Below, piece by piece: positions 1 through 64,000 of a stretch of DNA of 64,000 nt; within the stretch, counting starts at the first letter, position 1, and the number at the start of each line of letters is the position of its first letter. Below the pieces are notes generated by a model that saw nothing but the letters and a program-made list of their open reading frames with translations, was not told the DNA's origin and ran no database searches. This stretch comes from Desulfosporosinus acidiphilus SJ4 (GTDB lineage Bacteria > Bacillota > Desulfitobacteriia > Desulfitobacteriales > Desulfitobacteriaceae), in assembly GCF_000255115.2 (NCBI RefSeq), contig NC_018068.1:2885977-2949976 (forward strand). The letters run 5' to 3'. The position numbers and the translations under genes were made by a program.

Positions 1-672
1 TACAAGAAGATCATGGTAATTACTGACGGCGTTTTCTCTATGGATGGTGATATCGCTAAATTGCCGGAAATCGTTGATATCGCCGAAGAATTCGATATTA
101 TTACATACGTAGATGATGCACATGGTTCTGGGGTTTTAGGGGAAGGTGCAGGCACAGTTAAGCATTTCGGATTGTCTAATAAGATTGATTTTCAAATTGG
201 GACATTATCCAAAGCATTAGGAGTTATAGGGGGATATGTCGCCGGCAAGAAAGACCTCATTGAATGGCTGAAAGTTAGAAGCAGGCCTTTCCTATTTTCA
301 ACGGCTCTAACTCCGGGAGATGCAGCAGCTTCAATAAAAGCCATAGAAATTCTTTCTAATAGTACAGAATTGCAAAAAAAGCTTTGGGATAACGGAGATT
401 ACTTGAAACGAGGACTCAAGACTTTAGGTTTTAACATTGGCGCGAGCCAAACTCCAATTACCCCTTGTATTATCGGAGATGAGAGCCTAACTCAGGAATT
501 CAGCAAAAGATTATATAAAAATGGAGTCTATGCTAAATCAATTACCTTTCCGACAGTTCCCAAAGGAACCGGGCGTGTCAGAAACATGCCAACTGCTGCT
601 CATACTAAAGAAATGTTAGATAAGGCTCTGAGTATCTATGAGCAAATTGGAAAAGAGATGAACCTTATCTAA
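1..672 (+). CDS. kbl: Glycine C-acetyltransferase (2-amino-3-ketobutyrate CoA ligase), 5' end missing
   Basis: PLP enzyme of the alpha-oxoamine synthase family that converts 2-amino-3-oxobutyrate plus CoA to glycine and acetyl-CoA. The reading frame is open from base 1, so the N-terminal part lies outside the window; about 223 of the usual ~395 residues are present. Visible family marks are the cofactor-site stretch [10 protein letters not shown] and the PLP-lysine loop GTLSKALG, followed by a complete C-terminal domain ending in TAA. The next gene, 85 bases downstream on the same strand, encodes a threonine dehydrogenase, which makes the substrate of this enzyme. This supports Kbl over the related 8-amino-7-oxononanoate or 5-aminolevulinate synthases. 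Confidence 0.9.
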
Positions 673-757
673 ATTTGGCAATACCTTGAAAGTTTTTGAC
701 TCAAAAAAATCCCGATAAAGTGACATCTTGAGATAATTGAAGGGATGGGAGATTAAA

Positions 758-1720
758 ATGAAGAGAATCTTAGTTACAGGTGCTCTGGGGCAAATTGGAT
801 CTGAGCTCGTTCCAAAATTAAGAAGTATTTATGGCAATAGTAATGTCATAGCTACAGATATTAAACAAGAAAAACAGTATTGGCAGTCGCAGTCTGGACC
901 TTATGAGAGTCTTGATGTATCAAATGCCCAAAGCATGTATAACTTGTGTAAATCCTTTCAAGTAGATACAATTATTCATCTAGCTGCTCTTTTATCTGCA
1001 ACTGCTGAAAAAAACCCCTTATTAGCTTGGAATCTAAATATGGGCGGTTTGGTAAACGCTTTAGAGACCGCGAAAGAATTAAAGTGTCAGTTTTTTACAC
1101 CAAGTTCCATTGGAGCCTTTGGACCTTTGACCCCCAAGGAAAAAACTCCTCAGGTTACAATACAAAGACCGACCACCATGTATGGAGTCAGCAAAGTATC
1201 TGGCGAACTCCTGTGTGATTATTACTATTTGAAATTTGGGGTTGATACGAGAGGGGTACGTTTTCCAGGATTAATTTCTTATGTGGCTCCACCAGGAGGC
1301 GGCACAACCGATTACGCCGTTGAAATCTATTATGAAGCACTTCAAAGAAATAATTATAGCTGTTATATCGCTGCTAATACTTACATGGATATGATGTATA
1401 TGCCCGATGCCTTAAATGCAATTATTCATCTCATGGAAGGTGATCCCGCGAAGCTTATCCATAGGAACGCTTATAATGTTACAGCCTTCAGTGCCCAACC
1501 CGAAGATTTCAGAAGGGAAATTCAAAAATATCTCCCGAATTTTAAAATGGAGTATAAGGTTGACCCCATACGCCAAGCAATTGCCGAAAGTTGGCCAAAT
1601 TCAATTGATCCGACGGCTGCTGAACAAGAATGGGGTTTTTCTGCAAACTATAATTTATCTAAATTAACTCAAGATATGTTAGAAAGGCTTGGGCAAAAAT
1701 TTGGCAGAGATGTCAGTTAG
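758..1720 (+). CDS. tdh: L-threonine 3-dehydrogenase, short-chain (NAD-epimerase-like) type
   Basis: NAD-dependent oxidation of L-threonine to 2-amino-3-oxobutyrate, the step before Kbl. The 320-residue protein is an extended SDR: N-terminal Rossmann loop GALGQIGSE and catalytic YGVSK at about residue 142, with a Ser-rich segment (TPSSIGAFGP) before it. This is the epimerase-like threonine dehydrogenase class, not the zinc MDR enzyme. I chose the ATG at 758 because a GGGATGGGAG ribosome site sits about seven bases upstream; a TTG at 737 is open but has no site. It probably forms an operon with kbl. A generic NAD-dependent epimerase is the alternative, but the kbl neighbour argues for Tdh. Confidence 0.85.
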   Translation: MKRILVTGALGQIGSELVPKLRSIYGNSNVIATDIKQEKQYWQSQSGPYESLDVSNAQSMYNLCKSFQVDTIIHLAALLSATAEKNPLLAWNLNMGGLVNALETAKELKCQFFTPSSIGAFGPLTPKEKTPQVTIQRPTTMYGVSKVSGELLCDYYYLKFGVDTRGVRFPGLISYVAPPGGGTTDYAVEIYYEALQRNNYSCYIAANTYMDMMYMPDALNAIIHLMEGDPAKLIHRNAYNVTAFSAQPEDFRREIQKYLPNFKMEYKVDPIRQAIAESWPNSIDPTAAEQEWGFSANYNLSKLTQDMLERLGQKFGRDVS

Positions 1721-1770
1721 ACCTTGGGGATACAGGCTTATTCTCTAAAAAGCCAATAATTGAGTTTAAA

Positions 1771-1806
1771 ATGCTATCCCTTGAAAATCAAGGGGATGGC
1801 TTTTTC
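1771..1806 (+). terminator. Rho-independent terminator after kbl-tdh
   Basis: An inverted repeat, GCTATCCCTTGA and TCAAGGGGATGGC, separated by a short A-rich loop is followed by TTTTT. It lies about 50 bases after the tdh stop and ends the kbl-tdh transcript before the convergent MFS gene. Confidence 0.8.
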
Positions 1807-1859
1807 ATCAATTTGCAGGAAGATATAATGACATTCGTTATGAAAAATTCTTTGATAGT

Positions 1860-3047
1860 TTACGACTGGGACATACTCACATTACGGGATCTCGCGGTAT
1901 AGAGGTAATACAGGTAAAGTAAGAAGCCTGCTAGGGTGATAATTGTAGCAGCAATAAAGGTAACCTGATAGGAGAAATACTGAGCAACCATCCCCATAAC
2001 TAATGCCCCCAGTCCAAGTCCCCCGTCAAAGGCAATAAAGAACGTTGAAACCGCTGCACCTCTGTCGTTATGACCAGCGCGATCTACAGTCCATGCCAAA
2101 ATTGCCGGTTGTGCCGCTCCAAAACCCGCAGCATATACAACCCCGACTAATAGAAGAAGTGGAAAAGACCACGTATTGGCCAATAAAAATGTCCCCAGAG
2201 CCAAAAAAACCATTCCAGGTATAATAGATGCTTTGCGGCCGAATTTATCTGAAAGCCGTCCCCAAATACCCCTCGTAAATAGTAACGTCAAGGCATAAAT
2301 GATGTAATAAAAAGCATAATCTGACATCCCTAAAAACTGTCCTGTAATCCCCCTCTGCATTACCAGGGTAGGCAAAAAGCTAACTACACATCCATACCCA
2401 ATACTTGCTGTCATCATTATGAATCCTGGCAGGAGAGCTGCCCGGCTTAGACGGGGACCACTGGGCCGGTCAGCTAATGGCTGATAACAGTCTCGTACCG
2501 ACCAGACAAAAGCAAACGCAGGAAGTAAAGTAACCGCTGCGCCCAAAAAAACTGCTTTAATGTTACCAAACTGAAACAACAAGACACCGACGAATGGACC
2601 TATCGCCATAGCTACATCCATGAAATTCGAATAATAACCCATGGCCTCGCCTCGGCGTTTGCTGGGCACCACATCAGCTACTAAAGTACTAATGGCAACA
2701 GGCACAACAGACCAACCAATACCATGTATAATCCTGATCAAAACAACCCACCAAAGCGCATGAACCAATGGATAAATTATAAAGGAAACCAGAATTACTA
2801 TTAAGCCAAACATCAAGATTATACGACGGCCGCGAGTATCCAATAGTTGTCCCACGATCGGACGAACCGCCACAGCCACTAATGTGAATATTCCCATGAC
2901 CAGACCAACTGAAGCAACCGAGCCTCCCAATTGCAAAACATAATACTGAAGTGTTGATAAGAGATAATAAAAGCTGCCAAAAACTAAAAAACTAGTCATA
3001 TCAATAAACAAAAAATCTCTTGTCCAAAGACGGTTTTTTTCTGACAT
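1860..3047 (-). CDS. Major facilitator superfamily transporter
   Basis: A 395-residue inner-membrane protein with about twelve hydrophobic segments, the normal length for an MFS drug/metabolite exporter or importer. MFS motif A is visible twice, as GQLLDTRGRRI after the second helix and GRLSDKFGRKA in the second half, which shows the internal duplication. The start ATG is preceded by GGGAGGAAAAGAAT. Substrate cannot be told from sequence. It is transcribed alone toward the tdh gene, and downstream of a LysR gene on the same strand that might control it. Confidence 0.85.
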   Translation of the reverse strand: MSEKNRLWTRDFLFIDMTSFLVFGSFYYLLSTLQYYVLQLGGSVASVGLVMGIFTLVAVAVRPIVGQLLDTRGRRIILMFGLIVILVSFIIYPLVHALWWVVLIRIIHGIGWSVVPVAISTLVADVVPSKRRGEAMGYYSNFMDVAMAIGPFVGVLLFQFGNIKAVFLGAAVTLLPAFAFVWSVRDCYQPLADRPSGPRLSRAALLPGFIMMTASIGYGCVVSFLPTLVMQRGITGQFLGMSDYAFYYIIYALTLLFTRGIWGRLSDKFGRKASIIPGMVFLALGTFLLANTWSFPLLLLVGVVYAAGFGAAQPAILAWTVDRAGHNDRGAAVSTFFIAFDGGLGLGALVMGMVAQYFSYQVTFIAATIITLAGFLLYLYYLYTARSRNVSMSQS

Positions 3048-3095
3048 ATTCTTTTCCTCCCTTGCACATGGCTATTATTTATTTTCTATAAACTT

Positions 3096-3266
3096 CTAGT
3101 CATCCTCAGAATTTATCTTATTTTTTTCCTCGTAGAGTCTATTGAGTATTCTTTTTAAAATATTGAGTGCTTGCTCTGCCTTGCTAGCCGTTAAATCTTT
3201 TGTAAAAGATCTACTATTTTGAGTGACCCTATAAATTGCAGCATTGTACCGACTGATGTTTGGCAT
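3096..3266 (-). CDS. Small hypothetical protein (56 aa)
   Basis: A short frame read directly from the minus strand: it begins MPNISRYNAAIYRVTQNS and ends KINSEDD before TAG. GGAGATAGG lies just upstream of the ATG, a good ribosome site. The product is charged, mostly helical in appearance (KAEQALNILKRILNRLYEE), with no signal peptide or membrane segment. It lies between the LysR terminator and the MFS gene, all on the same strand. I do not recognise the family; a small regulatory or sporulation-associated protein is possible but unproven. Confidence 0.5.
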   Translation of the reverse strand: MPNISRYNAAIYRVTQNSRSFTKDLTASKAEQALNILKRILNRLYEEKNKINSEDD

Positions 3267-3283
3267 AAATCCTATCTCCTAAA

Positions 3284-3340
3284 AACAGTTGCCTTTGAAA
3301 CTAATTTTAGCATACAGAAAATTGGTTTCAAAGGCAACTT
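3284..3340 (-). terminator. Long hairpin terminator after the LysR gene
   Basis: Two 22-base arms (AGTTGCCTTTGAAACTAATT... and its near-perfect complement, one mismatch) are separated by nine bases. Read on the minus strand the hairpin ends in CTGTTTTTAGG. It follows the LysR stop and precedes the small ORF, whose ribosome site starts right after it. Confidence 0.7.
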
Positions 3341-3387
3341 GTTTATCAATCTTGGGGATGAATGAAGACTTCAGTGGACAGGCGATT

Positions 3388-4386
3388 TCAACAGTATTGT
3401 TGTCTCATTGGACCCTTACCTTTATTTTCTTGGCAATCCTCAAGTACTTTCTCACTCTCCAAGTCATTTTCGTTAATAAGTCTATCCATGACTTCATAAT
3501 CATGAAGCAATTTTATAAAAGCCTTTTCTTTCTGCGTCTGAATGACATGAGCATTGGTCAGAATGTTGAAAGGCCTATGAATCGGGCCTTCATTAAATCT
3601 TATAATTTTAAAAAGTTTTTCATCATCCTTATTTCTTACGGCTAGCTCGGATATAACAGTAATTCCCAGCCCTGCTGCAACGACTTGTTTGATTTCCTGA
3701 GTACTTCCCAGTTCCATGGCTATGTTCAAGCGAACCGGATCTAAGCCCTTCTCTTGAAGAATTGTCTCCATTATCTTTTTGGTTCCAGAACCTTCCTCCC
3801 TTGTCACAAGACGTTCGGATAAAAGTTCTTCAAATGAAATGGTATTTCTTGATTCCCAGGGATGAAAATGCGGGATCATAACAATCAACTCATCTTCCCA
3901 AAATTTATCAACATTTAGGTCATTATACTGGAAGATCATTCCCTCAATTAGTCCAATATGCAATTTCTTTTCCAAAACATCTTGGGAGATTATATCGTTA
4001 TTTGCGATTTTTACTTTAAATTCAACGTCCGGATGATTTTTGGACATAAGCGCTAAAAGTTTAGGAATAATAATTTCCCCTATTGTTAAAGTTGCCCCCA
4101 GATTAACCAGTCTCCGCTCATCTTTAGCCATGTTACTAATCTGTTCCCTGGCATCTTTGAGTATTTCAAGAACTCTGCGGACATGAGAATAAAAGATTTC
4201 TCCTTCTTTTGTAAGAGTTACCCCTTTATTGGTACGGTCAAAGAAGCGAGCGCCAAACTCGCTTTCTAAATTCTGAATCTGTAGTGTAATACTTGGTTGA
4301 CTCATATGAAGATGCTTAGCAGATAAGGTAATATTATTAGTTTCTGCGACCTCTTTAAATACTTGAAATAACTGTTCTATGATCAA
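3388..4386 (-). CDS. LysR-family transcriptional regulator
   Basis: 332-residue DNA-binding regulator with an N-terminal winged helix-turn-helix (residues 1-60, with AKHLHMSQPSITLQIQNLE as the recognition region) and a C-terminal substrate-binding-type effector domain (about 90-300). The C-terminus carries an extra polar tail of about 30 residues that most LysR proteins lack. Translation likely begins at TTG (4386), since AAGGAGAT lies four bases upstream. The effector is unknown. Its targets may be the MFS gene downstream or tatA upstream; the sequence does not decide. Confidence 0.85.
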   Translation of the reverse strand: MIIEQLFQVFKEVAETNNITLSAKHLHMSQPSITLQIQNLESEFGARFFDRTNKGVTLTKEGEIFYSHVRRVLEILKDAREQISNMAKDERRLVNLGATLTIGEIIIPKLLALMSKNHPDVEFKVKIANNDIISQDVLEKKLHIGLIEGMIFQYNDLNVDKFWEDELIVMIPHFHPWESRNTISFEELLSERLVTREEGSGTKKIMETILQEKGLDPVRLNIAMELGSTQEIKQVVAAGLGITVISELAVRNKDDEKLFKIIRFNEGPIHRPFNILTNAHVIQTQKEKAFIKLLHDYEVMDRLINENDLESEKVLEDCQENKGKGPMRQQYC

Positions 4387-4463
4387 GCATCTCCTTTCGA
4401 AATATCACCTTATTAGTTTCTTAGCTAGTTCAATAATTACCCCCCCACACTGTAATTGTTTCC

Positions 4464-4676
4464 TTAATTTCCAGTCTCCTCATCTTTATGTTTATCTTTT
4501 TGTTCCTCATCATTGGATCCGGTGGTTTTTCCTTCTGCTGCTTTTTTGAACTCAGCAATTCCCTTGCCCAATGACTTTCCAATATCGGGTAACTTTCCTG
4601 GGCCAAAAACAACTAGAGCTATTACCAAAAAAATAGCCAATTCTGGGACATCTAAAAATCCAAAAGCAGTTAACAT
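4464..4676 (-). CDS. tatA: Sec-independent protein translocase protein TatA/TatE
   Basis: A 70-residue Tat subunit that forms the pore for export of folded, often cofactor-containing proteins. It has the typical build: an N-terminal hydrophobic helix (ELAIFLVIALVVFG), the conserved FGPGKLPDIGKSLGKGI hinge and amphipathic helix, and an acidic/lysine-rich tail. AAAGGAGG lies upstream of the ATG. No tatC is in the window, so this is either a stand-alone copy or its partner is elsewhere. Confidence 0.93.
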   Translation of the reverse strand: MLTAFGFLDVPELAIFLVIALVVFGPGKLPDIGKSLGKGIAEFKKAAEGKTTGSNDEEQKDKHKDEETGN

Positions 4677-4840
4677 CGTTCAGTCCTCCTTTGGATAAGG
4701 TATCTTTTGCTTATTCGTTTTTTTAACTCTATTCTTCCAATAGGATTACCTGAAATCAAAAGATGATTCAATAATTAACGTCAGTAGTTATAAATTTATT
4801 CATTCAAATCCATAGGTCATTTAAAAGCTTTTGTAATAGC

Positions 4841-4871
4841 AAAAAAACCGGATTCCAGTTAGAATCCAGTT
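4841..4871 (-). terminator. Terminator of the chemoreceptor gene
   Basis: Minus-strand hairpin GGATTC-TAACTG-GAATCC with flanking pairs, followed by GGTTTTTTT. It sits 40 bases after the stop of the 4911-5768 gene. Confidence 0.75.
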
Positions 4872-4910
4872 AACTATAATCCCCTATCTTTGTTCAATAA
4901 AATATTGTCT

Positions 4911-5768
4911 TTATAATCTTTCGGCTAATGCTTTTAATTCCAAACCGATATTCTGGACCTCATTAACCGTGTATGAAATGTCTTGAATAGATTGGGCCTG
5001 TTCCTGAGTAACTTCCGCGTTTTGGTGTACTCCTTGGACGATGTGATTCATTACGTCCTGAAATTCGATTAAAATTCTGCTGATATCATTTGCCGAATGT
5101 CTGCTTTCCTCAGCCAGCTTGCGTACTTCACCTGCAACTACAGAAAATCCCCTTCCTTGTTCTCCCGCACGAGCTGCTTCTATGGCTGCGTTTAAGCCAA
5201 GCAGATTCGTTTGATTGGCTATTCGCCGAATAAAATTCAATATTTCTGAAGTCGCTTGAAGCTTCTGACTTCCAACTTCTGAAATATTGCTTACTGTCTG
5301 GCTGATTGCTGCAACTTCTTGGGAAGATGAGGCAATCTGTTGAACAGCAGTCGCTGCTCTGTCGACTTGAGCGCTCATCCCTTTAACTAACTTTCTTAAG
5401 GTATCTTTTAGTTCCTCATCACGTATCGTCGTGACAACCAATTCCGCTGCGATTTTTGCAATGGGCTGGGCAATTTCTAGGCTAGCAGTTACACCAAAAG
5501 TACCAATCTTCAGGCCCTCTGATTTTATGGCTATACTAAAACCTTCTCGTATAGAGCCATCCGAGTTGACCGCCTGCTCAGCCGTGACCATTGCAAAATC
5601 CACATCAGTAGTCATGATTCGTTGAGCCCCCGCATGAATTTGTCCAATCCTGCCTCGATCCGTCGCTGATACTATCATTCCGGTATTATCACATACAATA
5701 ATAGGAAAACCGCTATTTTGTGATATTAATTCTACGATCCGATTTGCTATGCTTCCTGATAATTCCAT
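4911..5768 (-). CDS. Soluble methyl-accepting chemotaxis-type protein with diacid-recognition sensor domain
   Basis: 285 residues, with no membrane segment. Residues 1-130 match the putative sugar-diacid recognition domain of CdaR-type regulators ([29 protein letters not shown]). The rest is an MCP signalling domain with the highly conserved hairpin tip [20 protein letters not shown] and [16 protein letters not shown]. The protein would sense a small cytoplasmic ligand and act on CheA/CheW. The same sensor domain occurs on a GGDEF protein at 50972-52009. GGAGGC precedes the ATG. No chemotaxis genes are nearby. Confidence 0.85.
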
Positions 5769-6050
5769 TCTTCTGCCTCCATTTAGGTGTGATAAATCAA
5801 GTTGTCTTGGCCGATCATATTTACCATTCTTATCTATGTTAAAAGACGTCTGTTAAATGGCGCCTGTGGGTACAATTTGACTTGTAATCGGTTATATTTA
5901 ACGCTAAAATCGATAGACATATTATCATTTTTGACATGTTATTAACTCTTTAAGTCAGATATATATTGTTTCGTCAAGAAATAATATACTCCTGCCTATT
6001 ATACAGAACAATTTTGCCATGAGTGTTATACCTTCCTAAGTAATAAAGAA
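5769..6050. other. Intergenic region upstream of the chemoreceptor
   Basis: About 280 bases before the insertion sequence with no open frame that I support. It should hold the promoter of the chemoreceptor gene; no specific operator was recognised. Confidence 0.4.
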
Positions 6051-6051
6051 A

Positions 6052-6103
6052 GGAGGTGTCGCAAAACTACTTTTCTAAAGTAGCAAGCGATGCTCCCTTT
6101 TTC
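6052..6103 (+). terminator. Left-end hairpin/inward terminator of the IS1182 element
   Basis: Outer stem GGAGGTGTCGC with GCGATGCTCC (several G-T pairs), internal loop AAAA/CAA, inner stem CTACTTT/AAAGTAG, then CCCTTTTT. Read on the plus strand it would stop transcripts entering from the left. It pairs as an inverted repeat with the right end. Confidence 0.65.
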
Positions 6104-6217
6104 TTTTTCCCTTGAAAGATATTTATTGGTTTGATTGAAATGCTTAATCTCTACTTTCTTCTTAAATTTGAGTATAACAAAATAAGCCTTCAGGATTAGG
6201 CCGTTTTTCTCTCCTTT

Positions 6218-7822
6218 TTATGCGGTTTTTAGTGGATGAAGGGGTTTCCCAATTCGTTCATTTTGTATTTTAGAGTGAAGTTTATTCACGTTATACCCAA
6301 AACACAGCAGCATAAATTCAGTTTTCACACTGTTTTTGCCTCGTGTTAGAAAGCGGTTGAAGTTATAGTCATTTTTGAGGACCCCAAAGGCTCCTTCAAC
6401 CTGTATGGACCGATTTACTCTTAGCAGTATTCCTTCTTTGGTTGTGATGTTTCTATACGAGATCTGGCGTTTGGCCACAAACGTTTTGGATACTTGCATT
6501 CGTCGATTGCCTTTAGCTTTTGTACAGCGACTTTTACACGGACAGTCACTGCAGTCTTCACATTCATAGACTGTTATTTCGGACTGGTAACCGGTTGCTG
6601 ATGTTCGATGAGTGATTCCAACGGGTTTGAGTTGTTTTCCATTATGACACGTGTATTCATCGATTTCCGCATTGTAAGCCATGTTTTCTCGCTTACTAAT
6701 ATCTTTTTTGAAGCTCTTCTTTTTCCATTGTTCATAGGTCTGTGGCTTTATGTAGCAGGTCTGATGTTTTCCTTCGAGATAAAGATAGTTCTCTTCGCTC
6801 TCATAACCAGAGTCTGCGGTAACATTCTCATAATGCGCCTGTAGTTTTGATTCAAGCATATTTAAAAAAGGAATTAATGTGGCTATGTCGTTACGATCCT
6901 GGAAGATCCCAACCCCTGTTACATATTCGCTTTCCACGCCAATCTGGACATTGTAAGCCGGCTTTAACTGAGCATTGCGCATATGATCATCTTTCATATG
7001 CATGAACGTTGCATCAGGATCGGTCTTAGAGTAGCTATTTCTTCCTTCGAAGAATTGGTGATGTGCATTGTACTTTTCTTGCCGGGTATAGAATTCCTTC
7101 AGGCTTTCTATAAATTTCTGCAGCTTTGATTTCCGTTTTCCAATACCGTGAACAAATTCAATCTGCTCTTGCTGACATTTTTCTTCTAGGTAAGAGATAG
7201 CAGTCTTAAGATCCTTAAGTAACGTCTCTTTGGTTACGTTGAAGTCCTTTAAATAGGTCAAATTGATCTCCTCAAGACAAGACTGAATTTTCAAGAACAT
7301 CTTTGCCTCATTTTTGTTAACGACTTTTTTCCAGACAAAGGTATAACGGTTAGCACTGGCTTCAATTTTTGTTCCATCGACAAAGAGGTTCTTAAACTCT
7401 ACTTCACCAAGCTCATGTAAATGCTTTACCATTTGGAAAAAGAGGTCTTCTATGGCTTCCTTCAGATAGTCTTTTCGGAATCGAGCAATGGTGCTGTGGT
7501 CAGGTGCTTTGCATCCTGCCAATAACCACATGAAGTTAGTGTCTCTTTTACAGGCGACTTCAATTTTTCGGCTGGAGTAAATGTTATTCATATAGGCATA
7601 GGTCAATACTTTAAACAGGATTTTGGGTTCGACTACCGGTTTTCTTCCAGTGGAAGAGTAGGCCTTATACAACGCTTCGTAATTTAATCCCTCCAAAATG
7701 TGGCTTAGTAGTCGAACGGAGTCATCCTCTGGTATTAACACGTTAAAATTAAATGGCAAAGCTAATTGATAGTGTCCACCTAATTCGTTATAATTCTTAG
7801 TGTGTAATTTGGTTTTTAGCAT
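6218..7822 (-). CDS. IS1182-family DDE transposase
   Basis: 534-residue transposase. The N-terminus carries the DUF772-type domain (GLNYEALYKAYSSTGRKPVVEPKILFKVLTYAYMNNIYSSR as separate motifs, then DHSTIARFR). The DDE core follows, with FVDGTKIEA, VTADSGYESEENY and a C-terminal VEGAFGVLKNDYNFNRFLTRG. A cysteine cluster (CEDCSDCPCKSRC) sits between the last two. Length and motif order fit IS1182. The frame is intact, so the element could be active. The 5' leader contains a small hairpin (AACTGCG/CGCAGTT at about 7840-7870) that could attenuate expression. Confidence 0.93.
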   Translation of the reverse strand: MLKTKLHTKNYNELGGHYQLALPFNFNVLIPEDDSVRLLSHILEGLNYEALYKAYSSTGRKPVVEPKILFKVLTYAYMNNIYSSRKIEVACKRDTNFMWLLAGCKAPDHSTIARFRKDYLKEAIEDLFFQMVKHLHELGEVEFKNLFVDGTKIEASANRYTFVWKKVVNKNEAKMFLKIQSCLEEINLTYLKDFNVTKETLLKDLKTAISYLEEKCQQEQIEFVHGIGKRKSKLQKFIESLKEFYTRQEKYNAHHQFFEGRNSYSKTDPDATFMHMKDDHMRNAQLKPAYNVQIGVESEYVTGVGIFQDRNDIATLIPFLNMLESKLQAHYENVTADSGYESEENYLYLEGKHQTCYIKPQTYEQWKKKSFKKDISKRENMAYNAEIDEYTCHNGKQLKPVGITHRTSATGYQSEITVYECEDCSDCPCKSRCTKAKGNRRMQVSKTFVAKRQISYRNITTKEGILLRVNRSIQVEGAFGVLKNDYNFNRFLTRGKNSVKTEFMLLCFGYNVNKLHSKIQNERIGKPLHPLKTA

Positions 7823-7882
7823 AACTTAAATTATACGCTAACTGCGAGTTCTTTGGGACCCGCAGTTTTCTATTTTTAGTAA

Positions 7883-7933
7883 GAAAAAGGGCCGTTGCTT
7901 GCGAACTATTTTAGTTCGTTTTGCAACGGCCCC
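7883..7933 (-). terminator. Right-end hairpin/inward terminator of the IS1182 element
   Basis: Perfect outer stem GGGCCGTTGC/GCAACGGCCC, internal loop AAAA/CAA, perfect inner stem CGAACTA/TAGTTCG with loop AAA, then CCCTTTTT on the minus strand. It lies 34 bases after the M56 peptidase stop, so it also serves as that operon's terminator. Confidence 0.75.
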
Positions 7934-7965
7934 TATGTTCCATTTATTTCTCTTATTCGGTTAAA

Positions 7966-10014
7966 TTACCATTGCCTTCCTGGGTAATTCGCCATTGTAT
8001 TGACAGTTCCCTGAGGGTAAAGAACATTATAATGATCAATAACCGGATTGGGGTTGGAACTGGTGGGTTGTGGAAATATCATTTCAACTTTAAATTGAGA
8101 GTTGGTAGTATAGCCAATGATTTCTTGGCCATTAATTTGTGTATCATAAGCTGGAGTACCTAAAACTTGTTTTGCCATTTTAAGCGTAATTCCCTTTATT
8201 CGACTGTCGTACGAGCGTACTTCGAATATTTGATCTCCTTTATTAATACCAAAGACTATATTATGCGCTGAATAGGTTGCAAATTGTCCGCTGGCAGATG
8301 GTATATATTCAGTCTTATCCGCCTTTCCCCAAAGTTTTTCGATGTCTTCTATTGTAGTTGTCTTAACCGGAAAATCGCTGAAAAGAACTTTTCCTTGTTG
8401 CCCCATTATCATCATATTTGCTAAGAGAGATTCCGTCGGATCGGGATGCATCTGTGTCGTCTCAGTTGTTTTTAAAGGATTGCTTTTAATAATAGTTTCT
8501 ACTTCTTGATATCCGGCTGGAAAAGCAAAGTTATATCGTGCAGGCAGTGCAAAAACATAGCTATTGTTACGACCTAATTCACTCGGCCCAATAGGTGCAG
8601 CTCCAATATGAAATACGCCCTGCTGAAGCGAATTCCATTGGTCAATAGTAAATACCATGATCGGAATATCCTGGCGGGGAGTTTGCTTTGTCCAGCGAGG
8701 ATCTCTAATGGAAATCATTGGGCCGGTTTCAACAACACTTTCACCGGATTGACCGCCAAAAGTCATGCCTTGCCATTGACTGTCTACTATCGAGTAACCT
8801 TTCCAATCTAACGGTAAATTGAAGCTAAAGCCGTAGGAAGGATTCTTATAAACAATTAAATTGGAATCTGCAGAATCGGAGGAGATTTTGGGAATGGTTG
8901 TGTTATTCGCAGTTTGCTGACCGGCGGAGTTTTTTTGATTTTGCTGATTATCTGTTGAATTTAAAGGGTTAATTAAACTGGAACATCCGACGATTAAAGA
9001 TAAGGACAAGGCTGCAATTGCCCACTTTAACGGTGTCTTGTGAAATTTAGAGATCATGATAATCCTCCTGGCATTAAACCTTTTTATAAATCCTACGGTA
9101 CCCGGGCCCCAATGTGGTTCAGAGAGAAATTCCAATAAACTAATAATTGTCTGTCCATACTTTTTATGGTCTTTCGGCTCTAGAGAAGCTAAAACCGCTG
9201 CATCACAAGCTATTTCACAATCTTGCTTCATTTGCTGCAAGGATAACCATAAAATCGGATTAAACCAATAAACAACTTGGATTACTATCGTCAAACCATT
9301 GATCAGTAGATCACGACGTTTTAAATGACTTAATTCGTGCATGAAAATATAGCTTAATTCTTCTGACGATAATTTCTCAACGATGTCAGGTGAAATCAAG
9401 ATTATAGGCTGAAATAAGCCAAAGACCGCGGGGGATCTCATAGTGACATCATAAGCTACTAAAACGTTAGAACGGATCTTCAGTTTAGATTTTGATTCTT
9501 CCAGTATTTTTATTACTCCCTCAACATTACATCTTGGAAGTTTCTTAGTCTTTAAGAGAAGTAAAACGTTGATGACCAGAATATAGAAAAATACCGATAC
9601 CACTCCAATAAGCCAAATTAAAGCCGCAGTATTCCAGTTGAACCGTTGCAAAATAGGTATTGGGGAATTTTTGGTTGTTTCATTGCCGGCTGTAATTCTC
9701 GGTTCTAAATCCGAACTAGTATTATTGAAGTCTTGTAGAGTTGTTGCTTTAGCCTGTTGGTCACTGCTGGGCAGCAATTTTTGTGATAAACTGCTCGCCT
9801 GTTGATAGTTTGGAAAAAAATTGAACAACTGAGATGATGCCGGCATAGAAAATGGAATAAATAATCTTAATATCAGCACAAACCAAATATAAAAATGCCA
9901 ATTGGCACTGAGCTTCTGTCTTAGCAATCGTTTAATAAGCAGTATCCCTATAGACAATAGGCTCCCCATTAAAGACAAAGAAACAATATGCTGAAATAGT
10001 CCGGTCAAATCCAC
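7966..10014 (-). CDS. BlaR1-type M56 metallopeptidase fused to a lipobox-like segment and DUF4309 domain
   Basis: 682-residue membrane protein. The N-terminal part has several transmembrane helices and the zinc protease site HELSH (about residue 226) with downstream glutamate in DCEIACDAAV, as in BlaR1/MecR1 sensors that cleave a BlaI repressor. After the last helix comes SLSLIVGCSSL, which looks like a lipoprotein lipobox, a Gln/Asn/Ser linker, and a C-terminal region resembling the YjgB-type DUF4309 domain. No penicillin-binding sensor domain is present, so the signal is not obviously a beta-lactam. GTG at 10014 is preferred because AAGGAGGGAG precedes it; an upstream GTG overlaps the blaI stop. 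Confidence 0.8.
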   Translation of the reverse strand: MDLTGLFQHIVSLSLMGSLLSIGILLIKRLLRQKLSANWHFYIWFVLILRLFIPFSMPASSQLFNFFPNYQQASSLSQKLLPSSDQQAKATTLQDFNNTSSDLEPRITAGNETTKNSPIPILQRFNWNTAALIWLIGVVSVFFYILVINVLLLLKTKKLPRCNVEGVIKILEESKSKLKIRSNVLVAYDVTMRSPAVFGLFQPIILISPDIVEKLSSEELSYIFMHELSHLKRRDLLINGLTIVIQVVYWFNPILWLSLQQMKQDCEIACDAAVLASLEPKDHKKYGQTIISLLEFLSEPHWGPGTVGFIKRFNARRIIMISKFHKTPLKWAIAALSLSLIVGCSSLINPLNSTDNQQNQKNSAGQQTANNTTIPKISSDSADSNLIVYKNPSYGFSFNLPLDWKGYSIVDSQWQGMTFGGQSGESVVETGPMISIRDPRWTKQTPRQDIPIMVFTIDQWNSLQQGVFHIGAAPIGPSELGRNNSYVFALPARYNFAFPAGYQEVETIIKSNPLKTTETTQMHPDPTESLLANMMIMGQQGKVLFSDFPVKTTTIEDIEKLWGKADKTEYIPSASGQFATYSAHNIVFGINKGDQIFEVRSYDSRIKGITLKMAKQVLGTPAYDTQINGQEIIGYTTNSQFKVEMIFPQPTSSNPNPVIDHYNVLYPQGTVNTMANYPGRQW

Positions 10015-10037
10015 CTTTTCTCCCTCCTTCCACGGCT

Positions 10038-10409
10038 TCACTTTTTATCCAGAAGATTTTTCAATTCTTGAATATCCTTCTCTGATAAGCTCTCGTTTTT
10101 AACAAAATTCGCCAGAAGGAGTTGGAGTGAACCGCCATATACCTTTTGCAGGAAAGAATTTGTTTCTTCCCGCATACATTCTTCTTCGGAAATTAAGGGA
10201 TAATAATGATTTAAACCCAATACTTTGTTGACTCCCAAAGCTCTCTTTTTTACTAAGCGCGTTATTAAAGTTTGAATCGTTTTTGGGCTCCACCGAGTAT
10301 TAGATTTTAACTGTTCAATCACTAAAGAAGCAGTTAATGGTGATTCTTGCCATAATACTCTCATTACAAGCCATTCCGCATCTGAAATCTTGCAGCTTGC
10401 TTCAGTCAT
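10038..10409 (-). CDS. BlaI/MecI-family transcriptional repressor
   Basis: 123-residue winged-helix repressor: N-terminal DNA-binding part (ISDAEWLVMRVLWQESPLTA, WSPKTIQTLITRLVKKRAL) and a C-terminal dimerisation helix region. The family is inactivated by cleavage between these two parts by a partner M56 peptidase, which is the very next gene. The ATG is preceded by TAAGGAGAT, and this ribosome site lies inside the palindromic operator, so the repressor very likely controls its own operon. Confidence 0.92.
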   Translation of the reverse strand: MTEASCKISDAEWLVMRVLWQESPLTASLVIEQLKSNTRWSPKTIQTLITRLVKKRALGVNKVLGLNHYYPLISEEECMREETNSFLQKVYGGSLQLLLANFVKNESLSEKDIQELKNLLDKK

Positions 10410-10414
10410 AAAAG

Positions 10415-10466
10415 CATCTCCTTACAAGTGTAATCTATAGTTGTAGATTACACTTGTAAGGAGATG
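10415..10466. promoter_or_regulatory. Double BlaI-type operator, perfect 23-bp inverted repeat
   Basis: Two perfectly complementary 23-base arms (10415-10437 and 10444-10466) flank a six-base spacer. Each arm itself contains a TTACA-N2-TGTAA dyad (TTACAAGTGTAA at 10422 and TTACACTTGTAA at 10448), the core pattern of BlaI/MecI boxes, with centres 26 bp apart. The right side of the site overlaps the ribosome site of the repressor gene. Two repressor dimers could bind side by side. Confidence 0.8.
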
Positions 10467-10546
10467 AAGTCAACTGGAAAAACCAGTCATTAACTAATTA
10501 AAATGACAGTATTAGATCAAATTTTATCCGACAAAATAATGCAATG

Positions 10547-10586
10547 CAGCCTTCAATGTCATCAAGGAATTAAAGGCTGCATCATA
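10547..10586. terminator. Hairpin downstream of the penicillin-binding protein gene
   Basis: Arms ATGCAGCCTT and AAGGCTGCAT are separated by about 17 bases. It lies between the PBP stop and the BlaI operator. There is no long T-run, so it is a possible weak terminator. Confidence 0.4.
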
Positions 10587-10686
10587 CATATAAGTGTATT
10601 ATTATTTAATTTACTTTTAGCATAATAAGTGGTCTGAAAGAATCATTGATGTAAAGATTCGGATTCATGCTGCTGACCTCATATGC

Positions 10687-12942
10687 TTAATCGGGAGCCT
10701 GCTGCAGTTTCCCCGGCAGGCTCGCATTAGAAGGCATCCGATAGGGGGCCTCATTGGAAGGCCAGGGAATCGACGGATTTCGGTCAGGAACATTTAAAAA
10801 GACGCGTGGGACATTATTAGGTTTAATATATTCCTGCACCCAAATATTACTGACTTGGGTAGGGAAATTCCCTTGAGCTGCTATTTCTGTTTGGATAAAC
10901 TGGGGCGGAGTCAATGAGCTTGGCAGAAGGCCGGATTTAGTGTCAATAGAACCACTAACTATCCCCGCCGGACGTTTAAACTCTGTTTGTACTGTTTTAT
11001 CTTGAAGAGCGACTGTCATAACTTTCTTCCAAATCCGGGCCGGATAGCTGCCGCCGTATACCTGCTGCAAATAGTGTTGTCCATCAGGATCAGAGTCATA
11101 TCCCATCCACACCACTCCGGCATAATAAGGGGTGTAACCCGCAAACCAGGCATCAGGATTTCCGTTTTTATTGCCATAGCTTGCCGGAAGAGACGTTGTA
11201 CCGGTTTTGCCAGCCACCGCCCAATGATCCATATTTGCCGCGTAGCCTGTTCCACCAGTCACAACGCTGTGCAACATATCGCTAATTAAATAGGCGGTGG
11301 TTTCTTTCATAACTCTTACACGAGTAATAGACGGAGTAATAATTGTATCTCCGGAAGAATCAATGACCTTTTCTATTGCGTGACTCGTGACACGTACACC
11401 ATTATTGGCATAAACTCCATAAGCTGAAGCCATATCAAGGGTCGATACATGACATGTGCCAAGGGCCAAACTTAAAACTTTATCTTGGTTAGTCAAAGGT
11501 AACCCAAGATTATTTTTAGCAAATTCCCAACCGGTATTGACCCCGATAAGACTCAGCAGCTTTACGGCATAAACATTGACCGAATCTTCCAGAGCATACC
11601 GCATTGTGATCAGACCTTTCCACCCGTTTGTAGACGTATCATCGTCCACCGGGCTATAACTCTGACCGTAGCCTAAATCAAAAGTAACCGGCATGTCGTC
11701 CAGAACTGTTCCGGGATAATAGCCGCCCTTTTCTAAGGCAGGGCCATAGACAGCTAAAGGTTTAATCGTCGACCCCGGTTGTCGCTTAGCTTGCCAAGAA
11801 CGATCAAAATTCCCATATTGGTAGTTCCTTCCCCCCACCATAGCCACGATGCTGCCAGTGGACGGTTCAACAATGGTCATTGCACCCTGTACTAAACTCT
11901 TATCAACACTTTGGGGAAAATTAGCCGGATCATTAAAAGCATCTTCAGCTGCGGTTTGGATTTTTGGGTCAACCGTAGTATATATTTTTAATCCTCCATT
12001 ATTAATTTGATCCTCAGTTAAGTTATACTTGTTTTCTAATTCATTAACTACATAATCTACAAAGGAAGGATACTTATAATTGGCGGTTGCATAAACGGCC
12101 TTTTGTGGCCCGCCGTATGTTTTAATCATTGTATCTACATAAGTAAAGGACTCGTTAATGGATTGATTATACTGAGCAGCAGTAATAATCCCCGCATCTC
12201 GCATAACCCCAAGGACAATATTTCGTCGGGTCTTGGCAGCATTCGGATGAAAATAAGGATCATATCCGCTTGATGCTTGAGGCAAACCCGCCAAAAGTGC
12301 CACTTCTGCCGGGTCAAGCTTACTAACATCTTTGCCGAAATAGGTTTTAGCTGCTGCTTCAATCCCATAGGAAGATTCCCCCAGAGGAATTTTATTCAGA
12401 TAAAATGTCAGGATCTCATCCTTGGTATAGCGTCGTTCAAGCTGTATGGCAATAATAACTTCTTGAACTTTCCTCGTTAGGGTTTTAGACGTCGGATCTT
12501 CGATAAAGGCATTACGAGCCAGTTGCTGAGTGATCGTGCTGGCACCCTGTTTGGCGCTTCCTGTGATCAAATCCTGAATACCGGAGCTGACAATTCGTAT
12601 AGGATCAATCCCGATTTCTTGATAGAAACGTTTATCTTCCACTGCGACAAAGGTTTTTTTCACGATATCCGGGATTTGAGAGGAGCTCAAGCTCAGTCGA
12701 TTCACCGTACTATGTAACTGGGCTATCTCATTACCATTTTTGTCATAAATGATTGAAGACTGCTTCATGTCGTTCAGAGAAGAGGGATCCCACTGCGGGA
12801 GCTGTAAGGCCACCTTCAAAACAAAAATCCCACCGGCAGCAAATGCTAATAAAAGTACAGTCAAAAGTGAATAAAGGAACACACGAAGTTTTTTACTCTT
12901 GCTTCGTTGATGTCCACGATTCTTGCGGGACATTTTCGTCAT
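10687..12942 (-). CDS. Class A penicillin-binding protein (transglycosylase/transpeptidase)
   Basis: 751-residue bifunctional peptidoglycan synthase. A basic N-terminus and one transmembrane anchor (VFLYSLLTVLLLAFAAGG) lead to a GT51 glycosyltransferase domain (VAVEDKRFYQEIGID, GASTITQQLARN, LTFYLNKIPLGESSYGIEAAA). The transpeptidase domain then shows the three active-site boxes: STIK (serine nucleophile), SVN and KTGTT. The C-terminus is a proline-rich tail. It is transcribed toward the BlaI/M56 pair, which makes a cell-wall-stress role for that pair attractive but unproven. It is a PBP1A/PBP4-like enzyme; the exact paralogue cannot be named. Confidence 0.93.
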   Translation of the reverse strand: MTKMSRKNRGHQRSKSKKLRVFLYSLLTVLLLAFAAGGIFVLKVALQLPQWDPSSLNDMKQSSIIYDKNGNEIAQLHSTVNRLSLSSSQIPDIVKKTFVAVEDKRFYQEIGIDPIRIVSSGIQDLITGSAKQGASTITQQLARNAFIEDPTSKTLTRKVQEVIIAIQLERRYTKDEILTFYLNKIPLGESSYGIEAAAKTYFGKDVSKLDPAEVALLAGLPQASSGYDPYFHPNAAKTRRNIVLGVMRDAGIITAAQYNQSINESFTYVDTMIKTYGGPQKAVYATANYKYPSFVDYVVNELENKYNLTEDQINNGGLKIYTTVDPKIQTAAEDAFNDPANFPQSVDKSLVQGAMTIVEPSTGSIVAMVGGRNYQYGNFDRSWQAKRQPGSTIKPLAVYGPALEKGGYYPGTVLDDMPVTFDLGYGQSYSPVDDDTSTNGWKGLITMRYALEDSVNVYAVKLLSLIGVNTGWEFAKNNLGLPLTNQDKVLSLALGTCHVSTLDMASAYGVYANNGVRVTSHAIEKVIDSSGDTIITPSITRVRVMKETTAYLISDMLHSVVTGGTGYAANMDHWAVAGKTGTTSLPASYGNKNGNPDAWFAGYTPYYAGVVWMGYDSDPDGQHYLQQVYGGSYPARIWKKVMTVALQDKTVQTEFKRPAGIVSGSIDTKSGLLPSSLTPPQFIQTEIAAQGNFPTQVSNIWVQEYIKPNNVPRVFLNVPDRNPSIPWPSNEAPYRMPSNASLPGKLQQAPD

Positions 12943-13131
12943 ATTTAATTAACCCCCAAAAGATAAGTACTCTATAGAAGATTATAACACACTAAATGTC
13001 GATCATTAGAATGGAAATAATTGCTTTCGTCAAACTATTACATTTTTTGACTTCGAATTAACATCGACAAATGAACAACAGCATTCAATCCCATGGCGCT
13101 TTCTTGTTATTTAAGCCGCAAGCAGTTTTTA

Positions 13132-13268
13132 AATAAAGAAAACGTTTCTGGCGCCTGAAGACATTGGCCTTTGCTCGGATCAGCCCTTCATGCACTATAC
13201 AACCGAGGGTTATACTCTTTCCGATAGTAAAAATAAAGGGAGTCGGTCAAACCGTTCTCCCTTTTCCT
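13132..13268 (+). repeat. Dispersed intergenic repeat, copy 1
   Basis: Starts AATAAAGAAAAC, continues with GAAGACATTGGCCTTTGC and CAGCCCTTC, and ends in a hairpin with arms AAAGGGAG/CTCCCTTT followed by TTTT. It aligns over most of its length with 25052-25190, including a middle part where CTATACAA and GTTATAC match CTAGTATGCAA and GTGATAC. This is the most diverged of the three copies found. Confidence 0.5.
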
Positions 13269-13350
13269 ATAGGGTGCATTTTATTTTTCAATCGATCATA
13301 TCTGATCATATCTTGTTTTGTGCCTCAAACAATTTCATTTTATAGTGCAT

Positions 13351-13388
13351 ATCCTCTAAACAAGTGGATGCGAATCCTCTAAACAAGT
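13351..13388. repeat. Short direct repeat, 15 bp twice
   Basis: ATCCTCTAAACAAGT occurs at 13351-13365 and 13374-13388. It lies downstream of the SulP gene. No function is evident. Confidence 0.6.
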
Positions 13389-13466
13389 CGGTCCAAATCC
13401 TTTGGCATGCAATACATGGTCATCTGTAGTCTCTCGGACATCCTCTATTGTATCTATCCCAGCATT

Positions 13467-15176
13467 TTAACAGTTCAAAGCTGCTCTAGCCCTTCTTAGA
13501 GCATTGGAAGTCGAAGCAAATACCTCATTCTCCAGCATAAAAATATTCTCCCCTCCAATTTCAGTATCCAAACCAGACTTTTTAAAAATAGCATTCAGCT
13601 CTGATTTGACCCCACTAATGATTAAAGTTCCTCCGGCTTCTCTTACATTCCTGACAAATACTTTCAAAGCCGTAATTGATGTTAGATCAATGGTCGTAAC
13701 ATGGTTCATTCTTAAAATAAATACACTGGATTTATCAATCAAACTCTCAAGTCTTTCTCCAAGATCTGTTGCTCCACCAAAATATAAATTTCCTTCCAAT
13801 TGAATAACCAATACATCTACCCTATTTTCAACGGTTTTTACCTCTTCGAGAATGACTTGAGATTCCTCACCCTGCTTAGGGATGAGAAGCTTGATGGGTG
13901 CTTTGTTTGTGTCTTTAAGATATAAGGCAATCGATAGAGCAATTCCTGTATAAATTGCATAATCAAGGTTTGGCAGTAAAATAACTAAGATACAGGTTAC
14001 CCACATGGCAATCGAATCGGAAGAAAACAAGCCCGCTTTAATTACCTTTTTGATTTCAACTTTGTCAATCAAGCCATACCCAGTATAGATCAACACTCCT
14101 GCAAGACCTGCACTGGGGATATATCTCGCGTAGGGAGCAAACAGTATGAGAACTATGGCTACAAATACACCCGAGAGGATTCCCGCTAATCTGCTGACTC
14201 CCCCGTTAATAAAATTGATGGCCGACCGCGAAAAGGATCCGGAGGAAGGCAGGCACTGGAAGAATGCTCCCACAATATTTGATAAACCTTGGCCGATAAA
14301 TTCCTGATTAGAATCAATCTTTTGTCGCGTTTTAGTAGCAATTGATTTGGAAATTGATATTGCCTCTACTAAACCAATGATTGAAATAGCAAAAGCCCCA
14401 CTAAGCATTTCTTTTATTGAAGAAAGGTTAAACTGAACCATTGTAAAGGGGGGAAAGCCCGAAGGAATATTTCCGGTAAGCTTAACGCCTTTCTTTTCCA
14501 GATCAAACAGTATGATAAAAAAGATTGGAACGATAATTCCGATTAAAGCACCCGGCAGATTTTTGCTTATCTTTTTGCAAATCAGCATAATAACGATGGT
14601 CATTAGTCCAACTCCTAAGACATAGGGGTTAGTTTGGTTTAAATGAGTAACAATATATTGCATTTTTTCTAATGTTGACATTGCTGAAGAGTTTTTAATC
14701 GATATCCCCAGGAATGTATTGACCTGTCCAAGAGCGATGATTGTCCCTGCTCCCGCAGTAAAACCAACCAGAACGGTATGGGAAACGAAGTCTATTACCT
14801 TGCCAAGCTTAATGGCTCCATAAACGACCTGTAGTACACCAACCATAAACGTCATTAGGAAAAGCATTTGATAAGCATTGGGAAGATTCATATATCGAAT
14901 CATAGCGCTTGCCGTAAGCAAACATATAGCATTTGTTGGTCCGGTAATAAGCTGATTCGATGAGCCAAAAGCCGAGCCTATAATAGCAGCTATGATACCC
15001 GTATATAAGCCATAGATGGGATTAACGCCGGCAATCAAGGCATAAGCCATATACTGGGGCAGGCCAACAACTACAACAGTTAAGGCGCCGATAATGTCAT
15101 GCTTGAGGTCTCCCTTCCTGTACGCTCTAATTGTATCGATAATCGGTATTCGTTTGCCGAGTGCAAATCCCGACAT
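13467..15176 (-). CDS. SulP-family anion permease with STAS domain
   Basis: 569-residue membrane transporter of the SLC26/SulP family, usually carrying sulfate, bicarbonate or another anion. It has about ten to fourteen hydrophobic segments, with the family stretch GLPQYMAYALIAGVNPIYGLY near the N-terminus and ITGPTNA. A C-terminal cytoplasmic STAS domain follows (VLVIQLEGNLYFGGA, RMNHVTTIDLTSITAL). I chose the ATG at 15176, which follows AAGGTGGGG; the longer frame up to 15278 has no ribosome site. The substrate cannot be assigned from sequence; sulfate uptake would suit a sulfate reducer. Confidence 0.88.
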   Translation of the reverse strand: MSGFALGKRIPIIDTIRAYRKGDLKHDIIGALTVVVVGLPQYMAYALIAGVNPIYGLYTGIIAAIIGSAFGSSNQLITGPTNAICLLTASAMIRYMNLPNAYQMLFLMTFMVGVLQVVYGAIKLGKVIDFVSHTVLVGFTAGAGTIIALGQVNTFLGISIKNSSAMSTLEKMQYIVTHLNQTNPYVLGVGLMTIVIMLICKKISKNLPGALIGIIVPIFFIILFDLEKKGVKLTGNIPSGFPPFTMVQFNLSSIKEMLSGAFAISIIGLVEAISISKSIATKTRQKIDSNQEFIGQGLSNIVGAFFQCLPSSGSFSRSAINFINGGVSRLAGILSGVFVAIVLILFAPYARYIPSAGLAGVLIYTGYGLIDKVEIKKVIKAGLFSSDSIAMWVTCILVILLPNLDYAIYTGIALSIALYLKDTNKAPIKLLIPKQGEESQVILEEVKTVENRVDVLVIQLEGNLYFGGATDLGERLESLIDKSSVFILRMNHVTTIDLTSITALKVFVRNVREAGGTLIISGVKSELNAIFKKSGLDTEIGGENIFMLENEVFASTSNALRRARAALNC

Positions 15177-15278
15177 ACTGTCCCCACCTTTCTCGTCCGT
15201 AATCCAAACGTGAAACATTTCACTTAGAGACAAAGCATTTTGCCTTGCTCTTAGTTTTTTACAGTTTTTTACCCTCAT

Positions 15279-15368
15279 TTTCTTTCCCTAAAATCTAAAA
15301 CTTTCTTTCCCTTAAAATCTAAAGCTTTTCTTTCCCTTAAAATTTAAAGTTTTTCTTTCTCTTAAACC
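15279..15368. repeat. Tandem repeat, about 25-bp unit, 3-4 copies
   Basis: Copies of TTTCTTTCCCTTAAAATCTA plus a few bases are lined up head to tail upstream of the SulP start, the last copy degenerate. They lie in the presumed 5' leader or promoter region of that gene. Copy number may vary between strains. Confidence 0.75.
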
Positions 15369-15713
15369 TGTAAATAATCACATTTTTTAGCAGTCTTTAT
15401 GACTTTTCTTTCTAAGCATCCACTAATTTTGAGAGCTCAATCGTGTGATCTTTCAAACTCATAACTCTTAGTCATGGTAAGTTGCTTTGATTTAAATTGT
15501 TATAATGATATTGAATTCTAACCAAGCTCAAACTCTCTTCAATATAAGTCACACTCCTTTTTGAATTTTCCACATAAGCTACAAATTAAGGGTATCATTC
15601 AGGGATTTAGATGTCTATAGAAAATCAGTATGTTCATCATCATTAATGCCTATGAACATATTTAACTTTTTTAACTTTCAGCCTTATGTTCCGAGAAATG
15701 AACTTCCTACACC
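15369..15713. other. Intergenic region upstream of the SulP gene
   Basis: AT-rich sequence with no supported open frame. It presumably holds the SulP promoter; no regulator site was recognised. Confidence 0.35.
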
Positions 15714-15748
15714 AAAAACAACTCCTTTCATTTCTGACAGGAGTTGTT
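15714..15748 (-). terminator. Terminator after the 145-aa hypothetical gene
   Basis: Minus-strand hairpin AACAACTCCT...AGGAGTTGTT followed by TTT. It lies about 105 bases after the stop of the 15854-16291 gene. Confidence 0.7.
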
Positions 15749-15853
15749 AAGCAGCTAAGCTCAAGCAGTTAGACAATTATTGCTACTTTACTATTAAAAC
15801 GGAACATTTAGAAGCGTGAAGAACGCGTTGACTAACACTGCTTTCTGATGAAA

Positions 15854-16291
15854 TTAAGCCGTTTGCATGTGTTTTAACTTTGGATATCTAAACCCAGCTT
15901 CCTTAGCCATTGTCACAAATAAATCTTTGTTACAATTGACTTGGATTTTAAAATATGACAATTCCATGAAGTGAGTATCAGAACACTCTTTAATTTCAAC
16001 ATGCCATTGGATTCCCTTTCCTTTTGCGAACGTCAGTATTCTTGCAAGGTATTCTAAACTTACATTAGTCAAGCCTAACGGAGTTACATCCGCATCATCC
16101 TGGGACACAATTCTGTTGATTACTTGAGTTTCTTTATCTTGAGTTATTTCTACGCCGGTATCAATGAGTTTTTCAACAAGGATATTGTATATCACTTGAT
16201 AGTCATCGAATTCCTCTCGTCGCAGTTCCCTGACCCCACTATCTTGGCCCTTTAAGGTAAACCTCTGAAGTAATTCATCACACTTTCTCAT
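15854..16291 (-). CDS. Hypothetical protein (145 aa)
   Basis: Starts MRKCDELLQRFTLKGQDSG at an ATG preceded by a run of G bases (AAAAGGGGGGG); a longer frame from a GTG at 16333 lacks a ribosome site. The product is soluble and acidic with no signal peptide or membrane helix. A central segment (VTPLGLTNVSLEYLARILTFAKGKGIQWHVEI) suggests an alpha/beta fold. I do not recognise the family. It stands alone between the ribose operon and the SulP gene, with its own terminator. Confidence 0.6.
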   Translation of the reverse strand: MRKCDELLQRFTLKGQDSGVRELRREEFDDYQVIYNILVEKLIDTGVEITQDKETQVINRIVSQDDADVTPLGLTNVSLEYLARILTFAKGKGIQWHVEIKECSDTHFMELSYFKIQVNCNKDLFVTMAKEAGFRYPKLKHMQTA

Positions 16292-16625
16292 GAGACGCCC
16301 CCCCTTTTCGTTTGCTATTGTTAGCACTTTCACATTTTCCAGGATACTTCCTTATTACCTTAGCATTTAGAGACGATAGTTGAGCGATTTATCCTTCGGA
16401 TTATTTCCCTTACCAAAATCGTAACATTCTTTTTGGCTTATTGTCTATAGGATAACTCTATGTTACTGATTAACTATTCCTATCTTTGGCTTTTTACCCC
16501 TTGCAGACAATGATCAAGACTAGATCGTTGTGCACCTCCATGCGTTAAGTAGCGATTTCTGATGTCTGCAAAGATATAAACTTTTACATCACATATAATG
16601 CCCCATCCAAACAAGGAGTAACTTA
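16292..16625. other. Intergenic region between hypothetical gene and ribose operon
   Basis: About 330 bases with no supported frame or RNA. It should include the promoter of the 145-aa gene. Confidence 0.35.
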
Positions 16626-16656
16626 AAAGGCCCTCATCGGTATAAATGAGGACCTT
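16626..16656 (-). terminator. Terminator of the ribose operon
   Basis: Minus-strand hairpin AAGGTCCTCAT...ATGAGGGCCTTTT, 42 bases after the rbsK stop. A CATT tetranucleotide run abuts it. Confidence 0.75.
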
Positions 16657-16697
16657 CATTCATTCATTAATTAGTATGTCAGTCATAAGCAAATCAA

Positions 16698-17636
16698 TTA
16701 TAAGTCATCAACGAACTGCCTTTGGCTTAAAAAAGCATCAATTTCTAACCGTTCAGGAATTGATGTCTGGGCACCTTTTCTGGTAACGGTTAGAGCCGAG
16801 GCTGCTGAAGCAAAACGCAGCGCTTCTTGAACTGGCTTACCTTCAACCATAGCAGTTGCGTACGCACCAACAAAGGTATCACCCGCCGCAGTGGTATCGG
16901 TCACCGCAACTTTAAACGCCGGCAAATAGACCGTTGTTCCTTCCCTGTTCAAGTAAAATAATCCTTTGGCTCCCAAAGTTACAATGACTTCCCGGCATCC
17001 TTTGTCCACCAAAATCTTGGCAGCGGAATGAACTTCTTCTATAGTTCCCGTTTCTGCCCCGGATAAGACAGCTGCTTCCGTTTCATTGAGAATCAGCAGA
17101 CCAACCCGGCTAAAAGCGTTCTCCGGCGGTGCGAATGCTGGAGCAGGATTGTAGATAATATATTTCCCTTTCGCCCCAAAATATTCCAAGGCATAAGCAA
17201 CTGTAGAGTAAGGTATCTCATTCTGTAAAATGATGATATCAGGCTCCAGCAATTGCCTTTCCTCAACCTGGACATCCTGGGTTTCCACTTTTCCATTAGC
17301 GCCCGGAGAAATTATGATACTGTTTTCTCCAAGTTCATCTACGGTAATGAAGGCCAATCCTGTTCCTACATCTTGTTTAAGAAGAACACTTTCCGTTCCG
17401 ACACGGGAAGATCTCAGGTTCTCCAGCAGAATTTCTCCGTAAGTGTCCGCACCCACGGCGCCAAACATTTCGACTCTTGCTCCTGCACGAGCGGCAGCAA
17501 CAGCTTGATTTGCTCCTTTTCCGCCGGGAACATAGCTTGTCTCAAGAGCTTTAATAGTCTGACCCGGTAAAGGTGCTTTCTCAACCCTGTTGACTATGTC
17601 CATATTGAGGCTGCCTATGACCGCAATAGAACGCAT
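16698..17636 (-). CDS. rbsK: Ribokinase
   Basis: 312-residue PfkB-family sugar kinase that phosphorylates D-ribose to ribose 5-phosphate. Both family signatures are visible: the N-terminal GGKGANQAVAAARAG and the C-terminal DTTAAGDTFVGAYA, whose aspartate (TAAGD) is the catalytic base. The N-terminal IAVIGSLNMDIVNRV is typical. GGAGGTGAAGCAGG precedes the ATG. It is the last gene of the rbsDACBK operon, 53 bases after rbsB. Confidence 0.96.
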   Translation of the reverse strand: MRSIAVIGSLNMDIVNRVEKAPLPGQTIKALETSYVPGGKGANQAVAAARAGARVEMFGAVGADTYGEILLENLRSSRVGTESVLLKQDVGTGLAFITVDELGENSIIISPGANGKVETQDVQVEERQLLEPDIIILQNEIPYSTVAYALEYFGAKGKYIIYNPAPAFAPPENAFSRVGLLILNETEAAVLSGAETGTIEEVHSAAKILVDKGCREVIVTLGAKGLFYLNREGTTVYLPAFKVAVTDTTAAGDTFVGAYATAMVEGKPVQEALRFASAASALTVTRKGAQTSIPERLEIDAFLSQRQFVDDL

Positions 17637-17689
17637 AATCCTGCTTCACCTCCTCCGGCTAACATCCCTTTATCAAACGTGTACTTTTT

Positions 17690-18646
17690 CTAGAAGCCGC
17701 TGAATGAAGTTCCTTTTTCAACTAACATCAGAGGTGAGCTGACTGTCGCCGAAACAGAATTGCCCTTCACTAGTTTCACTGCGTTCTGTACGCCCAATAC
17801 ACCCTCTTGAATAGGCTGCTGTGCAATATCCGCATAGAAGAGTCCTTGTTGGACATCATTAACTGCTTCTTGCTCTCCATCAATACCCACAATAGCTATC
17901 CCTGTTTTATTGCTTTGTTGAATAGCTTTTAAGGCACCAAGAGCCATCTCATCATTTTGGGCAAAAACCCCTTTTACATCCGGATTTGCCTGAAGAATAT
18001 TTTGCATAACGTTTAAGGCCTTGCTGCGGTCGAAATTAGCCGATTGTTTAGCGACAATTTGAATTCCTTTGGCTGTTGCCATTTCTTGATCAAATCCTTG
18101 TTCTCTGTCTCTTTCGGCAGAGGTACCAATGATTCCTTGCAGCTCAACGACTTTACCTTGACCATTCAAGGCTTTTATGATCTCATCAGCAGCCATTTTT
18201 CCGGCTTGAACGTTGTCAGAAGCAATAAAGCTGGATACTTTGCCGGAATTTACGCTGCGGTCCAAAGTGATGACAGGAATATTCGCCTTGTTGGCCGCAG
18301 CAACTGCAGTGGACAATCCTTGGCTGTCTGTCGGGTTGAGAATTATCGCACTGACTTTTTGTTGAATCAGATCTTGAACTTGGTTCAATTGAGTCGCTGC
18401 ATCATTATTACCATTGTCGACAATAACTTTAATGTTTTCTTTAGCAGCTTCCTGTTTAACTCCATTTTCCATTGCTACAAAGAACGGATTGTTAGTTGTA
18501 GAGACAGCGAAACCGATGGTGGTATCGCTTGATTTTGATTGGGCAGCTGTCTTATCGCTTGAATTACTATTGGAAACAGTTCCACACCCAGATACCAGGC
18601 CTACAGTCAGAACACCTAGCCCCAAAATAGTTTTCCATTTTTTCAT
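17690..18646 (-). CDS. rbsB: Ribose ABC transporter, substrate-binding lipoprotein
   Basis: Periplasmic-binding-protein-like lipoprotein that captures ribose outside the membrane and hands it to RbsC. The N-terminus is a lipoprotein signal (KKWKTILGLGVLTVGLVSGCG), so the cysteine would be lipidated. The mature protein has the peripheral binding fold with IGFAVSTTNNPFFVAMENGV, VITLDRSVN and GIDGEQEAV. The ATG at 18646 is spaced properly from GAGGAG, whereas the upstream ATG (18652) is too close. It follows rbsC by about 50 bases. Confidence 0.95.
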   Translation of the reverse strand: MKKWKTILGLGVLTVGLVSGCGTVSNSNSSDKTAAQSKSSDTTIGFAVSTTNNPFFVAMENGVKQEAAKENIKVIVDNGNNDAATQLNQVQDLIQQKVSAIILNPTDSQGLSTAVAAANKANIPVITLDRSVNSGKVSSFIASDNVQAGKMAADEIIKALNGQGKVVELQGIIGTSAERDREQGFDQEMATAKGIQIVAKQSANFDRSKALNVMQNILQANPDVKGVFAQNDEMALGALKAIQQSNKTGIAIVGIDGEQEAVNDVQQGLFYADIAQQPIQEGVLGVQNAVKLVKGNSVSATVSSPLMLVEKGTSFSGF

Positions 18647-18699
18647 TGCCATTCTCCTCTTTATGTTTTATTTATTTGAAGAAGGAGGCCTGAGGCCTC

Positions 18700-19641
18700 T
18701 TACCTCCCATTAGATTTCTTGCGATCAAGCATGATAGCCGCAAGAATAATTAACCCTTTTACCGCATCCTGGTAAAAAGAATTAACGTTGAGAAGATTTA
18801 ATCCGTTATCAATAATTCCTAGAATTAATGCTCCAATTAATGTCCCAACTAATGTCCCTTCTCCTCCTGCCAAACTGGTCCCGCCAAGTACGACGGCAGT
18901 AATGGCATCAAGTTCATAACCCACACCGGCAGTTGGTTCTGCGGAGCCTAAACGGGAGGCCAGAATGATTCCTGCCAGAGAGGCCAAAATACCGCTGACT
19001 ACATAAACTCCGAGCAGATATCGCTTGACCGGAACACCAGCTAAGAAGGATACTCGCTCATTACCTCCAATAGCATAGATGCGCCTGCCTGAAATGCTTC
19101 TGTGCAATACAATCCAAGCAGCAATAAAAACTGCCGCCATAACCCAGACTGGAATCGGAATTTCAAGAAACGTTCCGGTACCAAATTTCGCAAACTCCTG
19201 TGGCAAATTGAAAATGGGCATTCCATTGGTATAAATTTCTGTCATTCCTCTAAACAGCGTCATCGTACCTAACGTAACAATAAATGGGGCCAAGCCTGCA
19301 TATGCCACAAAGAGCCCATTGAGTGCGCCGGCCAAACCTCCGAAAGCTATAGCTACAATGACTGCCATCCAAGGACTTACATGCCCCATCATAAGTTGAG
19401 CAGCAATAGCCGCACTTAAAGCTAAGGTGGAACCGACCGACAGGTCAATCCCTCCGGTCAGGATAACAAACGTCATACCCACGGCGATCAAGGCATTAAC
19501 TGAAATCTGTAAAGCAACATTACGCAGGTTTCCAAAGGTAAAAAACTTTGCAGTCGCGAAAGAAAGAATAAAAATTAAGATAACCAGACCAATTGTCGGT
19601 CCTAAATGATAGCGTTTAATTGTATTCATAACCCGTTGCAC
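18700..19641 (-). CDS. rbsC: Ribose ABC transporter, permease
   Basis: 313-residue inner-membrane permease of the CUT2 class with eight to ten hydrophobic helices and the family motifs TGGIDLSVGSTLALSAA, NGLFVAY and TAVVLGGTSLAGGEG. It forms the ribose channel with RbsA. Translation begins at a GTG that shares its first base with the rbsA stop codon (TAGTG), with AGGAGGCGA upstream, indicating translational coupling. Confidence 0.95.
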   Translation of the reverse strand: MQRVMNTIKRYHLGPTIGLVILIFILSFATAKFFTFGNLRNVALQISVNALIAVGMTFVILTGGIDLSVGSTLALSAAIAAQLMMGHVSPWMAVIVAIAFGGLAGALNGLFVAYAGLAPFIVTLGTMTLFRGMTEIYTNGMPIFNLPQEFAKFGTGTFLEIPIPVWVMAAVFIAAWIVLHRSISGRRIYAIGGNERVSFLAGVPVKRYLLGVYVVSGILASLAGIILASRLGSAEPTAGVGYELDAITAVVLGGTSLAGGEGTLVGTLIGALILGIIDNGLNLLNVNSFYQDAVKGLIILAAIMLDRKKSNGR

Positions 19642-21128
19642 TATACTTCGCCTCCTGTGGCCAAGCTCATAAATGCCTCTTGCTGCATCTCTCCGGCCAG
19701 TAATTCGCCTTTAATAACTCCCTCATGCATAACGTAGACCCTGTCACTCATGCCCAACAACTCAGGCAAATCTGAAGAGATTAATAAAACGGCCTTACCT
19801 TCAGACTTCAGGTGGTTCATTAGCTGATAGATCTCTTGCTTAGCCCCTACGTCAACCCCACGTGTCGGTTCATCCAGAATCAGCAATTTTGGATTACAGG
19901 CGAGCCACTTACCGATAACAACCTTTTGCTGATTTCCACCGCTTAAATTTTGTACCAATTGTTCAATCGTAGGGGTTTTTACCCTCAATTGTTTAACCCA
20001 ATGCTGAGCATTTTCCTGTTCCCCCTGCCTTTGGATCAGACCGAAGCGACTGCGTTCACCGAGGGTTGGAAGCGCCAAATTTTCTCGAATGGAAAAAGGA
20101 AGGTGCAGACCTTCATTTTTGCGGTCTTCAGTCACAAGGGCAATACCCGCGCGAATAGCCTCTAGCGGAGATTTTAAAGAGAGAGTTCGTCCTTCTAAGC
20201 TTATCTCTCCAGACTTCAAAGCATCGATCCCGCTTAAAGCACGGGCAACTTCGGTTCGTCCAGCTCCCATCAAACCACCAAGACCCACAATTTCGCCCGC
20301 TTTTACTTCTAAGCTGACATCATGAATAGATTCTGTACTTAAGTGTTCTGCGAGCAGTACCCTATCGGAAGGTGTTATATCAATATGTGGATATCGTTCT
20401 TCAATCTCCCGGCCTACCATCAAGGAAACTAATTCCCGCTCCGTTGTTTCCTTCGTCTGAACAGTAGCAATAAACTGCCCGTCCCGCAGAACAGTCACCC
20501 GGTCTGCGATCGTGAACAATTCCTCTAAGCGATGAGAAATATAAATAATCCCAACACCTTTTGCTTTGAGTGAACGAACTATTTCAAAAAGCCTTTCAGT
20601 CTCGGCTCTGCTCAACGCAGATGTAGGTTCATCCATGATGAGAAAGCGAACGTCTTTCTGTAAAGCTTTGCCGATCTCCACCAATTGTTGTTCTCCAACG
20701 CTCAGGCCTCCGAGGGGCTCTTTAGGGCTGCGATTAAGATTCAGAGTGGCCATTGTCTCCTCAACCTTTTTATAGAGCAGAGGATAATTAACAAAACCCA
20801 TCTTTCGAAATTCATCTTCATGCCCTATCAGAAAGTTTTCTGCCACTGATAAGTTGGGAAAGAGGTTAAGTTCTTGGTAAATCATTTCGATTCCCAGGTT
20901 CTGGGCATCTCGAATTCCCCGAATGGATACAACCTCTCCGTCGATAGCCGTCTGTCCTTCATCAGCCACATAAACTCCGGTTAGGATTTTCATTAGAGTG
21001 GACTTGCCGGCACCATTTTCTCCGAGCAAAGCCACAACCTCTCCGCCATTTATATGAAGGTCCACCCCTTGTAAGACTTTAACACCGGAAAAGGCTTTAC
21101 AGATTCCCTTCATTTCTAAGGATGCCAT
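19641..21128 (-). CDS. rbsA: Ribose ABC transporter, double ATPase
   Basis: 495-residue protein with two fused nucleotide-binding domains, as in CUT2 sugar importers. The first domain has Walker A GENGAGKSTL, signature LSVGEQQ and Walker B LIMDEPTSAL; the second has a degenerate Walker A (GLMGAGRTEV), signature NLSGGNQQK and LLILDEPTRGVD. It energises ribose uptake through RbsC. It starts 12 bases after the rbsD stop. Confidence 0.96.
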   Translation of the reverse strand: MASLEMKGICKAFSGVKVLQGVDLHINGGEVVALLGENGAGKSTLMKILTGVYVADEGQTAIDGEVVSIRGIRDAQNLGIEMIYQELNLFPNLSVAENFLIGHEDEFRKMGFVNYPLLYKKVEETMATLNLNRSPKEPLGGLSVGEQQLVEIGKALQKDVRFLIMDEPTSALSRAETERLFEIVRSLKAKGVGIIYISHRLEELFTIADRVTVLRDGQFIATVQTKETTERELVSLMVGREIEERYPHIDITPSDRVLLAEHLSTESIHDVSLEVKAGEIVGLGGLMGAGRTEVARALSGIDALKSGEISLEGRTLSLKSPLEAIRAGIALVTEDRKNEGLHLPFSIRENLALPTLGERSRFGLIQRQGEQENAQHWVKQLRVKTPTIEQLVQNLSGGNQQKVVIGKWLACNPKLLILDEPTRGVDVGAKQEIYQLMNHLKSEGKAVLLISSDLPELLGMSDRVYVMHEGVIKGELLAGEMQQEAFMSLATGGEV

Positions 21129-21139
21129 AAATTCACCAC

Positions 21140-21532
21140 CTAAAAAATTACGCTGGATTGTAAGATGACATTAGCATAGGAAGTCCACTCACCAGTACGT
21201 ACAATCACTGAAGCTGAGTTCAAACGATCTTTAAACATTTCATGACTGACAAGGTCAATTGGAGCATCGGTCGCCCCTTTGATTTTAGCAAATAAATCAG
21301 GGTGAGCCCCCTGCAGTTCCTGGGCAACGGTTAACCGTTCCACACTTAATTCGGTCAGAACAGAATTGAAAACATCCCAAAAAGAAGCTACGCCCTCACT
21401 AACGGCCAAATCTATAAAAGGGATTTGGGGCGGAATCGGTAAGCCATAGTCAGCGATCACTAAACTTTGGCCATGGCCCAACGTAGCAATGATACGAGAT
21501 AATTCTCCATGAAGCACACCCTGTTTTTTCAT
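21140..21532 (-). CDS. rbsD: D-ribose pyranase
   Basis: 130-residue RbsD/FucU-family mutarotase that interconverts beta-pyranose and beta-furanose forms of ribose so that RbsK can act. Visible marks are the N-terminal HGELSRIIATLGHGQSLVIAD, with the catalytic histidine in LGHG, and the C-terminal VIVRTGEWTSYANVILQS. It is the first structural gene of the rbs operon. AGAGGTGT precedes the ATG, and an RbsR-type operator lies 75 bases upstream. Confidence 0.95.
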   Translation of the reverse strand: MKKQGVLHGELSRIIATLGHGQSLVIADYGLPIPPQIPFIDLAVSEGVASFWDVFNSVLTELSVERLTVAQELQGAHPDLFAKIKGATDAPIDLVSHEMFKDRLNSASVIVRTGEWTSYANVILQSSVIF

Positions 21533-21605
21533 TCCATGACACCTCTGTTAGTTTTTTTCTCACCAGACAGCTTAATGTGGTATTTATTGATAGTACTGAT
21601 ACAAA

Positions 21606-21623
21606 TATGGTACCGCTTCCATA
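21606..21623. promoter_or_regulatory. RbsR-type operator upstream of rbsD
   Basis: TATGGTACCGCTTCCATA is a near-palindrome with the central CG typical of LacI-family operators. It matches the site upstream of rbsR (TGTGGTACCGCTACCACA) at 14 of 18 positions. It lies between the rbsR stop and rbsD start, where the rbsDACBK promoter should be. Confidence 0.75.
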
Positions 21624-21716
21624 ATCACAGAAGACTCGAATTGTTTAAAATGGTTAGAGGTTGTCCATTTCTTATATCAAACTATTTATATCTCTATTTT
21701 TGTTAACTGCGATTAT

Positions 21717-22709
21717 TTATTTTCTCGTCGAATCTCGTTGAACTAACTTAACCTCCAGTTCATAAATCCGATTTTCTACACGAGACCCCTCTATCTTCAT
21801 AATTAACAACTCAGCCGCTAAAGCTCCCATTTCATAAATAGGCTGGGCTATTGTCGTTAATTCCGGCTCAACGGCTTCAGTCAGATTTATGCCATCAAAA
21901 CCGCAAATTGCAATTTGCTTCGGAACATTGATACCTAAACGCAAGAGGGTTTTTAAGGCTCCAACTGCCATCAAATCGTTACCTACAAAAATTCCGTCAA
22001 CATCCGGGTGACGTTCCATTAAGACTCTAGCTGCGTTCATACCGCCATCCAATTTGAAATTTCCTGGTACCATTAAAGTCGGGCTATACCAATTCGAATT
22101 TTTGACAGATTCCTCATAGCCCATTAGGCGGTCCTTAGCTGTATTAATTTCCTGAGGTCCATAAATATGGGCTATTTTCTTGCAACCTATATCAAGCAAA
22201 TGCTGAACGGCAATTTTAGCTCCTTCAAAATTTTTAGACCGAATCACGGTACAATTTTCTCGGGAAGGAGCTCGATCTAGTACAACAAAGGGGATATCGA
22301 TCTTTTGCAGATACTCGACATCATCGCGGTTCAAGTTATGTGAAGCAAAAATAATTCCGCTGATATACTTTTGTTTAAGAATATTGATATAGGCCTTTTC
22401 TTTATTTGCTTGACCATCAGAATTGCCGAAGATGACAGTGTATCCCAGCGTCCTGGCCACATCTTCAACAGCCCTGCTCAGTGCGGGAAAAAAAGGATTT
22501 ACTATATCCGGCAGGATTAGCGCAATTGTTTTAGTCTTTTTGTTCGTCAGGCCCCTGGCAACATCACTAGGTTCATATTTTAGGGTTTGAATAGCCTTTA
22601 AGACCTCTTTTTCCGTCTCGGCATTAACATAACCACTTTTATTAAGAACCCTAGAAACTGTAGAAATGGAAACACCTGCAAGAGCTGCAACATCCCGTAT
22701 AGTAGCCAT
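21717..22709 (-). CDS. rbsR: LacI-family ribose operon repressor
   Basis: About 330 residues: an N-terminal LacI helix-turn-helix (TIRDVAALAGVSISTVSRVLN) with hinge helix, then a periplasmic-binding-like effector domain that would bind ribose or its phosphate. The ATG at 22709 begins MATIRDVA, the usual LacI start; an in-frame TTG four codons upstream lies too close to the GGAG. It is transcribed toward rbsD, about 185 bases ahead of it. Palindromic operators upstream of rbsR and rbsD support repression of the operon and autoregulation. Confidence 0.92.
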   Translation of the reverse strand: MATIRDVAALAGVSISTVSRVLNKSGYVNAETEKEVLKAIQTLKYEPSDVARGLTNKKTKTIALILPDIVNPFFPALSRAVEDVARTLGYTVIFGNSDGQANKEKAYINILKQKYISGIIFASHNLNRDDVEYLQKIDIPFVVLDRAPSRENCTVIRSKNFEGAKIAVQHLLDIGCKKIAHIYGPQEINTAKDRLMGYEESVKNSNWYSPTLMVPGNFKLDGGMNAARVLMERHPDVDGIFVGNDLMAVGALKTLLRLGINVPKQIAICGFDGINLTEAVEPELTTIAQPIYEMGALAAELLIMKIEGSRVENRIYELEVKLVQRDSTRK

Positions 22710-22744
22710 GTATTCTTTCAACTCCGCTTTCTATATAAGTAAAA

Positions 22745-22762
22745 TGTGGTACCGCTACCACA
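22745..22762. promoter_or_regulatory. RbsR-type operator upstream of rbsR
   Basis: TGTGGTACCGCTACCACA is palindromic apart from its central bases, and lies 36 bases before the rbsR start. It is closely related to the site in front of rbsD, pointing to autoregulation. Confidence 0.8.
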
Positions 22763-22801
22763 CATTCCAATATGTACCTAGTTCAGACAAAGAAATTTGG
22801 T

Positions 22802-22826
22802 CTCTGCGGTTTACGCAGAGTTTTTA
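22802..22826 (+). terminator. Hairpin CTCTGCG/CGCAGAG with T-run
   Basis: A perfect 7-bp stem with loop GTTTA followed by TTTTT on the plus strand. No plus-strand gene ends here, so it may be an attenuator-like leader structure of rbsR or a relic. Confidence 0.4.
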
Positions 22827-22932
22827 TCGTAATTAACATATTATTATATTCTACCTAAATTCAACTCTGCATGAACAATTAATCGTCTATCTTCAAAAAT
22901 CAAATAAAAGAGAGTTGGCATTAATCGCCATG

Positions 22933-22946
22933 TGGAAGCGCTTTCA
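22933..22946. promoter_or_regulatory. Candidate cre site (CcpA-type)
   Basis: TGGAAGCGCTTTCA is a perfect palindrome fitting the catabolite-responsive element consensus TGNAANCGNTNNCA. It is 224 bases upstream of rbsR and 95 bases after the VanW gene stop. Control of the ribose genes is plausible; the distance makes it uncertain. The rest of 22710-23040 holds no gene. Confidence 0.5.
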
Positions 22947-23040
22947 TATTGTTCGTTATTAATATACTGATTTTTCGCTGAATTGTCAATCGAATTATTT
23001 TACCAATTGTCCAACCGAATACGCCAAAATCAATGGATAG

Positions 23041-24186
23041 TTATTTTGCTTCCCCAAATATTTGAAAGGTTAAAGTATTGTTATTAACATCACTTCGGAT
23101 CAGTAGAAATGTTTTTGAATCGTTTCGAAATTTGAAATCAAGATCCGGATACGCCACCGTTGCATCTTGGCCTGGCGGAACATAGGCAACAGGCAGACTA
23201 TGGCGTGAACGTTCGACTACCGTTAACAGAGGAGATGCTGAATGAACGGCATTAAACAATGTACTGGAAACTTGACATACACCGCCGCCCAACCCTGGTA
23301 CGAATGAATTCCCTTCAATAATCAGAGCTTCTTGATATCCGGCTTCAGCGGTTCTTGGTCCAACTGTCCGGTTAAAAGAGAAAACCTCTCCAGGCTGCAG
23401 CACCAATCCATCGACTGATTTTGCCGCGAGCTGCAAATTAATCGTTCGTTCTTTCTGATTGGGATCAAAACTGGTCGAATATTTACTTAGCAGGCCGTAC
23501 ATTTTTACCTTAGCCAAGTCCGCTTTTGTTATAGTGGGGTTGACTTGTTCAAATGGAATAGAGATTTTTGAAATGTCATTATAAGGTTCTTTTTTGATGC
23601 TGGTCATTAAAGACTCAAAGTCAATTTGTTTCCCAGGCTTTTCTGGAACAATCCTCAGCGAGTGATCGGAGTTAACTAAAAAACGGGCATTCTCTGAAGA
23701 AATATTCAGTTCCGAGAGATGTCTTATTAAGACTTCCCGGAGAACGTGATCATCCCAATGATAGTTGGGTGTAAACGTGATTCCCCATCTCGCGTTAAAT
23801 TTGCTAAAAGCTTTATTGAAAATATTCCCTTCTCGCCCAATGAGATAGGCTTTTTGCAGCGGCTCTTCAAAAGAATACGAAAAGCCAAGTTCCTCAAGAT
23901 TTAATGAATAACTTTTATCGCCAGCAATTAAAAAAACGGGGCGCTTGTAGATTTCTTTTTGCATTTGATCCAGTTTCGACTGAGCCTCTCCCCTAGAAAG
24001 GTTCCCCAACGGGATTTGTAATACAATACCCTCGGCAAGTTGCCCCTTGTCGCTAGTATATAAGACCAGGGATAGACTAATCCCCCCGACAAGTACAATA
24101 ACAAAACATGCCAAAAGTAAAACTTTATAACGTATTGCCATACTTTGACTTCTTGATTTTTCGGCCGCGCTGCAATCTTTTTCCAC
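23041..24186 (-). CDS. VanW family protein with N-terminal membrane anchor
   Basis: 381 residues. A short cytoplasmic head and one transmembrane helix (VLLLACFVIVLVGGISLSLVL) lead to an extracellular part with a peptidoglycan-binding-4-like region (about 60-210) and a VanW domain (about 240-380). That domain contains PGEVFSFNRTVGPRT, GGGVCQVSSTLFNA and RHSLPVAYVPPGQDATV. VanW proteins are cell-wall associated and of unknown activity; despite the name no vancomycin-resistance genes are near. GTG at 24186 is chosen because AAGGGAG lies eight bases upstream; the frame opens earlier at 24204. Confidence 0.85.
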   Translation of the reverse strand: MEKDCSAAEKSRSQSMAIRYKVLLLACFVIVLVGGISLSLVLYTSDKGQLAEGIVLQIPLGNLSRGEAQSKLDQMQKEIYKRPVFLIAGDKSYSLNLEELGFSYSFEEPLQKAYLIGREGNIFNKAFSKFNARWGITFTPNYHWDDHVLREVLIRHLSELNISSENARFLVNSDHSLRIVPEKPGKQIDFESLMTSIKKEPYNDISKISIPFEQVNPTITKADLAKVKMYGLLSKYSTSFDPNQKERTINLQLAAKSVDGLVLQPGEVFSFNRTVGPRTAEAGYQEALIIEGNSFVPGLGGGVCQVSSTLFNAVHSASPLLTVVERSRHSLPVAYVPPGQDATVAYPDLDFKFRNDSKTFLLIRSDVNNNTLTFQIFGEAK

Positions 24187-24379
24187 CTTAGAATCTCCCT
24201 TCACAGCAAGTAACGTTTAACTATATGCGTGTCGGGAGAAAAACTACATAACTATTTGCTTGGATATTAATGGAGATCCCATTTGATTTCAAAGAGTGAA
24301 CTAAATTTCGTGAACTTATAATGCAAATGGATGACATGAAGAAGATTTTTAGAGAAGTTTTTGAGAATTTTTTAAGAAA

Positions 24380-24433
24380 TTCACAAGAAATCCATAGCTC
24401 ATTCACAACAAAATCTCATTGATTTTTTATACT
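24380..24433 (+). promoter_or_regulatory. Promoter with three 11-bp-phased direct repeats (upstream of Gln-rich ORF)
   Basis: TTCACA (24380), TCCATA (24391) and TTCACA (24402) lie exactly 11 bp apart, and TATACT (24428) follows 26 bp after the third. This is the layout of OmpR/PhoB-family activator sites in which the repeats stand in for the -35 box. The region 24411-24437 is nearly the same as 25265-25291 in front of the response-regulator gene. The rest of 24187-24624 shows no gene. Confidence 0.6.
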
Positions 24434-24624
24434 TTGGCCATAAAAATAAAACTGATATTGATTCATTGTTTCAATACCATTACTTTACAGGAGAAACTAT
24501 GCTAAATAAAACGAAGTGAATTTAGGACTCTTAAGTATCAGGCTGATTATTCAGGTTTCGTATTTGCTGCTTTGAACTCCAGGGGATTCCCCCACCGAAG
24601 TTTTTAAAAGATCAATATATTCAG

Positions 24625-25056
24625 ATGCAGCAAGCCATTTCTAGCTTGCAATCTACCTTTGGTTCACAAACTCAAGGAGTCAACCTAGGGCAAGGTCAGC
24701 AGCAGATAACTCAACTGCTGGATCAAATGAACCAATTTAAAAACCAGTCTCAACAGGAGAAATTACAAAACGTCAATCAAATTCAGCAATCAATCCAAAA
24801 TGCTATTCAAGCTTTAAATCAAGCAAATCAATCCGCTCAGTCCACAAAAGTCCTCACGCAAATGCATGAATTTATTGATCAAGCTCAAACTCAACTTCAA
24901 AACATGGCACAAAGCTCACAACAGCAGCAACAACAAACTGGACAAAGCCAGCAAACTCAATATGGACAATCATATCAGCAAATGAATCAACAAACGAATC
25001 AGCAAACGAACAAAACTCAAAATCAGAACCAACAACAAAATACAAGACTTCAATAA
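24625..25056 (+). CDS. Gln/Asn-rich low-complexity protein, start uncertain
   Basis: 143 codons rich in Gln, Asn, Ser and Thr; the first half is a likely coiled coil (QQITQLLDQMNQFKNQSQQE) and the last 50 residues are almost pure Q/N/T. There is no ribosome site at the ATG. The only good site is AGGAGA at 24489 with ATG 24499, and that frame stops after six codons. An adjacent frame between 24541 and 24625 reads like a signal peptide followed by PGDSPTEVFKRS, so the gene may have lost its proper 5' end by indels. The shared promoter suggests control by the two-component system downstream. No family recognised. Confidence 0.45.
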   Translation: MQQAISSLQSTFGSQTQGVNLGQGQQQITQLLDQMNQFKNQSQQEKLQNVNQIQQSIQNAIQALNQANQSAQSTKVLTQMHEFIDQAQTQLQNMAQSSQQQQQQTGQSQQTQYGQSYQQMNQQTNQQTNKTQNQNQQQNTRLQ

Positions 25057-25190
25057 AGAAAACTCGGCTGAGTACCCACTAAGACACTGTCTTCGCACGT
25101 ATTAGCCCTTCTTCTAGTATGCAATTGAAAGTGATACCTTCACGGGAGTGCCGCGAAACTATTTATAATAGTAAGCGGTACTCCTGTTTC
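25052..25190 (+). repeat. Dispersed intergenic repeat, copy 2, ending in an IS1182-end-like hairpin
   Basis: Begins AATAAAGAAAAC right at the stop of the Gln-rich ORF, carries AAGACACTGTCTTCGCACG and ATTAGCCCTTCT, and ends with the hairpin at 25145-25184. Copies of the central motif lie at 13157 and 44326. Confidence 0.6.
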
Positions 25191-25195
25191 TTTGC
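25145..25195 (+). terminator. Solo hairpin with the fold of the IS1182 ends
   Basis: Outer stem GGAGTGCCGC/GCGGTACTCC, internal loop GAAA/TAA, inner stem CTATT/AATAG with loop TAT, then TGTTTCTTT. The sequence lines up with the left end of the IS1182 element at 6052. It may act as the terminator of the Gln-rich gene. Confidence 0.6.
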
Positions 25196-25233
25196 TGGTT
25201 TATAGAACGAACTATTGTATTAGTTGCTTTAAA

Positions 25234-25287
25234 TTCATTAGAAATTCACAACATATTCATCATAAAATCTAATTCAATGTTTATACT
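25234..25287 (+). promoter_or_regulatory. Promoter with three 11-bp-phased direct repeats (two-component operon)
   Basis: TTCATT (25234), TTCACA (25245) and TTCATC (25256) are spaced by 11 bp, with TATACT (25282) 26 bp after the third, the same geometry as at 24380-24433. It lies 171 bases before the response-regulator start and suggests autoregulation. Confidence 0.65.
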
Positions 25288-25311
25288 TTGAGACAGATAG
25301 CCGTAAAGAAA

Positions 25312-25337
25312 AACGCACCCTTGTTAAGGAGTGCGTT
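25312..25337 (+). terminator. Leader hairpin before the response-regulator gene
   Basis: AACGCACCCT and AGGAGTGCGTT pair around a short loop in the 5' leader. There is only a weak T-run, so it may be a leader structure or weak attenuator. No gene was seen between it and 25458. Confidence 0.4.
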
Positions 25338-25457
25338 ACTTATTCATAAAGCATAAAACACAAGCCTTATCATTACATCATTTGATATGATTGTCTATAA
25401 ATCGAGTTTCCTTGTATAATAGGCTATAACTTCGTGGATTAGGAGGATAGAATTTAA

Positions 25458-26150
25458 ATGAGGATTTTAGTTGTAGATGATGAAAAGAAAATCACCTCAG
25501 TACTTAAAGCCTACCTTCAACAAGAAGGATTTCAGGTTAATACAGCCTTAAACGGTATCATTGCCTTAACCATGTTTAAAGAAAACCCCTATGACCTGGT
25601 GATTCTTGATTTAATGCTTCCCGGTATGACCGGAATAGAAGTATGCCAGGAAATTCGAAAAATATCCTCTGTACCTATCATTATGCTCACGGCCAGAGTT
25701 GAAGAGGAAGACCGTATTCAAGGATTAAGCATCGGGGCTGATGATTACATTACTAAGCCCTTCAGCCCTCGTGAAGTCGTCGCCCGCGTGCGGGCAGTTC
25801 TTCGCCGCTCGAATAATGAAACTTCCCCTCTGGCCGACGTCATTACCTATGACAATGGCCTTACCATCGATAATATTCAGCATGAAATTCGACTTCACGA
25901 TCAAGAGATTGCCTTAACCCCCACTGAATTTAAAATACTTGGCGCTCTTGCCAAACATCCCGGAAGGGTCTACTCCCGCGGCCAATTGGTGGAGATTGTC
26001 CAAGGTCACGACTTTGAGGGGGATGACCGTGTCATTGACGCCCATATTAAGAAAATTCGCCAGAAAATCGAAACTACACCCAGTGATCCACAAATCATTA
26101 TGACGGTTTACGGTATAGGTTACAAATTCAACCCAAACAGCGGAGGATAA
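25458..26150 (+). CDS. OmpR/PhoB-family response regulator
   Basis: 230 residues: receiver domain (1-115) with the acidic pocket in VVDDEKK, phospho-acceptor Asp in LVILDLMLPG and Lys in ITKPFSP, then a winged-helix DNA-binding domain (about 130-225; LTPTEFKILGALAKHPGRVYSR, DDRVIDAHIKKIRQKIE, GIGYKF). AGGAGG lies upstream of the ATG. The kinase gene follows after one base. The 11-bp-phased repeats upstream fit DNA binding by this family, so it probably activates its own promoter and that of the Gln-rich ORF. Confidence 0.95.
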   Translation: MRILVVDDEKKITSVLKAYLQQEGFQVNTALNGIIALTMFKENPYDLVILDLMLPGMTGIEVCQEIRKISSVPIIMLTARVEEEDRIQGLSIGADDYITKPFSPREVVARVRAVLRRSNNETSPLADVITYDNGLTIDNIQHEIRLHDQEIALTPTEFKILGALAKHPGRVYSRGQLVEIVQGHDFEGDDRVIDAHIKKIRQKIETTPSDPQIIMTVYGIGYKFNPNSGG

Positions 26151-26151
26151 C

Positions 26152-27552
26152 ATGCGCAAAAAGTTATTTCTCTCCACCCTTATCATCACTCTCATAACCT
26201 TAACTTTCAGCATACTAGCAGTTGATCTGGTTTTTCACCGGCAATTCAGTAATTACTTGACTAGGACCAACGAAACTCTCGTCGAACAACTGCCTTCGCG
26301 GCTCAGCAGTGCCTATCAAAGCAAAGGGACTTGGGACCCTGCCTCGCTCCAAGAGATCAGCCAATCTCTCCCTGCAGGGACTATTGTTACCCTAACTGAT
26401 CCCAGCGGTAACCAAATTGCCACGTTAAGTAACATGATGGGCGGCATGATGAACGGTCAAGGCGGAATGAGTATGGGCATGAGTATGTTCTCAACTTCCA
26501 ACACAAATTGGAAAACGAAAACGTTAACAGTCTCAGGCCCGCAAGGAGTTTTAGCTAAAGCCATTATCCGCTACCCTTCCTCAGCACCCATTATTAATCC
26601 CCAGGACGTTCAGTTCCAGTCATCTGTTCTATACTCTATACTATTCGCCGGAAGTTTGGCCTTAGCATTTGGAATTATACTCAGTTACTTCACAAGTCGT
26701 CATCTCGTAACACCGCTGAAACGACTCACTCAAGCCGCGGATCGCATCGGCAAAGGCCATTTGGATGAACGCGTTGATATTTTGACGAAGGATGAAGTCG
26801 GCCAATTAGCTGTCGCTTTTAACGTGATGGTTAACAATCTGAAACGCCAAGAGACTCTCCGCAAGCAGTTTACAGCAGATATTGCTCATGAACTGCGTAC
26901 GCCGTTAACATCCATCAAAAGCTACATCGAAGCCTTTCAAGACAACGTTTTGCCAGCTGATGAAGAAAATCTCTCCTCCATTCATGAGGAAATTGACCGC
27001 CTTGTTGATCTAGCAAGCGACTTAAGAGACTTAAATGTGGCAGAAATGGGAGCATTAACTCCCAGCTTTGAACCGGTTGACATAAACCATCTTCTGGAAA
27101 CTGTGATCCGCAATCTCACTCCGTTGATGCAAGAAAAACAGTTGGCTCTAAACTGGAATCCTCCGCCCGCATCGGTTATGATGCAGGGAGACGGGCGACT
27201 CTTAACAAGACTGTTTTACAATCTCATTCACAATGCTTATCGTTATTCAAATATCGGCGGTCAAGTAACCGTCACTTTGACACCAGACCCCGATTGTTCA
27301 ACCATTCGTGTCAAAAATACCGGCAGCGGCATTCCGGAAGAGGAACTTCCTTTCATCTTCGAGCGGTTTTATCGTGCTGATAAATCTCGCACCCGCGAAA
27401 CGGGAGGATCGGGTATTGGTCTCGCATTGGTACGCCAAATCACGACTCTGCACCAAGGAACCATCGAAGTTCAGAGTAAAGTCGGACAGGAGACGGAATT
27501 CATTGTTCAGCTTCCTCTAAAATTTAAAGGCGGCCCAACTATTCTTAATTAG
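26152..27552 (+). CDS. Membrane sensor histidine kinase with Met-rich extracellular loop
   Basis: 466 residues. Transmembrane helices at about 5-28 and 158-180 enclose an extracellular sensor domain that holds a methionine-rich stretch (about 95-112, eight Met in 18 residues: MMGGMM, MSMGMSM). A HAMP domain follows (about 180-235), then HisKA with phospho-acceptor H246 in DIAHELRTPL, then the ATPase domain with N box NLIHNAYRYS, G1 VKNTGSGIPEE and G2 GGSGIGLALV. The gene starts one base after the regulator's stop, with CGGAGGATAAC as ribosome site. Met clusters of this kind often bind Cu(I) or Ag(I); sensing metal is my inference. Confidence 0.93.
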   Translation: MRKKLFLSTLIITLITLTFSILAVDLVFHRQFSNYLTRTNETLVEQLPSRLSSAYQSKGTWDPASLQEISQSLPAGTIVTLTDPSGNQIATLSNMMGGMMNGQGGMSMGMSMFSTSNTNWKTKTLTVSGPQGVLAKAIIRYPSSAPIINPQDVQFQSSVLYSILFAGSLALAFGIILSYFTSRHLVTPLKRLTQAADRIGKGHLDERVDILTKDEVGQLAVAFNVMVNNLKRQETLRKQFTADIAHELRTPLTSIKSYIEAFQDNVLPADEENLSSIHEEIDRLVDLASDLRDLNVAEMGALTPSFEPVDINHLLETVIRNLTPLMQEKQLALNWNPPPASVMMQGDGRLLTRLFYNLIHNAYRYSNIGGQVTVTLTPDPDCSTIRVKNTGSGIPEEELPFIFERFYRADKSRTRETGGSGIGLALVRQITTLHQGTIEVQSKVGQETEFIVQLPLKFKGGPTILN

Positions 27553-27875
27553 TAATAGATTTGTAATGAGTAAACCATTTTATGTGACAACGATACTTCC
27601 TGAAATTCTATTTTACCGGAATATTGATGACATCATTATACACCTTGACATAAGTTATCCGCTTAACGTCAAGCTCAAGGTTTTGCCCTGTCCTCTTGGT
27701 TCCCCATATAACCATAAGCGAGCCTGTAATATTCTTCTTTTTTCGTCAATACCAGTTGGACCAAAGCCTCTTGATCACCTGCTTTTGCCCGTTTCAACTG
27801 TTCTTCCAGATCCACTCTGTCGCCTCACTCCGGTCTGTTCTGCAAGTAAGAGTAATAAGGAGCGTAAAAAGTTCA
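27553..27875. other. Intergenic region between convergent genes
   Basis: About 320 bases between the kinase and the flavoprotein gene. A plus-strand frame (27566-28006) runs into the flavoprotein gene and has no ribosome site, so I do not call it. Confidence 0.4.
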
Positions 27876-27876
27876 T

Positions 27877-27920
27877 AAAACAAGGGCGTAACAAAGCAAA
27901 GTTTGTCACGTCCTTGTTTT
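27877..27920. terminator. Bidirectional terminator
   Basis: 19-base arms AAAACAAGGGCGTAACAAA and TTTGTCACGTCCTTGTTTT with a six-base loop. It is flanked by A and T runs on the proper sides and separates the convergent kinase and flavoprotein genes. Confidence 0.8.
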
Positions 27921-27934
27921 ATCTTGAAATAATT

Positions 27935-30817
27935 CTATCGTGCTTTTGTACACTTATCCACGAGATAAACAATCGATTGATAACTAATACCACTATGATA
28001 AGATAGACCAATTTCACAGGTTCTGCTATTAGAGTAGCCTGCATGGCAATCTTCCGGCAGAGAATCTTTCAAAGAGGCTAAGGCCGAACGATTTAATTCC
28101 GGGAATGTAAATCCCCGATCCCCTGCAAAGCCGCAGCAGTGAACATCTTGGGGCATGATAACCTTTTCAGCACAAGCATGGGCAACATTGTAAAACTTCT
28201 CTTGTAATTTCATTTTTACCGAACTGCAGGTTACATGAATAGCAACAGTTTCTTTAAGCTGATTAAATATTAGACGCTCGAGCAAAAAGTCATGTATAAA
28301 TTCAACGGGTTCATAAAGTTTTAATGTAGGCATGACTCGCTTCATGCGATATAAACAGGGGCTTGTATCACATAATATGGGATGTTTTTCCTCTTCGCTT
28401 GCCGCGAACAACGCCTGCTCAAGTTCGGAGCTTTTCTTATCAGCAGTTTCAAAAAAGCCCTTACTTTCCCAAGGCATACCACAACACAGCTTATCCATAT
28501 TCGAGGGGTAAATCACCTCATATCCGGCCTTTTCCAAAACAGAGAGCATTGCCTCACTTAACGATCTCTGATCGAGATCCTTTTTAGCCGTTCCCATGGA
28601 ACGACTGATACAACTTGGAAAATAAACAACTTTCAAAGGTGTTGCGCCTGGAGATTTTGCAGAGACTTTATTATTTCCGCTTGGCATCCTTAGAGTTGAG
28701 ACCCTGCCGGCTTTGGGCATCCACGGGTTCCAGAGAGGAATAGCATTGCCGGAAAGCTTCCTTGCACCTTGAGTGATTCCCTCCATCATCTTCGTTCCTA
28801 AGATACTGTGCACTCCATTGACGGCTCCCAGTCCGAAACGCATGACCCCGGTGACTCCTGTCATATGACTAGCCAGACTTTCTGCGATTCTGCGAGTACT
28901 GGGCGTAACCTCTTGGGAACGCAAATATTTTACATAATCCCCAGTATTGATCTCTAGAGGACATGTCGTTGCACACAAACCATCAACAGCACATGTTTTA
29001 TTACCGGAATAATCGAAGTCTTTCTCCAAGCGGGCTAAGCGTTCCAGATCCTGACCCGTTCGCCGCAATTCCTGAATTTCACGTTGAATAACAATCCGCT
29101 GTCTCGGGGTCAAGGTTAAGTTCTTAGAGGTGCAGATATTTTGGCAGAATCCACAGTTTGTACAAGTGTCAATGATCTTATGGGCCTGAGGCATATTCTT
29201 TAAGTTTTCCAAGTAAACGTTGGGATTATCATTAATAATGACGCCGGGATTGAGGAGGTTTTCCGGATCAAAGGCAGCCTTTAACTGCCGCATAAATTGA
29301 TAAGCTTTTTTCCCCCATTCCACCTCAACGAAAGGAGCCATGTTGCGGCCTGTTCCATGTTCTGCTTTCAAAGATCCGCCGAAACGATTCACCACCAGTT
29401 CACTTACATCTTTCATTAAACCTTCATAGCGTGGTAAATCCTCAGAACGTCCGAAATCTTGGGTAAAAACAAAATGCAGGTTTCCGTCAAGAGCATGTCC
29501 ATAGATAATGGCATCTGTATAGCCATAGTTATCTAATATTTCACGCAAGGCTATGGTCGCTTCGGCAAGATTTTCTTTAGGAAAAGCAACATCCTCAATG
29601 ATTACCCCCGTTCCTAAAGCTCTAATCGCACCTACGGCCGGAAAAATTCCTTTGCGAATATTCCAGAGGTTATCGTATTCAGCCTTCACATCCGTAAAGC
29701 TCATAGGCAAAACCGTCGGGATTTCTTTCAGCAGGTCTTCCACATGCTTAATTTTTTGCTGCAATGATTCTTGGTCACTTCCGCGGACTTCAACGAGTAA
29801 TGCTGTGGCAGTGGGAGATAGGGTCTTTAAATATTCCGGCATACCGGGCTTTTCTTCCATAGTTTTCAGAGAGATCCGATCCATTAGTTCGGCGGCGGAA
29901 ACAGTATCGCGATCTAACCTTTGAACTGCTAGACAAGCTTGTTCCATATCAGGATAGATAATTAAGGCAGACGCTTTATGCGCATGCTCGACAACCGTAT
30001 GATACGTAATCTCTGCAATAAAGCCAAGAGTCCCTTCCGAACCAATCATAAGATGCTTTATAACGTCAATTGGTTCTTCAAAATCCACAAAAGCATTAAG
30101 ACTGTATCCTGTTGTATTCTTAATTTTATATTTATGGCGGATTAAAGCTTCTAATTCAGGATCAGACATGATTTTATTTCTTATTTCTTGGATTTTCTTA
30201 ACCCACTCCAGATGTGACGTCAAAAAGTCCGTGCAGGATTTCTCGTCACCTGTATCCAGCATCGTTCCGTCACTCAATATTATTTTCATTTCAGCCACTG
30301 TTTGATAACTGTTGTCTGCAGTGCCGCAGCACATCCCGCTGGCATTGTTAGCCGCAATTCCCCCGATCATAGCATGATCAATGGAGGCGGGATCGGGTCC
30401 GATCTTCCGTGCGTACTTGGCTAAATAACGATTTGCTTCAGCTCCGATAATCCCCGGTTCTAGGACTATTTTTTCTCCCTGACCTATAATTGAGCATCCT
30501 CTCCAGGCCCCTTGCAAAACGACAAGCACTGAGTCCGTGACAGCTTGTCCGGAAAGACTGCTGCCGGCTGTTCGGAAAGTTACAGGCACTTTATATTCAT
30601 GGGAAGCTTTTATAATCTGGGTTACCTCATTGGAGTTATGAGCTTTGAGAACGATTTTAGGAATTAGACGGTAAAAGCTCGCATCAATCCCATAAGCTAA
30701 GGTGTGCAGGGGGTCGCAAAAACGACGGTTATTGGGAATATAGTTTGCCACTCGCTTCCAAAATTCCTGATACGATTCAGGTAACTTAGCTAAATCTTGT
30801 CTCTGAACATCGCTCAT
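27935..30817 (-). CDS. FAD/Fe-S D-lactate dehydrogenase-like oxidoreductase
   Basis: 960 residues in a GlcD-GlcF-type fusion. N-terminal FAD_binding_4 domain (PVTFRTAGSSLSGQA, DPASIDHAMIGGIAANNASG), a FAD-oxidase C-terminal domain (YGHALDGNLHF, GGSLKAEHGTGRN), then a ferredoxin-like region with CTNCGFCQNIC and a second site CAVDGLCATTCP in which Asp replaces one Cys. Two CCG domains close the protein (CCGMPW, CCGFAGDRGF). Family members oxidise D-lactate, glycolate or 2-hydroxyglutarate and pass electrons to membrane carriers. D-lactate is the best guess. No lactate permease is adjacent. Confidence 0.85.
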   Translation of the reverse strand: MSDVQRQDLAKLPESYQEFWKRVANYIPNNRRFCDPLHTLAYGIDASFYRLIPKIVLKAHNSNEVTQIIKASHEYKVPVTFRTAGSSLSGQAVTDSVLVVLQGAWRGCSIIGQGEKIVLEPGIIGAEANRYLAKYARKIGPDPASIDHAMIGGIAANNASGMCCGTADNSYQTVAEMKIILSDGTMLDTGDEKSCTDFLTSHLEWVKKIQEIRNKIMSDPELEALIRHKYKIKNTTGYSLNAFVDFEEPIDVIKHLMIGSEGTLGFIAEITYHTVVEHAHKASALIIYPDMEQACLAVQRLDRDTVSAAELMDRISLKTMEEKPGMPEYLKTLSPTATALLVEVRGSDQESLQQKIKHVEDLLKEIPTVLPMSFTDVKAEYDNLWNIRKGIFPAVGAIRALGTGVIIEDVAFPKENLAEATIALREILDNYGYTDAIIYGHALDGNLHFVFTQDFGRSEDLPRYEGLMKDVSELVVNRFGGSLKAEHGTGRNMAPFVEVEWGKKAYQFMRQLKAAFDPENLLNPGVIINDNPNVYLENLKNMPQAHKIIDTCTNCGFCQNICTSKNLTLTPRQRIVIQREIQELRRTGQDLERLARLEKDFDYSGNKTCAVDGLCATTCPLEINTGDYVKYLRSQEVTPSTRRIAESLASHMTGVTGVMRFGLGAVNGVHSILGTKMMEGITQGARKLSGNAIPLWNPWMPKAGRVSTLRMPSGNNKVSAKSPGATPLKVVYFPSCISRSMGTAKKDLDQRSLSEAMLSVLEKAGYEVIYPSNMDKLCCGMPWESKGFFETADKKSSELEQALFAASEEEKHPILCDTSPCLYRMKRVMPTLKLYEPVEFIHDFLLERLIFNQLKETVAIHVTCSSVKMKLQEKFYNVAHACAEKVIMPQDVHCCGFAGDRGFTFPELNRSALASLKDSLPEDCHAGYSNSRTCEIGLSYHSGISYQSIVYLVDKCTKAR

Positions 30818-30989
30818 AGAATCGCCCTCTCTCTTTTGATCTACGATAATTCAGCTTGTGAGTCGAAATATTAAATGTCTCACCTTAACAAAGAAGCTCT
30901 GTCCGAGGACAGAAGCTTTATGTATTCATACCAATTCATTGCAAATCGCACTTTATAAATCTATACATGCCGTGTGAGTAAAGATTACC

Positions 30990-31481
30990 TCAGATAAGCA
31001 AAAACAAGGCATTAATTTTTTTAATATGTCCTTTTTCCTCGTTGACTAGCTCTTTGATGATTTCCTTGCCGGTACTGCTTACAAAATTTTCAAACTCCTG
31101 AAAAATCATGATAGAATCTTTTTCAAAGCTGAGAGCAAATCGCAGAATATCCAGATCAGTTTTTATTCCCTTCACCAGATCTTCAACCTTATTGAGGTTA
31201 AAAACATGATTATTGACAATTGATTTCAGGTAATCTCCATATTCCCCCGCATAACTTTCATTTGGCTCAAATTCTTTAGTAAGCCTTTCTCCCAATTTCT
31301 TGAATTCTTTAAGATGTTTTTCCTCTTCTAGGGCAAGGTAACCCAGCATCTCTTTTAATTGTATTTCTTCAGCATAATTTAAGGCCTTTTCATAAAATTC
31401 CTTGCCTGACGTTTCCATTTCAAGGGATAATTTAATAATCTCTTCTCCTGAAAAATTAACTATACTCCAAGACATCTCCAT
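30990..31481 (-). CDS. Ferritin-like (rubrerythrin-type) di-iron protein
   Basis: 163 residues forming a probable four-helix bundle. Metal ligands of the rubrerythrin domain are visible as E in LEMETSGKEFYE, the ExxH in EEEKHLKEF and a second ExxH in NEEKGHIKKI. There is no rubredoxin domain. Such proteins in anaerobes detoxify peroxide or handle iron. The first ATG follows GGGTGG too closely; the ATG two codons later (31475) may be the true start. It stands alone upstream of the flavoprotein gene. Confidence 0.8.
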   Translation of the reverse strand: MEMSWSIVNFSGEEIIKLSLEMETSGKEFYEKALNYAEEIQLKEMLGYLALEEEKHLKEFKKLGERLTKEFEPNESYAGEYGDYLKSIVNNHVFNLNKVEDLVKGIKTDLDILRFALSFEKDSIMIFQEFENFVSSTGKEIIKELVNEEKGHIKKINALFLLI

Positions 31482-31710
31482 CCACCCTTTTTATCATACT
31501 TTATACTATTTTATAATCATTATAAATTTGAGTCAATAACTTTTTTAGAATTTATTTTTTCCAAGATATCATGAACTAGCCTGTATGTCTGTGAGTTAAA
31601 TCATTCAAAGTAATAAGTAACCGCCGGTCTGTTTATCGCCAAAGACCCCGAAATCGGTATACGCAAAGTTTCTATTCACCGTTTACAAATTATTTGCCAT
31701 GAATTAAGTC
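31482..31710. other. Intergenic region upstream of the ferritin-like gene
   Basis: About 230 bases (about 320 with the adjoining terminator) with no supported gene. Confidence 0.35.
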
Positions 31711-31760
31711 AAAATCGCCCCCAATGATGACTAATGGTCAATTATTGGGAGCGATTTTTT
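31711..31760. terminator. Terminator of the DsrE-like gene
   Basis: AAAATCGCCCCCAAT pairs with ATTGGGAGCGATTTT around a loop of about 18 bases; T-runs lie on both strands. It follows the DsrE-like stop by 45 bases. Confidence 0.75.
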
Positions 31761-31804
31761 AAAGTTTGATCAATTGTACTCTAAGTAAAAAAGACTTTCT
31801 TTTA

Positions 31805-32152
31805 TCAAGGTTTTATATAACAATACCCTTCGCTTTGTTTGATAATAAGTTCTACGACTCCGGCAGGAACTATTTCAACAAACGTAAAAAGAGTATCTCT
31901 TTTTAAATCATTTGCCATTAAGGCATTGTTACAGGCAACAAATTTAACACCATCATTACTTAAACTTTCCATAACATTTTGTGAAGTTAAACCATGCTTA
32001 AGATCATAATGTTTAACTGCCTCCGCATTTGCCAAAACTTCAATAGAATATTTATCCTCCCCCGCTGCTTTTAATAAATTGCTTACATTTCCCAACAGGA
32101 GGTCCCATTTGTTCATTTCATCAATATGAAATATAACCTTATAGTCTGTCAT
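31805..32152 (-). CDS. DsrE/DsrF-like family protein
   Basis: 115 residues with the small alpha/beta fold of the DsrE family: KVIFHIDEMNKWDLLLGNVSN at the start, VLANAEAVKHY, VKFVACNNALMAN (a cysteine at the position often used for sulfur relay) and VEIVPAGVVELI. These proteins bind or transfer sulfur, or serve unknown intracellular roles. AGAAGGAGTAATAGC precedes the ATG. It lies just downstream of metH on the same strand, about 160 bases away. Confidence 0.78.
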   Translation of the reverse strand: MTDYKVIFHIDEMNKWDLLLGNVSNLLKAAGEDKYSIEVLANAEAVKHYDLKHGLTSQNVMESLSNDGVKFVACNNALMANDLKRDTLFTFVEIVPAGVVELIIKQSEGYCYIKP

Positions 32153-32310
32153 TGCTATTACTCCTTCTAGATTTTCTCAACTGCTTATTTATCGACGAAT
32201 CCTTGAAAATTATACAAAATTAATCTTTTTTTATCCAGTTAATCTGCAATGATCCCTATAATGAATATACTTTTTAGGTAAAATTATCCCGTCATCAGTT
32301 TCACGGCTGT

Positions 32311-35300
32311 CTACAAGCAGTTACTCAGCATCTTCTTAAGCTCTTTAAAGTCTTTTCCGGTGCGCTTGACGTAATCATCTGCTTGATCCATACCAATCCT
32401 GTGAATATCAAAATATCTGGCATGGGGAGAGGCAAAGTACAAACCGCACACACTTGCCACCGGATCCATCATATAATGTTCCGTTAGGTTAATACCCGTG
32501 GTTTTTTCGCCCGCCAAAAGGTGAAATAGCTTCGTTTTTTCTCCATGATCTCTAAGGCAGGGATATCCGAAAGCAGGCCTGATTCCTCTATAGGATCTTT
32601 TTAATACAGATTCCGGTTCTGGTTTTTCATCCTGGGCATAGCCCCAATAATCTTTTCTCACCTGAAAATGTAATAACTCAGCAAAAGCTTCGGCTAATCT
32701 ATCTGCAAGAAGTTTTACCATGATCGCCCCATAATCGTTGCCTTGATCATGAAGCTTATTAGCATATTCTTTGGCCCCTAGACCGGCAGTAACTATAAAT
32801 CCGCCCAAATAATCGGTCTTTCCACTCTCTTTGGGGGCAATATAATCTGCCAGGCAGCGATGGACATTATCTTTGACCACCGCTTGCTGCCTTAGCATAT
32901 TAAAGGTTGTCGAACGTTCATGATGGTATAGTTCAATGTCATCCCCCTGAGAATTTGCAGGAAAAATACCAAAAACCGCATTTGCTCTAAGTATTCCCTC
33001 CCTCTCTAATAAATCCAGCATATCATTAGCATCCGCAAAAAGCCTTTTTGCTTCTTGGCCATATTTAGGATCTTCCATAATTCTAGGATATGGCATCCCC
33101 ATATCCCAAGCGATAAAGAAATAGGACCAGTCAATATACTTCCTTAGCTCACCGAGAGGGAAATTGAGAAGACTTTTAGTCCCTAGTAAGTTTGGCACTG
33201 CTATAGTTTCCAGACCCCAATTGATGCTTGATCTTTTTTCTCTGGCTTCTTTAAGAGGCATTAACTTTCTTTCTGCTCTGGCATAATTATCTCTTATCGT
33301 TTGATAATCTCTTTCCAGTTGTTTTAAATAGTCACTTGCTTTACTTTTGTCAGTGAGTTTTTTGGCAATCTCTACAGACTTTGAGGCATCAACGCTGTAC
33401 ACGACTCCGTTTGAATAGTTCGGTGCAATTTTCAGGGCCGTGTGAGTTTTTGATGTGGTTGCTCCTCCGATCATCAAGGGAATTGTAAAACCTTGCCCTT
33501 CCATTTCCTCCGCAACATTCGTCATCTCATCTAAGGAGGGGGTTATCAGTCCGCTTAAGGCAATAATGTCAGCCTTTTCGTATTTTGCGGTCTGGAGGAT
33601 TAGTTCACTGGAAGCCATAACTCCCAGATCAATGACTTCGAAATTATTGCAAGCAAGAATGACTGAAACTATGTTTTTCCCTATATCGTGGACATCGCCT
33701 TTAACCGTAGCCATCACCACTTTACCTGCACTGCTGCTTTCGTTGGACTTCTTCTCAGCTTCTATAAAGGGCAATAAAAAACTTACAGCCTTTTTCATAA
33801 CTCTGGCACTTTTGACAACCTGCGGAAGAAACATTTTGCCTTCGCCAAATAATTCTCCAACGACGTTCATGCCTTCCATCAGCGGTCCTTCGATAACCTC
33901 CACCGCACGGGCATATTGTCTTCGGACCTCTTCCACATCTTCTTCAATAAATTCTGAGATACCTTTTACCAAAGCATGAACAAGTCGATTCTTGGGTGAT
34001 TCCGCTCTCCAAGCTGATTTATTCTCAACTTGATCGCCCCCTGAAACCTTATAGCTTTCTGCGAAGGCTATGAGGTTTTCTGCAGCCTCAGGAGTCTTAT
34101 TCAGTACGACAGCTTCGACTTTTTCCAGAAGTTCCTTATTGATTTCATCATAGATTTGAATCATTCCCGGATTTACGATAGCCATGTCCATTCCGGCAGC
34201 TATAACATGATACAAAAATACGGAGTGCATGGCTTCCCTGATAGCGTTATTCCCTCTAAAGGAGAACGATAAATTACTTACCCCTCCACTCACTTTAACA
34301 TGAGGCAAATTATCCTTAATCCATTTTACGGCCTTAATAAAATCAACGGCATAATTGTTGTGCTCCTCAATCCCGGTGCCAATTGCTAAAATATTAGGAT
34401 CAAAAATAATATCTTCCGGGGGAAACTTCACGTTATTAACCAGTAGATCATAGGCTCTTTGACAAACGGCAATTCTCTTGTCAAAGGTATCGGCTTGTCC
34501 TTGTTCGTCAAAAGCCATAACAACAACGCCTGCACCGTATTTTTTAATTAACGCTGCTTGATGGATAAACTCCTCTTCTCCGGCTTTGAGACTGATAGAA
34601 TTCACAATAGCTTTTCCTTGCATGGCCTTTAGACCTGTTTCGATAACTTCAAACTTAGAGGAATCGATCATCACCGGAACTCTGGAGATCTCAGGCTCGC
34701 CGGCAAGAAGCTTGAGAAATATATCCATTTCTCTAGCAGCATCGAGAAGCCCGTCATCAAAATTTATATCGATAATTTGAGCACCGTTTTCCACCTGTTC
34801 CTTGGCAATTAAGATTGCTTCTTCATAATTTTTCTCTCTGATTAATCTTGCAAACTTAGCCGATCCGGAAACGTTGGTTCTTTCTCCTATATTGACAAAA
34901 TTATTTTCTTTCTTGATGGCAATAGCTTCAAGGCCGCAAAAAATCGTCTCTTTTTTTAACAGAGGAATTTTTCTCGGCTTGATCCCTTGAACCGCTTCAC
35001 TGATCGCTTTTATATGGGCAGGTGTGGATCCGCAACAAGCCCCCACCACATTCAGATGTCCTTCTGCTGCTAATTTCTTAACCAAAGATGCTGTTTCTTC
35101 AGGCCGTTCCTCATATTCCCCCAGGGAATTAGGGAGCCCGGCATTAGGATAAAAGGTTATATATCGATCTTGTGACTTAGAAAGATATTTAATAAAGGGA
35201 ATTAGATCCTTAGCACCAAAGGAACAATTTAACCCGATACCCAAGATTCCATCGCCTTTCATTGTTTGGGCGAAAGCTTCCAGAGTCTGACCGGATAATA

Positions 35301-35949
35301 TTCGGCCGCTTTTATCGGCAATAGTTCCTGAGATAAAAATGGGCAGCGTGACACCTTTTTTCTCAAAGACATCTTGGGCTGCAAAAACGGCAGCCTTAGC
35401 ATTTAAAGTATCAAAGATGGTCTCCACAAGAATAATGTCGGCACCGCCGTCGACAAGCCCTTTAACCTGCTCTTCATAAGCAAAGACAAGTTCATCAAAA
35501 CTAATATTTCTGATGCCCGGGTTTTCAACATCCGGTGAAAGAGAAGCAGTTCTATTCGTCGGACCTACTGAACCGGCGATAAAACGCGGTTTACTTGGGT
35601 CAAGATTAGTAAAGATGTCAGCTTGTTCTCTTGCCAATTTAGCCCCTTGGAAATTAAGTTCATAAACCTTTCCCTCCATTCCGTAGTCCTTCTGAGATAT
35701 TCTGGTGGCATTAAAAGTATTGGTTTCAATAATATCTGCCCCGGCTTCCAGATATCGCTTATGAATTTCTTTGACTATCTCCGGATGAGTAAGATTTAAA
35801 AGGTCATTGTTTCCTTTTTGGTTTTTGTGACATTCACAAAGGCCTCCATATTCTTGTTCGGCTAAATCGTAACCCTGGATGCACGTTCCCATAGCCCCAT
35901 CCAGAACAAGAATTCTTTCCTTTAAATAGTTCTCAATATTGTATCTCAT
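32311..35949 (-). CDS. metH: Cobalamin-dependent methionine synthase, full length
   Basis: 1212 residues, the complete four-module enzyme that moves the methyl of 5-methyl-THF via cobalamin to homocysteine. Homocysteine module 1-320 ([15 protein letters not shown], zinc cysteines in [11 protein letters not shown] and [11 protein letters not shown]). Methyl-THF module about 340-620 ([20 protein letters not shown]). Cobalamin cap and binding module about 640-880 ([11 protein letters not shown], His is the lower cobalt ligand). The C-terminal SAM-dependent reactivation domain is present (about 900-1200), which many clostridial MetH lack. AAGGGAGGCTATTC precedes the ATG. A LysR gene lies upstream on the same strand. 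Confidence 0.97.
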
Positions 35950-36111
35950 GAATAGCCTCCCTTACTCCCTTAATTTAAGAATAATGAACCAACAAGTTTG
36001 AATCCAAAAGTGATCATTCAAGACTTAAGACAGCAAGTCTGCCAGTTAAAACTTGCCAAGAAGTTATCTCCTTGACATTACTATAGCATTTAGAAACAGT
36101 TATAAAGTATG
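35950..36111. other. metH leader region
   Basis: The metH leader and promoter should be here. I looked for S-box, T-box and cobalamin riboswitch cores and saw none; a small GACTTGC/GTCTTAAGTC hairpin is all that stands out. The whole gap 35950-36275 holds no gene. Confidence 0.4.
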
Positions 36112-36157
36112 TCAAAAAAACTATGGCTTGTTATAGCATACAACTATAACAAGCCAT
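36112..36157 (-). terminator. Terminator of the LysR gene upstream of metH
   Basis: Perfect 14-bp stem ATGGCTTGTTATAG/CTATAACAAGCCAT with a seven-base loop, followed on the minus strand by AGTTTTTTTG. It separates the LysR gene from metH. Confidence 0.85.
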
Positions 36158-36275
36158 TTTCTTGATTCGAACTCCTTGACGGATTTGCAGGTGAGCTTAT
36201 CGCCAGCCAACAAATCATACGTATACTCCTGTAGGGGGAATTGCCCGACCGGTTACTTACAACGAGATCAGCAAA

Positions 36276-37187
36276 TTATTTATAATTTTTAAGTACACTA
36301 TCCAATTCTTGAATATAGGCTGCTGCAAGCTTGCTCAAGGTCACATTTTTATGGGATATCCAGCCAACAGTAATGATTTCCTGAACATCTAAGGGTACTG
36401 CAATGATGTTATCGCCGTTAAGTTCAGCGCTTATGACGCCGGTAGATATAGTATAGCCATTTAATCCAATCAGGAGATTGAAGAGAGTTGCTCTGTCACT
36501 GACGCGGATATTCTTTTTATGGGATAGGGTACTTAAGATTTCCTCAGAAAAATGAAAGGAATTATAGTCCCCTTGTTCGAACGACAAACATGGATAGGGC
36601 TCTAAATCCGCCAAACTAACCTTCTTCCGTTGAGCCAGAGGATTTTTGGCGCTGATAAAAACATGAGGTGCCGCTCTAAATAAGACTGTAAAATTCAAAT
36701 TGCTATCTTTCAGCAACTTCCTAATGACCTTCGAATTAAATTCGTTGAGATACAGAATCCCGATTTCACTGCGCAGATTTTTAACATCATCCAGAATTTC
36801 ATAAGTTCTTGTTTCCCTTAAGGTGAACTCATATTCTTCCAAGGCATATTTTTCCATCAGGTTAACAAAGGCACTCACCGAAAATGCATAGTGCTGGGTC
36901 GAAACCGAAAAATGTTGGTGAGATGGCCTGGCATCCAGGTAACGATTTTCCAGTAATTCTATCTGCTCCAAAACCTGCCGGGCGTAACCAAGGAATTCTG
37001 TCCCCTCAACGGAAATACTTACCCCTTTGTTTGTTCGCTCAAAAATAGTAATATTAAGCTCTGCTTCCAATTCCTTGATCGCGTTGGAAAGGCTCGGCTG
37101 TGATATAAATAATCGTTTGGCAGCCTCATTCATTGAACCCCAGTTTGCGATTTCGAGGGCATATTTAAGCTGTTGAATTGTCATCAT
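36276..37187 (-). CDS. LysR-family regulator near metH
   Basis: 303 residues with an N-terminal helix-turn-helix (MNEAAKRLFISQPSLSNAIKELE) and a LysR substrate domain (about 90-300). It resembles the MtaR/CysL-like LysR group that often governs sulfur amino-acid genes. It is upstream of metH on the same strand but separated by a strong terminator, so metH has its own promoter. Control of metH or fhs is an inference from position. The start may be either of two adjacent ATG codons. Confidence 0.85.
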   Translation of the reverse strand: MMTIQQLKYALEIANWGSMNEAAKRLFISQPSLSNAIKELEAELNITIFERTNKGVSISVEGTEFLGYARQVLEQIELLENRYLDARPSHQHFSVSTQHYAFSVSAFVNLMEKYALEEYEFTLRETRTYEILDDVKNLRSEIGILYLNEFNSKVIRKLLKDSNLNFTVLFRAAPHVFISAKNPLAQRKKVSLADLEPYPCLSFEQGDYNSFHFSEEILSTLSHKKNIRVSDRATLFNLLIGLNGYTISTGVISAELNGDNIIAVPLDVQEIITVGWISHKNVTLSKLAAAYIQELDSVLKNYK

Positions 37188-37366
37188 TTACCTGCCTGTG
37201 CTCATGTCTTAAGATGTCATTTCATCCACAGTGATCGGTGATACTGAGCTGAAAATGTTTAGGAACTACACTTATATTCTATAATTAATTATAAATCCCT
37301 TTTTAGAAAGATCTATTATGAGTATTCTCTACCTTTAATACAGTGACTCGTTCGATTGCTGAACTT

Positions 37367-37410
37367 CAATCAATAGAAGCACCTCAATGGGAAGGTGCTT
37401 CTATTGATTG
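37367..37410. terminator. Terminator after formate-THF ligase
   Basis: Perfect 18-bp stem CAATCAATAGAAGCACCT/AGGTGCTTCTATTGATTG with an eight-base loop, 22 bases after the fhs stop. Confidence 0.75.
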
Positions 37411-37431
37411 ATTATTAGGTTTATTGTCTTT

Positions 37432-39102
37432 TTAGAACAATCCTGTAATTGTTCCGTCAGCGTCGATGTCCATTCTCGTGGCTGCAGGTCTTTTGGGCAA
37501 TCCAGGCATAGTCATGATGGCACCTGTAATGGCAACGAGGAATCCCGCCCCGGCAGAAAGTCGAATTTCACGTACAGTGATGGTGAAACCTGTAGGACGT
37601 CCCAGACGTGCGGCGTCATCAGAAAGAGAGTATTGTGTTTTGGCCATGCAAATCGGTAAGTTTCCATACCCCATCTCGACATATTTCTTTATCGAAGCCT
37701 GAGCTCCTTTATCAATAACTACACCGTCAGCTCCATAGATCTCTTTGGCTATTTTCTCAATCTTTTCCTCAATGCACAAATCTGATTCATAAAGGACTTT
37801 GAACTTGGATTCTTTATGTTCAAGTACCCTAAGAACAGTTTCAGCGAGTTCGATGCCGCCTTCACCGCCACGCATAAATACTTCGGAAAGTGCAACTTCT
37901 GCACCCAGCTCTTGACATCTCTCGCGTACCAGATTCAACTCTGCCTCAGTATCTGTTGGAAAGCGGTTTATCGCAACAACAGAAGGAACCCCGAATTTAG
38001 CCATATTTTCAATATGCTTTTCAAGATTAACCACACCTCGCGCTAAGGCGCCCAAATCCTCAGTACCTAATTGATCTTTAGCAAGTCCGCCATTCATTTT
38101 TAAAGCTCGAACCGTTGCCACTATAACAACGGCTTCGGGTTTTAAGCCGCCAAATCTGCATTTTAAATCGAAGAACTTTTCTGCACCTAAGTCCGCCCCA
38201 AATCCAGCCTCAGTGACAAGATAATCAACTAATTTGAGACCCAGTTTTGTTGCCATAATACTGTTGCAGCCATGAGCGATGTTAGCAAATGGTCCGCCAT
38301 GAATAAAAACAGGGGTATTTTCCAACGTTTGTACAAGATTCGGCTTTATGGCATCTTTCATTAAGAGGGCCATGGCCCCCTCGGCTTCGAGATCGTGGGC
38401 CGTCACCGGCTGTCCATCGTAGGTATAGGCTACAACGATCTTGCCAAAGCGCTTTTTAAGATCCATAAGATCGCTTGCCAAGCAGAGAATCGCCATGATT
38501 TCAGAAGCAACGGTAATATCATAACCACTTTCACGGGGAACCCCTTCCGTCTTTCCTCCCAAACCAATAACAATTTTGCGCAAGGCACGGTCATTCATAT
38601 CGACCACACGACGGAAGACAACTTGACGGGGATCAATATTTAAAGGGTTTCCCTGTTGAATACTGTTATCCAGCATCGCCGCTAAGAGACTATGAGCGGA
38701 GGTAATAGCATGGAAATCCCCCGTAAAATGAAGGTTAATATCTTCCATGGGAACAACTTGGGCGTACCCGCCTCCGGCCGCTCCACCCTTAACTCCAAAA
38801 CAGGGTCCAAGAGATGGTTCACGAATAGCAATCATAGCCTTTTTGCCCATTTTCCAAAGAGCTTGTCCTAATCCAACGGTCGTTGTTGTTTTCCCCTCTC
38901 CAGCCGGTGTAGGATTGATTGCTGTGACTAGAATAAGTTTGCCATCAGGCTTATCTTTTAAGCGGTTCCAAACATTCAAACTGACTTTAGCCTTATATTT
39001 ACCGTATAACTCAATATCATCCTCTGTTAAATCAAGTTTCTGGGCAATCTCAGTGATTGGTTTCATTACTGCTGCTTGGGCTATTTCGATATCGCTTTTC
39101 AT
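37432..39102 (-). CDS. fhs: Formate-tetrahydrofolate ligase
   Basis: 556-residue ATP-dependent enzyme that makes 10-formyl-THF from formate, the entry step of the methyl branch of the Wood-Ljungdahl pathway. The nucleotide loop [16 protein letters not shown] and the conserved [21 protein letters not shown] (as two parts) are visible, as is a C-terminal [20 protein letters not shown]. Length equals the family norm. It is on the same strand as metH and the methyltransferase cluster, consistent with a one-carbon gene block. Confidence 0.97.
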
Positions 39103-39246
39103 GACTTATTACCCCACTTCATCAAATGTTACTAGCAAATTATCCACTTTAAAAGCTACTTTTATATTAAGTCAAATTTCTTCATCAAGAATAGGGTCTG
39201 AAAAACTATAAATCACCGGTGATTTTTTATCGAGAATCGCTGCTCA

Positions 39247-39801
39247 TTAAGGGGTAAACAAAATGAGACTTACACACGAAATAGTATTTTTTCCATTATA
39301 ATAGGGAATCCCATAACTCTTCTCCAAAGCCATTACATCGACCCCGGCAGCCTCGACGGAATATACAGCCTCTTCGGGAAACCGGCATTCTTGACCATCC
39401 AAATAAGCACACCTGCTGCAGTAGGTGCAGGGACCAACATTCAAGGGGAGAAGTTCTTGGAAGGCAGAGGTATTTTTAATAGTGTCACAGACCTCTCTGA
39501 ATATCTTGGTGTGTTGAGCCGTACCTTCCTGCATGCCCTCCCAATCAAAAGAGCCATCCAATTGATATACCGTCTGGAATAATAACCCCCGCTTGAACTT
39601 TAGCACTTTTTCTTTTAGTTCGCTAATTGGACCAACCGCTGGGGGACACATCCAGTTTTTATTATAGCTTCCGCAAGAATTTTGTTCGCATTGCATTCTG
39701 AAATCTTCATTAAATTGAATGTCTTGAACATCTATTATTGCTGTATGTGCTGCCCCTAATGATTTTGCCGCTAAACTTAGCTTATTAAAGTCCTGGCTCA
39801 T
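39247..39801 (-). CDS. DUF2284 family cysteine-rich protein
   Basis: 184 residues belonging to the DUF2284 predicted metal-binding family. Two cysteine groups are visible: CGSYNKNWMCPP near the N-terminus and CTYCSRCAYLDGQECRFPEE in the C-terminal half, which could hold an Fe-S cluster. ATG 39801 has AGAGAGG eight bases upstream; a GTG at 39834 is open but has no site. It sits 36 bases after the UroD-like methyltransferase gene and is probably in its operon. Function unknown; a redox role in reactivating the corrinoid protein is my inference. Confidence 0.75.
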   Translation of the reverse strand: MSQDFNKLSLAAKSLGAAHTAIIDVQDIQFNEDFRMQCEQNSCGSYNKNWMCPPAVGPISELKEKVLKFKRGLLFQTVYQLDGSFDWEGMQEGTAQHTKIFREVCDTIKNTSAFQELLPLNVGPCTYCSRCAYLDGQECRFPEEAVYSVEAAGVDVMALEKSYGIPYYNGKNTISCVSLILFTP

Positions 39802-39837
39802 AGAATCTGCCTCTCTCTTCAAAAACAGCTGCACCTT

Positions 39838-40815
39838 TTAAAACATTTTTTTGCTCATTTTATCGATGGCTTCACTGGCAGCTTCATAGACTCCTGGGAA
39901 AGAACTAAAATTCAGCCCCTGAGTTAGATTAGGGATAAAATATAACTTCCCACAATTTTTGCAGGCTCTCTCAACTTCTCTGGCAACTATTTCAGGTGTC
40001 CAACTCGGGAAATCAACAACACCACTGTCAATGTCTCCCATGAACGCAATTTGCTTACCATAGTTCTTGATAAGCTCAGGCGTATTGTTGGTAGTCATAA
40101 CTCCCTGCCAGATATCAATTCCCATTTCAATCATAAAAGGAACCAAGTTAGCAGCATAAGAATCACTATGATGAACAATTAATTCCACACCATTCTGTTT
40201 ATAGAATCCATAGACTTTTTTATAGGCGGGAAGGTAAAACTCTTCAAACATGGCTGGGGAAATAAAGGAGGATTTTTGACTGCCCCAGTCATCATGATGA
40301 AATAGGGCATCCGGATGGAGACGGTCAATCAATATTTTGGCATAGTTTAACTCGTATTCGGTAAGGTAATCAATAAGCTCATGCATAGCTTCGGGTTCCT
40401 CGTATAAGGCCATTAAAGCATCTTCCATGCTCATCAGGTGATGACACATTTCAAAAATGCCTGGTGCCACAAAGGCTGTAACAAATTGTTCTTTACGGTC
40501 TACGGAATTGGCATGAGCAACAGCCGCAGCCCAAGCTTCGTCAGAATTATTAATAACAGGGGCTTTGACGTATTTTCTCCACTCTGTAATATCCTTTAAA
40601 ACCTTATGCTCCTCGTCATGGACAGGGAATTGTCCCAACTGACCTTCCGGCCATCTAAACGTAATACCCCAATCATTCTTAATCTCAGTTCCCGGGTCAG
40701 CCATAAGCTTTGAGGGCAGTTCCAAGATGATCTCCATAAATTCGTATTGATTTACAAAGCGATCAGGATTTCCGCCTTTGATCGTTTCCATTAAATTTTG
40801 CCGTTTCGTTAACAT
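39838..40815 (-). CDS. Uroporphyrinogen decarboxylase-like corrinoid methyltransferase
   Basis: 325 residues of the UroD superfamily branch that includes MtaA/CmuA-type and O-demethylase methyltransferases, not haem-synthesis HemE. Motifs include a conserved HHDDWGSQKS, HHSDSYAANLVPFMIEMGIDIWQG (as parts) and FMGDIDSG. With the corrinoid protein and methyl-THF methyltransferase upstream it forms a three-component system; this protein would demethylate an unknown donor (a methoxylated aromatic, methylamine-like or thiol compound) and charge the corrinoid. It lies 27 bases after the corrinoid gene. Confidence 0.82.
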   Translation of the reverse strand: MLTKRQNLMETIKGGNPDRFVNQYEFMEIILELPSKLMADPGTEIKNDWGITFRWPEGQLGQFPVHDEEHKVLKDITEWRKYVKAPVINNSDEAWAAAVAHANSVDRKEQFVTAFVAPGIFEMCHHLMSMEDALMALYEEPEAMHELIDYLTEYELNYAKILIDRLHPDALFHHDDWGSQKSSFISPAMFEEFYLPAYKKVYGFYKQNGVELIVHHSDSYAANLVPFMIEMGIDIWQGVMTTNNTPELIKNYGKQIAFMGDIDSGVVDFPSWTPEIVAREVERACKNCGKLYFIPNLTQGLNFSSFPGVYEAASEAIDKMSKKMF

Positions 40816-40842
40816 GAGTTTCCCCCCTGTTCTTTAGTCTTA

Positions 40843-41475
40843 TTAAGCCTTGACCAATTCTTGGGCCTTCACAGCCGCACTTCCTGCATCAGGAGCAAAC
40901 CCATCGGCACCAATTTCAGCTGCGTATTCGGCCGTTACGGGAGCACCACCGACAATTGTTTTGAACCCTGTTAAGCCGCTGTCTTTCAGCGCTTGAATGG
41001 TACCCTTCATTGCGGTCATGGTTGTGGTCAGGAGCCCTGAACACGCTACCAAGGTAACATGTTCATTTTCTTTGACAGCATCGATAAACTTAGCTGCCGA
41101 AACATCAACGCCAAGGTCAACCATTTTAAAGCCGGCACTTTCAAGCATCATTTTAACAAGGTTTTTACCGATATCATGAAGATCGCCTTCGACGGTCCCA
41201 ATAACACAAGTACCCAATGAGGAAGTATTATCGCTTACAAGGTGGGGTTTAAGGACTTCAACACCTTTGGACATCGCTTTAGCTGCCATCAACATTTCGG
41301 GTACGAAAATATCTCCGGCTGAGAAGCGGTCACCAATAACACCCATGGAATCAATCATGGCCTGGAGAATCATCTCCGCTTTATTTCCTTCATCTAACGC
41401 TTCCTGTACCAACCCAGGTACAATTTTTGCTTTGCCTTTTTCGACGTTGGCTTTTACTTCTTCGATCTTTGACAT
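40843..41475 (-). CDS. Methyltransferase corrinoid protein
   Basis: 210 residues: an N-terminal helical cap (MtaC/MtmC-like, about 1-85) and a cobalamin-binding domain with the ligand motif GDLHDIGKNLV, LACSGLLTTTM and IVGGAPVTAEYA. It carries the methyl group between the UroD-like methyltransferase and the methyl-THF enzyme. AGGGAGGAATTTGAG precedes the ATG. It sits in the same operon, between the two methyltransferases. Confidence 0.93.
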   Translation of the reverse strand: MSKIEEVKANVEKGKAKIVPGLVQEALDEGNKAEMILQAMIDSMGVIGDRFSAGDIFVPEMLMAAKAMSKGVEVLKPHLVSDNTSSLGTCVIGTVEGDLHDIGKNLVKMMLESAGFKMVDLGVDVSAAKFIDAVKENEHVTLVACSGLLTTTMTAMKGTIQALKDSGLTGFKTIVGGAPVTAEYAAEIGADGFAPDAGSAAVKAQELVKA

Positions 41476-41506
41476 CTCAAATTCCTCCCTTATTATTTTA
41501 GTTGTA

Positions 41507-42316
41507 TTATTTCTTCACTCCAAATTTACCCTCACGGTAGGCTCCGATGTATTCCATGCAATACTCGTCCATACCTAAAAGAGCTTCCGTTGCATAGAGC
41601 ATGCCCATCAAATCTTTGTTCGTGGGATCAAGGATTGCACTGTCCATACCGGAACTCATGGATAAGACGATAAAAGCTTGATTAACGAGTTTTCGAGCAG
41701 GAAGGTTAAAGGATATATTGCTGGCACCACCCGTTACGTGAATGTCCGGATACTGTTTTTTAATTTCTTTGATAACATCCATGATTGTGAGAATGCCGTC
41801 TTCTGACGTGCAAAGCATTTGCACTAGGGGATCGATATGCAGTCTGGAGGGAGCAATGTTGTATTCTTTCGCCTTTTTCATAATCTCTGCAAACACTTCC
41901 AGACGTTTTTCACCTGTCTGTGGAATCCCAGTATCATCACACAAGAGAGCAACGCACTCCCATTTAGTATCGGCTATGATGGGGAAAATAACTTCTATCT
42001 TATCTCCCTCCATAGACACCGAATTAATAAGGCCGGGCTTTTGACAGAATTTAATTGCCTCTGCGCATATGCGTGCATTGGGACTGTCGATAGATATGGG
42101 GGTATCTGTAACCTCTTGCACCAAGTCGATCAGCCATTTCATCGTTTCCAGTTCAAGACTGTCTTCAACAGATGCGCAAACATCAATGAAATTAGCACCG
42201 GCTTCACTTTGAATTTTAGCAAGATTTTTAATAAATTCCGCATCTTTGGCGGCGATTGCCTTTGCCACGGAAGGAATCGCCCCGTTAATTTTTTCTCCGA
42301 TAATTATCAATTTCAA
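41507..42316 (-). CDS. Methyltetrahydrofolate:corrinoid methyltransferase (DHPS-like)
   Basis: 269 residues of the pterin-binding (dihydropteroate-synthase-like) fold, close to AcsE/MtvA-type methyltransferases that pass methyl groups between a corrinoid protein and THF. Motifs: IIGEKINGAIPSV, GANFIDVCAS, DSPNARICAEA, HVTGGASNISFNLPAR. It probably starts at TTG 42316, with GGGAGG four bases upstream. It is first in the operon of methyltransferase II, corrinoid protein, methyltransferase I and DUF2284. The methyl-THF formed could enter the Wood-Ljungdahl pathway or MetH. Confidence 0.9.
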   Translation of the reverse strand: MKLIIIGEKINGAIPSVAKAIAAKDAEFIKNLAKIQSEAGANFIDVCASVEDSLELETMKWLIDLVQEVTDTPISIDSPNARICAEAIKFCQKPGLINSVSMEGDKIEVIFPIIADTKWECVALLCDDTGIPQTGEKRLEVFAEIMKKAKEYNIAPSRLHIDPLVQMLCTSEDGILTIMDVIKEIKKQYPDIHVTGGASNISFNLPARKLVNQAFIVLSMSSGMDSAILDPTNKDLMGMLYATEALLGMDEYCMEYIGAYREGKFGVKK

Positions 42317-42528
42317 TCTACCTCCCTTTTATCAATAGTTTCCTCTCACTACTTACCTTCTCTCAAAGAACATTCGCAGAAAGGGTAAAATTCGAGTGTT
42401 AATGTCACCTCTCATTCAGAAATTTGTATATACATTATAATGTTATTATATATTTTATTTTTGAAAAATTCTACCTTTGTGAAATATAATATAATCTTCT
42501 GTTAACGTTGTATAATATGCGCTATTTA

Positions 42529-42578
42529 TGTAATAAAGAAAACTTAGCTGGCGAAAGCGGCTGGTTAGTTGCACTGAT
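42529..42578 (+). repeat. Dispersed repeat, copy 3, left fragment interrupted by IS110-type element
   Basis: AATAAAGAAAAC is followed by an AGCTGGC-GAAA-GCGGCT hairpin with a GAAA loop. The same opening bases start the copies at 13132 and 25052. The right fragment lies beyond the IS at 44305. Confidence 0.5.
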
Positions 42579-42593
42579 ATGAACGAGACTGTC

Positions 42594-43093
42594 AACTAGC
42601 CCCGTCTTCTTTTTTAAAATTTTATTGGTAAAACCTTATTTTGGGCACATTTTGGTAACACTATAGGTAGCTCTTGCCAATCTTAGAGGATAGGGCAATG
42701 CTGGAGAGCAACCTGAGCGCTAGATTGGTTTCTGCTGCAATGAGGAATTGGGAACAAATTGTTCCCTTCCTTTTTAAATTGCAGGAGAATTTAAAGCGTT
42801 AAACTCTTGGGGCGAAGCCCCAACATTCTTTTCTGCTGATTTAAAAACACGGCACGAAGGCAAACGATTTACATCGACGATGAGCAGTCTGATATTCGTG
42901 GATTTTCACATTTTATCGCTTCGTCTGGGGAGCTGCCACGAACTTATGGCGTGCGTTCAGTTTGTATAACAAACCTAGCAACAAGTGCAACTCGTGGATT
43001 CTCCTTTACGGACTTTTCCTTTTGCCTACGTGCCCTACTTTTAATTCGCACCTCTTATAATCCAAATTCTTTAATAATCATCCTTCACCAAAT
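42594..43093 (-). ncRNA. Candidate bridge/seek RNA region of the IS110-type element
   Basis: 500 bases with no open frame downstream of the transposase. In the IS1111 group the guide RNA that pairs with target and donor DNA is encoded on this side. The segment contains several compact hairpins: TTGGGGC/GCCCCAA at 42807, and GGGAAC/GTTCCC at 42750 followed by a plus-strand T-run. Exact RNA boundaries cannot be given by eye. Confidence 0.4.
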
Positions 43094-44200
43094 TTAGGAT
43101 GCTTTTTCAACCTCACATGCTATCGCCCAAACAAAACCCGCTAATTCTCTTGCAACGGCTGCAATTACTTTCCCACTTGGTTTTCCTCGCCCCATTAATC
43201 GTTTATATTTCCGATGTAACCGGTCTTGGGCCTTCCATGCAATCATTGTGATCTCTGGCGGTTTCCCTTGCTGCCTTTTACGAATCTCCCCCTTTATCGC
43301 AGGTGTATAACGATAGCTCCAGGCGGCTTCAATCAATATACGTCGTACATGAGCATTTCCCGTTTTGGTCATCTTTCCCTGATGACGTGTTTCTCCCGTC
43401 GAGCGCTCGCTTGGAACCAACCCAGTATAAGACATTATTCGTCGGGCACTGCCAAACCGTGTAAACGATCCAATCTCAGCAACTAAACTGGTCGCTGATA
43501 GCTCTGCCACACCTCGCAGGGTTTGCAGCGCTTGAATCATCGGGGCATGAACACTATCTGTCGCCTGGTCATGAATTTCTGCTTCAAGCCGTTTTATGCG
43601 CTGTTCAATCTCGTCTAAATGGTGAAGGTACTCTTGAAATACTGTACTCTGTGCAGCACGGCTGAACTTCAGAGCGTCCAGCCAATCCCGATAACCTGCT
43701 GTCCACTTTTTTATGCCTGCCGGAGGATTTAAGTCATATCGCAATAAGAATTTCGTTAATCGATGCCTTGCTCGAAGCTGATCCTCTTTTGAATCCTCTC
43801 GAGCACGAACTAAATCTCGCAAAGCTTCATCATCCTCAGTAGGAACATAAATGGGGGTTAATTCTCCAGCACGAAATAATTGAGATAAGCGAATAGCATC
43901 ACGACGATCGGTTTTTACACGTTCTCCAGGTTTTGTGGGAATCAAAGAAGGAGCTACAACGCTACATTCGATGCCCAGACTAAGCAATAATCTATAAAGT
44001 GGATACCCCGTAGGGCCAGCTTCATAGCAAACTTTGAGTTGTCCCGGTGTTCCTAACTGTTTCATTAACTTTCTAATCGATTCAGAGTTATTTTGGCAAA
44101 CACCCCAGTAGCGTGGGGCTTCTCTGCCCTCATCGGCAATTGCAACTGCTATTTTTTCTTTGGATACGTCTAAACCTACGTATTTTGTGTTATCCTTCAT
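43094..44200 (-). CDS. IS110-family transposase (DEDD recombinase)
   Basis: 368 residues. The N-terminal RuvC-like DEDD domain opens with VGLDVSKEKIAVAI, has YEAGPTGY and VKTDRRDAIRLSQLFRAGEL; the C-terminal Tnp_20 domain shows TLRGVAELSATSLVAEIG, YTGLVPSERSTG and the serine-bearing GNAHVRRILIEAAW. The frame is intact. The family moves by a site-specific, guide-RNA-directed recombination without target duplication. Confidence 0.95.
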   Translation of the reverse strand: MKDNTKYVGLDVSKEKIAVAIADEGREAPRYWGVCQNNSESIRKLMKQLGTPGQLKVCYEAGPTGYPLYRLLLSLGIECSVVAPSLIPTKPGERVKTDRRDAIRLSQLFRAGELTPIYVPTEDDEALRDLVRAREDSKEDQLRARHRLTKFLLRYDLNPPAGIKKWTAGYRDWLDALKFSRAAQSTVFQEYLHHLDEIEQRIKRLEAEIHDQATDSVHAPMIQALQTLRGVAELSATSLVAEIGSFTRFGSARRIMSYTGLVPSERSTGETRHQGKMTKTGNAHVRRILIEAAWSYRYTPAIKGEIRKRQQGKPPEITMIAWKAQDRLHRKYKRLMGRGKPSGKVIAAVARELAGFVWAIACEVEKAS

Positions 44201-44304
44201 AGTAACGGCTCCTTTCGCATTTCAGCTCTGTTTTGGTAATCATTAACATGTATAGCATTACCAAAAATAACCTGTGTGCTGCGAATTGGGGCCGTCTCGT
44301 TCAT

Positions 44305-44418
44305 GATAACTTATGCTAGAAGACGAAGACACTGTCTTCGCACGAATTAGCCTTCTCGCAGCCGAAGGCGAAAGGGGCAAGTTAGATGCCGTTTAGCGGC
44401 ATGGAGATCTGAAGTGTT
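44305..44418 (+). repeat. Dispersed repeat, copy 3, right fragment
   Basis: Carries CGAAGACACTGTCTTCG (a perfect odd palindrome) and CACGAATTAGCCTTCT, matching 25081-25112 almost base for base, then GAAGGC and ATGCCG/CGGCAT hairpins. Together with 42529-42578 it forms a copy split by the IS110-type element. Confidence 0.55.
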
Positions 44419-44448
44419 AAAAAGGCACCCAATAAGGGTACCTTTAAA
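44419..44448 (-). terminator. Terminator of the amino-acid permease gene
   Basis: Minus-strand stem AAAGGTACCC/GGGTGCCTTT followed by TT, 35 bases after the permease stop. Confidence 0.7.
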
Positions 44449-44482
44449 ATCAAATCATGAACTTGTGTTCGCCATCTAGTAA

Positions 44483-45883
44483 TCAGTCAGCATTAACCTT
44501 CGAAGTCTTATTTAGGGCACTATGTTTATACCCATACATGAAATAAATTATAAAACCAATGAATAACCAGACGACAAAACGAATCCATGTAGCCCCAGGT
44601 AATTTAAACATAAGGAATAAAGAGAATAGAGCAGCTAATGCTGGAACGACAGGTACACCCGGACACCGGAAGGCACGGGGCAAATCGGGCTGGGATTTGC
44701 GAAGGACAATAACAGCAATTGAAACAAAGACAAACGCAGACATAGTCCCGATGTTGACCATTTCCGCCAGTATATCGATGGGGGTTAATCCCGCAACAAT
44801 AGCCACAATAATACCGGTTAACCAAGTACTTTTGTTAGGTGTTTTATGTTTTGGATGGGTCTCACTAAAGATTTTTGGGAGCAAACCATCCCGAGACATT
44901 GCATAAAAAACCCGAGTTTGCCCATAGAGCATAACTAACAGTACTGTGGTGATACCTCCAAGCGCACCTATCGAAATAATACCTGCAGCCCAATTTTGAT
45001 GGATTAACTGCAACGCTAAAGCAATCGGAGCTGAGACATTCAATTTTGTATAAGACACGGCACCGGTCAAAATGGCCGTTACGATGATATACAAAACCGT
45101 ACAAACTATCAAAGAAGCAATAATTCCGCGTGGTAAATCTTTCTGAGGATTTTTCACCTCTTCAGCAGCAGTTGAAACTGCATCAAATCCAATATAGGCA
45201 AAGAAGACAATCGCTGCACCCCGGAATACTCCGTTCCAGCCATAAGGCATAAAAGGATGCCAGTTAGCAGGCTTAACATAAAATATGGCTACGACAATAA
45301 AAACTAAAACAGCAAAAAGTTTGACAGCAACGATGATGTTGTTAACTCTAGTACTCTCTTTAACACCAAGGGACAAAAGCCAGGTAATCAAAAGAGCAAT
45401 GACTAGGGCAGGTATGTTTATTAAACCTCCTGATCCGGCAGACAAAGTACCCCATGCAGGGAGATTAACACCCAAACCTTCAAGGAGTTTAACAAAATAT
45501 CCTGACCAGCCAATGGCTACTGTACTGCAGGCCAGAGCATATTCCAGCATTAGATCCCAGCCGATAATCCATGCAAAAAGCTCACCGAGAGCAGCATAAC
45601 TGTACGTATAGGCACTGCCAGCCACCGGTACCATTGAGGCAAATTCCGCGTAAACCAGAGCTGCAAAAGCACAGGCTATTCCGGAAAAAACAAAAGATAA
45701 CACCAAGGCCGGACCCGCATATTGTGCCGCAGCAACACCTGTTAAAACAAAAATACCTGTTCCAATAATAGCACCAATACCCAAAGCTGTTAGATCTAGT
45801 GCTCCTAACGCTTTTTTGAGGCCACTTTTTTGTTGTGACTCTAATATAAGTTCTTGAATTGATTTTTTCCTAAGTAAATTCAT
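44483..45883 (-). CDS. APC-family amino acid permease (cationic amino acid transporter-like)
   Basis: 466-residue membrane protein with about twelve to fourteen helices. The first helix motif GIGAIIGTGIFVLTGVAAA and the third-helix EFASMVPVAGSAYTYSYAALGE fit the YfnA/CAT-type APC transporters. FAYIGFDAVSTAAEEVKNPQKDLPRGI is a further signature. It likely imports or exchanges an amino acid; specificity is unknown. AAAGGAGC precedes the ATG. Single gene with its own terminator. Confidence 0.9.
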   Translation of the reverse strand: MNLLRKKSIQELILESQQKSGLKKALGALDLTALGIGAIIGTGIFVLTGVAAAQYAGPALVLSFVFSGIACAFAALVYAEFASMVPVAGSAYTYSYAALGELFAWIIGWDLMLEYALACSTVAIGWSGYFVKLLEGLGVNLPAWGTLSAGSGGLINIPALVIALLITWLLSLGVKESTRVNNIIVAVKLFAVLVFIVVAIFYVKPANWHPFMPYGWNGVFRGAAIVFFAYIGFDAVSTAAEEVKNPQKDLPRGIIASLIVCTVLYIIVTAILTGAVSYTKLNVSAPIALALQLIHQNWAAGIISIGALGGITTVLLVMLYGQTRVFYAMSRDGLLPKIFSETHPKHKTPNKSTWLTGIIVAIVAGLTPIDILAEMVNIGTMSAFVFVSIAVIVLRKSQPDLPRAFRCPGVPVVPALAALFSLFLMFKLPGATWIRFVVWLFIGFIIYFMYGYKHSALNKTSKVNAD

Positions 45884-46177
45884 TAAATCAGATAGCTCCT
45901 TTCTTAGTTACAATTATTTCGCAAATTATTTCTTTGATTATTGGTGCCTATAACCGGGAATAGTCGCCTCCTTCCGCATTAATAAGTTTACTCTTTTTAT
46001 TTTTAAAAATAAATATTATTTAATTTATTTTTATATAAAATTTAAATTTACGATTTCATTTTTATACGCATGCGGCAAAGAATATCATATAAAATTGCTA
46101 AATTGTTTGCATTATTATATAAAAGATATCAGTAAATTTATTAAAATAAACAAATATTGGTATGATGTGGAATTATA
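45884..46177. other. AT-rich intergenic region
   Basis: Upstream region of the permease, extremely AT-rich around 46010-46150. No gene, RNA or known riboswitch core was seen in 45884-46308. Confidence 0.4.
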
Positions 46178-46203
46178 ACAGAGGTTTTTAGCAAAACCTC
46201 TGT
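46178..46203. terminator. Terminator-like hairpin after the 192-aa hypothetical gene
   Basis: ACAGAGGTTTT/AAAACCTCTGT perfect stem with a four-base loop. It lies about 105 bases after the stop of the 46309-46887 gene; it lacks a long T-run. Confidence 0.5.
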
Positions 46204-46308
46204 ACTTTATTTCTAAATCGTTTAGTACACAATAACTTATTATTTATTATCAGCTGTTTGTTTGTCATGGGTGGTTTACGCTATAATTTAGCATTAGCCT
46301 TTTTCGAA

Positions 46309-46887
46309 CTAAAAATTCCTATCAATTCGTAGATTTTCTTCAGAAGTATTAAACCCGGCTATTTTCCAGGTTCCTTTCTCACTTTTTACGGACAAAGTAT
46401 ACTTCGTGCTAAAAGGAGTACCTTTACTTATACTGTTTTTCTTATGGTTTTTTTTGTTTAGTTCTTTAAAAAATTTATCTTCCGCACTTGTTACACATGT
46501 TATTACGTTACACACCACCTCGGCTTCGTCCCGCTCCTCGCTTATAGAAATCGAAAGAAACTCACAATCTTCAAACTTAGATTTTACTTTATTTTCAGTA
46601 AGGAAGTTTATGGTATTTTGCTCATCGTTGTTCTTGATGAGCTCAACTAGATGGTCTACCGTATAAAGATAATACTCTGCCCTGCCGTCTAAACATTCGT
46701 AATCGCGATGGGTTAATGCTTCGGCAAATTTTACGGCTAACTCTTTTAGTGCTTGTACAACTTCTGTATCACCTATCTTAGTCACAGTCCCGCTTTCTTC
46801 CGGACTGGAGTTGCTATTAACTGCCCCATCCGGAACAGGTAAAGATCCTTCGATGACCGTCAAGACTTTTTTTAAGATATTTTTCAT
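46309..46887 (-). CDS. Hypothetical protein (192 aa)
   Basis: Starts MKNILKKVLTVIEGSLPVPDG at an ATG after GGGAGGAGAAGC. It looks cytoplasmic. The C-terminal two thirds (about 60-190) is an alpha plus beta region with a helix KFAEALTHRDYECLDGRAEYY followed by strands (EDCEFLSISISEER, EAEVVCNVITCVTS, KYTLSVKSEKGTWKIAGF), a pattern reminiscent of NTF2/SnoaL-like folds. I do not recognise a family and assign no function. It follows the MPQQ-repeat gene on the same strand. Confidence 0.65.
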   Translation of the reverse strand: MKNILKKVLTVIEGSLPVPDGAVNSNSSPEESGTVTKIGDTEVVQALKELAVKFAEALTHRDYECLDGRAEYYLYTVDHLVELIKNNDEQNTINFLTENKVKSKFEDCEFLSISISEERDEAEVVCNVITCVTSAEDKFFKELNKKNHKKNSISKGTPFSTKYTLSVKSEKGTWKIAGFNTSEENLRIDRNF

Positions 46888-47084
46888 TGCTTCTCCTCCC
46901 TTCACAGTATTCATTTTAATCGTACATAGTTATCTTATGAAGCAGAGGAGAACTAGGAAACTTGGGCTTATGGATACAAGAAGGCTATCATACTCCCACT
47001 TAAGGGCGAAAAATAGCCTTAATGCTTCCACAATCCAATTCCAAACTATTTCCACCCACTGGGAGACCTGATAAGAGTTAATTA

Positions 47085-47678
47085 TTATTTCTTTTTAGAA
47101 AAAAAATTACTTAAAAATGCTTTTATGCCGCCTTTTTTGGGTTGTTCCCAAGCAGGCTGATTAGGCATTTGACCCCCATACCCTTGATTCGTCATCGGAT
47201 ACGGATACCCCTGAGTTGGATAGCCCTGCGGTGGATATCCTTGGAGCTGTGGTATTTGCTGTTGCGGCATTTGCTGAGGCATCTGTTGAGGCATCTGTTG
47301 AGGCATCTGTTGAGGCATCTGCTGCATTGGCTGTATCTGTTGCTTCTGAAAGCCCTGCGGTGGATAACCAGGTGCCATATAGCCTTGCCCGCCAACGTTT
47401 TGAGGACCAGATCCCCAATTTGTATTTCCGCCCATCATTCCGGCACCGGGCATTGTTCCTGGCTGACTCCCTCCGAAGTTGTTCATTTGGGAATATCCGG
47501 GCGGCATAAACAACCCTCCCGGAGCTCCAAAACTTGGCATCAGCTTTTGAAGCCCCCGACCCAATTGGGGAGGCCTAGCGAATTGTCCTGAAATATTCGG
47601 CACTTGAAAGCCTGGATTTCCTTGAGGCATCGTTTGCGCTTGTTGATTGCCAAATATATTCAATTTACCCAACGGCAT
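47085..47678 (-). CDS. Pro/Gln/Met-rich repeat protein (197 aa)
   Basis: Begins MPLGKLNIFGNQQAQTMPQ at an ATG preceded by AAGGTG; the longer frame to 47756 has no ribosome site. The body is low-complexity Gly/Pro/Gln/Met with a run of MPQQ repeats, then GYPPQGYPTQGYPYP, and a short basic end (KKGGIKAFLSNFFSKKK). There is no signal peptide. Composition resembles spore-coat or morphogenetic Gly-Tyr-Pro-rich proteins, but that is only a resemblance. Confidence 0.6.
   Translation of the reverse strand: MPLGKLNIFGNQQAQTMPQGNPGFQVPNISGQFARPPQLGRGLQKLMPSFGAPGGLFMPPGYSQMNNFGGSQPGTMPGAGMMGGNTNWGSGPQNVGGQGYMAPGYPPQGFQKQQIQPMQQMPQQMPQQMPQQMPQQMPQQQIPQLQGYPPQGYPTQGYPYPMTNQGYGGQMPNQPAWEQPKKGGIKAFLSNFFSKKK
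47259..47330. repeat. 12-bp tandem repeat within the MPQQ protein gene
   Basis: CTGTTGAGGCAT units are arrayed in tandem, three perfect and two or more near-perfect, encoding MPQQ repeats on the minus strand. Being a multiple of three, unit gain or loss would keep the frame, so length may vary between strains. Confidence 0.8.
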
Positions 47679-47813
47679 TGATGATTCACCTTCATTCATC
47701 TTATTCTGGTAATATATGCTATAATACAAGATATTCAAGTCAAAAGCGTTTGCCACAATTTATTATTAGAGTGACTGGAAGGCATTCTCATATTCGCCAG
47801 CCAATCATTAAAT

Positions 47814-47849
47814 AAAGGCGTTGTCACTGTACTAAATGACAACGCCTTT
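47814..47849. terminator. Hairpin AAAGGCGTTGTCA, copy 1
   Basis: Perfect 13-bp stem AAAGGCGTTGTCA/TGACAACGCCTTT with a ten-base loop, located after the Cys-cluster gene stop (47886). The very same stem occurs at 60633-60663. Confidence 0.75.
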
Positions 47850-47885
47850 GGTGAAAGCGGCAGCAAATTCTAATGTGGGACATTT

Positions 47886-48611
47886 TTAGATATTGAGCGT
47901 TTTTAAGCGTTCAGTTCCAAGAGAAAGCAGATTAAAACCAAATTTCATTAATGCAACATCACCATCATTCTGTTTCATCTCGTCTATCATTTCCTCGGTT
48001 AAATTCATTTCCTCGAGCAATAAGGCAGCGTTATTGGATAAATAATTTCTAAAGTTATCCAGATCATAACACGCCATAAAGAAAAGATTAGTAATCTTTT
48101 CATCAGTTTCGTGATCACCTGTAAGTTTTAGATAATTGGGAATTTCGCTAAACCCCTGCTCCATTTCATCATAAATCTCTAGGCCTTGATCATGAAGCCA
48201 TTCTTTGATTGTCTGTGTTTTTTTCTCATTCAATCCATGACAGCGGGAACTTTCGAATATAAAAGAATATTTTCCTCTCCCCAGCATGTCCACTGGCGCT
48301 ATACGACAAGACCAGGGCCTTTCTCTGTAAACCCGACACCCCTTTGGCGTAATAAAGGGACATTTCAGGTCATCCTCTTCTGACATCTTAATTTGTACAA
48401 CAGAAAAGCCGGTTTGCATATTTACCTTTAGTGTGTATTTTTCCAGAAATTCTTCTGAAGAAATACCCAGCAAATTTTTCATGCGCAGAACATCGTAAGG
48501 AGTCAGGTAAATATTAATATCACGACAACACTTTTTGAAACAATCCAGCCCATCATGGCACTGAAAGCTAAACTCACTGTCTTTATCCAGAACTAAGCGA
48601 CGATGATCCAT
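47886..48611 (-). CDS. YkgJ-type cysteine-cluster protein
   Basis: 241 residues of the YkgJ/CxxCxxCC-type putative metal-chelating family. Cysteines lie in CHDGLDCFKKCC near residue 14 and in CPFITPKGCRVYRERPWSCR near residue 80, the pattern thought to bind Zn or Fe. The C-terminal half is helical. AAGGGGGATAAAG precedes the ATG. It lies 35 bases after the C39-like gene and probably forms an operon with it. Confidence 0.85.
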   Translation of the reverse strand: MDHRRLVLDKDSEFSFQCHDGLDCFKKCCRDINIYLTPYDVLRMKNLLGISSEEFLEKYTLKVNMQTGFSVVQIKMSEEDDLKCPFITPKGCRVYRERPWSCRIAPVDMLGRGKYSFIFESSRCHGLNEKKTQTIKEWLHDQGLEIYDEMEQGFSEIPNYLKLTGDHETDEKITNLFFMACYDLDNFRNYLSNNAALLLEEMNLTEEMIDEMKQNDGDVALMKFGFNLLSLGTERLKTLNI

Positions 48612-48646
48612 CTTTATCCCCCTTAAATCTCTTCAATATTGATAAC

Positions 48647-49291
48647 TCATTGCTGATGAACGTAATCAAAACTAACAAATCCGCCACCTAGTTTTGTGGT
48701 GAGAAACCATTGAACTAAATCAATTTGTTTTATATGCCCTCCGTCCAATATTCTCAGAAGTGCTCTGCTGCCATCTGCTGAGTATTCTAGTGAAATAACT
48801 GTTACCCAGTGCCAAGAGTCTAAACGTTTTTCCTCACCATTGTCCAAATTCAGAAAGGCAACCGGTGTATCATTGGCCAATGCTTTATCCAAAAATATTA
48901 AGAGATCTTGAAACTGCGGGCGGGATGATCGACTTTTAGATATATTGAAAACCTCAAGTTTTATTTCCTGAGCCATCGCCTCAGCATAATTCCGGACATC
49001 CTCGTAGAGCAGCTCTGTTGAGGGGATACCTCTTAGGGTTGGCTTAACAAACTGATAGATCTCTTCCATTAATGACAAGGCCCCGCTCTTTAACCAAAGG
49101 TGATCAGAGAAACCCGAACTGCTGCGGGTCTTGAGATAGTATATAATATTTGTTACCGCGGTGGGGCCGCATCCCGCTCGACGCTGCCAGCTTGTGGGGT
49201 ACCATTCCTGATCACAGCCATAAAATGTAGTTTGAGTATCTTCATCCTTTATTTTAAAAATAGTTTCGTTTTTTATTGTTCTTTTTATCAT
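48647..49291 (-). CDS. C39-like peptidase-fold protein
   Basis: 214 residues. The N-terminal region DQEWYPTSWQRRAGCGPTAVTNIIYYL holds the Cys of a papain-like C39_2 site (in RRAGCGPTA). A likely His lies in RLDSWHWVTVISLEY, and LDGGHIKQIDLVQWF follows. There is no signal peptide. It may cleave a double-glycine-type peptide or be a non-exported relative; function unknown. The ATG at 49291 follows AGGGGTGAGAAACTT; the frame extends to 49321 without a site. Confidence 0.7.
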   Translation of the reverse strand: MIKRTIKNETIFKIKDEDTQTTFYGCDQEWYPTSWQRRAGCGPTAVTNIIYYLKTRSSSGFSDHLWLKSGALSLMEEIYQFVKPTLRGIPSTELLYEDVRNYAEAMAQEIKLEVFNISKSRSSRPQFQDLLIFLDKALANDTPVAFLNLDNGEEKRLDSWHWVTVISLEYSADGSRALLRILDGGHIKQIDLVQWFLTTKLGGGFVSFDYVHQQ

Positions 49292-49390
49292 AAGTTTCTC
49301 ACCCCTCAATTCTTTCCACATAGGCTCTCTACTTTCCTTCTTTAACTAGGTAATCCCATGAATTACCAGAAATAATCACTACTTTTTCCA

Positions 49391-50692
49391 TTATTCGTTC
49401 GCAAAAAATACAACACGACGCGCACCCAGATAACGAGCAGACCAGTATGAATTTGTTATATTGTCAAAACAAACGCCATAAGCCTCAGAATCAATCATAA
49501 TATTGTTGCCGATATAAATACCTACATGAGATGCACCCGATTCGTAAGTGCTGAAAAAAACAAGATCACCTGGTTTTAGATCCGATTCAGGAATCCCAAT
49601 GCCTTCTTGATACTGATCTTCAGAAACACGATTTAATTTTACTCCAAAATTTCCATAAACGTACTGAACAAAACCCGAACAATCAAAACCGGGAGCAGGA
49701 GAAGTTCCTCCCCAAACATAAGGAGTTCCTAAATACTGTTCGGCGTATGCCAGTATAGACTGAAAATTAGCAGAAACAGGTACTAACTGTTTAATTTTGG
49801 TACTTAAAACCCCGGACTCCGTGGGATTTATACCTGCTTCACGCCCAGCTTCAACAAGCGAGCTTTCTAAGGATTGTTCTTGTGTCAATTGTTCAATATT
49901 AGATTGGACCTTAAATGAGGAAAGAATGGTTGCTTTCTCTTGAGAATTAACTTGGCCAAGAAGATTTTGCTGAGTTGCTAAGAGCTGTTGTTGTGTTTGC
50001 TGCAATTTCTCCTTTTCCTGGATCGAAGATTTAACAGAAGCCATTTTCGCATTAATTTGTGTCTGCTGTTTGGTAATACTAGTATTGGAAATAGAAATTG
50101 CATGATTTAGATGTTGATAATCATTAACTACATAAGAAATATACTCCCAGCGATCAAGGAAATCCGACATACTTGTTGAATCGAATAGTACTTCCATAAA
50201 CGGAAGAAAACCTCCTTGCTCATTTCCGCTTTGATAGAATGTATTTAATATATCTCCTAGTTTATCACTATCTTCTTGACGTTGTTTTTGAAGTTGTGTT
50301 TGCTTAGTTTGTAAGTCCTTAAGTTGTGTTTGTTGAGCTTCTAAAGAAGCTTGATCACTCGCTATGCCGTCATTTATTGTCTGAAGGGATTGCTGTAATG
50401 ATAAAATTTTAACGTCAAGCGTAAGTTCCTGCTCAGTTTGAGTATTAAAGTCATTGTTTAGCCCTTGTTCTTGCGCTATATATTGTTGCAATGTTTTCTC
50501 AGTGTTATCGTTTTGGTTCTGGATGACAGTATTGTCCTGAGATTGAGAACTATTGGTTTCGGAGCTGTTAGGAGAGTTTATTTGTATTTGTATTTGTGTT
50601 TGGGGTTGTGTTTCTGCCCGAGCCTCTAAAGGCATGCTAAATATGCAAATAATACAAATACATATTATATATATATTCCGTTTATCAAACAT
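49391..50692 (-). CDS. Secreted NlpC/P60 peptidoglycan endopeptidase with coiled coil
   Basis: 433 residues. A signal peptide (IYIICICIICIFSMPLEARA) is followed by a Gln/Asn/Ser-rich stretch and a long coiled coil (about 60-270, rich in QTQLKDLQTKQTQLQKQ-type heptads). The C-terminal NlpC/P60 domain (about 310-433) has Cys in PGFDCSGFVQYVYG and His in GASHVGIYIGN. This is the CwlO-like domain order of enzymes that cut D-Glu-meso-DAP bonds during wall growth. AGAGGAACGGAA precedes the ATG. Confidence 0.92.
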   Translation of the reverse strand: MFDKRNIYIICICIICIFSMPLEARAETQPQTQIQIQINSPNSSETNSSQSQDNTVIQNQNDNTEKTLQQYIAQEQGLNNDFNTQTEQELTLDVKILSLQQSLQTINDGIASDQASLEAQQTQLKDLQTKQTQLQKQRQEDSDKLGDILNTFYQSGNEQGGFLPFMEVLFDSTSMSDFLDRWEYISYVVNDYQHLNHAISISNTSITKQQTQINAKMASVKSSIQEKEKLQQTQQQLLATQQNLLGQVNSQEKATILSSFKVQSNIEQLTQEQSLESSLVEAGREAGINPTESGVLSTKIKQLVPVSANFQSILAYAEQYLGTPYVWGGTSPAPGFDCSGFVQYVYGNFGVKLNRVSEDQYQEGIGIPESDLKPGDLVFFSTYESGASHVGIYIGNNIMIDSEAYGVCFDNITNSYWSARYLGARRVVFFANE

Positions 50693-50903
50693 TTCCGTTC
50701 CTCTTTTTTTAAAAATACTATATTTAATAAGTCATTCGCTAAACTCATTTAAGTTCCTTTATAGTAATTGTTAAGTTTATCTCAAGGTATTTTCTAATTT
50801 ATAACTCTATTGGATATAAAAACACAAACGGTTATTATTGCAAATATCAACTAGGGACAAGCACCTTATTTATTGCTTGTTTTAAATATTATGCCAGGCA
50901 AGT

Positions 50904-50939
50904 ACAAACAGCCTTATCGAAAACGATAAGGCTGTTTGT
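50904..50939. terminator. Perfect 16-bp stem-loop terminator
   Basis: ACAAACAGCCTTATCG/CGATAAGGCTGTTTGT with loop AAAA, 33 bases after the stop of the GGDEF gene. Confidence 0.8.
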
Positions 50940-50971
50940 CTAAGGACAATTAATCTTTATATCGAAGCACT

Positions 50972-52009
50972 TCAGGATTCAACTCTGTTTCTCCCGTTGC
51001 TTTTGGCTATATAAAGCTTATGATCGGCACATTCTATTAGTTTCTCAGCATTTATCTTTGGTGCGCGGGGAGAAGGTTTGATACTGCACACACCAAAACT
51101 AGCGGTAATTTTTATAAGATGTTTTCCACAGGCTATGGCCTCGTTTTCAATGGTACTTCTCATGCGTTCCGCTATTTCTTTCGCCTTTTCAACTCCGGCA
51201 CCAGGCAGGCAGATAAGGAACTCCTCTCCTCCGAACCTTGAAATCCAATCACTTTCTCGTTGAATACATCCTGAAAGAATATCTGCAAAAGATTTTAAAA
51301 TATGGTCCCCTGTTACATGGCCATAGGAATCATTGACTTTTTTAAAAAAATCAATATCTGCAATAATAATGGATAAACTTTGTTCTGAGAGAGAAGCACT
51401 GATAATGTCTACCGGCAACTTTTGATTAATATAACGTCTGTTATAAGTCCCAGTCAACGTGTCCTTCAAGGCTAAATTACTCATTCTGTCAATCAACTCG
51501 TAGATTTCCGGACAATTATCGTTCTCATTAGCTATATTTTCGGTGGTATTCTTCAATAATTCATAAATATTATTAAATTCCCCATTAGCAGCTTGATCAA
51601 CTGAACTACTTATAACTTTGACTTGGTTGCGAATAAAGTCCTTCAACTCTTCGTCTCTAAGCATCATAATGATCATACCTGCAGCAATTCTTGCCACAGG
51701 CGGCACAATTTCCAGTGGTCCGGCAATTCCAAATGTGCCAATTTTGACGCCTTCAGCCTCAATGGCAATGTTGACCCCCTCTTTAACATGACTGTTAGAA
51801 GCTTCTGCCTCTTGAGCGGTAATAACAGCATAATCTCTGTTTGAATTTAGAATTTGGCAGCTTCCGATATGTTTTTGTCCTATCCGGGCTTTCTCGGAAT
51901 CAGCTATGATAGTTCCCGTACTATCACAAACTATTACATCAAATCCACTTTGAACATGGATTAATTCGACAATCTTTTGAGCAACAACCTTACTGAGCTT
52001 AATTGTCAT
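50972..52009 (-). CDS. Diguanylate cyclase with diacid-recognition sensor domain
   Basis: 345 residues, no membrane segment. Residues 1-135 carry the diacid-recognition domain (SGFDVIVCDSTGTIIADSEKAR, RIGQKHIGS) found also on the chemoreceptor at 4911-5768. Residues about 180-345 form a GGDEF domain with the active site in SRFGGEEFLICLPG and a start LTGTYNRRYIN. No clear RxxD inhibitory site is visible at the usual spot. It would make cyclic di-GMP in response to a cytoplasmic ligand. AAAAGGGGAG lies upstream of the ATG. Confidence 0.9.
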   Translation of the reverse strand: MTIKLSKVVAQKIVELIHVQSGFDVIVCDSTGTIIADSEKARIGQKHIGSCQILNSNRDYAVITAQEAEASNSHVKEGVNIAIEAEGVKIGTFGIAGPLEIVPPVARIAAGMIIMMLRDEELKDFIRNQVKVISSSVDQAANGEFNNIYELLKNTTENIANENDNCPEIYELIDRMSNLALKDTLTGTYNRRYINQKLPVDIISASLSEQSLSIIIADIDFFKKVNDSYGHVTGDHILKSFADILSGCIQRESDWISRFGGEEFLICLPGAGVEKAKEIAERMRSTIENEAIACGKHLIKITASFGVCSIKPSPRAPKINAEKLIECADHKLYIAKSNGRNRVES

Positions 52010-52091
52010 AATTTAAATTGAACTCCCCTTTTTATCTTTTAGCGAAATCTTAAATGATATCCAAGTAAATTAGTGAGGTTTATGGGTGCAC

Positions 52092-52145
52092 TTAATTTAC
52101 TTAATTTACTTAATTTACTTAATTTACTTAATTTACTCAATTTAA
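52092..52145. repeat. 9-bp tandem repeat upstream of the GGDEF gene
   Basis: TTAATTTAC is repeated about six times head to tail, the last copy with one change, about 90-135 bases before the GGDEF start. It lies in the probable promoter region, so copy number could affect expression. Confidence 0.85.
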
Positions 52146-52259
52146 ACTTATTAATCAATCGATAAAACTCATTTTTTACGTTTAGGAATATTCTTCGTTA
52201 ATTTGAAAATTATACTTATAGAGAAAAAGCTTGCAAAACTTCTTCTCGCTGGAACTCAC

Positions 52260-53537
52260 TTAATATCTGAAGAAAAAGGAGAACGAACGTTTGATTACAG
52301 GCAGCAAGGGACGTGAGATACGCAGCAACGAATTGCGCCAAGCTCTTTCACGGACCTGTTTCGAATAAGTAAATGAGGCGTTCATCTTACTTATGGATTC
52401 ATAAGAAGATGAGTTAGCAGCCATTTCCAGAATAAACTCAACTCCCTTCTCAGCTGAATCACCGTTAAAACTTTGAGTTGCTGCTTGACTCATATGCTGA
52501 ATCTTCTCTGGATTAGCAATTAGATCATTCAAGATATCGGTCAACTGTTTTTTTGTATAAGCAACCCTGCCAGCCCCGATATCAGAAACAAATCTGGCAT
52601 TATTTTCTTCCTGGCCAGGTATAGGCTTAAAAATCAGCAAAGGAAGACGTTTGGTCAAAGCTTCAGATACTATAAGCCCGCCTGCCTTGGTAATTATGAT
52701 ATTTGAGGCAGACATTAGCTCATCAACATTGTCTATAAACTTAAATCTAACCACGGGATTGCGTGCTTCCTTCACGATATTATCTAGAGATTGATACAGT
52801 TTGTGGTCATTGCCGCAAACAACTATAGCCTGAACCGGTGCCTCAACCTTTAAAATTAGCTTACAAATCCATTTTGCCTTTTCGAGAACACCACATGCGC
52901 CGCACATAACCAAAAACGTTAAACGATCTTCATCTAACCCCAAATTTCTCAGGACATCTTTTCTATCGAGAGAACGTTCGAACTTCCGCATTACGGGGAT
53001 CCCCGATATTCGAATGCGATTGGGTTCTATCCCACGAGCTATGAAACCCTCTGAAACCTTCGGGCAGCCTACGATATAGCCATCAACCCCTCGATGAATC
53101 CATTGACTATGAATCGTATAATCAGTAACAACTGCAGTCACCGGTACATTTAATTCACCCTTCATTCTTAACTGTGATAATACGCCGGTAACTGTTGGAA
53201 ATGTGCAAACAATTACGTCGGGTTTTACCATTTCAATATAAGCAGCAAGCTGACTGCGCCCGAAAGAGTTTAGAAAACGTTGAAAGAGGGAATCTTCCGC
53301 TATTTCTTGTGTTTGTTTGTAAAACATCCCCCATAGTTTAGGTGCCCTCTTCATCATTGTTATGTACAATTTACAAAGGAAATAATTGAGATACTTGTTA
53401 AACTTACCCACAGAGTCTTCATGAATTATTTCTACAGATGGTTGGAAACTTTTTATTGACTCAATAAGCGCTTCAGCCGCCTTAACATGACCGGCTCCAA
53501 AAGTGGCTGAAAATATGAGCAATCTAATTGGTTTCAA
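52260..53537 (-). CDS. MGDG synthase/UgtP-like glycosyltransferase
   Basis: 425 residues, GT28-type. The N-terminal MGDG-synthase domain begins LLIFSATFGAGHVKAAEALIES, and the C-terminal GT28 part has VRFKFIDNVDELMSASNIIITKAGGLIVSEAL with the UDP-sugar-binding region. Such enzymes add glucose or galactose to diacylglycerol. The last 50 residues form an extra basic tail (SLLRISRPLLPVIKRSF) that could bind the membrane. Translation begins at TTG 53537 after GGAGGGTATCAA. It is divergent from the gtrA-sqdB cluster. Confidence 0.85.
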   Translation of the reverse strand: MKPIRLLIFSATFGAGHVKAAEALIESIKSFQPSVEIIHEDSVGKFNKYLNYFLCKLYITMMKRAPKLWGMFYKQTQEIAEDSLFQRFLNSFGRSQLAAYIEMVKPDVIVCTFPTVTGVLSQLRMKGELNVPVTAVVTDYTIHSQWIHRGVDGYIVGCPKVSEGFIARGIEPNRIRISGIPVMRKFERSLDRKDVLRNLGLDEDRLTFLVMCGACGVLEKAKWICKLILKVEAPVQAIVVCGNDHKLYQSLDNIVKEARNPVVRFKFIDNVDELMSASNIIITKAGGLIVSEALTKRLPLLIFKPIPGQEENNARFVSDIGAGRVAYTKKQLTDILNDLIANPEKIQHMSQAATQSFNGDSAEKGVEFILEMAANSSSYESISKMNASFTYSKQVRERAWRNSLLRISRPLLPVIKRSFSFFFRY

Positions 53538-53816
53538 TTGATACCCTCCATATAAATAAGTCTAGTTTGAAATTTATTTTACTTCTCCACAGGCAACTAA
53601 AATTTATACGCCTCATGAGACAAAATCACTATGGAAAATTCGATATTATTCCTGTGAAATCCTCTTGAAAAAAGGAATAAATTAAGTCAAAAAGTCTAAA
53701 CCTTTTCTAAAAATATTGAAGCCATTTTATTAGAACTAAAATCTTAACAATTATTTAAAAAATAATTAATAGTTTTCTAAGAATTGAAGTTTATTGTTAT
53801 TATGGAGGTGAAACGA

Positions 53817-54278
53817 ATGGTTAGCAATTTTGTCAATTCAGTTAAACAGCGTAATATATTAAAGGGACAATTTCTGCAGTTCATTTTCGTCGGGAGTCTC
53901 AATGCTATTATTGACCTAGGTTTTTTAGACATTTCATTATGGTTGTACCCTACTAATGACCAAACACTACTCATATTATTTAATACCGCAGCCTACATTT
54001 TAGCAATTGTAAATAGTTATATATGGAACTCGCGTCTTGCCTTCAAAGGTTATGCTCAAAAAGATGTTCGCGAAAAAGTATTTTTTCTAATTCAAGCGGG
54101 AATAAGCTTAATCATAAGCAATTTAATATTTATAGCAGGTATCCGCTTTTTTACTCTTTGCCGATTTTCCCTTTGGTTTATCCAGAATATCTCCAAAGTA
54201 CTCGCCATGATATCCCCTTCTATCGCAAGTTTTCTGTTTATGAAATATTTTGTTTTTAAAAGACTAAAAGCGGCTTAG
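53817..54278 (+). CDS. GtrA family membrane protein
   Basis: 153 residues with four hydrophobic helices and the GtrA opening QFLQFIFVGSLNAIIDLGFL, plus a conserved YIWNSRLAFKG loop. GtrA proteins help flip or use lipid-linked sugars. The ATG at 53817 follows GGAGGTGA. It is upstream of the sulfoquinovose synthase on the same strand, about 98 bases away, and is likely part of the same glycolipid unit. Confidence 0.88.
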   Translation: MVSNFVNSVKQRNILKGQFLQFIFVGSLNAIIDLGFLDISLWLYPTNDQTLLILFNTAAYILAIVNSYIWNSRLAFKGYAQKDVREKVFFLIQAGISLIISNLIFIAGIRFFTLCRFSLWFIQNISKVLAMISPSIASFLFMKYFVFKRLKAA

Positions 54279-54355
54279 CCATTTAATTGGGGTAAAACGT
54301 TTTGATATACGATTACAATTATCAAGATAGCATTTATCCTACGGTTTAAAGTTAA

Positions 54356-55525
<1,170 letters not shown>

Positions 55526-55538
55526 ACAGAGGTAGACT

Positions 55539-56654
55539 ATGAAAATCGCTGTTATTACTGAGACTTTTTTACCATCAACAGATGGTGTTGTAACCCGTCT
55601 CCGTGCTGCCTTGCATTGGCTCCAACAAAACGGACACGAAGTATTCATCATTGCTCCTGATCTGGGTATTGACGAATTCGAAGGGGCAAAAATTCAAGGA
55701 GTTCACGCTCGTACCCTTTTCTTTTATCGGGATCGGAAATTCTCACTGCCCACATCCAAGGTTAAAAAGTATTTGCAAGAATTTCGTCCTGATATCGTTC
55801 ATGTTGTTAACCCTGTGCTCTTGGGAGCATCCGGCGTTTATTACAGTCGTCGTTTAAGGTTACCACTTGTTGCCTCATATCATACGAATATTGCCAAATA
55901 CGCCCGATATTACCATTTGCCATTCCTTTCCCCCCTGCTATGGCGATACTTTCGCTGCTTACATAATCAGGCAGATATAAATTTATGCACTTCAGAAGCA
56001 ATGAGAGATGAATTAACCGACCAAGGATTTAATAATCTTTATGTATGGAAGCGGGGCGTCGCCATCGATAGATTCGGTCCCCAAAATTACGATCAAACCA
56101 TGAGAGACTATTTAACAGGTGGACAACCTGAACAAACGCTTCTTTTATATGTCGGAAGACTAGCAGCGGAAAAGGAAATTGAAACTATCCGCAATGTCTT
56201 GGAATCATCTCCTGAACTTAGTCTGGCTCTTGTCGGTGACGGACCCTATAAAGAAACGTTACAGGACTATTTTAGAGGCACCCGTTGTATTTTCACCGGC
56301 TTCTTACATGGTGAGCAGCTAGCGAAGGCCTACGCTTCTGCGGACATTTTCGTTTTTCCTTCCGTCACGGAAACCTTAGGATTAGTTATTCTGGAAGCAA
56401 TGGCTTCTGGACTCCCTGTTGTTGCTGCACGTTCCGAACCAAGTTCCGAGCAAATCGCTGACGGCATCACAGGATTCCTTTACACACCAAAAGATCCGCA
56501 AAGTTTTAAGGAAGCGATATTTAAATTAAAGAAAAAAAGCCTGCACCATAATCTTTCTGAAAATGCTTTTAAGACAGCAAGTAATCTTGGATGGGATGAA
56601 GCAGCTAAGCAGCTTCTTGAGTTTTATATACTAGCCTATAACTCCAAATCATAA
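55539..56654 (+). CDS. sqdX: GT4 glycosyltransferase, SqdX-like
   Basis: 371 residues of the GT4 family. The N-terminal acceptor domain starts IAVITETFLPSTDGVVTRL and has HVVNPVLLGASGVYYSRR; the C-terminal GT4 nucleotide-sugar domain has YVGRLAAEKEIETI and PSVTETLGLVILEAMASGLPVV (as parts), with the EX7E-type acid pair. Position directly behind the sulfoquinovose synthase and the family match suggest it transfers sulfoquinovose to diacylglycerol. Transfer of glucose or mannose to a lipid is the alternative. AACAGAGGTAGACT precedes the ATG. Confidence 0.85.
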   Translation: MKIAVITETFLPSTDGVVTRLRAALHWLQQNGHEVFIIAPDLGIDEFEGAKIQGVHARTLFFYRDRKFSLPTSKVKKYLQEFRPDIVHVVNPVLLGASGVYYSRRLRLPLVASYHTNIAKYARYYHLPFLSPLLWRYFRCLHNQADINLCTSEAMRDELTDQGFNNLYVWKRGVAIDRFGPQNYDQTMRDYLTGGQPEQTLLLYVGRLAAEKEIETIRNVLESSPELSLALVGDGPYKETLQDYFRGTRCIFTGFLHGEQLAKAYASADIFVFPSVTETLGLVILEAMASGLPVVAARSEPSSEQIADGITGFLYTPKDPQSFKEAIFKLKKKSLHHNLSENAFKTASNLGWDEAAKQLLEFYILAYNSKS

Positions 56655-56673
56655 AACTCGGATATAACTATAA

Positions 56674-56707
56674 CTAGACTGCCCATCCAGAATAATGAGC
56701 AGTCTAG
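56674..56707. terminator. Hairpin after the sqd operon
   Basis: CTAGACTGC/GCAGTCTAG stem 19 bases after the SqdX stop, facing the minus-strand YjcZ-type gene. Lacks a long T-run. Confidence 0.5.
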
Positions 56708-56743
56708 CTTATATTAATCGGAGATTATGCGATCACATAAGGA

Positions 56744-56875
56744 TTAAAAAATGACACCTAAAGCGATCAGAATAAGAATGGCAATCGCAATAATTCCTGC
56801 TCCTACACAATTTCCGCCACCGCAAGTGCCATAGCCGCCGTAACCACCATAACCGAAACTGCCATAACCGTACAT
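56744..56875 (-). CDS. YjcZ-like sporulation miniprotein (43 aa)
   Basis: Too short for ordinary gene calling; read directly. An N-terminal Gly/Tyr-rich part (MYGYGSFGYGGYGGYG) is followed by CGGGNCVGAG and one hydrophobic helix (IIAIAILILIALGVIF). AGAAAGGAGATTGAAGG precedes the ATG. This is the plan of the YjcZ/YczI-type small spore membrane proteins. Its neighbour upstream is a second one. Confidence 0.75.
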   Translation of the reverse strand: MYGYGSFGYGGYGGYGTCGGGNCVGAGIIAIAILILIALGVIF

Positions 56876-56902
56876 GCCTTCAATCTCCTTTCTTTCGCTA
56901 AT

Positions 56903-57013
56903 TTAGAATACAATCCCCATAGCAATTAGTAATAAGATAATTACCACAACGATTCCAATGCCTGCTCCCCAGCCGAAACCTACTCCTCCAGCTGCTCCTC
57001 CTCCAAAAGCCAT
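56903..57013 (-). CDS. YjcZ-like sporulation miniprotein (36 aa)
   Basis: Begins MAFGGGAAGGVGFGWGAG and ends with a hydrophobic helix (IVVVIILLLIAMGIVF). AAGAAAGGAGGAAATCACA is a strong ribosome site. It lies 27 bases upstream of the 43-aa gene on the same strand, probably in one transcript. Family assignment rests on the Gly-rich head, single C-terminal helix and pairing. Confidence 0.75.
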   Translation of the reverse strand: MAFGGGAAGGVGFGWGAGIGIVVVIILLLIAMGIVF

Positions 57014-57324
57014 TGTGATTTCCTCCTTTCTTACGGACCTAACCCACTATATGTCAGTTCTCCACATTTTTCCACTCACTATAAATTTTTCCTTAAATCC
57101 CCCTTCAAGCCGAATCATTTCCCATATACACAACCCATGAAATAATAGAGTTAATTCTTAATGAATTCTCAACACCATCAAGGACCAATCTCAAAATCTT
57201 TTTTGTATTATTATTAAAGGGGTTATCACTTAGATAAAGATTAACAAATTAATAACGACGAATACATAAAAAAAGCTTATGCTCGAGGAAAGTGCTTAAC
57301 TGAAGGTTACGCTTTCTTAAAACA

Positions 57325-57359
57325 CAAAAAAGTCGCCCTTGCTGTGGGGCGACTTTTTT
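57325..57359. terminator. Strong bidirectional terminator
   Basis: AAAAAAGTCGCCC/GGGGCGACTTTTTT with a short loop. It lies 26 bases after the DUF1657 gene stop. Confidence 0.85.
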
Positions 57360-57384
57360 GTGTCTGGATTATAATATCTTTTTC

Positions 57385-57594
57385 TTAACTCAATGACTTA
57401 TTCATACTGTTGTTCTGAGTTACATAAGCTAACCGACCTCTTAGCAGCGCAACATGACGCTCCATATCACTCGACATTTCCTTAAACATTTGTTTCGCCG
57501 AATCATCAAGAGTTGAAGCCGAAAAAGTTTCATAAGTACCTAGTGCTGATTGGGCTGCAGCTACCGCTTTTTCCAAATCTGCCTGTACAGTCAA
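57385..57594 (-). CDS. DUF1657 family protein
   Basis: 69 residues, starting MTVQADLEKAVAAAQSALGTYETFS at TTG 57594 after TAGGAGGGA. The sequence is helical with a conserved central LRGRLAYVTQNN. DUF1657 proteins are common in endospore formers, often next to SpoVA or YhcN genes, and are of unknown role; none of those partners is here. Confidence 0.82.
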   Translation of the reverse strand: MTVQADLEKAVAAAQSALGTYETFSASTLDDSAKQMFKEMSSDMERHVALLRGRLAYVTQNNSMNKSLS

Positions 57595-57689
57595 TTTTAT
57601 CCCTCCTAAATGTTTAAAATTAGTATGTACAGACTTTTTAAATTTAAACCGATTTAATCAATCCTCCGTTTCTTTTCATCAAGTGAATT

Positions 57690-57953
57690 TCAAAGTCCTT
57701 GATTATCCGCTAAAATCTCCTCAGCCTCATCAATTGCCTTTACATAAGCCAAGGGTAAATCAGGAATCGTTGTTTTAATTTGCCTGAAAGCCTTAAGATG
57801 GGCCTCTAAGGCCAGCTTATCCTGAGGATAGCAAGAATCCACCAATTGATTAAAACGCTCCGCCTCATCGACATGACCATGTTGACTTAAATAATCGTAG
57901 AGAAGTAGTGCTAATTTAAAAACATCTCTCTGGGTATTGATAGCATATGTCAT
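57690..57953 (-). CDS. Hypothetical protein (87 aa)
   Basis: Starts MTYAINTQRDVFKLALLLYDYL at an ATG after AAGGAGGTTTCCGAA. The product is small, acidic and helical with HVDEAERFNQLVDSCYPQDKLA. No signal or membrane segment and no family recognised. It lies upstream of the DUF1657 gene on the same strand, about 95 bases away, so the two may be co-transcribed. Confidence 0.65.
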   Translation of the reverse strand: MTYAINTQRDVFKLALLLYDYLSQHGHVDEAERFNQLVDSCYPQDKLALEAHLKAFRQIKTTIPDLPLAYVKAIDEAEEILADNQGL

Positions 57954-58372
57954 TTCGGAAACCTCCTTCATTAAGCAAATCCTCTTCCTTGCCAGAATCT
58001 GATTTTAGCTAAATGCTCATTTCTATTTTATTTGTAATCTCTTGATCCCGACTGGGAATATACTTCAATCATGCCAACGCTTTGCCTCCCCTACCATAAG
58101 AGCCGAAAGCTGCCAACCCGTTTTAAGGAAAAAGGTTTAGGTGAGGTGTTTTACTTGATTTTCGAGCCTGATAATTTTTAGAATAATAGATATCCAATAA
58201 CAGTAATTAAAACTATTTTACAATTATTATTATATCATATTAGATCAATTATTCAATGGCTCTTCGCTCTTTAATAACTTTTTTTGCCTTTCTTTTCATA
58301 TTCTTTTCATATTATTATAACCATCCATGGCTAATACCAGATTATTAGCACTGCAGACTACCCCATTCTTTA
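57954..58372. other. Intergenic region with no recognised feature
   Basis: About 420 bases, AT-rich toward the right. I see no gene or RNA in it. Confidence 0.4.
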
Positions 58373-58415
58373 GACAAAAAAATTTCAGTTTATTACCTAT
58401 TTGGGGTAATAAACT
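58373..58415 (-). terminator. Terminator of the degraded PAS/PucR gene
   Basis: Perfect 12-bp stem CAGTTTATTACC/GGTAATAAACTG and a TTTTTTT run on the minus strand, 16 bases after the TAA of the HTH remnant. Confidence 0.8.
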
Positions 58416-58431
58416 GATAAAAAGATAAAAA

Positions 58432-59273
58432 TTATAGACTCCTGTCTAACTTATATAACATAATAGCCGCTGAAAGCGCTAAACGTGTTTGATACTTATC
58501 TAGAGAAACTGATAGCAATCTTTCAATACGCTGTTTCCGAAACACCAATGTTTTTCTGTGAATGTATAGTTCGTCAGCAGCTTCTCTGAGCTATGGTTAA
58601 CCCCAATAAACGAAGCGGCTGAAGCGATTGATCATAGATAATACTACATGAGAATTCAACCCAACGATACGTCCCATTTTTATGAAGAAGACGATACTCC
58701 GAAGAATATCTCTCACTTTTTCTGTTCACCGTTTCTTGTATTGCTTTGTCGACTTTCTTTACATCTTCTGGATGAATAAGACGATGCCAATCATCGATAA
58801 CCTCATGTTCACTGTAGCCCAGAATTGCTTTCCAACGGGAATCGTGGCACCCTGTATTGTTGATCAGATCAACCTCCCAGGTACCGATGTATCATATCCT
58901 CCTGCGAGCCTCCGGCTTCATTTGGTAGGTTATTGTTATTGTTATTGCATATTTCCCCAAATTTCGAAGCATCCTGAACTAGTGTCAGACAATGTCTAAT
59001 ATAATCAGTATATTTAAATTCCCTCTTTGCAAGTTGGTCACCGAACCTTTCTAAGTTCCATAACTTTGTAAATTTCGAATTTGAAAAAAAGATCATACCC
59101 GTTTCAGCACTGACTGCACAGCATGCTAACGGAATGGCCTGAACTAGAGGCCAAAGAGAATTACGCTCACAAATATGCCTCTTAAGCTTCAATTTAAGAA
59201 AACCTCCTTGGTGACCTCCTATTGATTGTTTGCTAATTGTAATAAAGCTTTTAGCACCCGCAAAGTCCACCAT
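58432..59273 (-). pseudogene. Decayed PAS-PAS-PucR/CdaR-type HTH regulator
   Basis: Three pieces in different minus-strand frames. First (59273 to about 58880), a PAS-like part ending with the residue string ICNNNNNNLPNEAGG before a stop. Second (about 58900-58600), a PAS_3 domain: GTWEVDLINN, WHRLIHPEDVKKVDKA, EYRLLHKNGTYRWVEF. Third (about 58590-58432), a PucR-type HTH: REAADELYIHRKTLVFR and RLALSAAIMLYKL before TAA. At least two frameshifts and probably a deletion separate them, so it cannot make a full protein. The original was likely a transcription activator with tandem PAS sensors. Confidence 0.75.
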
Positions 59274-59294
59274 GGGTTATACTCCTCCGATTCT

Positions 59295-59990
59295 TCAAAT
59301 AATCAGCTCTTGCCCTTTTCGGGTGAATTTGAGGATTTGGCAAGAAGAATCTTTCATTTCAATTTCAAATTCTTCTACAATCTCAGGACTATCCGCAAAG
59401 TGCATAGGAATTAAATACTTAGGAGCAAGTTCTTGAATAAAATACTCTGCTCCTGCTTTATAATTCTTCTCCAGTCTTGGATCAACCGGAAAAAAGGCAA
59501 AATCGATGATTTCCCCTTTGATTTTCTGAACTTCATCCTTAAAAGCCTTTTCGGCCTTGGCCATTTCTTCCGGCGTATCAACCCAATACCACCAATTTAA
59601 GTCTCCGGCATGAAAGAGGTGATTTCCTCCATCTTGAATAAGAAAGGAGACTCCAATGTCTGTTGAGTTATAAGCCTTTACTGTAAGGTTACCCAACGTA
59701 AGTTGATCATACGGAGACAGAACATTAAGGTTATTTACTTTTTTAGATATTACAATATCAGAACTTAGTATATAGTGAATATCCGGTCTCACCTTCTGCC
59801 ATTCTAAAATTAGCGGATTAAAATGGTCAGGATGGTTGTGTGAGGAGAAGACTACAATATTTTTAGGACTTTTCTTTATTACATCCCCAATATCTCCTCG
59901 ATAATAATCAAGAATATACAAATTATTATCTGTTTCAACTAGAAAACCACTATGAAATAAATATTTAATTTTTATCAGCTCTTTTGCCAT
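59295..59990 (-). CDS. Metallo-beta-lactamase-fold hydrolase
   Basis: 231 residues of the MBL superfamily with the zinc motif VVFSSHNHPDHFNPL (HxHxDH variant, here HNHPDH), FHAGDLNWW and a terminal LIPMHFADSPE. It resembles UlaG/YtxJ-like cytosolic MBL hydrolases. Substrate unknown. The ATG at 59990 follows GAGGTGATAACA; the frame continues to 60017 with no site. Confidence 0.85.
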   Translation of the reverse strand: MAKELIKIKYLFHSGFLVETDNNLYILDYYRGDIGDVIKKSPKNIVVFSSHNHPDHFNPLILEWQKVRPDIHYILSSDIVISKKVNNLNVLSPYDQLTLGNLTVKAYNSTDIGVSFLIQDGGNHLFHAGDLNWWYWVDTPEEMAKAEKAFKDEVQKIKGEIIDFAFFPVDPRLEKNYKAGAEYFIQELAPKYLIPMHFADSPEIVEEFEIEMKDSSCQILKFTRKGQELII

Positions 59991-60086
59991 TGTTATCACC
60001 TCATAATAATTATACAATATTTATAGCGTGTTACTTAATTTGATCTGTAGAAGTAAAGCTATAAACTATGAAGGAAGGTTCTATCT

Positions 60087-60455
60087 ATGAAATTTCGATT
60101 TGGCCATAACAATTTTAATGTCTTAGATCTTGAAAAAAGTCTAAAATTTTATAAAGAAGCCTTAGGTCTTGTAGAAGTTAAACGATTCGAACCCACAAGC
60201 GGCGAATTTAAACTTGTTTATCTTGGAGATGGAGTAACCCAGCACAGTCTGGAACTTACTTGGTTGAAAGAGCGAACGAAACCCTATGACTTAGGAGAGA
60301 ACGAATTCCATGTAGCTTTTATGGTTGACGATTTTGAAGCAGCTTATGAACTTCACAAAAAGATGGGCTGCATTTGCTATGAAAATAAGGAAATGGGCAT
60401 TTATTTCATTAATGACCCCGATAATTACTGGCTGGAAATTCTCCCCAAGGAATAA
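60087..60455 (+). CDS. VOC-family protein, glyoxalase I-like
   Basis: 122 residues with two beta-alpha-beta-beta-beta modules. Probable metal ligands are His in RFGHNNFNV, Glu in HSLELTW, His in NEFHVAF and Glu in YWLEILP, spaced as in glyoxalase I (lactoylglutathione lyase). Thiol-free anaerobes may use another thiol or a different substrate, so I call it glyoxalase-like. GAAGGAAGG precedes the ATG. It is divergent from the MBL gene. Confidence 0.85.
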   Translation: MKFRFGHNNFNVLDLEKSLKFYKEALGLVEVKRFEPTSGEFKLVYLGDGVTQHSLELTWLKERTKPYDLGENEFHVAFMVDDFEAAYELHKKMGCICYENKEMGIYFINDPDNYWLEILPKE

Positions 60456-60632
60456 GGGTTGTTTAATATATCTTAACCAAAAGTGATGACCCAATAACCT
60501 CTTAGAATGAGTTCATTCATTCATTCATTCCTAAGGGCATTTTCTTTGAAGAATTTAACCTATGGGAAAGTCATGACCAAGGGGCCGCGCAAAAACTTAA
60601 CTTGAATACCCAAAAAGAGAGGACCAATAGCT

Positions 60633-60663
60633 AAAGGCGTTGTCAGAATGTGACAACGCCTTT
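60633..60663. terminator. Hairpin AAAGGCGTTGTCA, copy 2
   Basis: Perfect 13-bp stem, AAAGGCGTTGTCA/TGACAACGCCTTT, with a five-base loop, between the glyoxalase-like gene and the BtuF-like stop. Same stem as 47814-47849. Confidence 0.75.
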
Positions 60664-60718
60664 CTTTAATAATTTCTCAGACCCTTACCTAATACAAATT
60701 TAATACTTGTTCCCCTCT

Positions 60719-61549
60719 CTATCTGATACTCTCAAACAGTTTGTGCAGTTTCTCCATCCCGGCGATCAGTCTGGGGCCTGGTCGACATAGACAGTCGCAG
60801 GATATTGGATAAATATGATTCTGGCGAACGGCTGTTATGTTACCCCAATCTTCGGTTATGAATTCCTCCACAGTTCTATGACAAAGGGGATCTTTCGCAT
60901 CACATCCTTTACATTTGGGAGGCAGCAGTTGCCCTTTATCAACTCCACAAAACAGGATCACTTCCGGATCAAATTCCTCGATTTGGTTCCAGCTCACAGG
61001 AACATAAGGATCGTTCGTCTGAAATTCCATCAACTGGGCGCCAGCCAGCCGCAACGCATCATATTGAAACGACTTTACACCCGGGGTTACATAAGGATTT
61101 GTGCTCATCAGGCGAAAAACCCTCGGTCTTCGAATTATTGTATCACTGCTAAGTTTATCAACCCGATCCTTTAAAATCCCAATGAGAGGTTGCACTGTCA
61201 TGTCTTTTTGGCAGATCTGTCCTAGTCTGCTCATAAGTACAAAAATGTCATCAATTTTTAGAGGAATAGCCTCAAGAACGTTGATTTGATTCAATTTGAG
61301 TTTGCTTATTAGGTTTCTGTGCAAGGCCCCATCTGCAAGAACAAGGTCAGGTCTAAGCGCGAGAATCTTTGACAGTTGAGGATAGCCAAAGGTACCCACT
61401 TTGCCCTTTATTTTTGCCTGATCCGGATAACTGCAGTTTTCTGTAACTCCTATAAGATGAGACTCTAAGCCGAGAAAAAAGAGAATTTCAGTAGCTGAAG
61501 GAACCAGGGATATAATTTTGGGTATTGCTTTGAAATCATCATTCTTCAA
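60719..61549 (-). CDS. BtuF-like cobalamin-binding protein without signal peptide
   Basis: 276 residues of the periplasmic-binding-protein type III fold (BtuF/FhuD group): IISLVPSATEILFFLGLESHLIGV at the start, VGTFGYPQLSKILALRPDLVLAD, and RPGPRLIAGMEKLHK at the end. Neither a signal peptide nor a lipobox is present, so it should stay in the cytoplasm. It has unusual cysteines (CKGCDAKDPLC and CDCLC). It overlaps the DUF6125 gene by 11 bases and lies in the methylmalonyl-CoA mutase operon, suggesting a role in corrinoid handling. It starts at TTG 61549. Confidence 0.75.
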   Translation of the reverse strand: MKNDDFKAIPKIISLVPSATEILFFLGLESHLIGVTENCSYPDQAKIKGKVGTFGYPQLSKILALRPDLVLADGALHRNLISKLKLNQINVLEAIPLKIDDIFVLMSRLGQICQKDMTVQPLIGILKDRVDKLSSDTIIRRPRVFRLMSTNPYVTPGVKSFQYDALRLAGAQLMEFQTNDPYVPVSWNQIEEFDPEVILFCGVDKGQLLPPKCKGCDAKDPLCHRTVEEFITEDWGNITAVRQNHIYPISCDCLCRPGPRLIAGMEKLHKLFESIR

Positions 61550-62060
61550 GAGTAAACTTCCATCCGCAGTAAAATTCTTCGGGGTGGGGATCAGGAGGAC
61601 AGGCGAGGCAACTAGTTTTTATACGGGAATCAATGGTCGAGGCAAATAGAGAATATTCAACTTCTCCTACAGGTTTACAGGGATGATCAGGAAGGTTCTT
61701 CCTTTTTCTCGCCGATTGGACACGACAGTCGAGCATCTTAAATATTAAGGTGTGGTCATCCGGTCGAGTACACTCTTGAATATTTAGAAAAGCGTAAAGG
61801 CGAAACTTTAAGGCTCTTTCTAAAGCGTCTAATCCTCCGTTTTTCGGCAGATCCAAAAAAGACATGATGCGTTTAGCTTCTAGAACGGTAAATTTCCGCC
61901 AAGCCTCAATATCCTGTTCAACTGCTTCATCAAGACCCCGCACTTTTTCGATAGCTTGAAACCAAAGTCCGTCATGAGCTATCCATCGTTTTGCGAAGTC
62001 TTCTAATAATGCTATGGCTTGTTCTCGAGTAAGATCGTCCTTAGAGTTTAACAACGCCAC
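61539..62060 (-). CDS. DUF6125 family protein
   Basis: 173 residues, opening at GTG 62060 (after AGGGGTTGATTAC) with SKDDLTREQAIALLEDFAKRW and IAHDGLWFQAIEKVRG, a pattern I associate with DUF6125. The C-terminal half has conserved cysteines (CRVQSARKRKNLPDHPCKP, SCLACPPD, FYCGW) that could bind a metal or corrinoid. It lies between the mutase small subunit and the BtuF-like gene, overlapping the latter. Function unknown; link to the mutase is by operon only. Confidence 0.72.
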   Translation of the reverse strand: MALLNSKDDLTREQAIALLEDFAKRWIAHDGLWFQAIEKVRGLDEAVEQDIEAWRKFTVLEAKRIMSFLDLPKNGGLDALERALKFRLYAFLNIQECTRPDDHTLIFKMLDCRVQSARKRKNLPDHPCKPVGEVEYSLFASTIDSRIKTSCLACPPDPHPEEFYCGWKFTLEE

Positions 62061-62097
62061 GTAATCAACCCCTTTTTCCTGAATTGAACTCCTCGTA

Positions 62098-62502
62098 TCA
62101 TAAAACCTCTAGTCTCTTTTCGATCCAACCTACTATCTCTGCCGTAGTTGTGCCCGGCGTAAACAAGGCCTCTGCGTGTCCTCCCTCCAAAAGTGAATCA
62201 ATGTCCTCCTCAGGAAGCGTTCCTCCACCCATTAATAATATATCATCCGCGTTTTGCTCTTTGAGTAATTCTTTTATTCTTGGGAAAATTGTCATGTGCG
62301 CTCCAGATAAAACACTGATACCAATGATATCAACATCTTCTTGAATTGCAGCTTCCACGATCTGCTCCGGTGTCTGATGCAATCCTGAATAGATAACTTC
62401 CATTCCTGCATCACGTAATGCCCGGGCAATTACTTTCGCCCCACGGTCATGTCCGTCTAAACCTGGCTTGGCAACTAGAACACGAATGCGACTTGTCTTC
62501 AT
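62098..62502 (-). CDS. Methylmalonyl-CoA mutase, cobalamin-binding subunit
   Basis: 134 residues, a stand-alone B12-binding domain with the cobalt-ligand motif [12 protein letters not shown], then [13 protein letters not shown] and [12 protein letters not shown]. It joins the large subunit encoded 23 bases upstream to form the split mutase that interconverts succinyl-CoA and (R)-methylmalonyl-CoA. GGGGGAGGGAAGAAGCG precedes the ATG. Confidence 0.93.
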
Positions 62503-62525
62503 CGCTTCTTCCCTCCCCCTATGAT

Positions 62526-64000
62526 CTAAAATACAGCTTGTTCGCGATACTCTCCGAAGACGTCTTTAAGAACAGCGATCATTTCCCCTTCTGTGGCATA
62601 AGCCCGCACGGCATCAAGGATTTTAGGCACTAAATTGTCTGTTTCCAGAGCTGCTTGCTTTAAGCCTTCTAAGGTGGTTTGGACTCGGAGATTATCACGG
62701 CTTTGTTTCAGCGCCTGAAGCCCGCGTACTTGAGCCCTTTCAACCTCCGGATCAATTTTCAGTAAATCGATTTCTGCTTTCCCTTCATTGATAAATTCAT
62801 TAACACCGACAATAATTCGGTCTTTGCTTTCTATCTCTTGTTGATAGCGGTAGGCCGCATCAGCAATTTCCTGCTGGAAGAAGTTCTTCCGAATGGCTTC
62901 CAGTACCCCGCCCAATTCATCAATTTTCCGGAAGTATTCCTCTGCTCCCTCCTCCATCTGATTTGTCAGGGTTTCTACAAAATATGAACCGGCTAAAGGA
63001 TCAATGGTATTCACTACACCTGTTTCATAAGCGAGGATTTGCTGGGTTCTGAGAGCAATTTGGACGGATTTTTGAGTCGGTAATGCTAAGACCTCATCCA
63101 TGGAATTGGTATGCAAAGATTGGGTTCCACCCATGACTGCCGCCATTGCCTGATAGGCAGTTCTCACGATATTATTCTCAGGTTGTTGTCCGGTCAGAGA
63201 ACAACCGGCCGTTTGGGTATGGAAACGCAATAATAAGCTTTCTTCTTTTTTGGCGCCATACTTCTCCTTCATATGACGCGCCCAAATCCGACGAGCGGCT
63301 CGATATTTGGCGATTTCTTCAAAAAAATCCGTATGAGAATTGAAGAAGAACGATAACCGAGGCGCAAAATCGTCAACATCCAAACCGGCCTTGATACCTG
63401 CTTCAACATAAGCAAATCCATCGGCTAGGGTAAAAGCAAGCTCCTGGAGCGCGGTTGCTCCTGCTTCTCGTATGTGATAGCCGCTGATACTGATAGTATT
63501 CCACTTAGGAACATGTTCTTTAGCAAAACCAAAGATATCGGTGATAAGGCGCAAAGACGGTTCGGGAGGAAAGATCCATGACTTTTGGGCTATGTATTCT
63601 TTAAGAATATCATTCTGGATAGTTCCGGTTAGCTTATGAGCGGGAACGCCCTGCTTTTCGGCAGCGACAATATACATGGACCAAACAATAGACGCCGGGG
63701 CATTGATAGTCATAGAGGTACTGACTTTATCAAGGGGGATATCCTTAAACAATATTTCCATGTCAGCCAGCGAGTCGATTGCCACACCCACCCGGCCAAC
63801 CTCCCCGAACGCACGGGGGTGATCCGAATCATATCCCATGATGGTGGGCATATCAAAAGCAACACTCAACCCTGTTTGACCCTGTTCGAGCAAAAACTTA
63901 TACCGTTCATTAGATTCTTTCGCTGTAGCAAAACCTGCAAACTGTCGCATGGTCCATAGCCGGCCGCGATACATATTGGGACGGACACCTCGAGTATAAG
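62526..64000 (-). CDS. Methylmalonyl-CoA mutase, catalytic subunit (5' end beyond window)
   Basis: The frame is open to the last base of the window (reading [20 protein letters not shown]), so the N-terminus is missing; about 491 codons are present. The TIM-barrel catalytic domain has [55 protein letters not shown] and [13 protein letters not shown]. Ring-shift of methylmalonyl-CoA and succinyl-CoA is the family reaction; isobutyryl- or ethylmalonyl-CoA mutases are relatives and cannot be fully excluded. The B12 domain is encoded separately downstream. Confidence 0.93.

Follow-up and report, generated by a model that had tools for sequence, protein, structure and literature searches.

A predicted genus-wide promoter class near a two-component operon of Desulfosporosinus acidiphilus, with copper as the probable signal

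In a 64,000-nucleotide stretch of Desulfosporosinus acidiphilus SJ4 (contig NC_018068.1; hereafter, the window), two short promoter regions near an OmpR/PhoB-type two-component operon share the same set of direct repeats. This layout raises the question of which protein reads the repeats, and what it controls. A first-pass annotation took the repeats for operators of the adjacent two-component system, one driving that operon (autoregulation) and the other driving a Gln-rich open reading frame (ORF) that might reveal the function of the system. The link between operator and two-component system is supported by co-occurrence and linkage across genomes; neither the proposed target nor autoregulation as a conserved trait is.

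Two promoters and the family to which they belong

The two sites contain the following elements.

24380-24418, plus strand: site 1 repeats TTCACA (24380), TCCATA (24391) and TTCACA (24402), with an 11-bp period
24413-24418, plus strand: degenerate fourth half-site of site 1, ATCTCA, on the same 11-bp period
24428-24433, plus strand: site 1 -10 box TATACT, 26 nt from the start of repeat 3
25234-25272, plus strand: site 2 repeats TTCATT (25234), TTCACA (25245) and TTCATC (25256)
25267-25272, plus strand: degenerate fourth half-site of site 2, ATCTAA, on the same 11-bp period
25282-25287, plus strand: site 2 -10 box TATACT, 26 nt from the start of repeat 3

Read directly, the sequence agrees to the base with the first description of the repeats, the 11-bp period and the 26 nt to TATACT; the degenerate fourth half-site and the extension of the 26-nt rule to a whole family of sites are additions. 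A 27-base composite pattern with up to 3 mismatches is found twice in the window and not once in 100 dinucleotide shuffles, and the looser pattern suggested at first (three TTCAYA units spaced by N5, up to 2 mismatches) also occurs twice (on average 0.06 times in shuffles). With up to 3 mismatches allowed, the whole genome holds 16 matches to the composite pattern vs. none to a reversed-pattern control, and 29 of the 30 genomes of the genus carry sites (control matches, 0). A chance likeness of AT-rich sequence, which has AT richness and nothing more in its favor, is refuted by these controls, in which zero matches are expected, as well as by the genus-wide conservation of box and phase; its probability is negligible.

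From loci of this genome and its relatives, 114 non-redundant sites (up to 4 mismatches) were assembled, not all of which are independent, as some promoters spread with duplicated genes. The consensus profile, built without the window sites, consists of four 11-bp-phased half-sites, TTCATg-agaaa-TTCAcA-acttt-TTCATg-agata-aTCGTA, followed by a -10 box TAYACT. Within the fourth half-site (aTCGTA), C and A are conserved at 100%, T at 94% and G at 84%. In 92 of the 114 sites, the best -10-like hexamer begins exactly 26 nt downstream of the first base of repeat 3, and half-site 3 by its position occupies the place of a -35 box. This layout is that expected of activation by an OmpR/PhoB-type regulator, the mode of action that it would suggest here.

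Both window sites are real members of this predicted genus-wide family of binding sites, and they represent the weak end of a larger system. Repeat 2 of site 1 has a C where the family has T at 99%, both sites lack the conserved G of half-site 4, and their PWM ranks are low (72 and 75 of 114 for sites 1 and 2, respectively), which is in keeping with decay.

Two arrays elsewhere in the genome depart from the rule. At L014:6868 (C3:546867), before a gene for an HD-domain protein, the -10 box is nearer by one repeat (11 bp), which would fit the retention of half-sites 2-4 alone. At L017:9745-9799 (C3:4264744-4264799), a run of TTCACTATAAA units with an 11-bp period, lacking the 26-nt -10 box, precedes a cell-wall-binding protein gene; it is either an independent 11-bp repeat array or a different operator.

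What lies behind the window sites

The surroundings of the two sites are as follows.

23041-24204, minus strand: gene for a protein with a VanW domain and, putatively, a peptidoglycan-binding domain; it lies upstream of site 1
24499-24600, plus strand: decayed 5' end of a cupredoxin gene (signal peptide), reading MLNKTK* with further stops and frame breaks
24601-25056, plus strand: 5'-truncated fragment of a Gln-rich family gene, ATG at 24625, without a Shine-Dalgarno sequence
25312-25337, plus strand: hairpin (-13.6 kcal/mol), about 25 nt after the -10 box of site 2
25391-25420, plus strand: housekeeping-type promoter TTGTCT-18-TATAAT, directly upstream of the regulator gene
25458-26150, plus strand: OmpR/PhoB-family response regulator, 230 aa (Response_reg, Trans_reg_C)
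26152-27552, plus strand: sensor histidine kinase, 466 aa (HAMP, HisKA, HATPase_c)
26434-26487, plus strand: Met-rich sensor loop of the kinase, MMGGMMNGQGGMSMGMSM

The Gln-rich ORF behind site 1 was rejected as a functional target. Intact members of its family start with about 30 further residues (MSN...DMEVA.ELGQLKDQF), the codons for which are missing here, and no box is seen within 230 bases upstream of those in other genomes. The fragment joins a dead signal peptide at about 24601. The truncation, the dead signal peptide and the boxless intact relatives together mark it as a gene fragment and not as an informative target. The decayed signal peptide aligns with MKKTKWIVGLSIAS, the start of a cupredoxin gene; two related genomes (G001 and G017) carry this gene intact at the corresponding position, directly before the regulator. 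Judged from this alignment, site 1 is the presumptive promoter of the dead cupredoxin gene. The Gln-rich family itself (with QQLNQLVQHMTQFK further along the protein; L189-L199) is present in 10 of the 30 genomes of the genus.

Between site 2 and the start of the intact regulator gene, 224 bp further downstream, stand the hairpin and the TTGTCT-18-TATAAT promoter. The hairpin is called terminator-like on the minus strand only, and an Rfam scan of 24200-25600 gave no match, which indicates that it is no known riboswitch. In G001 and G017, the same hairpin stands behind the copper gene(s), just before the regulator, together with the same promoter, and no box lies between the upstream gene and the regulator. 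This promoter element is also found at many other regulator copies.

A conserved autoregulated operon, with a box in the regulator's own promoter in the orthologs as well, is not what these loci present: a box lies within 700 bp upstream in 3 of 30 regulator copies and is absent from the other 27. At L010 and in G001, a box stands one gene further up, where read-through from a copper operon into the regulator is possible. Autoregulation may also operate locally in the window. Site 2 has probably lost the gene that it once served as promoter, and it may now feed the two-component operon by read-through of the hairpin, in parallel to the operon's own promoter.

By a stricter reading, which we put at somewhat less than even odds, both window sites would be relics without a present role, site 1 of a dead gene and site 2 of a deleted one. 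The dead cupredoxin start behind site 1, the hairpin that follows site 2 in place of a gene of its own, the low PWM ranks and the shared loss of the half-site 4 G all favor this reading. On the other hand, both sites retain the -10 box and the exact 26-nt phase, and site 2 lies upstream of an intact regulator gene, into which read-through is conceivable.

The regulator, its boxes and the genes behind them

The regulator combines a receiver domain (PF00072, 2.7e-33) with a winged helix (PF00486, 2.7e-27); these domains and a direct-repeat operator with an 11-bp period are characteristic of the OmpR/PhoB family. The genome holds two more copies with 88-91% identity, the next regulator being at 51%. 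With three near-identical regulators, the binding cannot be assigned to any one of them. A scan of a broader collection with the regulator found distant relatives only (up to 57%), and plasmid records held relatives below 60% only. The kinases are marked by the Met-rich loop, which lies between two membrane segments in all 29 kinases read.

Two further features of the additional copies may be recorded. An internal deletion has left the kinase of the second copy (L014:15155-15742 = C3:555154-555741, minus strand) only 195 aa long, with a remnant of the catalytic domain in another frame, so that this regulator copy has no intact partner kinase adjoining. A gene pair for a sigma factor and an RsgI-like anti-sigma factor stands beside two of the three regulator copies (L010:14780-16602 and L014:12488-14139).

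Among 74 genomes of the order, sites are present in all 38 with a regulator ortholog vs. 3 of the 36 without one (Fisher 6e-18, a value that is too optimistic, as kinship is uncorrected). Linkage and a contrast within one genus provide lines of evidence separate from the Fisher value. In that genus, one genome (G047) has both ortholog and sites and another (G048) has neither. In several closed genomes, sites lie near the gene: the distance from site to regulator is 86 bp (G033) or about 3.3 kb (G006 and G029); all 4 sites of G010 lie within 25 kb of the regulator, and 7 of 11 in the D. acidiphilus genome within 30 kb. Because of this co-occurrence and the clustering of sites near the gene, a regulator of this family very probably binds the boxes. 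It is quite improbable that a different regulator reads them and merely co-occurs with the two-component system. Such a regulator would account for the boxes in three genomes (G009, G025 and G043) in which no regulator or kinase ortholog was found, one rated complete (G009) and two under 80% complete, and for the many regulator copies that lack an adjoining box. The unbroken 38/38 co-occurrence and the close linkage in several closed genomes speak against it, as do the repeat geometry, which is typical of OmpR/PhoB-type regulators, and the recognition-helix segment DDRVIDAHIKK, from which a single copy departs, by a single residue, across the orthologs in which this stretch was read.

The genome-wide scan that the first-pass annotation had recommended is what defines the function of the system, and its matches are not scattered without relation to promoters. 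The first genes behind the boxes fall mainly into three groups: (i) a secreted Met-rich family without a Pfam match (26 genes); (ii) secreted proteins that have a signal peptide in common and a stretch rich in Met, Gly and Tyr, and that end in a cupredoxin or PepSY domain (21 genes); and (iii) small SHOCT membrane proteins (14 genes). Single genes or pairs encode HMA-domain P-type ATPases, PspA, a cell-wall-binding protein, and chemotaxis-like and HD-domain proteins, the last four kinds not being copper genes. The secreted Met-rich proteins, the commonest first product, have a signal peptide, an MQxFMQ... motif and an ...MMNGSG...MMNF tail (L014:9813-10256, L011:16076, L013:3623 and 23 relatives); the member tested had no Pfam or NCBIfam match.

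The output includes copper-resistance genes, as in heavy-metal systems of the CopRS/SilRS/CusRS type. For instance, L011:15717 is CopZ (above cut-off) and L011:10138 is of the DsbD/CcdA type, each being the second or a later gene behind a box. A rusticyanin-like protein (L010:11649) matches Pfam Copper-bind and TIGR03095 (E 3e-31, below the equivalog cut-off). The multicopper oxidase L011:17085 is a neighbor in the same cluster and at most a candidate for box-driven expression. L016:11057 is a heavy-metal P-type ATPase; the heavy-metal ATPase of the D. acidiphilus genome gets a better score for the Zn/Cd/Pb type than for the Cu type, and the nearby site lies behind the ATPase gene, before a SHOCT gene. 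Together with the Met-rich kinase loop, the targets point to copper or silver outside the membrane as the likely signal.

The sites are thus read, with a probability of roughly 0.7, as operators of a copper-type (possibly Cu/Ag) envelope two-component system. Through its Met-rich loop, the kinase would detect metal on the outer side of the membrane and then phosphorylate the OmpR/PhoB-type regulator, molecules of which would fill the head-to-tail 11-bp half-sites in tandem. With the third half-site in the -35 place and the -10 box at a fixed 26 nt, RNA polymerase would be recruited to promoters that have no -35 box of their own. From the observed repeats, fixed phase, genome-wide sites, co-occurrence and linkage, kinds of downstream genes and Met-rich loop, we infer that the regulator binds the sites, that it activates rather than represses, and that copper is the signal.

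The same regulator and regulon could instead answer to general envelope stress, in the manner of BaeSR or CpxAR (low pH, misfolded secreted proteins), with the copper proteins forming only part of the output. PspA, the SHOCT membrane proteins and the cell-wall-binding protein among the targets would suit such a signal, as would BaeS_SmeS as the kinase's best NCBIfam match. The BaeS and BaeR cut-offs are missed by a wide margin (261.9 vs. 500 bits for NF012163 and 232.9 vs. 380 bits for NF007982), and the Met-rich sensor loop, CopZ, the cupredoxins and the multicopper oxidase speak for metal; we consider envelope stress an unlikely signal. Copper or silver remains the preferred one.

Comparison with known systems

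Searches of the literature turned up nothing relevant on copper two-component systems or rusticyanin in Desulfosporosinus, and no description of the regulon, the rigid phase or the target set was found in the literature searched. The kind of system is already known; the regulon, the phase and the targets would be new. We regard it as rather likely that they represent an undescribed genus-wide copper/envelope regulon of anaerobic Firmicutes, in which a rigid four-half-site promoter with a fixed 26-nt phase controls secreted rusticyanin-like cupredoxins and the Pfam-less secreted Met-rich family, operator and regulator having been amplified by duplication. With so precise a sequence rule, the members of the regulon can be listed for any genome of the family. 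The rule joins uncharacterised secreted Met-rich, SHOCT and rusticyanin-like proteins under one control system, and it points to extracellular copper handling in these anaerobes. The window also illustrates that a single locus may suggest a target which turns out to be a dead gene, the real regulon being found elsewhere.

The excerpted account of CopRS of Corynebacterium glutamicum (PMC3140484) describes a Gram-positive copper two-component system whose output likewise includes a multicopper oxidase and a P-type ATPase, and whose regulator binds a direct repeat with an 11-bp period (TGAAGATTTnnTGAAGATTT). In contrast to the 16 sites here, that account reports a single genome site, with a different repeat sequence. 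The CopS loop contains 3 His and 2 Met, whereas the kinase here has a dense Met run, and no rusticyanin-like or SHOCT targets are named in the excerpt.

Head-to-tail binding to 11-bp-phased direct repeats is also shared with other OmpR/PhoB-type regulators. PhoP of Mycobacterium tuberculosis recognizes repeats of TCACAGC separated by a 4-bp spacer, and its binding is tighter when three or four motifs stand in tandem (PMC4832192), and the PHO boxes of Streptomyces and E. coli are built of 11-nt repeat units (GTTCACC) (PMC4415409). These systems govern phosphate or virulence regulons, unlike the metal and envelope genes here, and the regulator scores 238.2 bits against the PhoB equivalog TIGR02154 (cut-off, 296.2 bits). 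The kinase matches BaeS_SmeS over nearly its full length and has an OmpR-type partner, as in BaeSR, but differs in its Met-rich sensor loop and its targets. With the CusRS/SilRS/CopRS family, the system shares a metal-resistance output and, presumably, metal sensing outside the membrane; its scores lie below the cut-offs of TIGR01387 (regulator, 181.4 vs. 279.2 bits) and TIGR01386 (kinase, 211.3 vs. 292.55 bits). The system works like the CopRS, PhoP and PHO systems, and by curated cut-offs it stands outside the named copper, Pho and Bae families.
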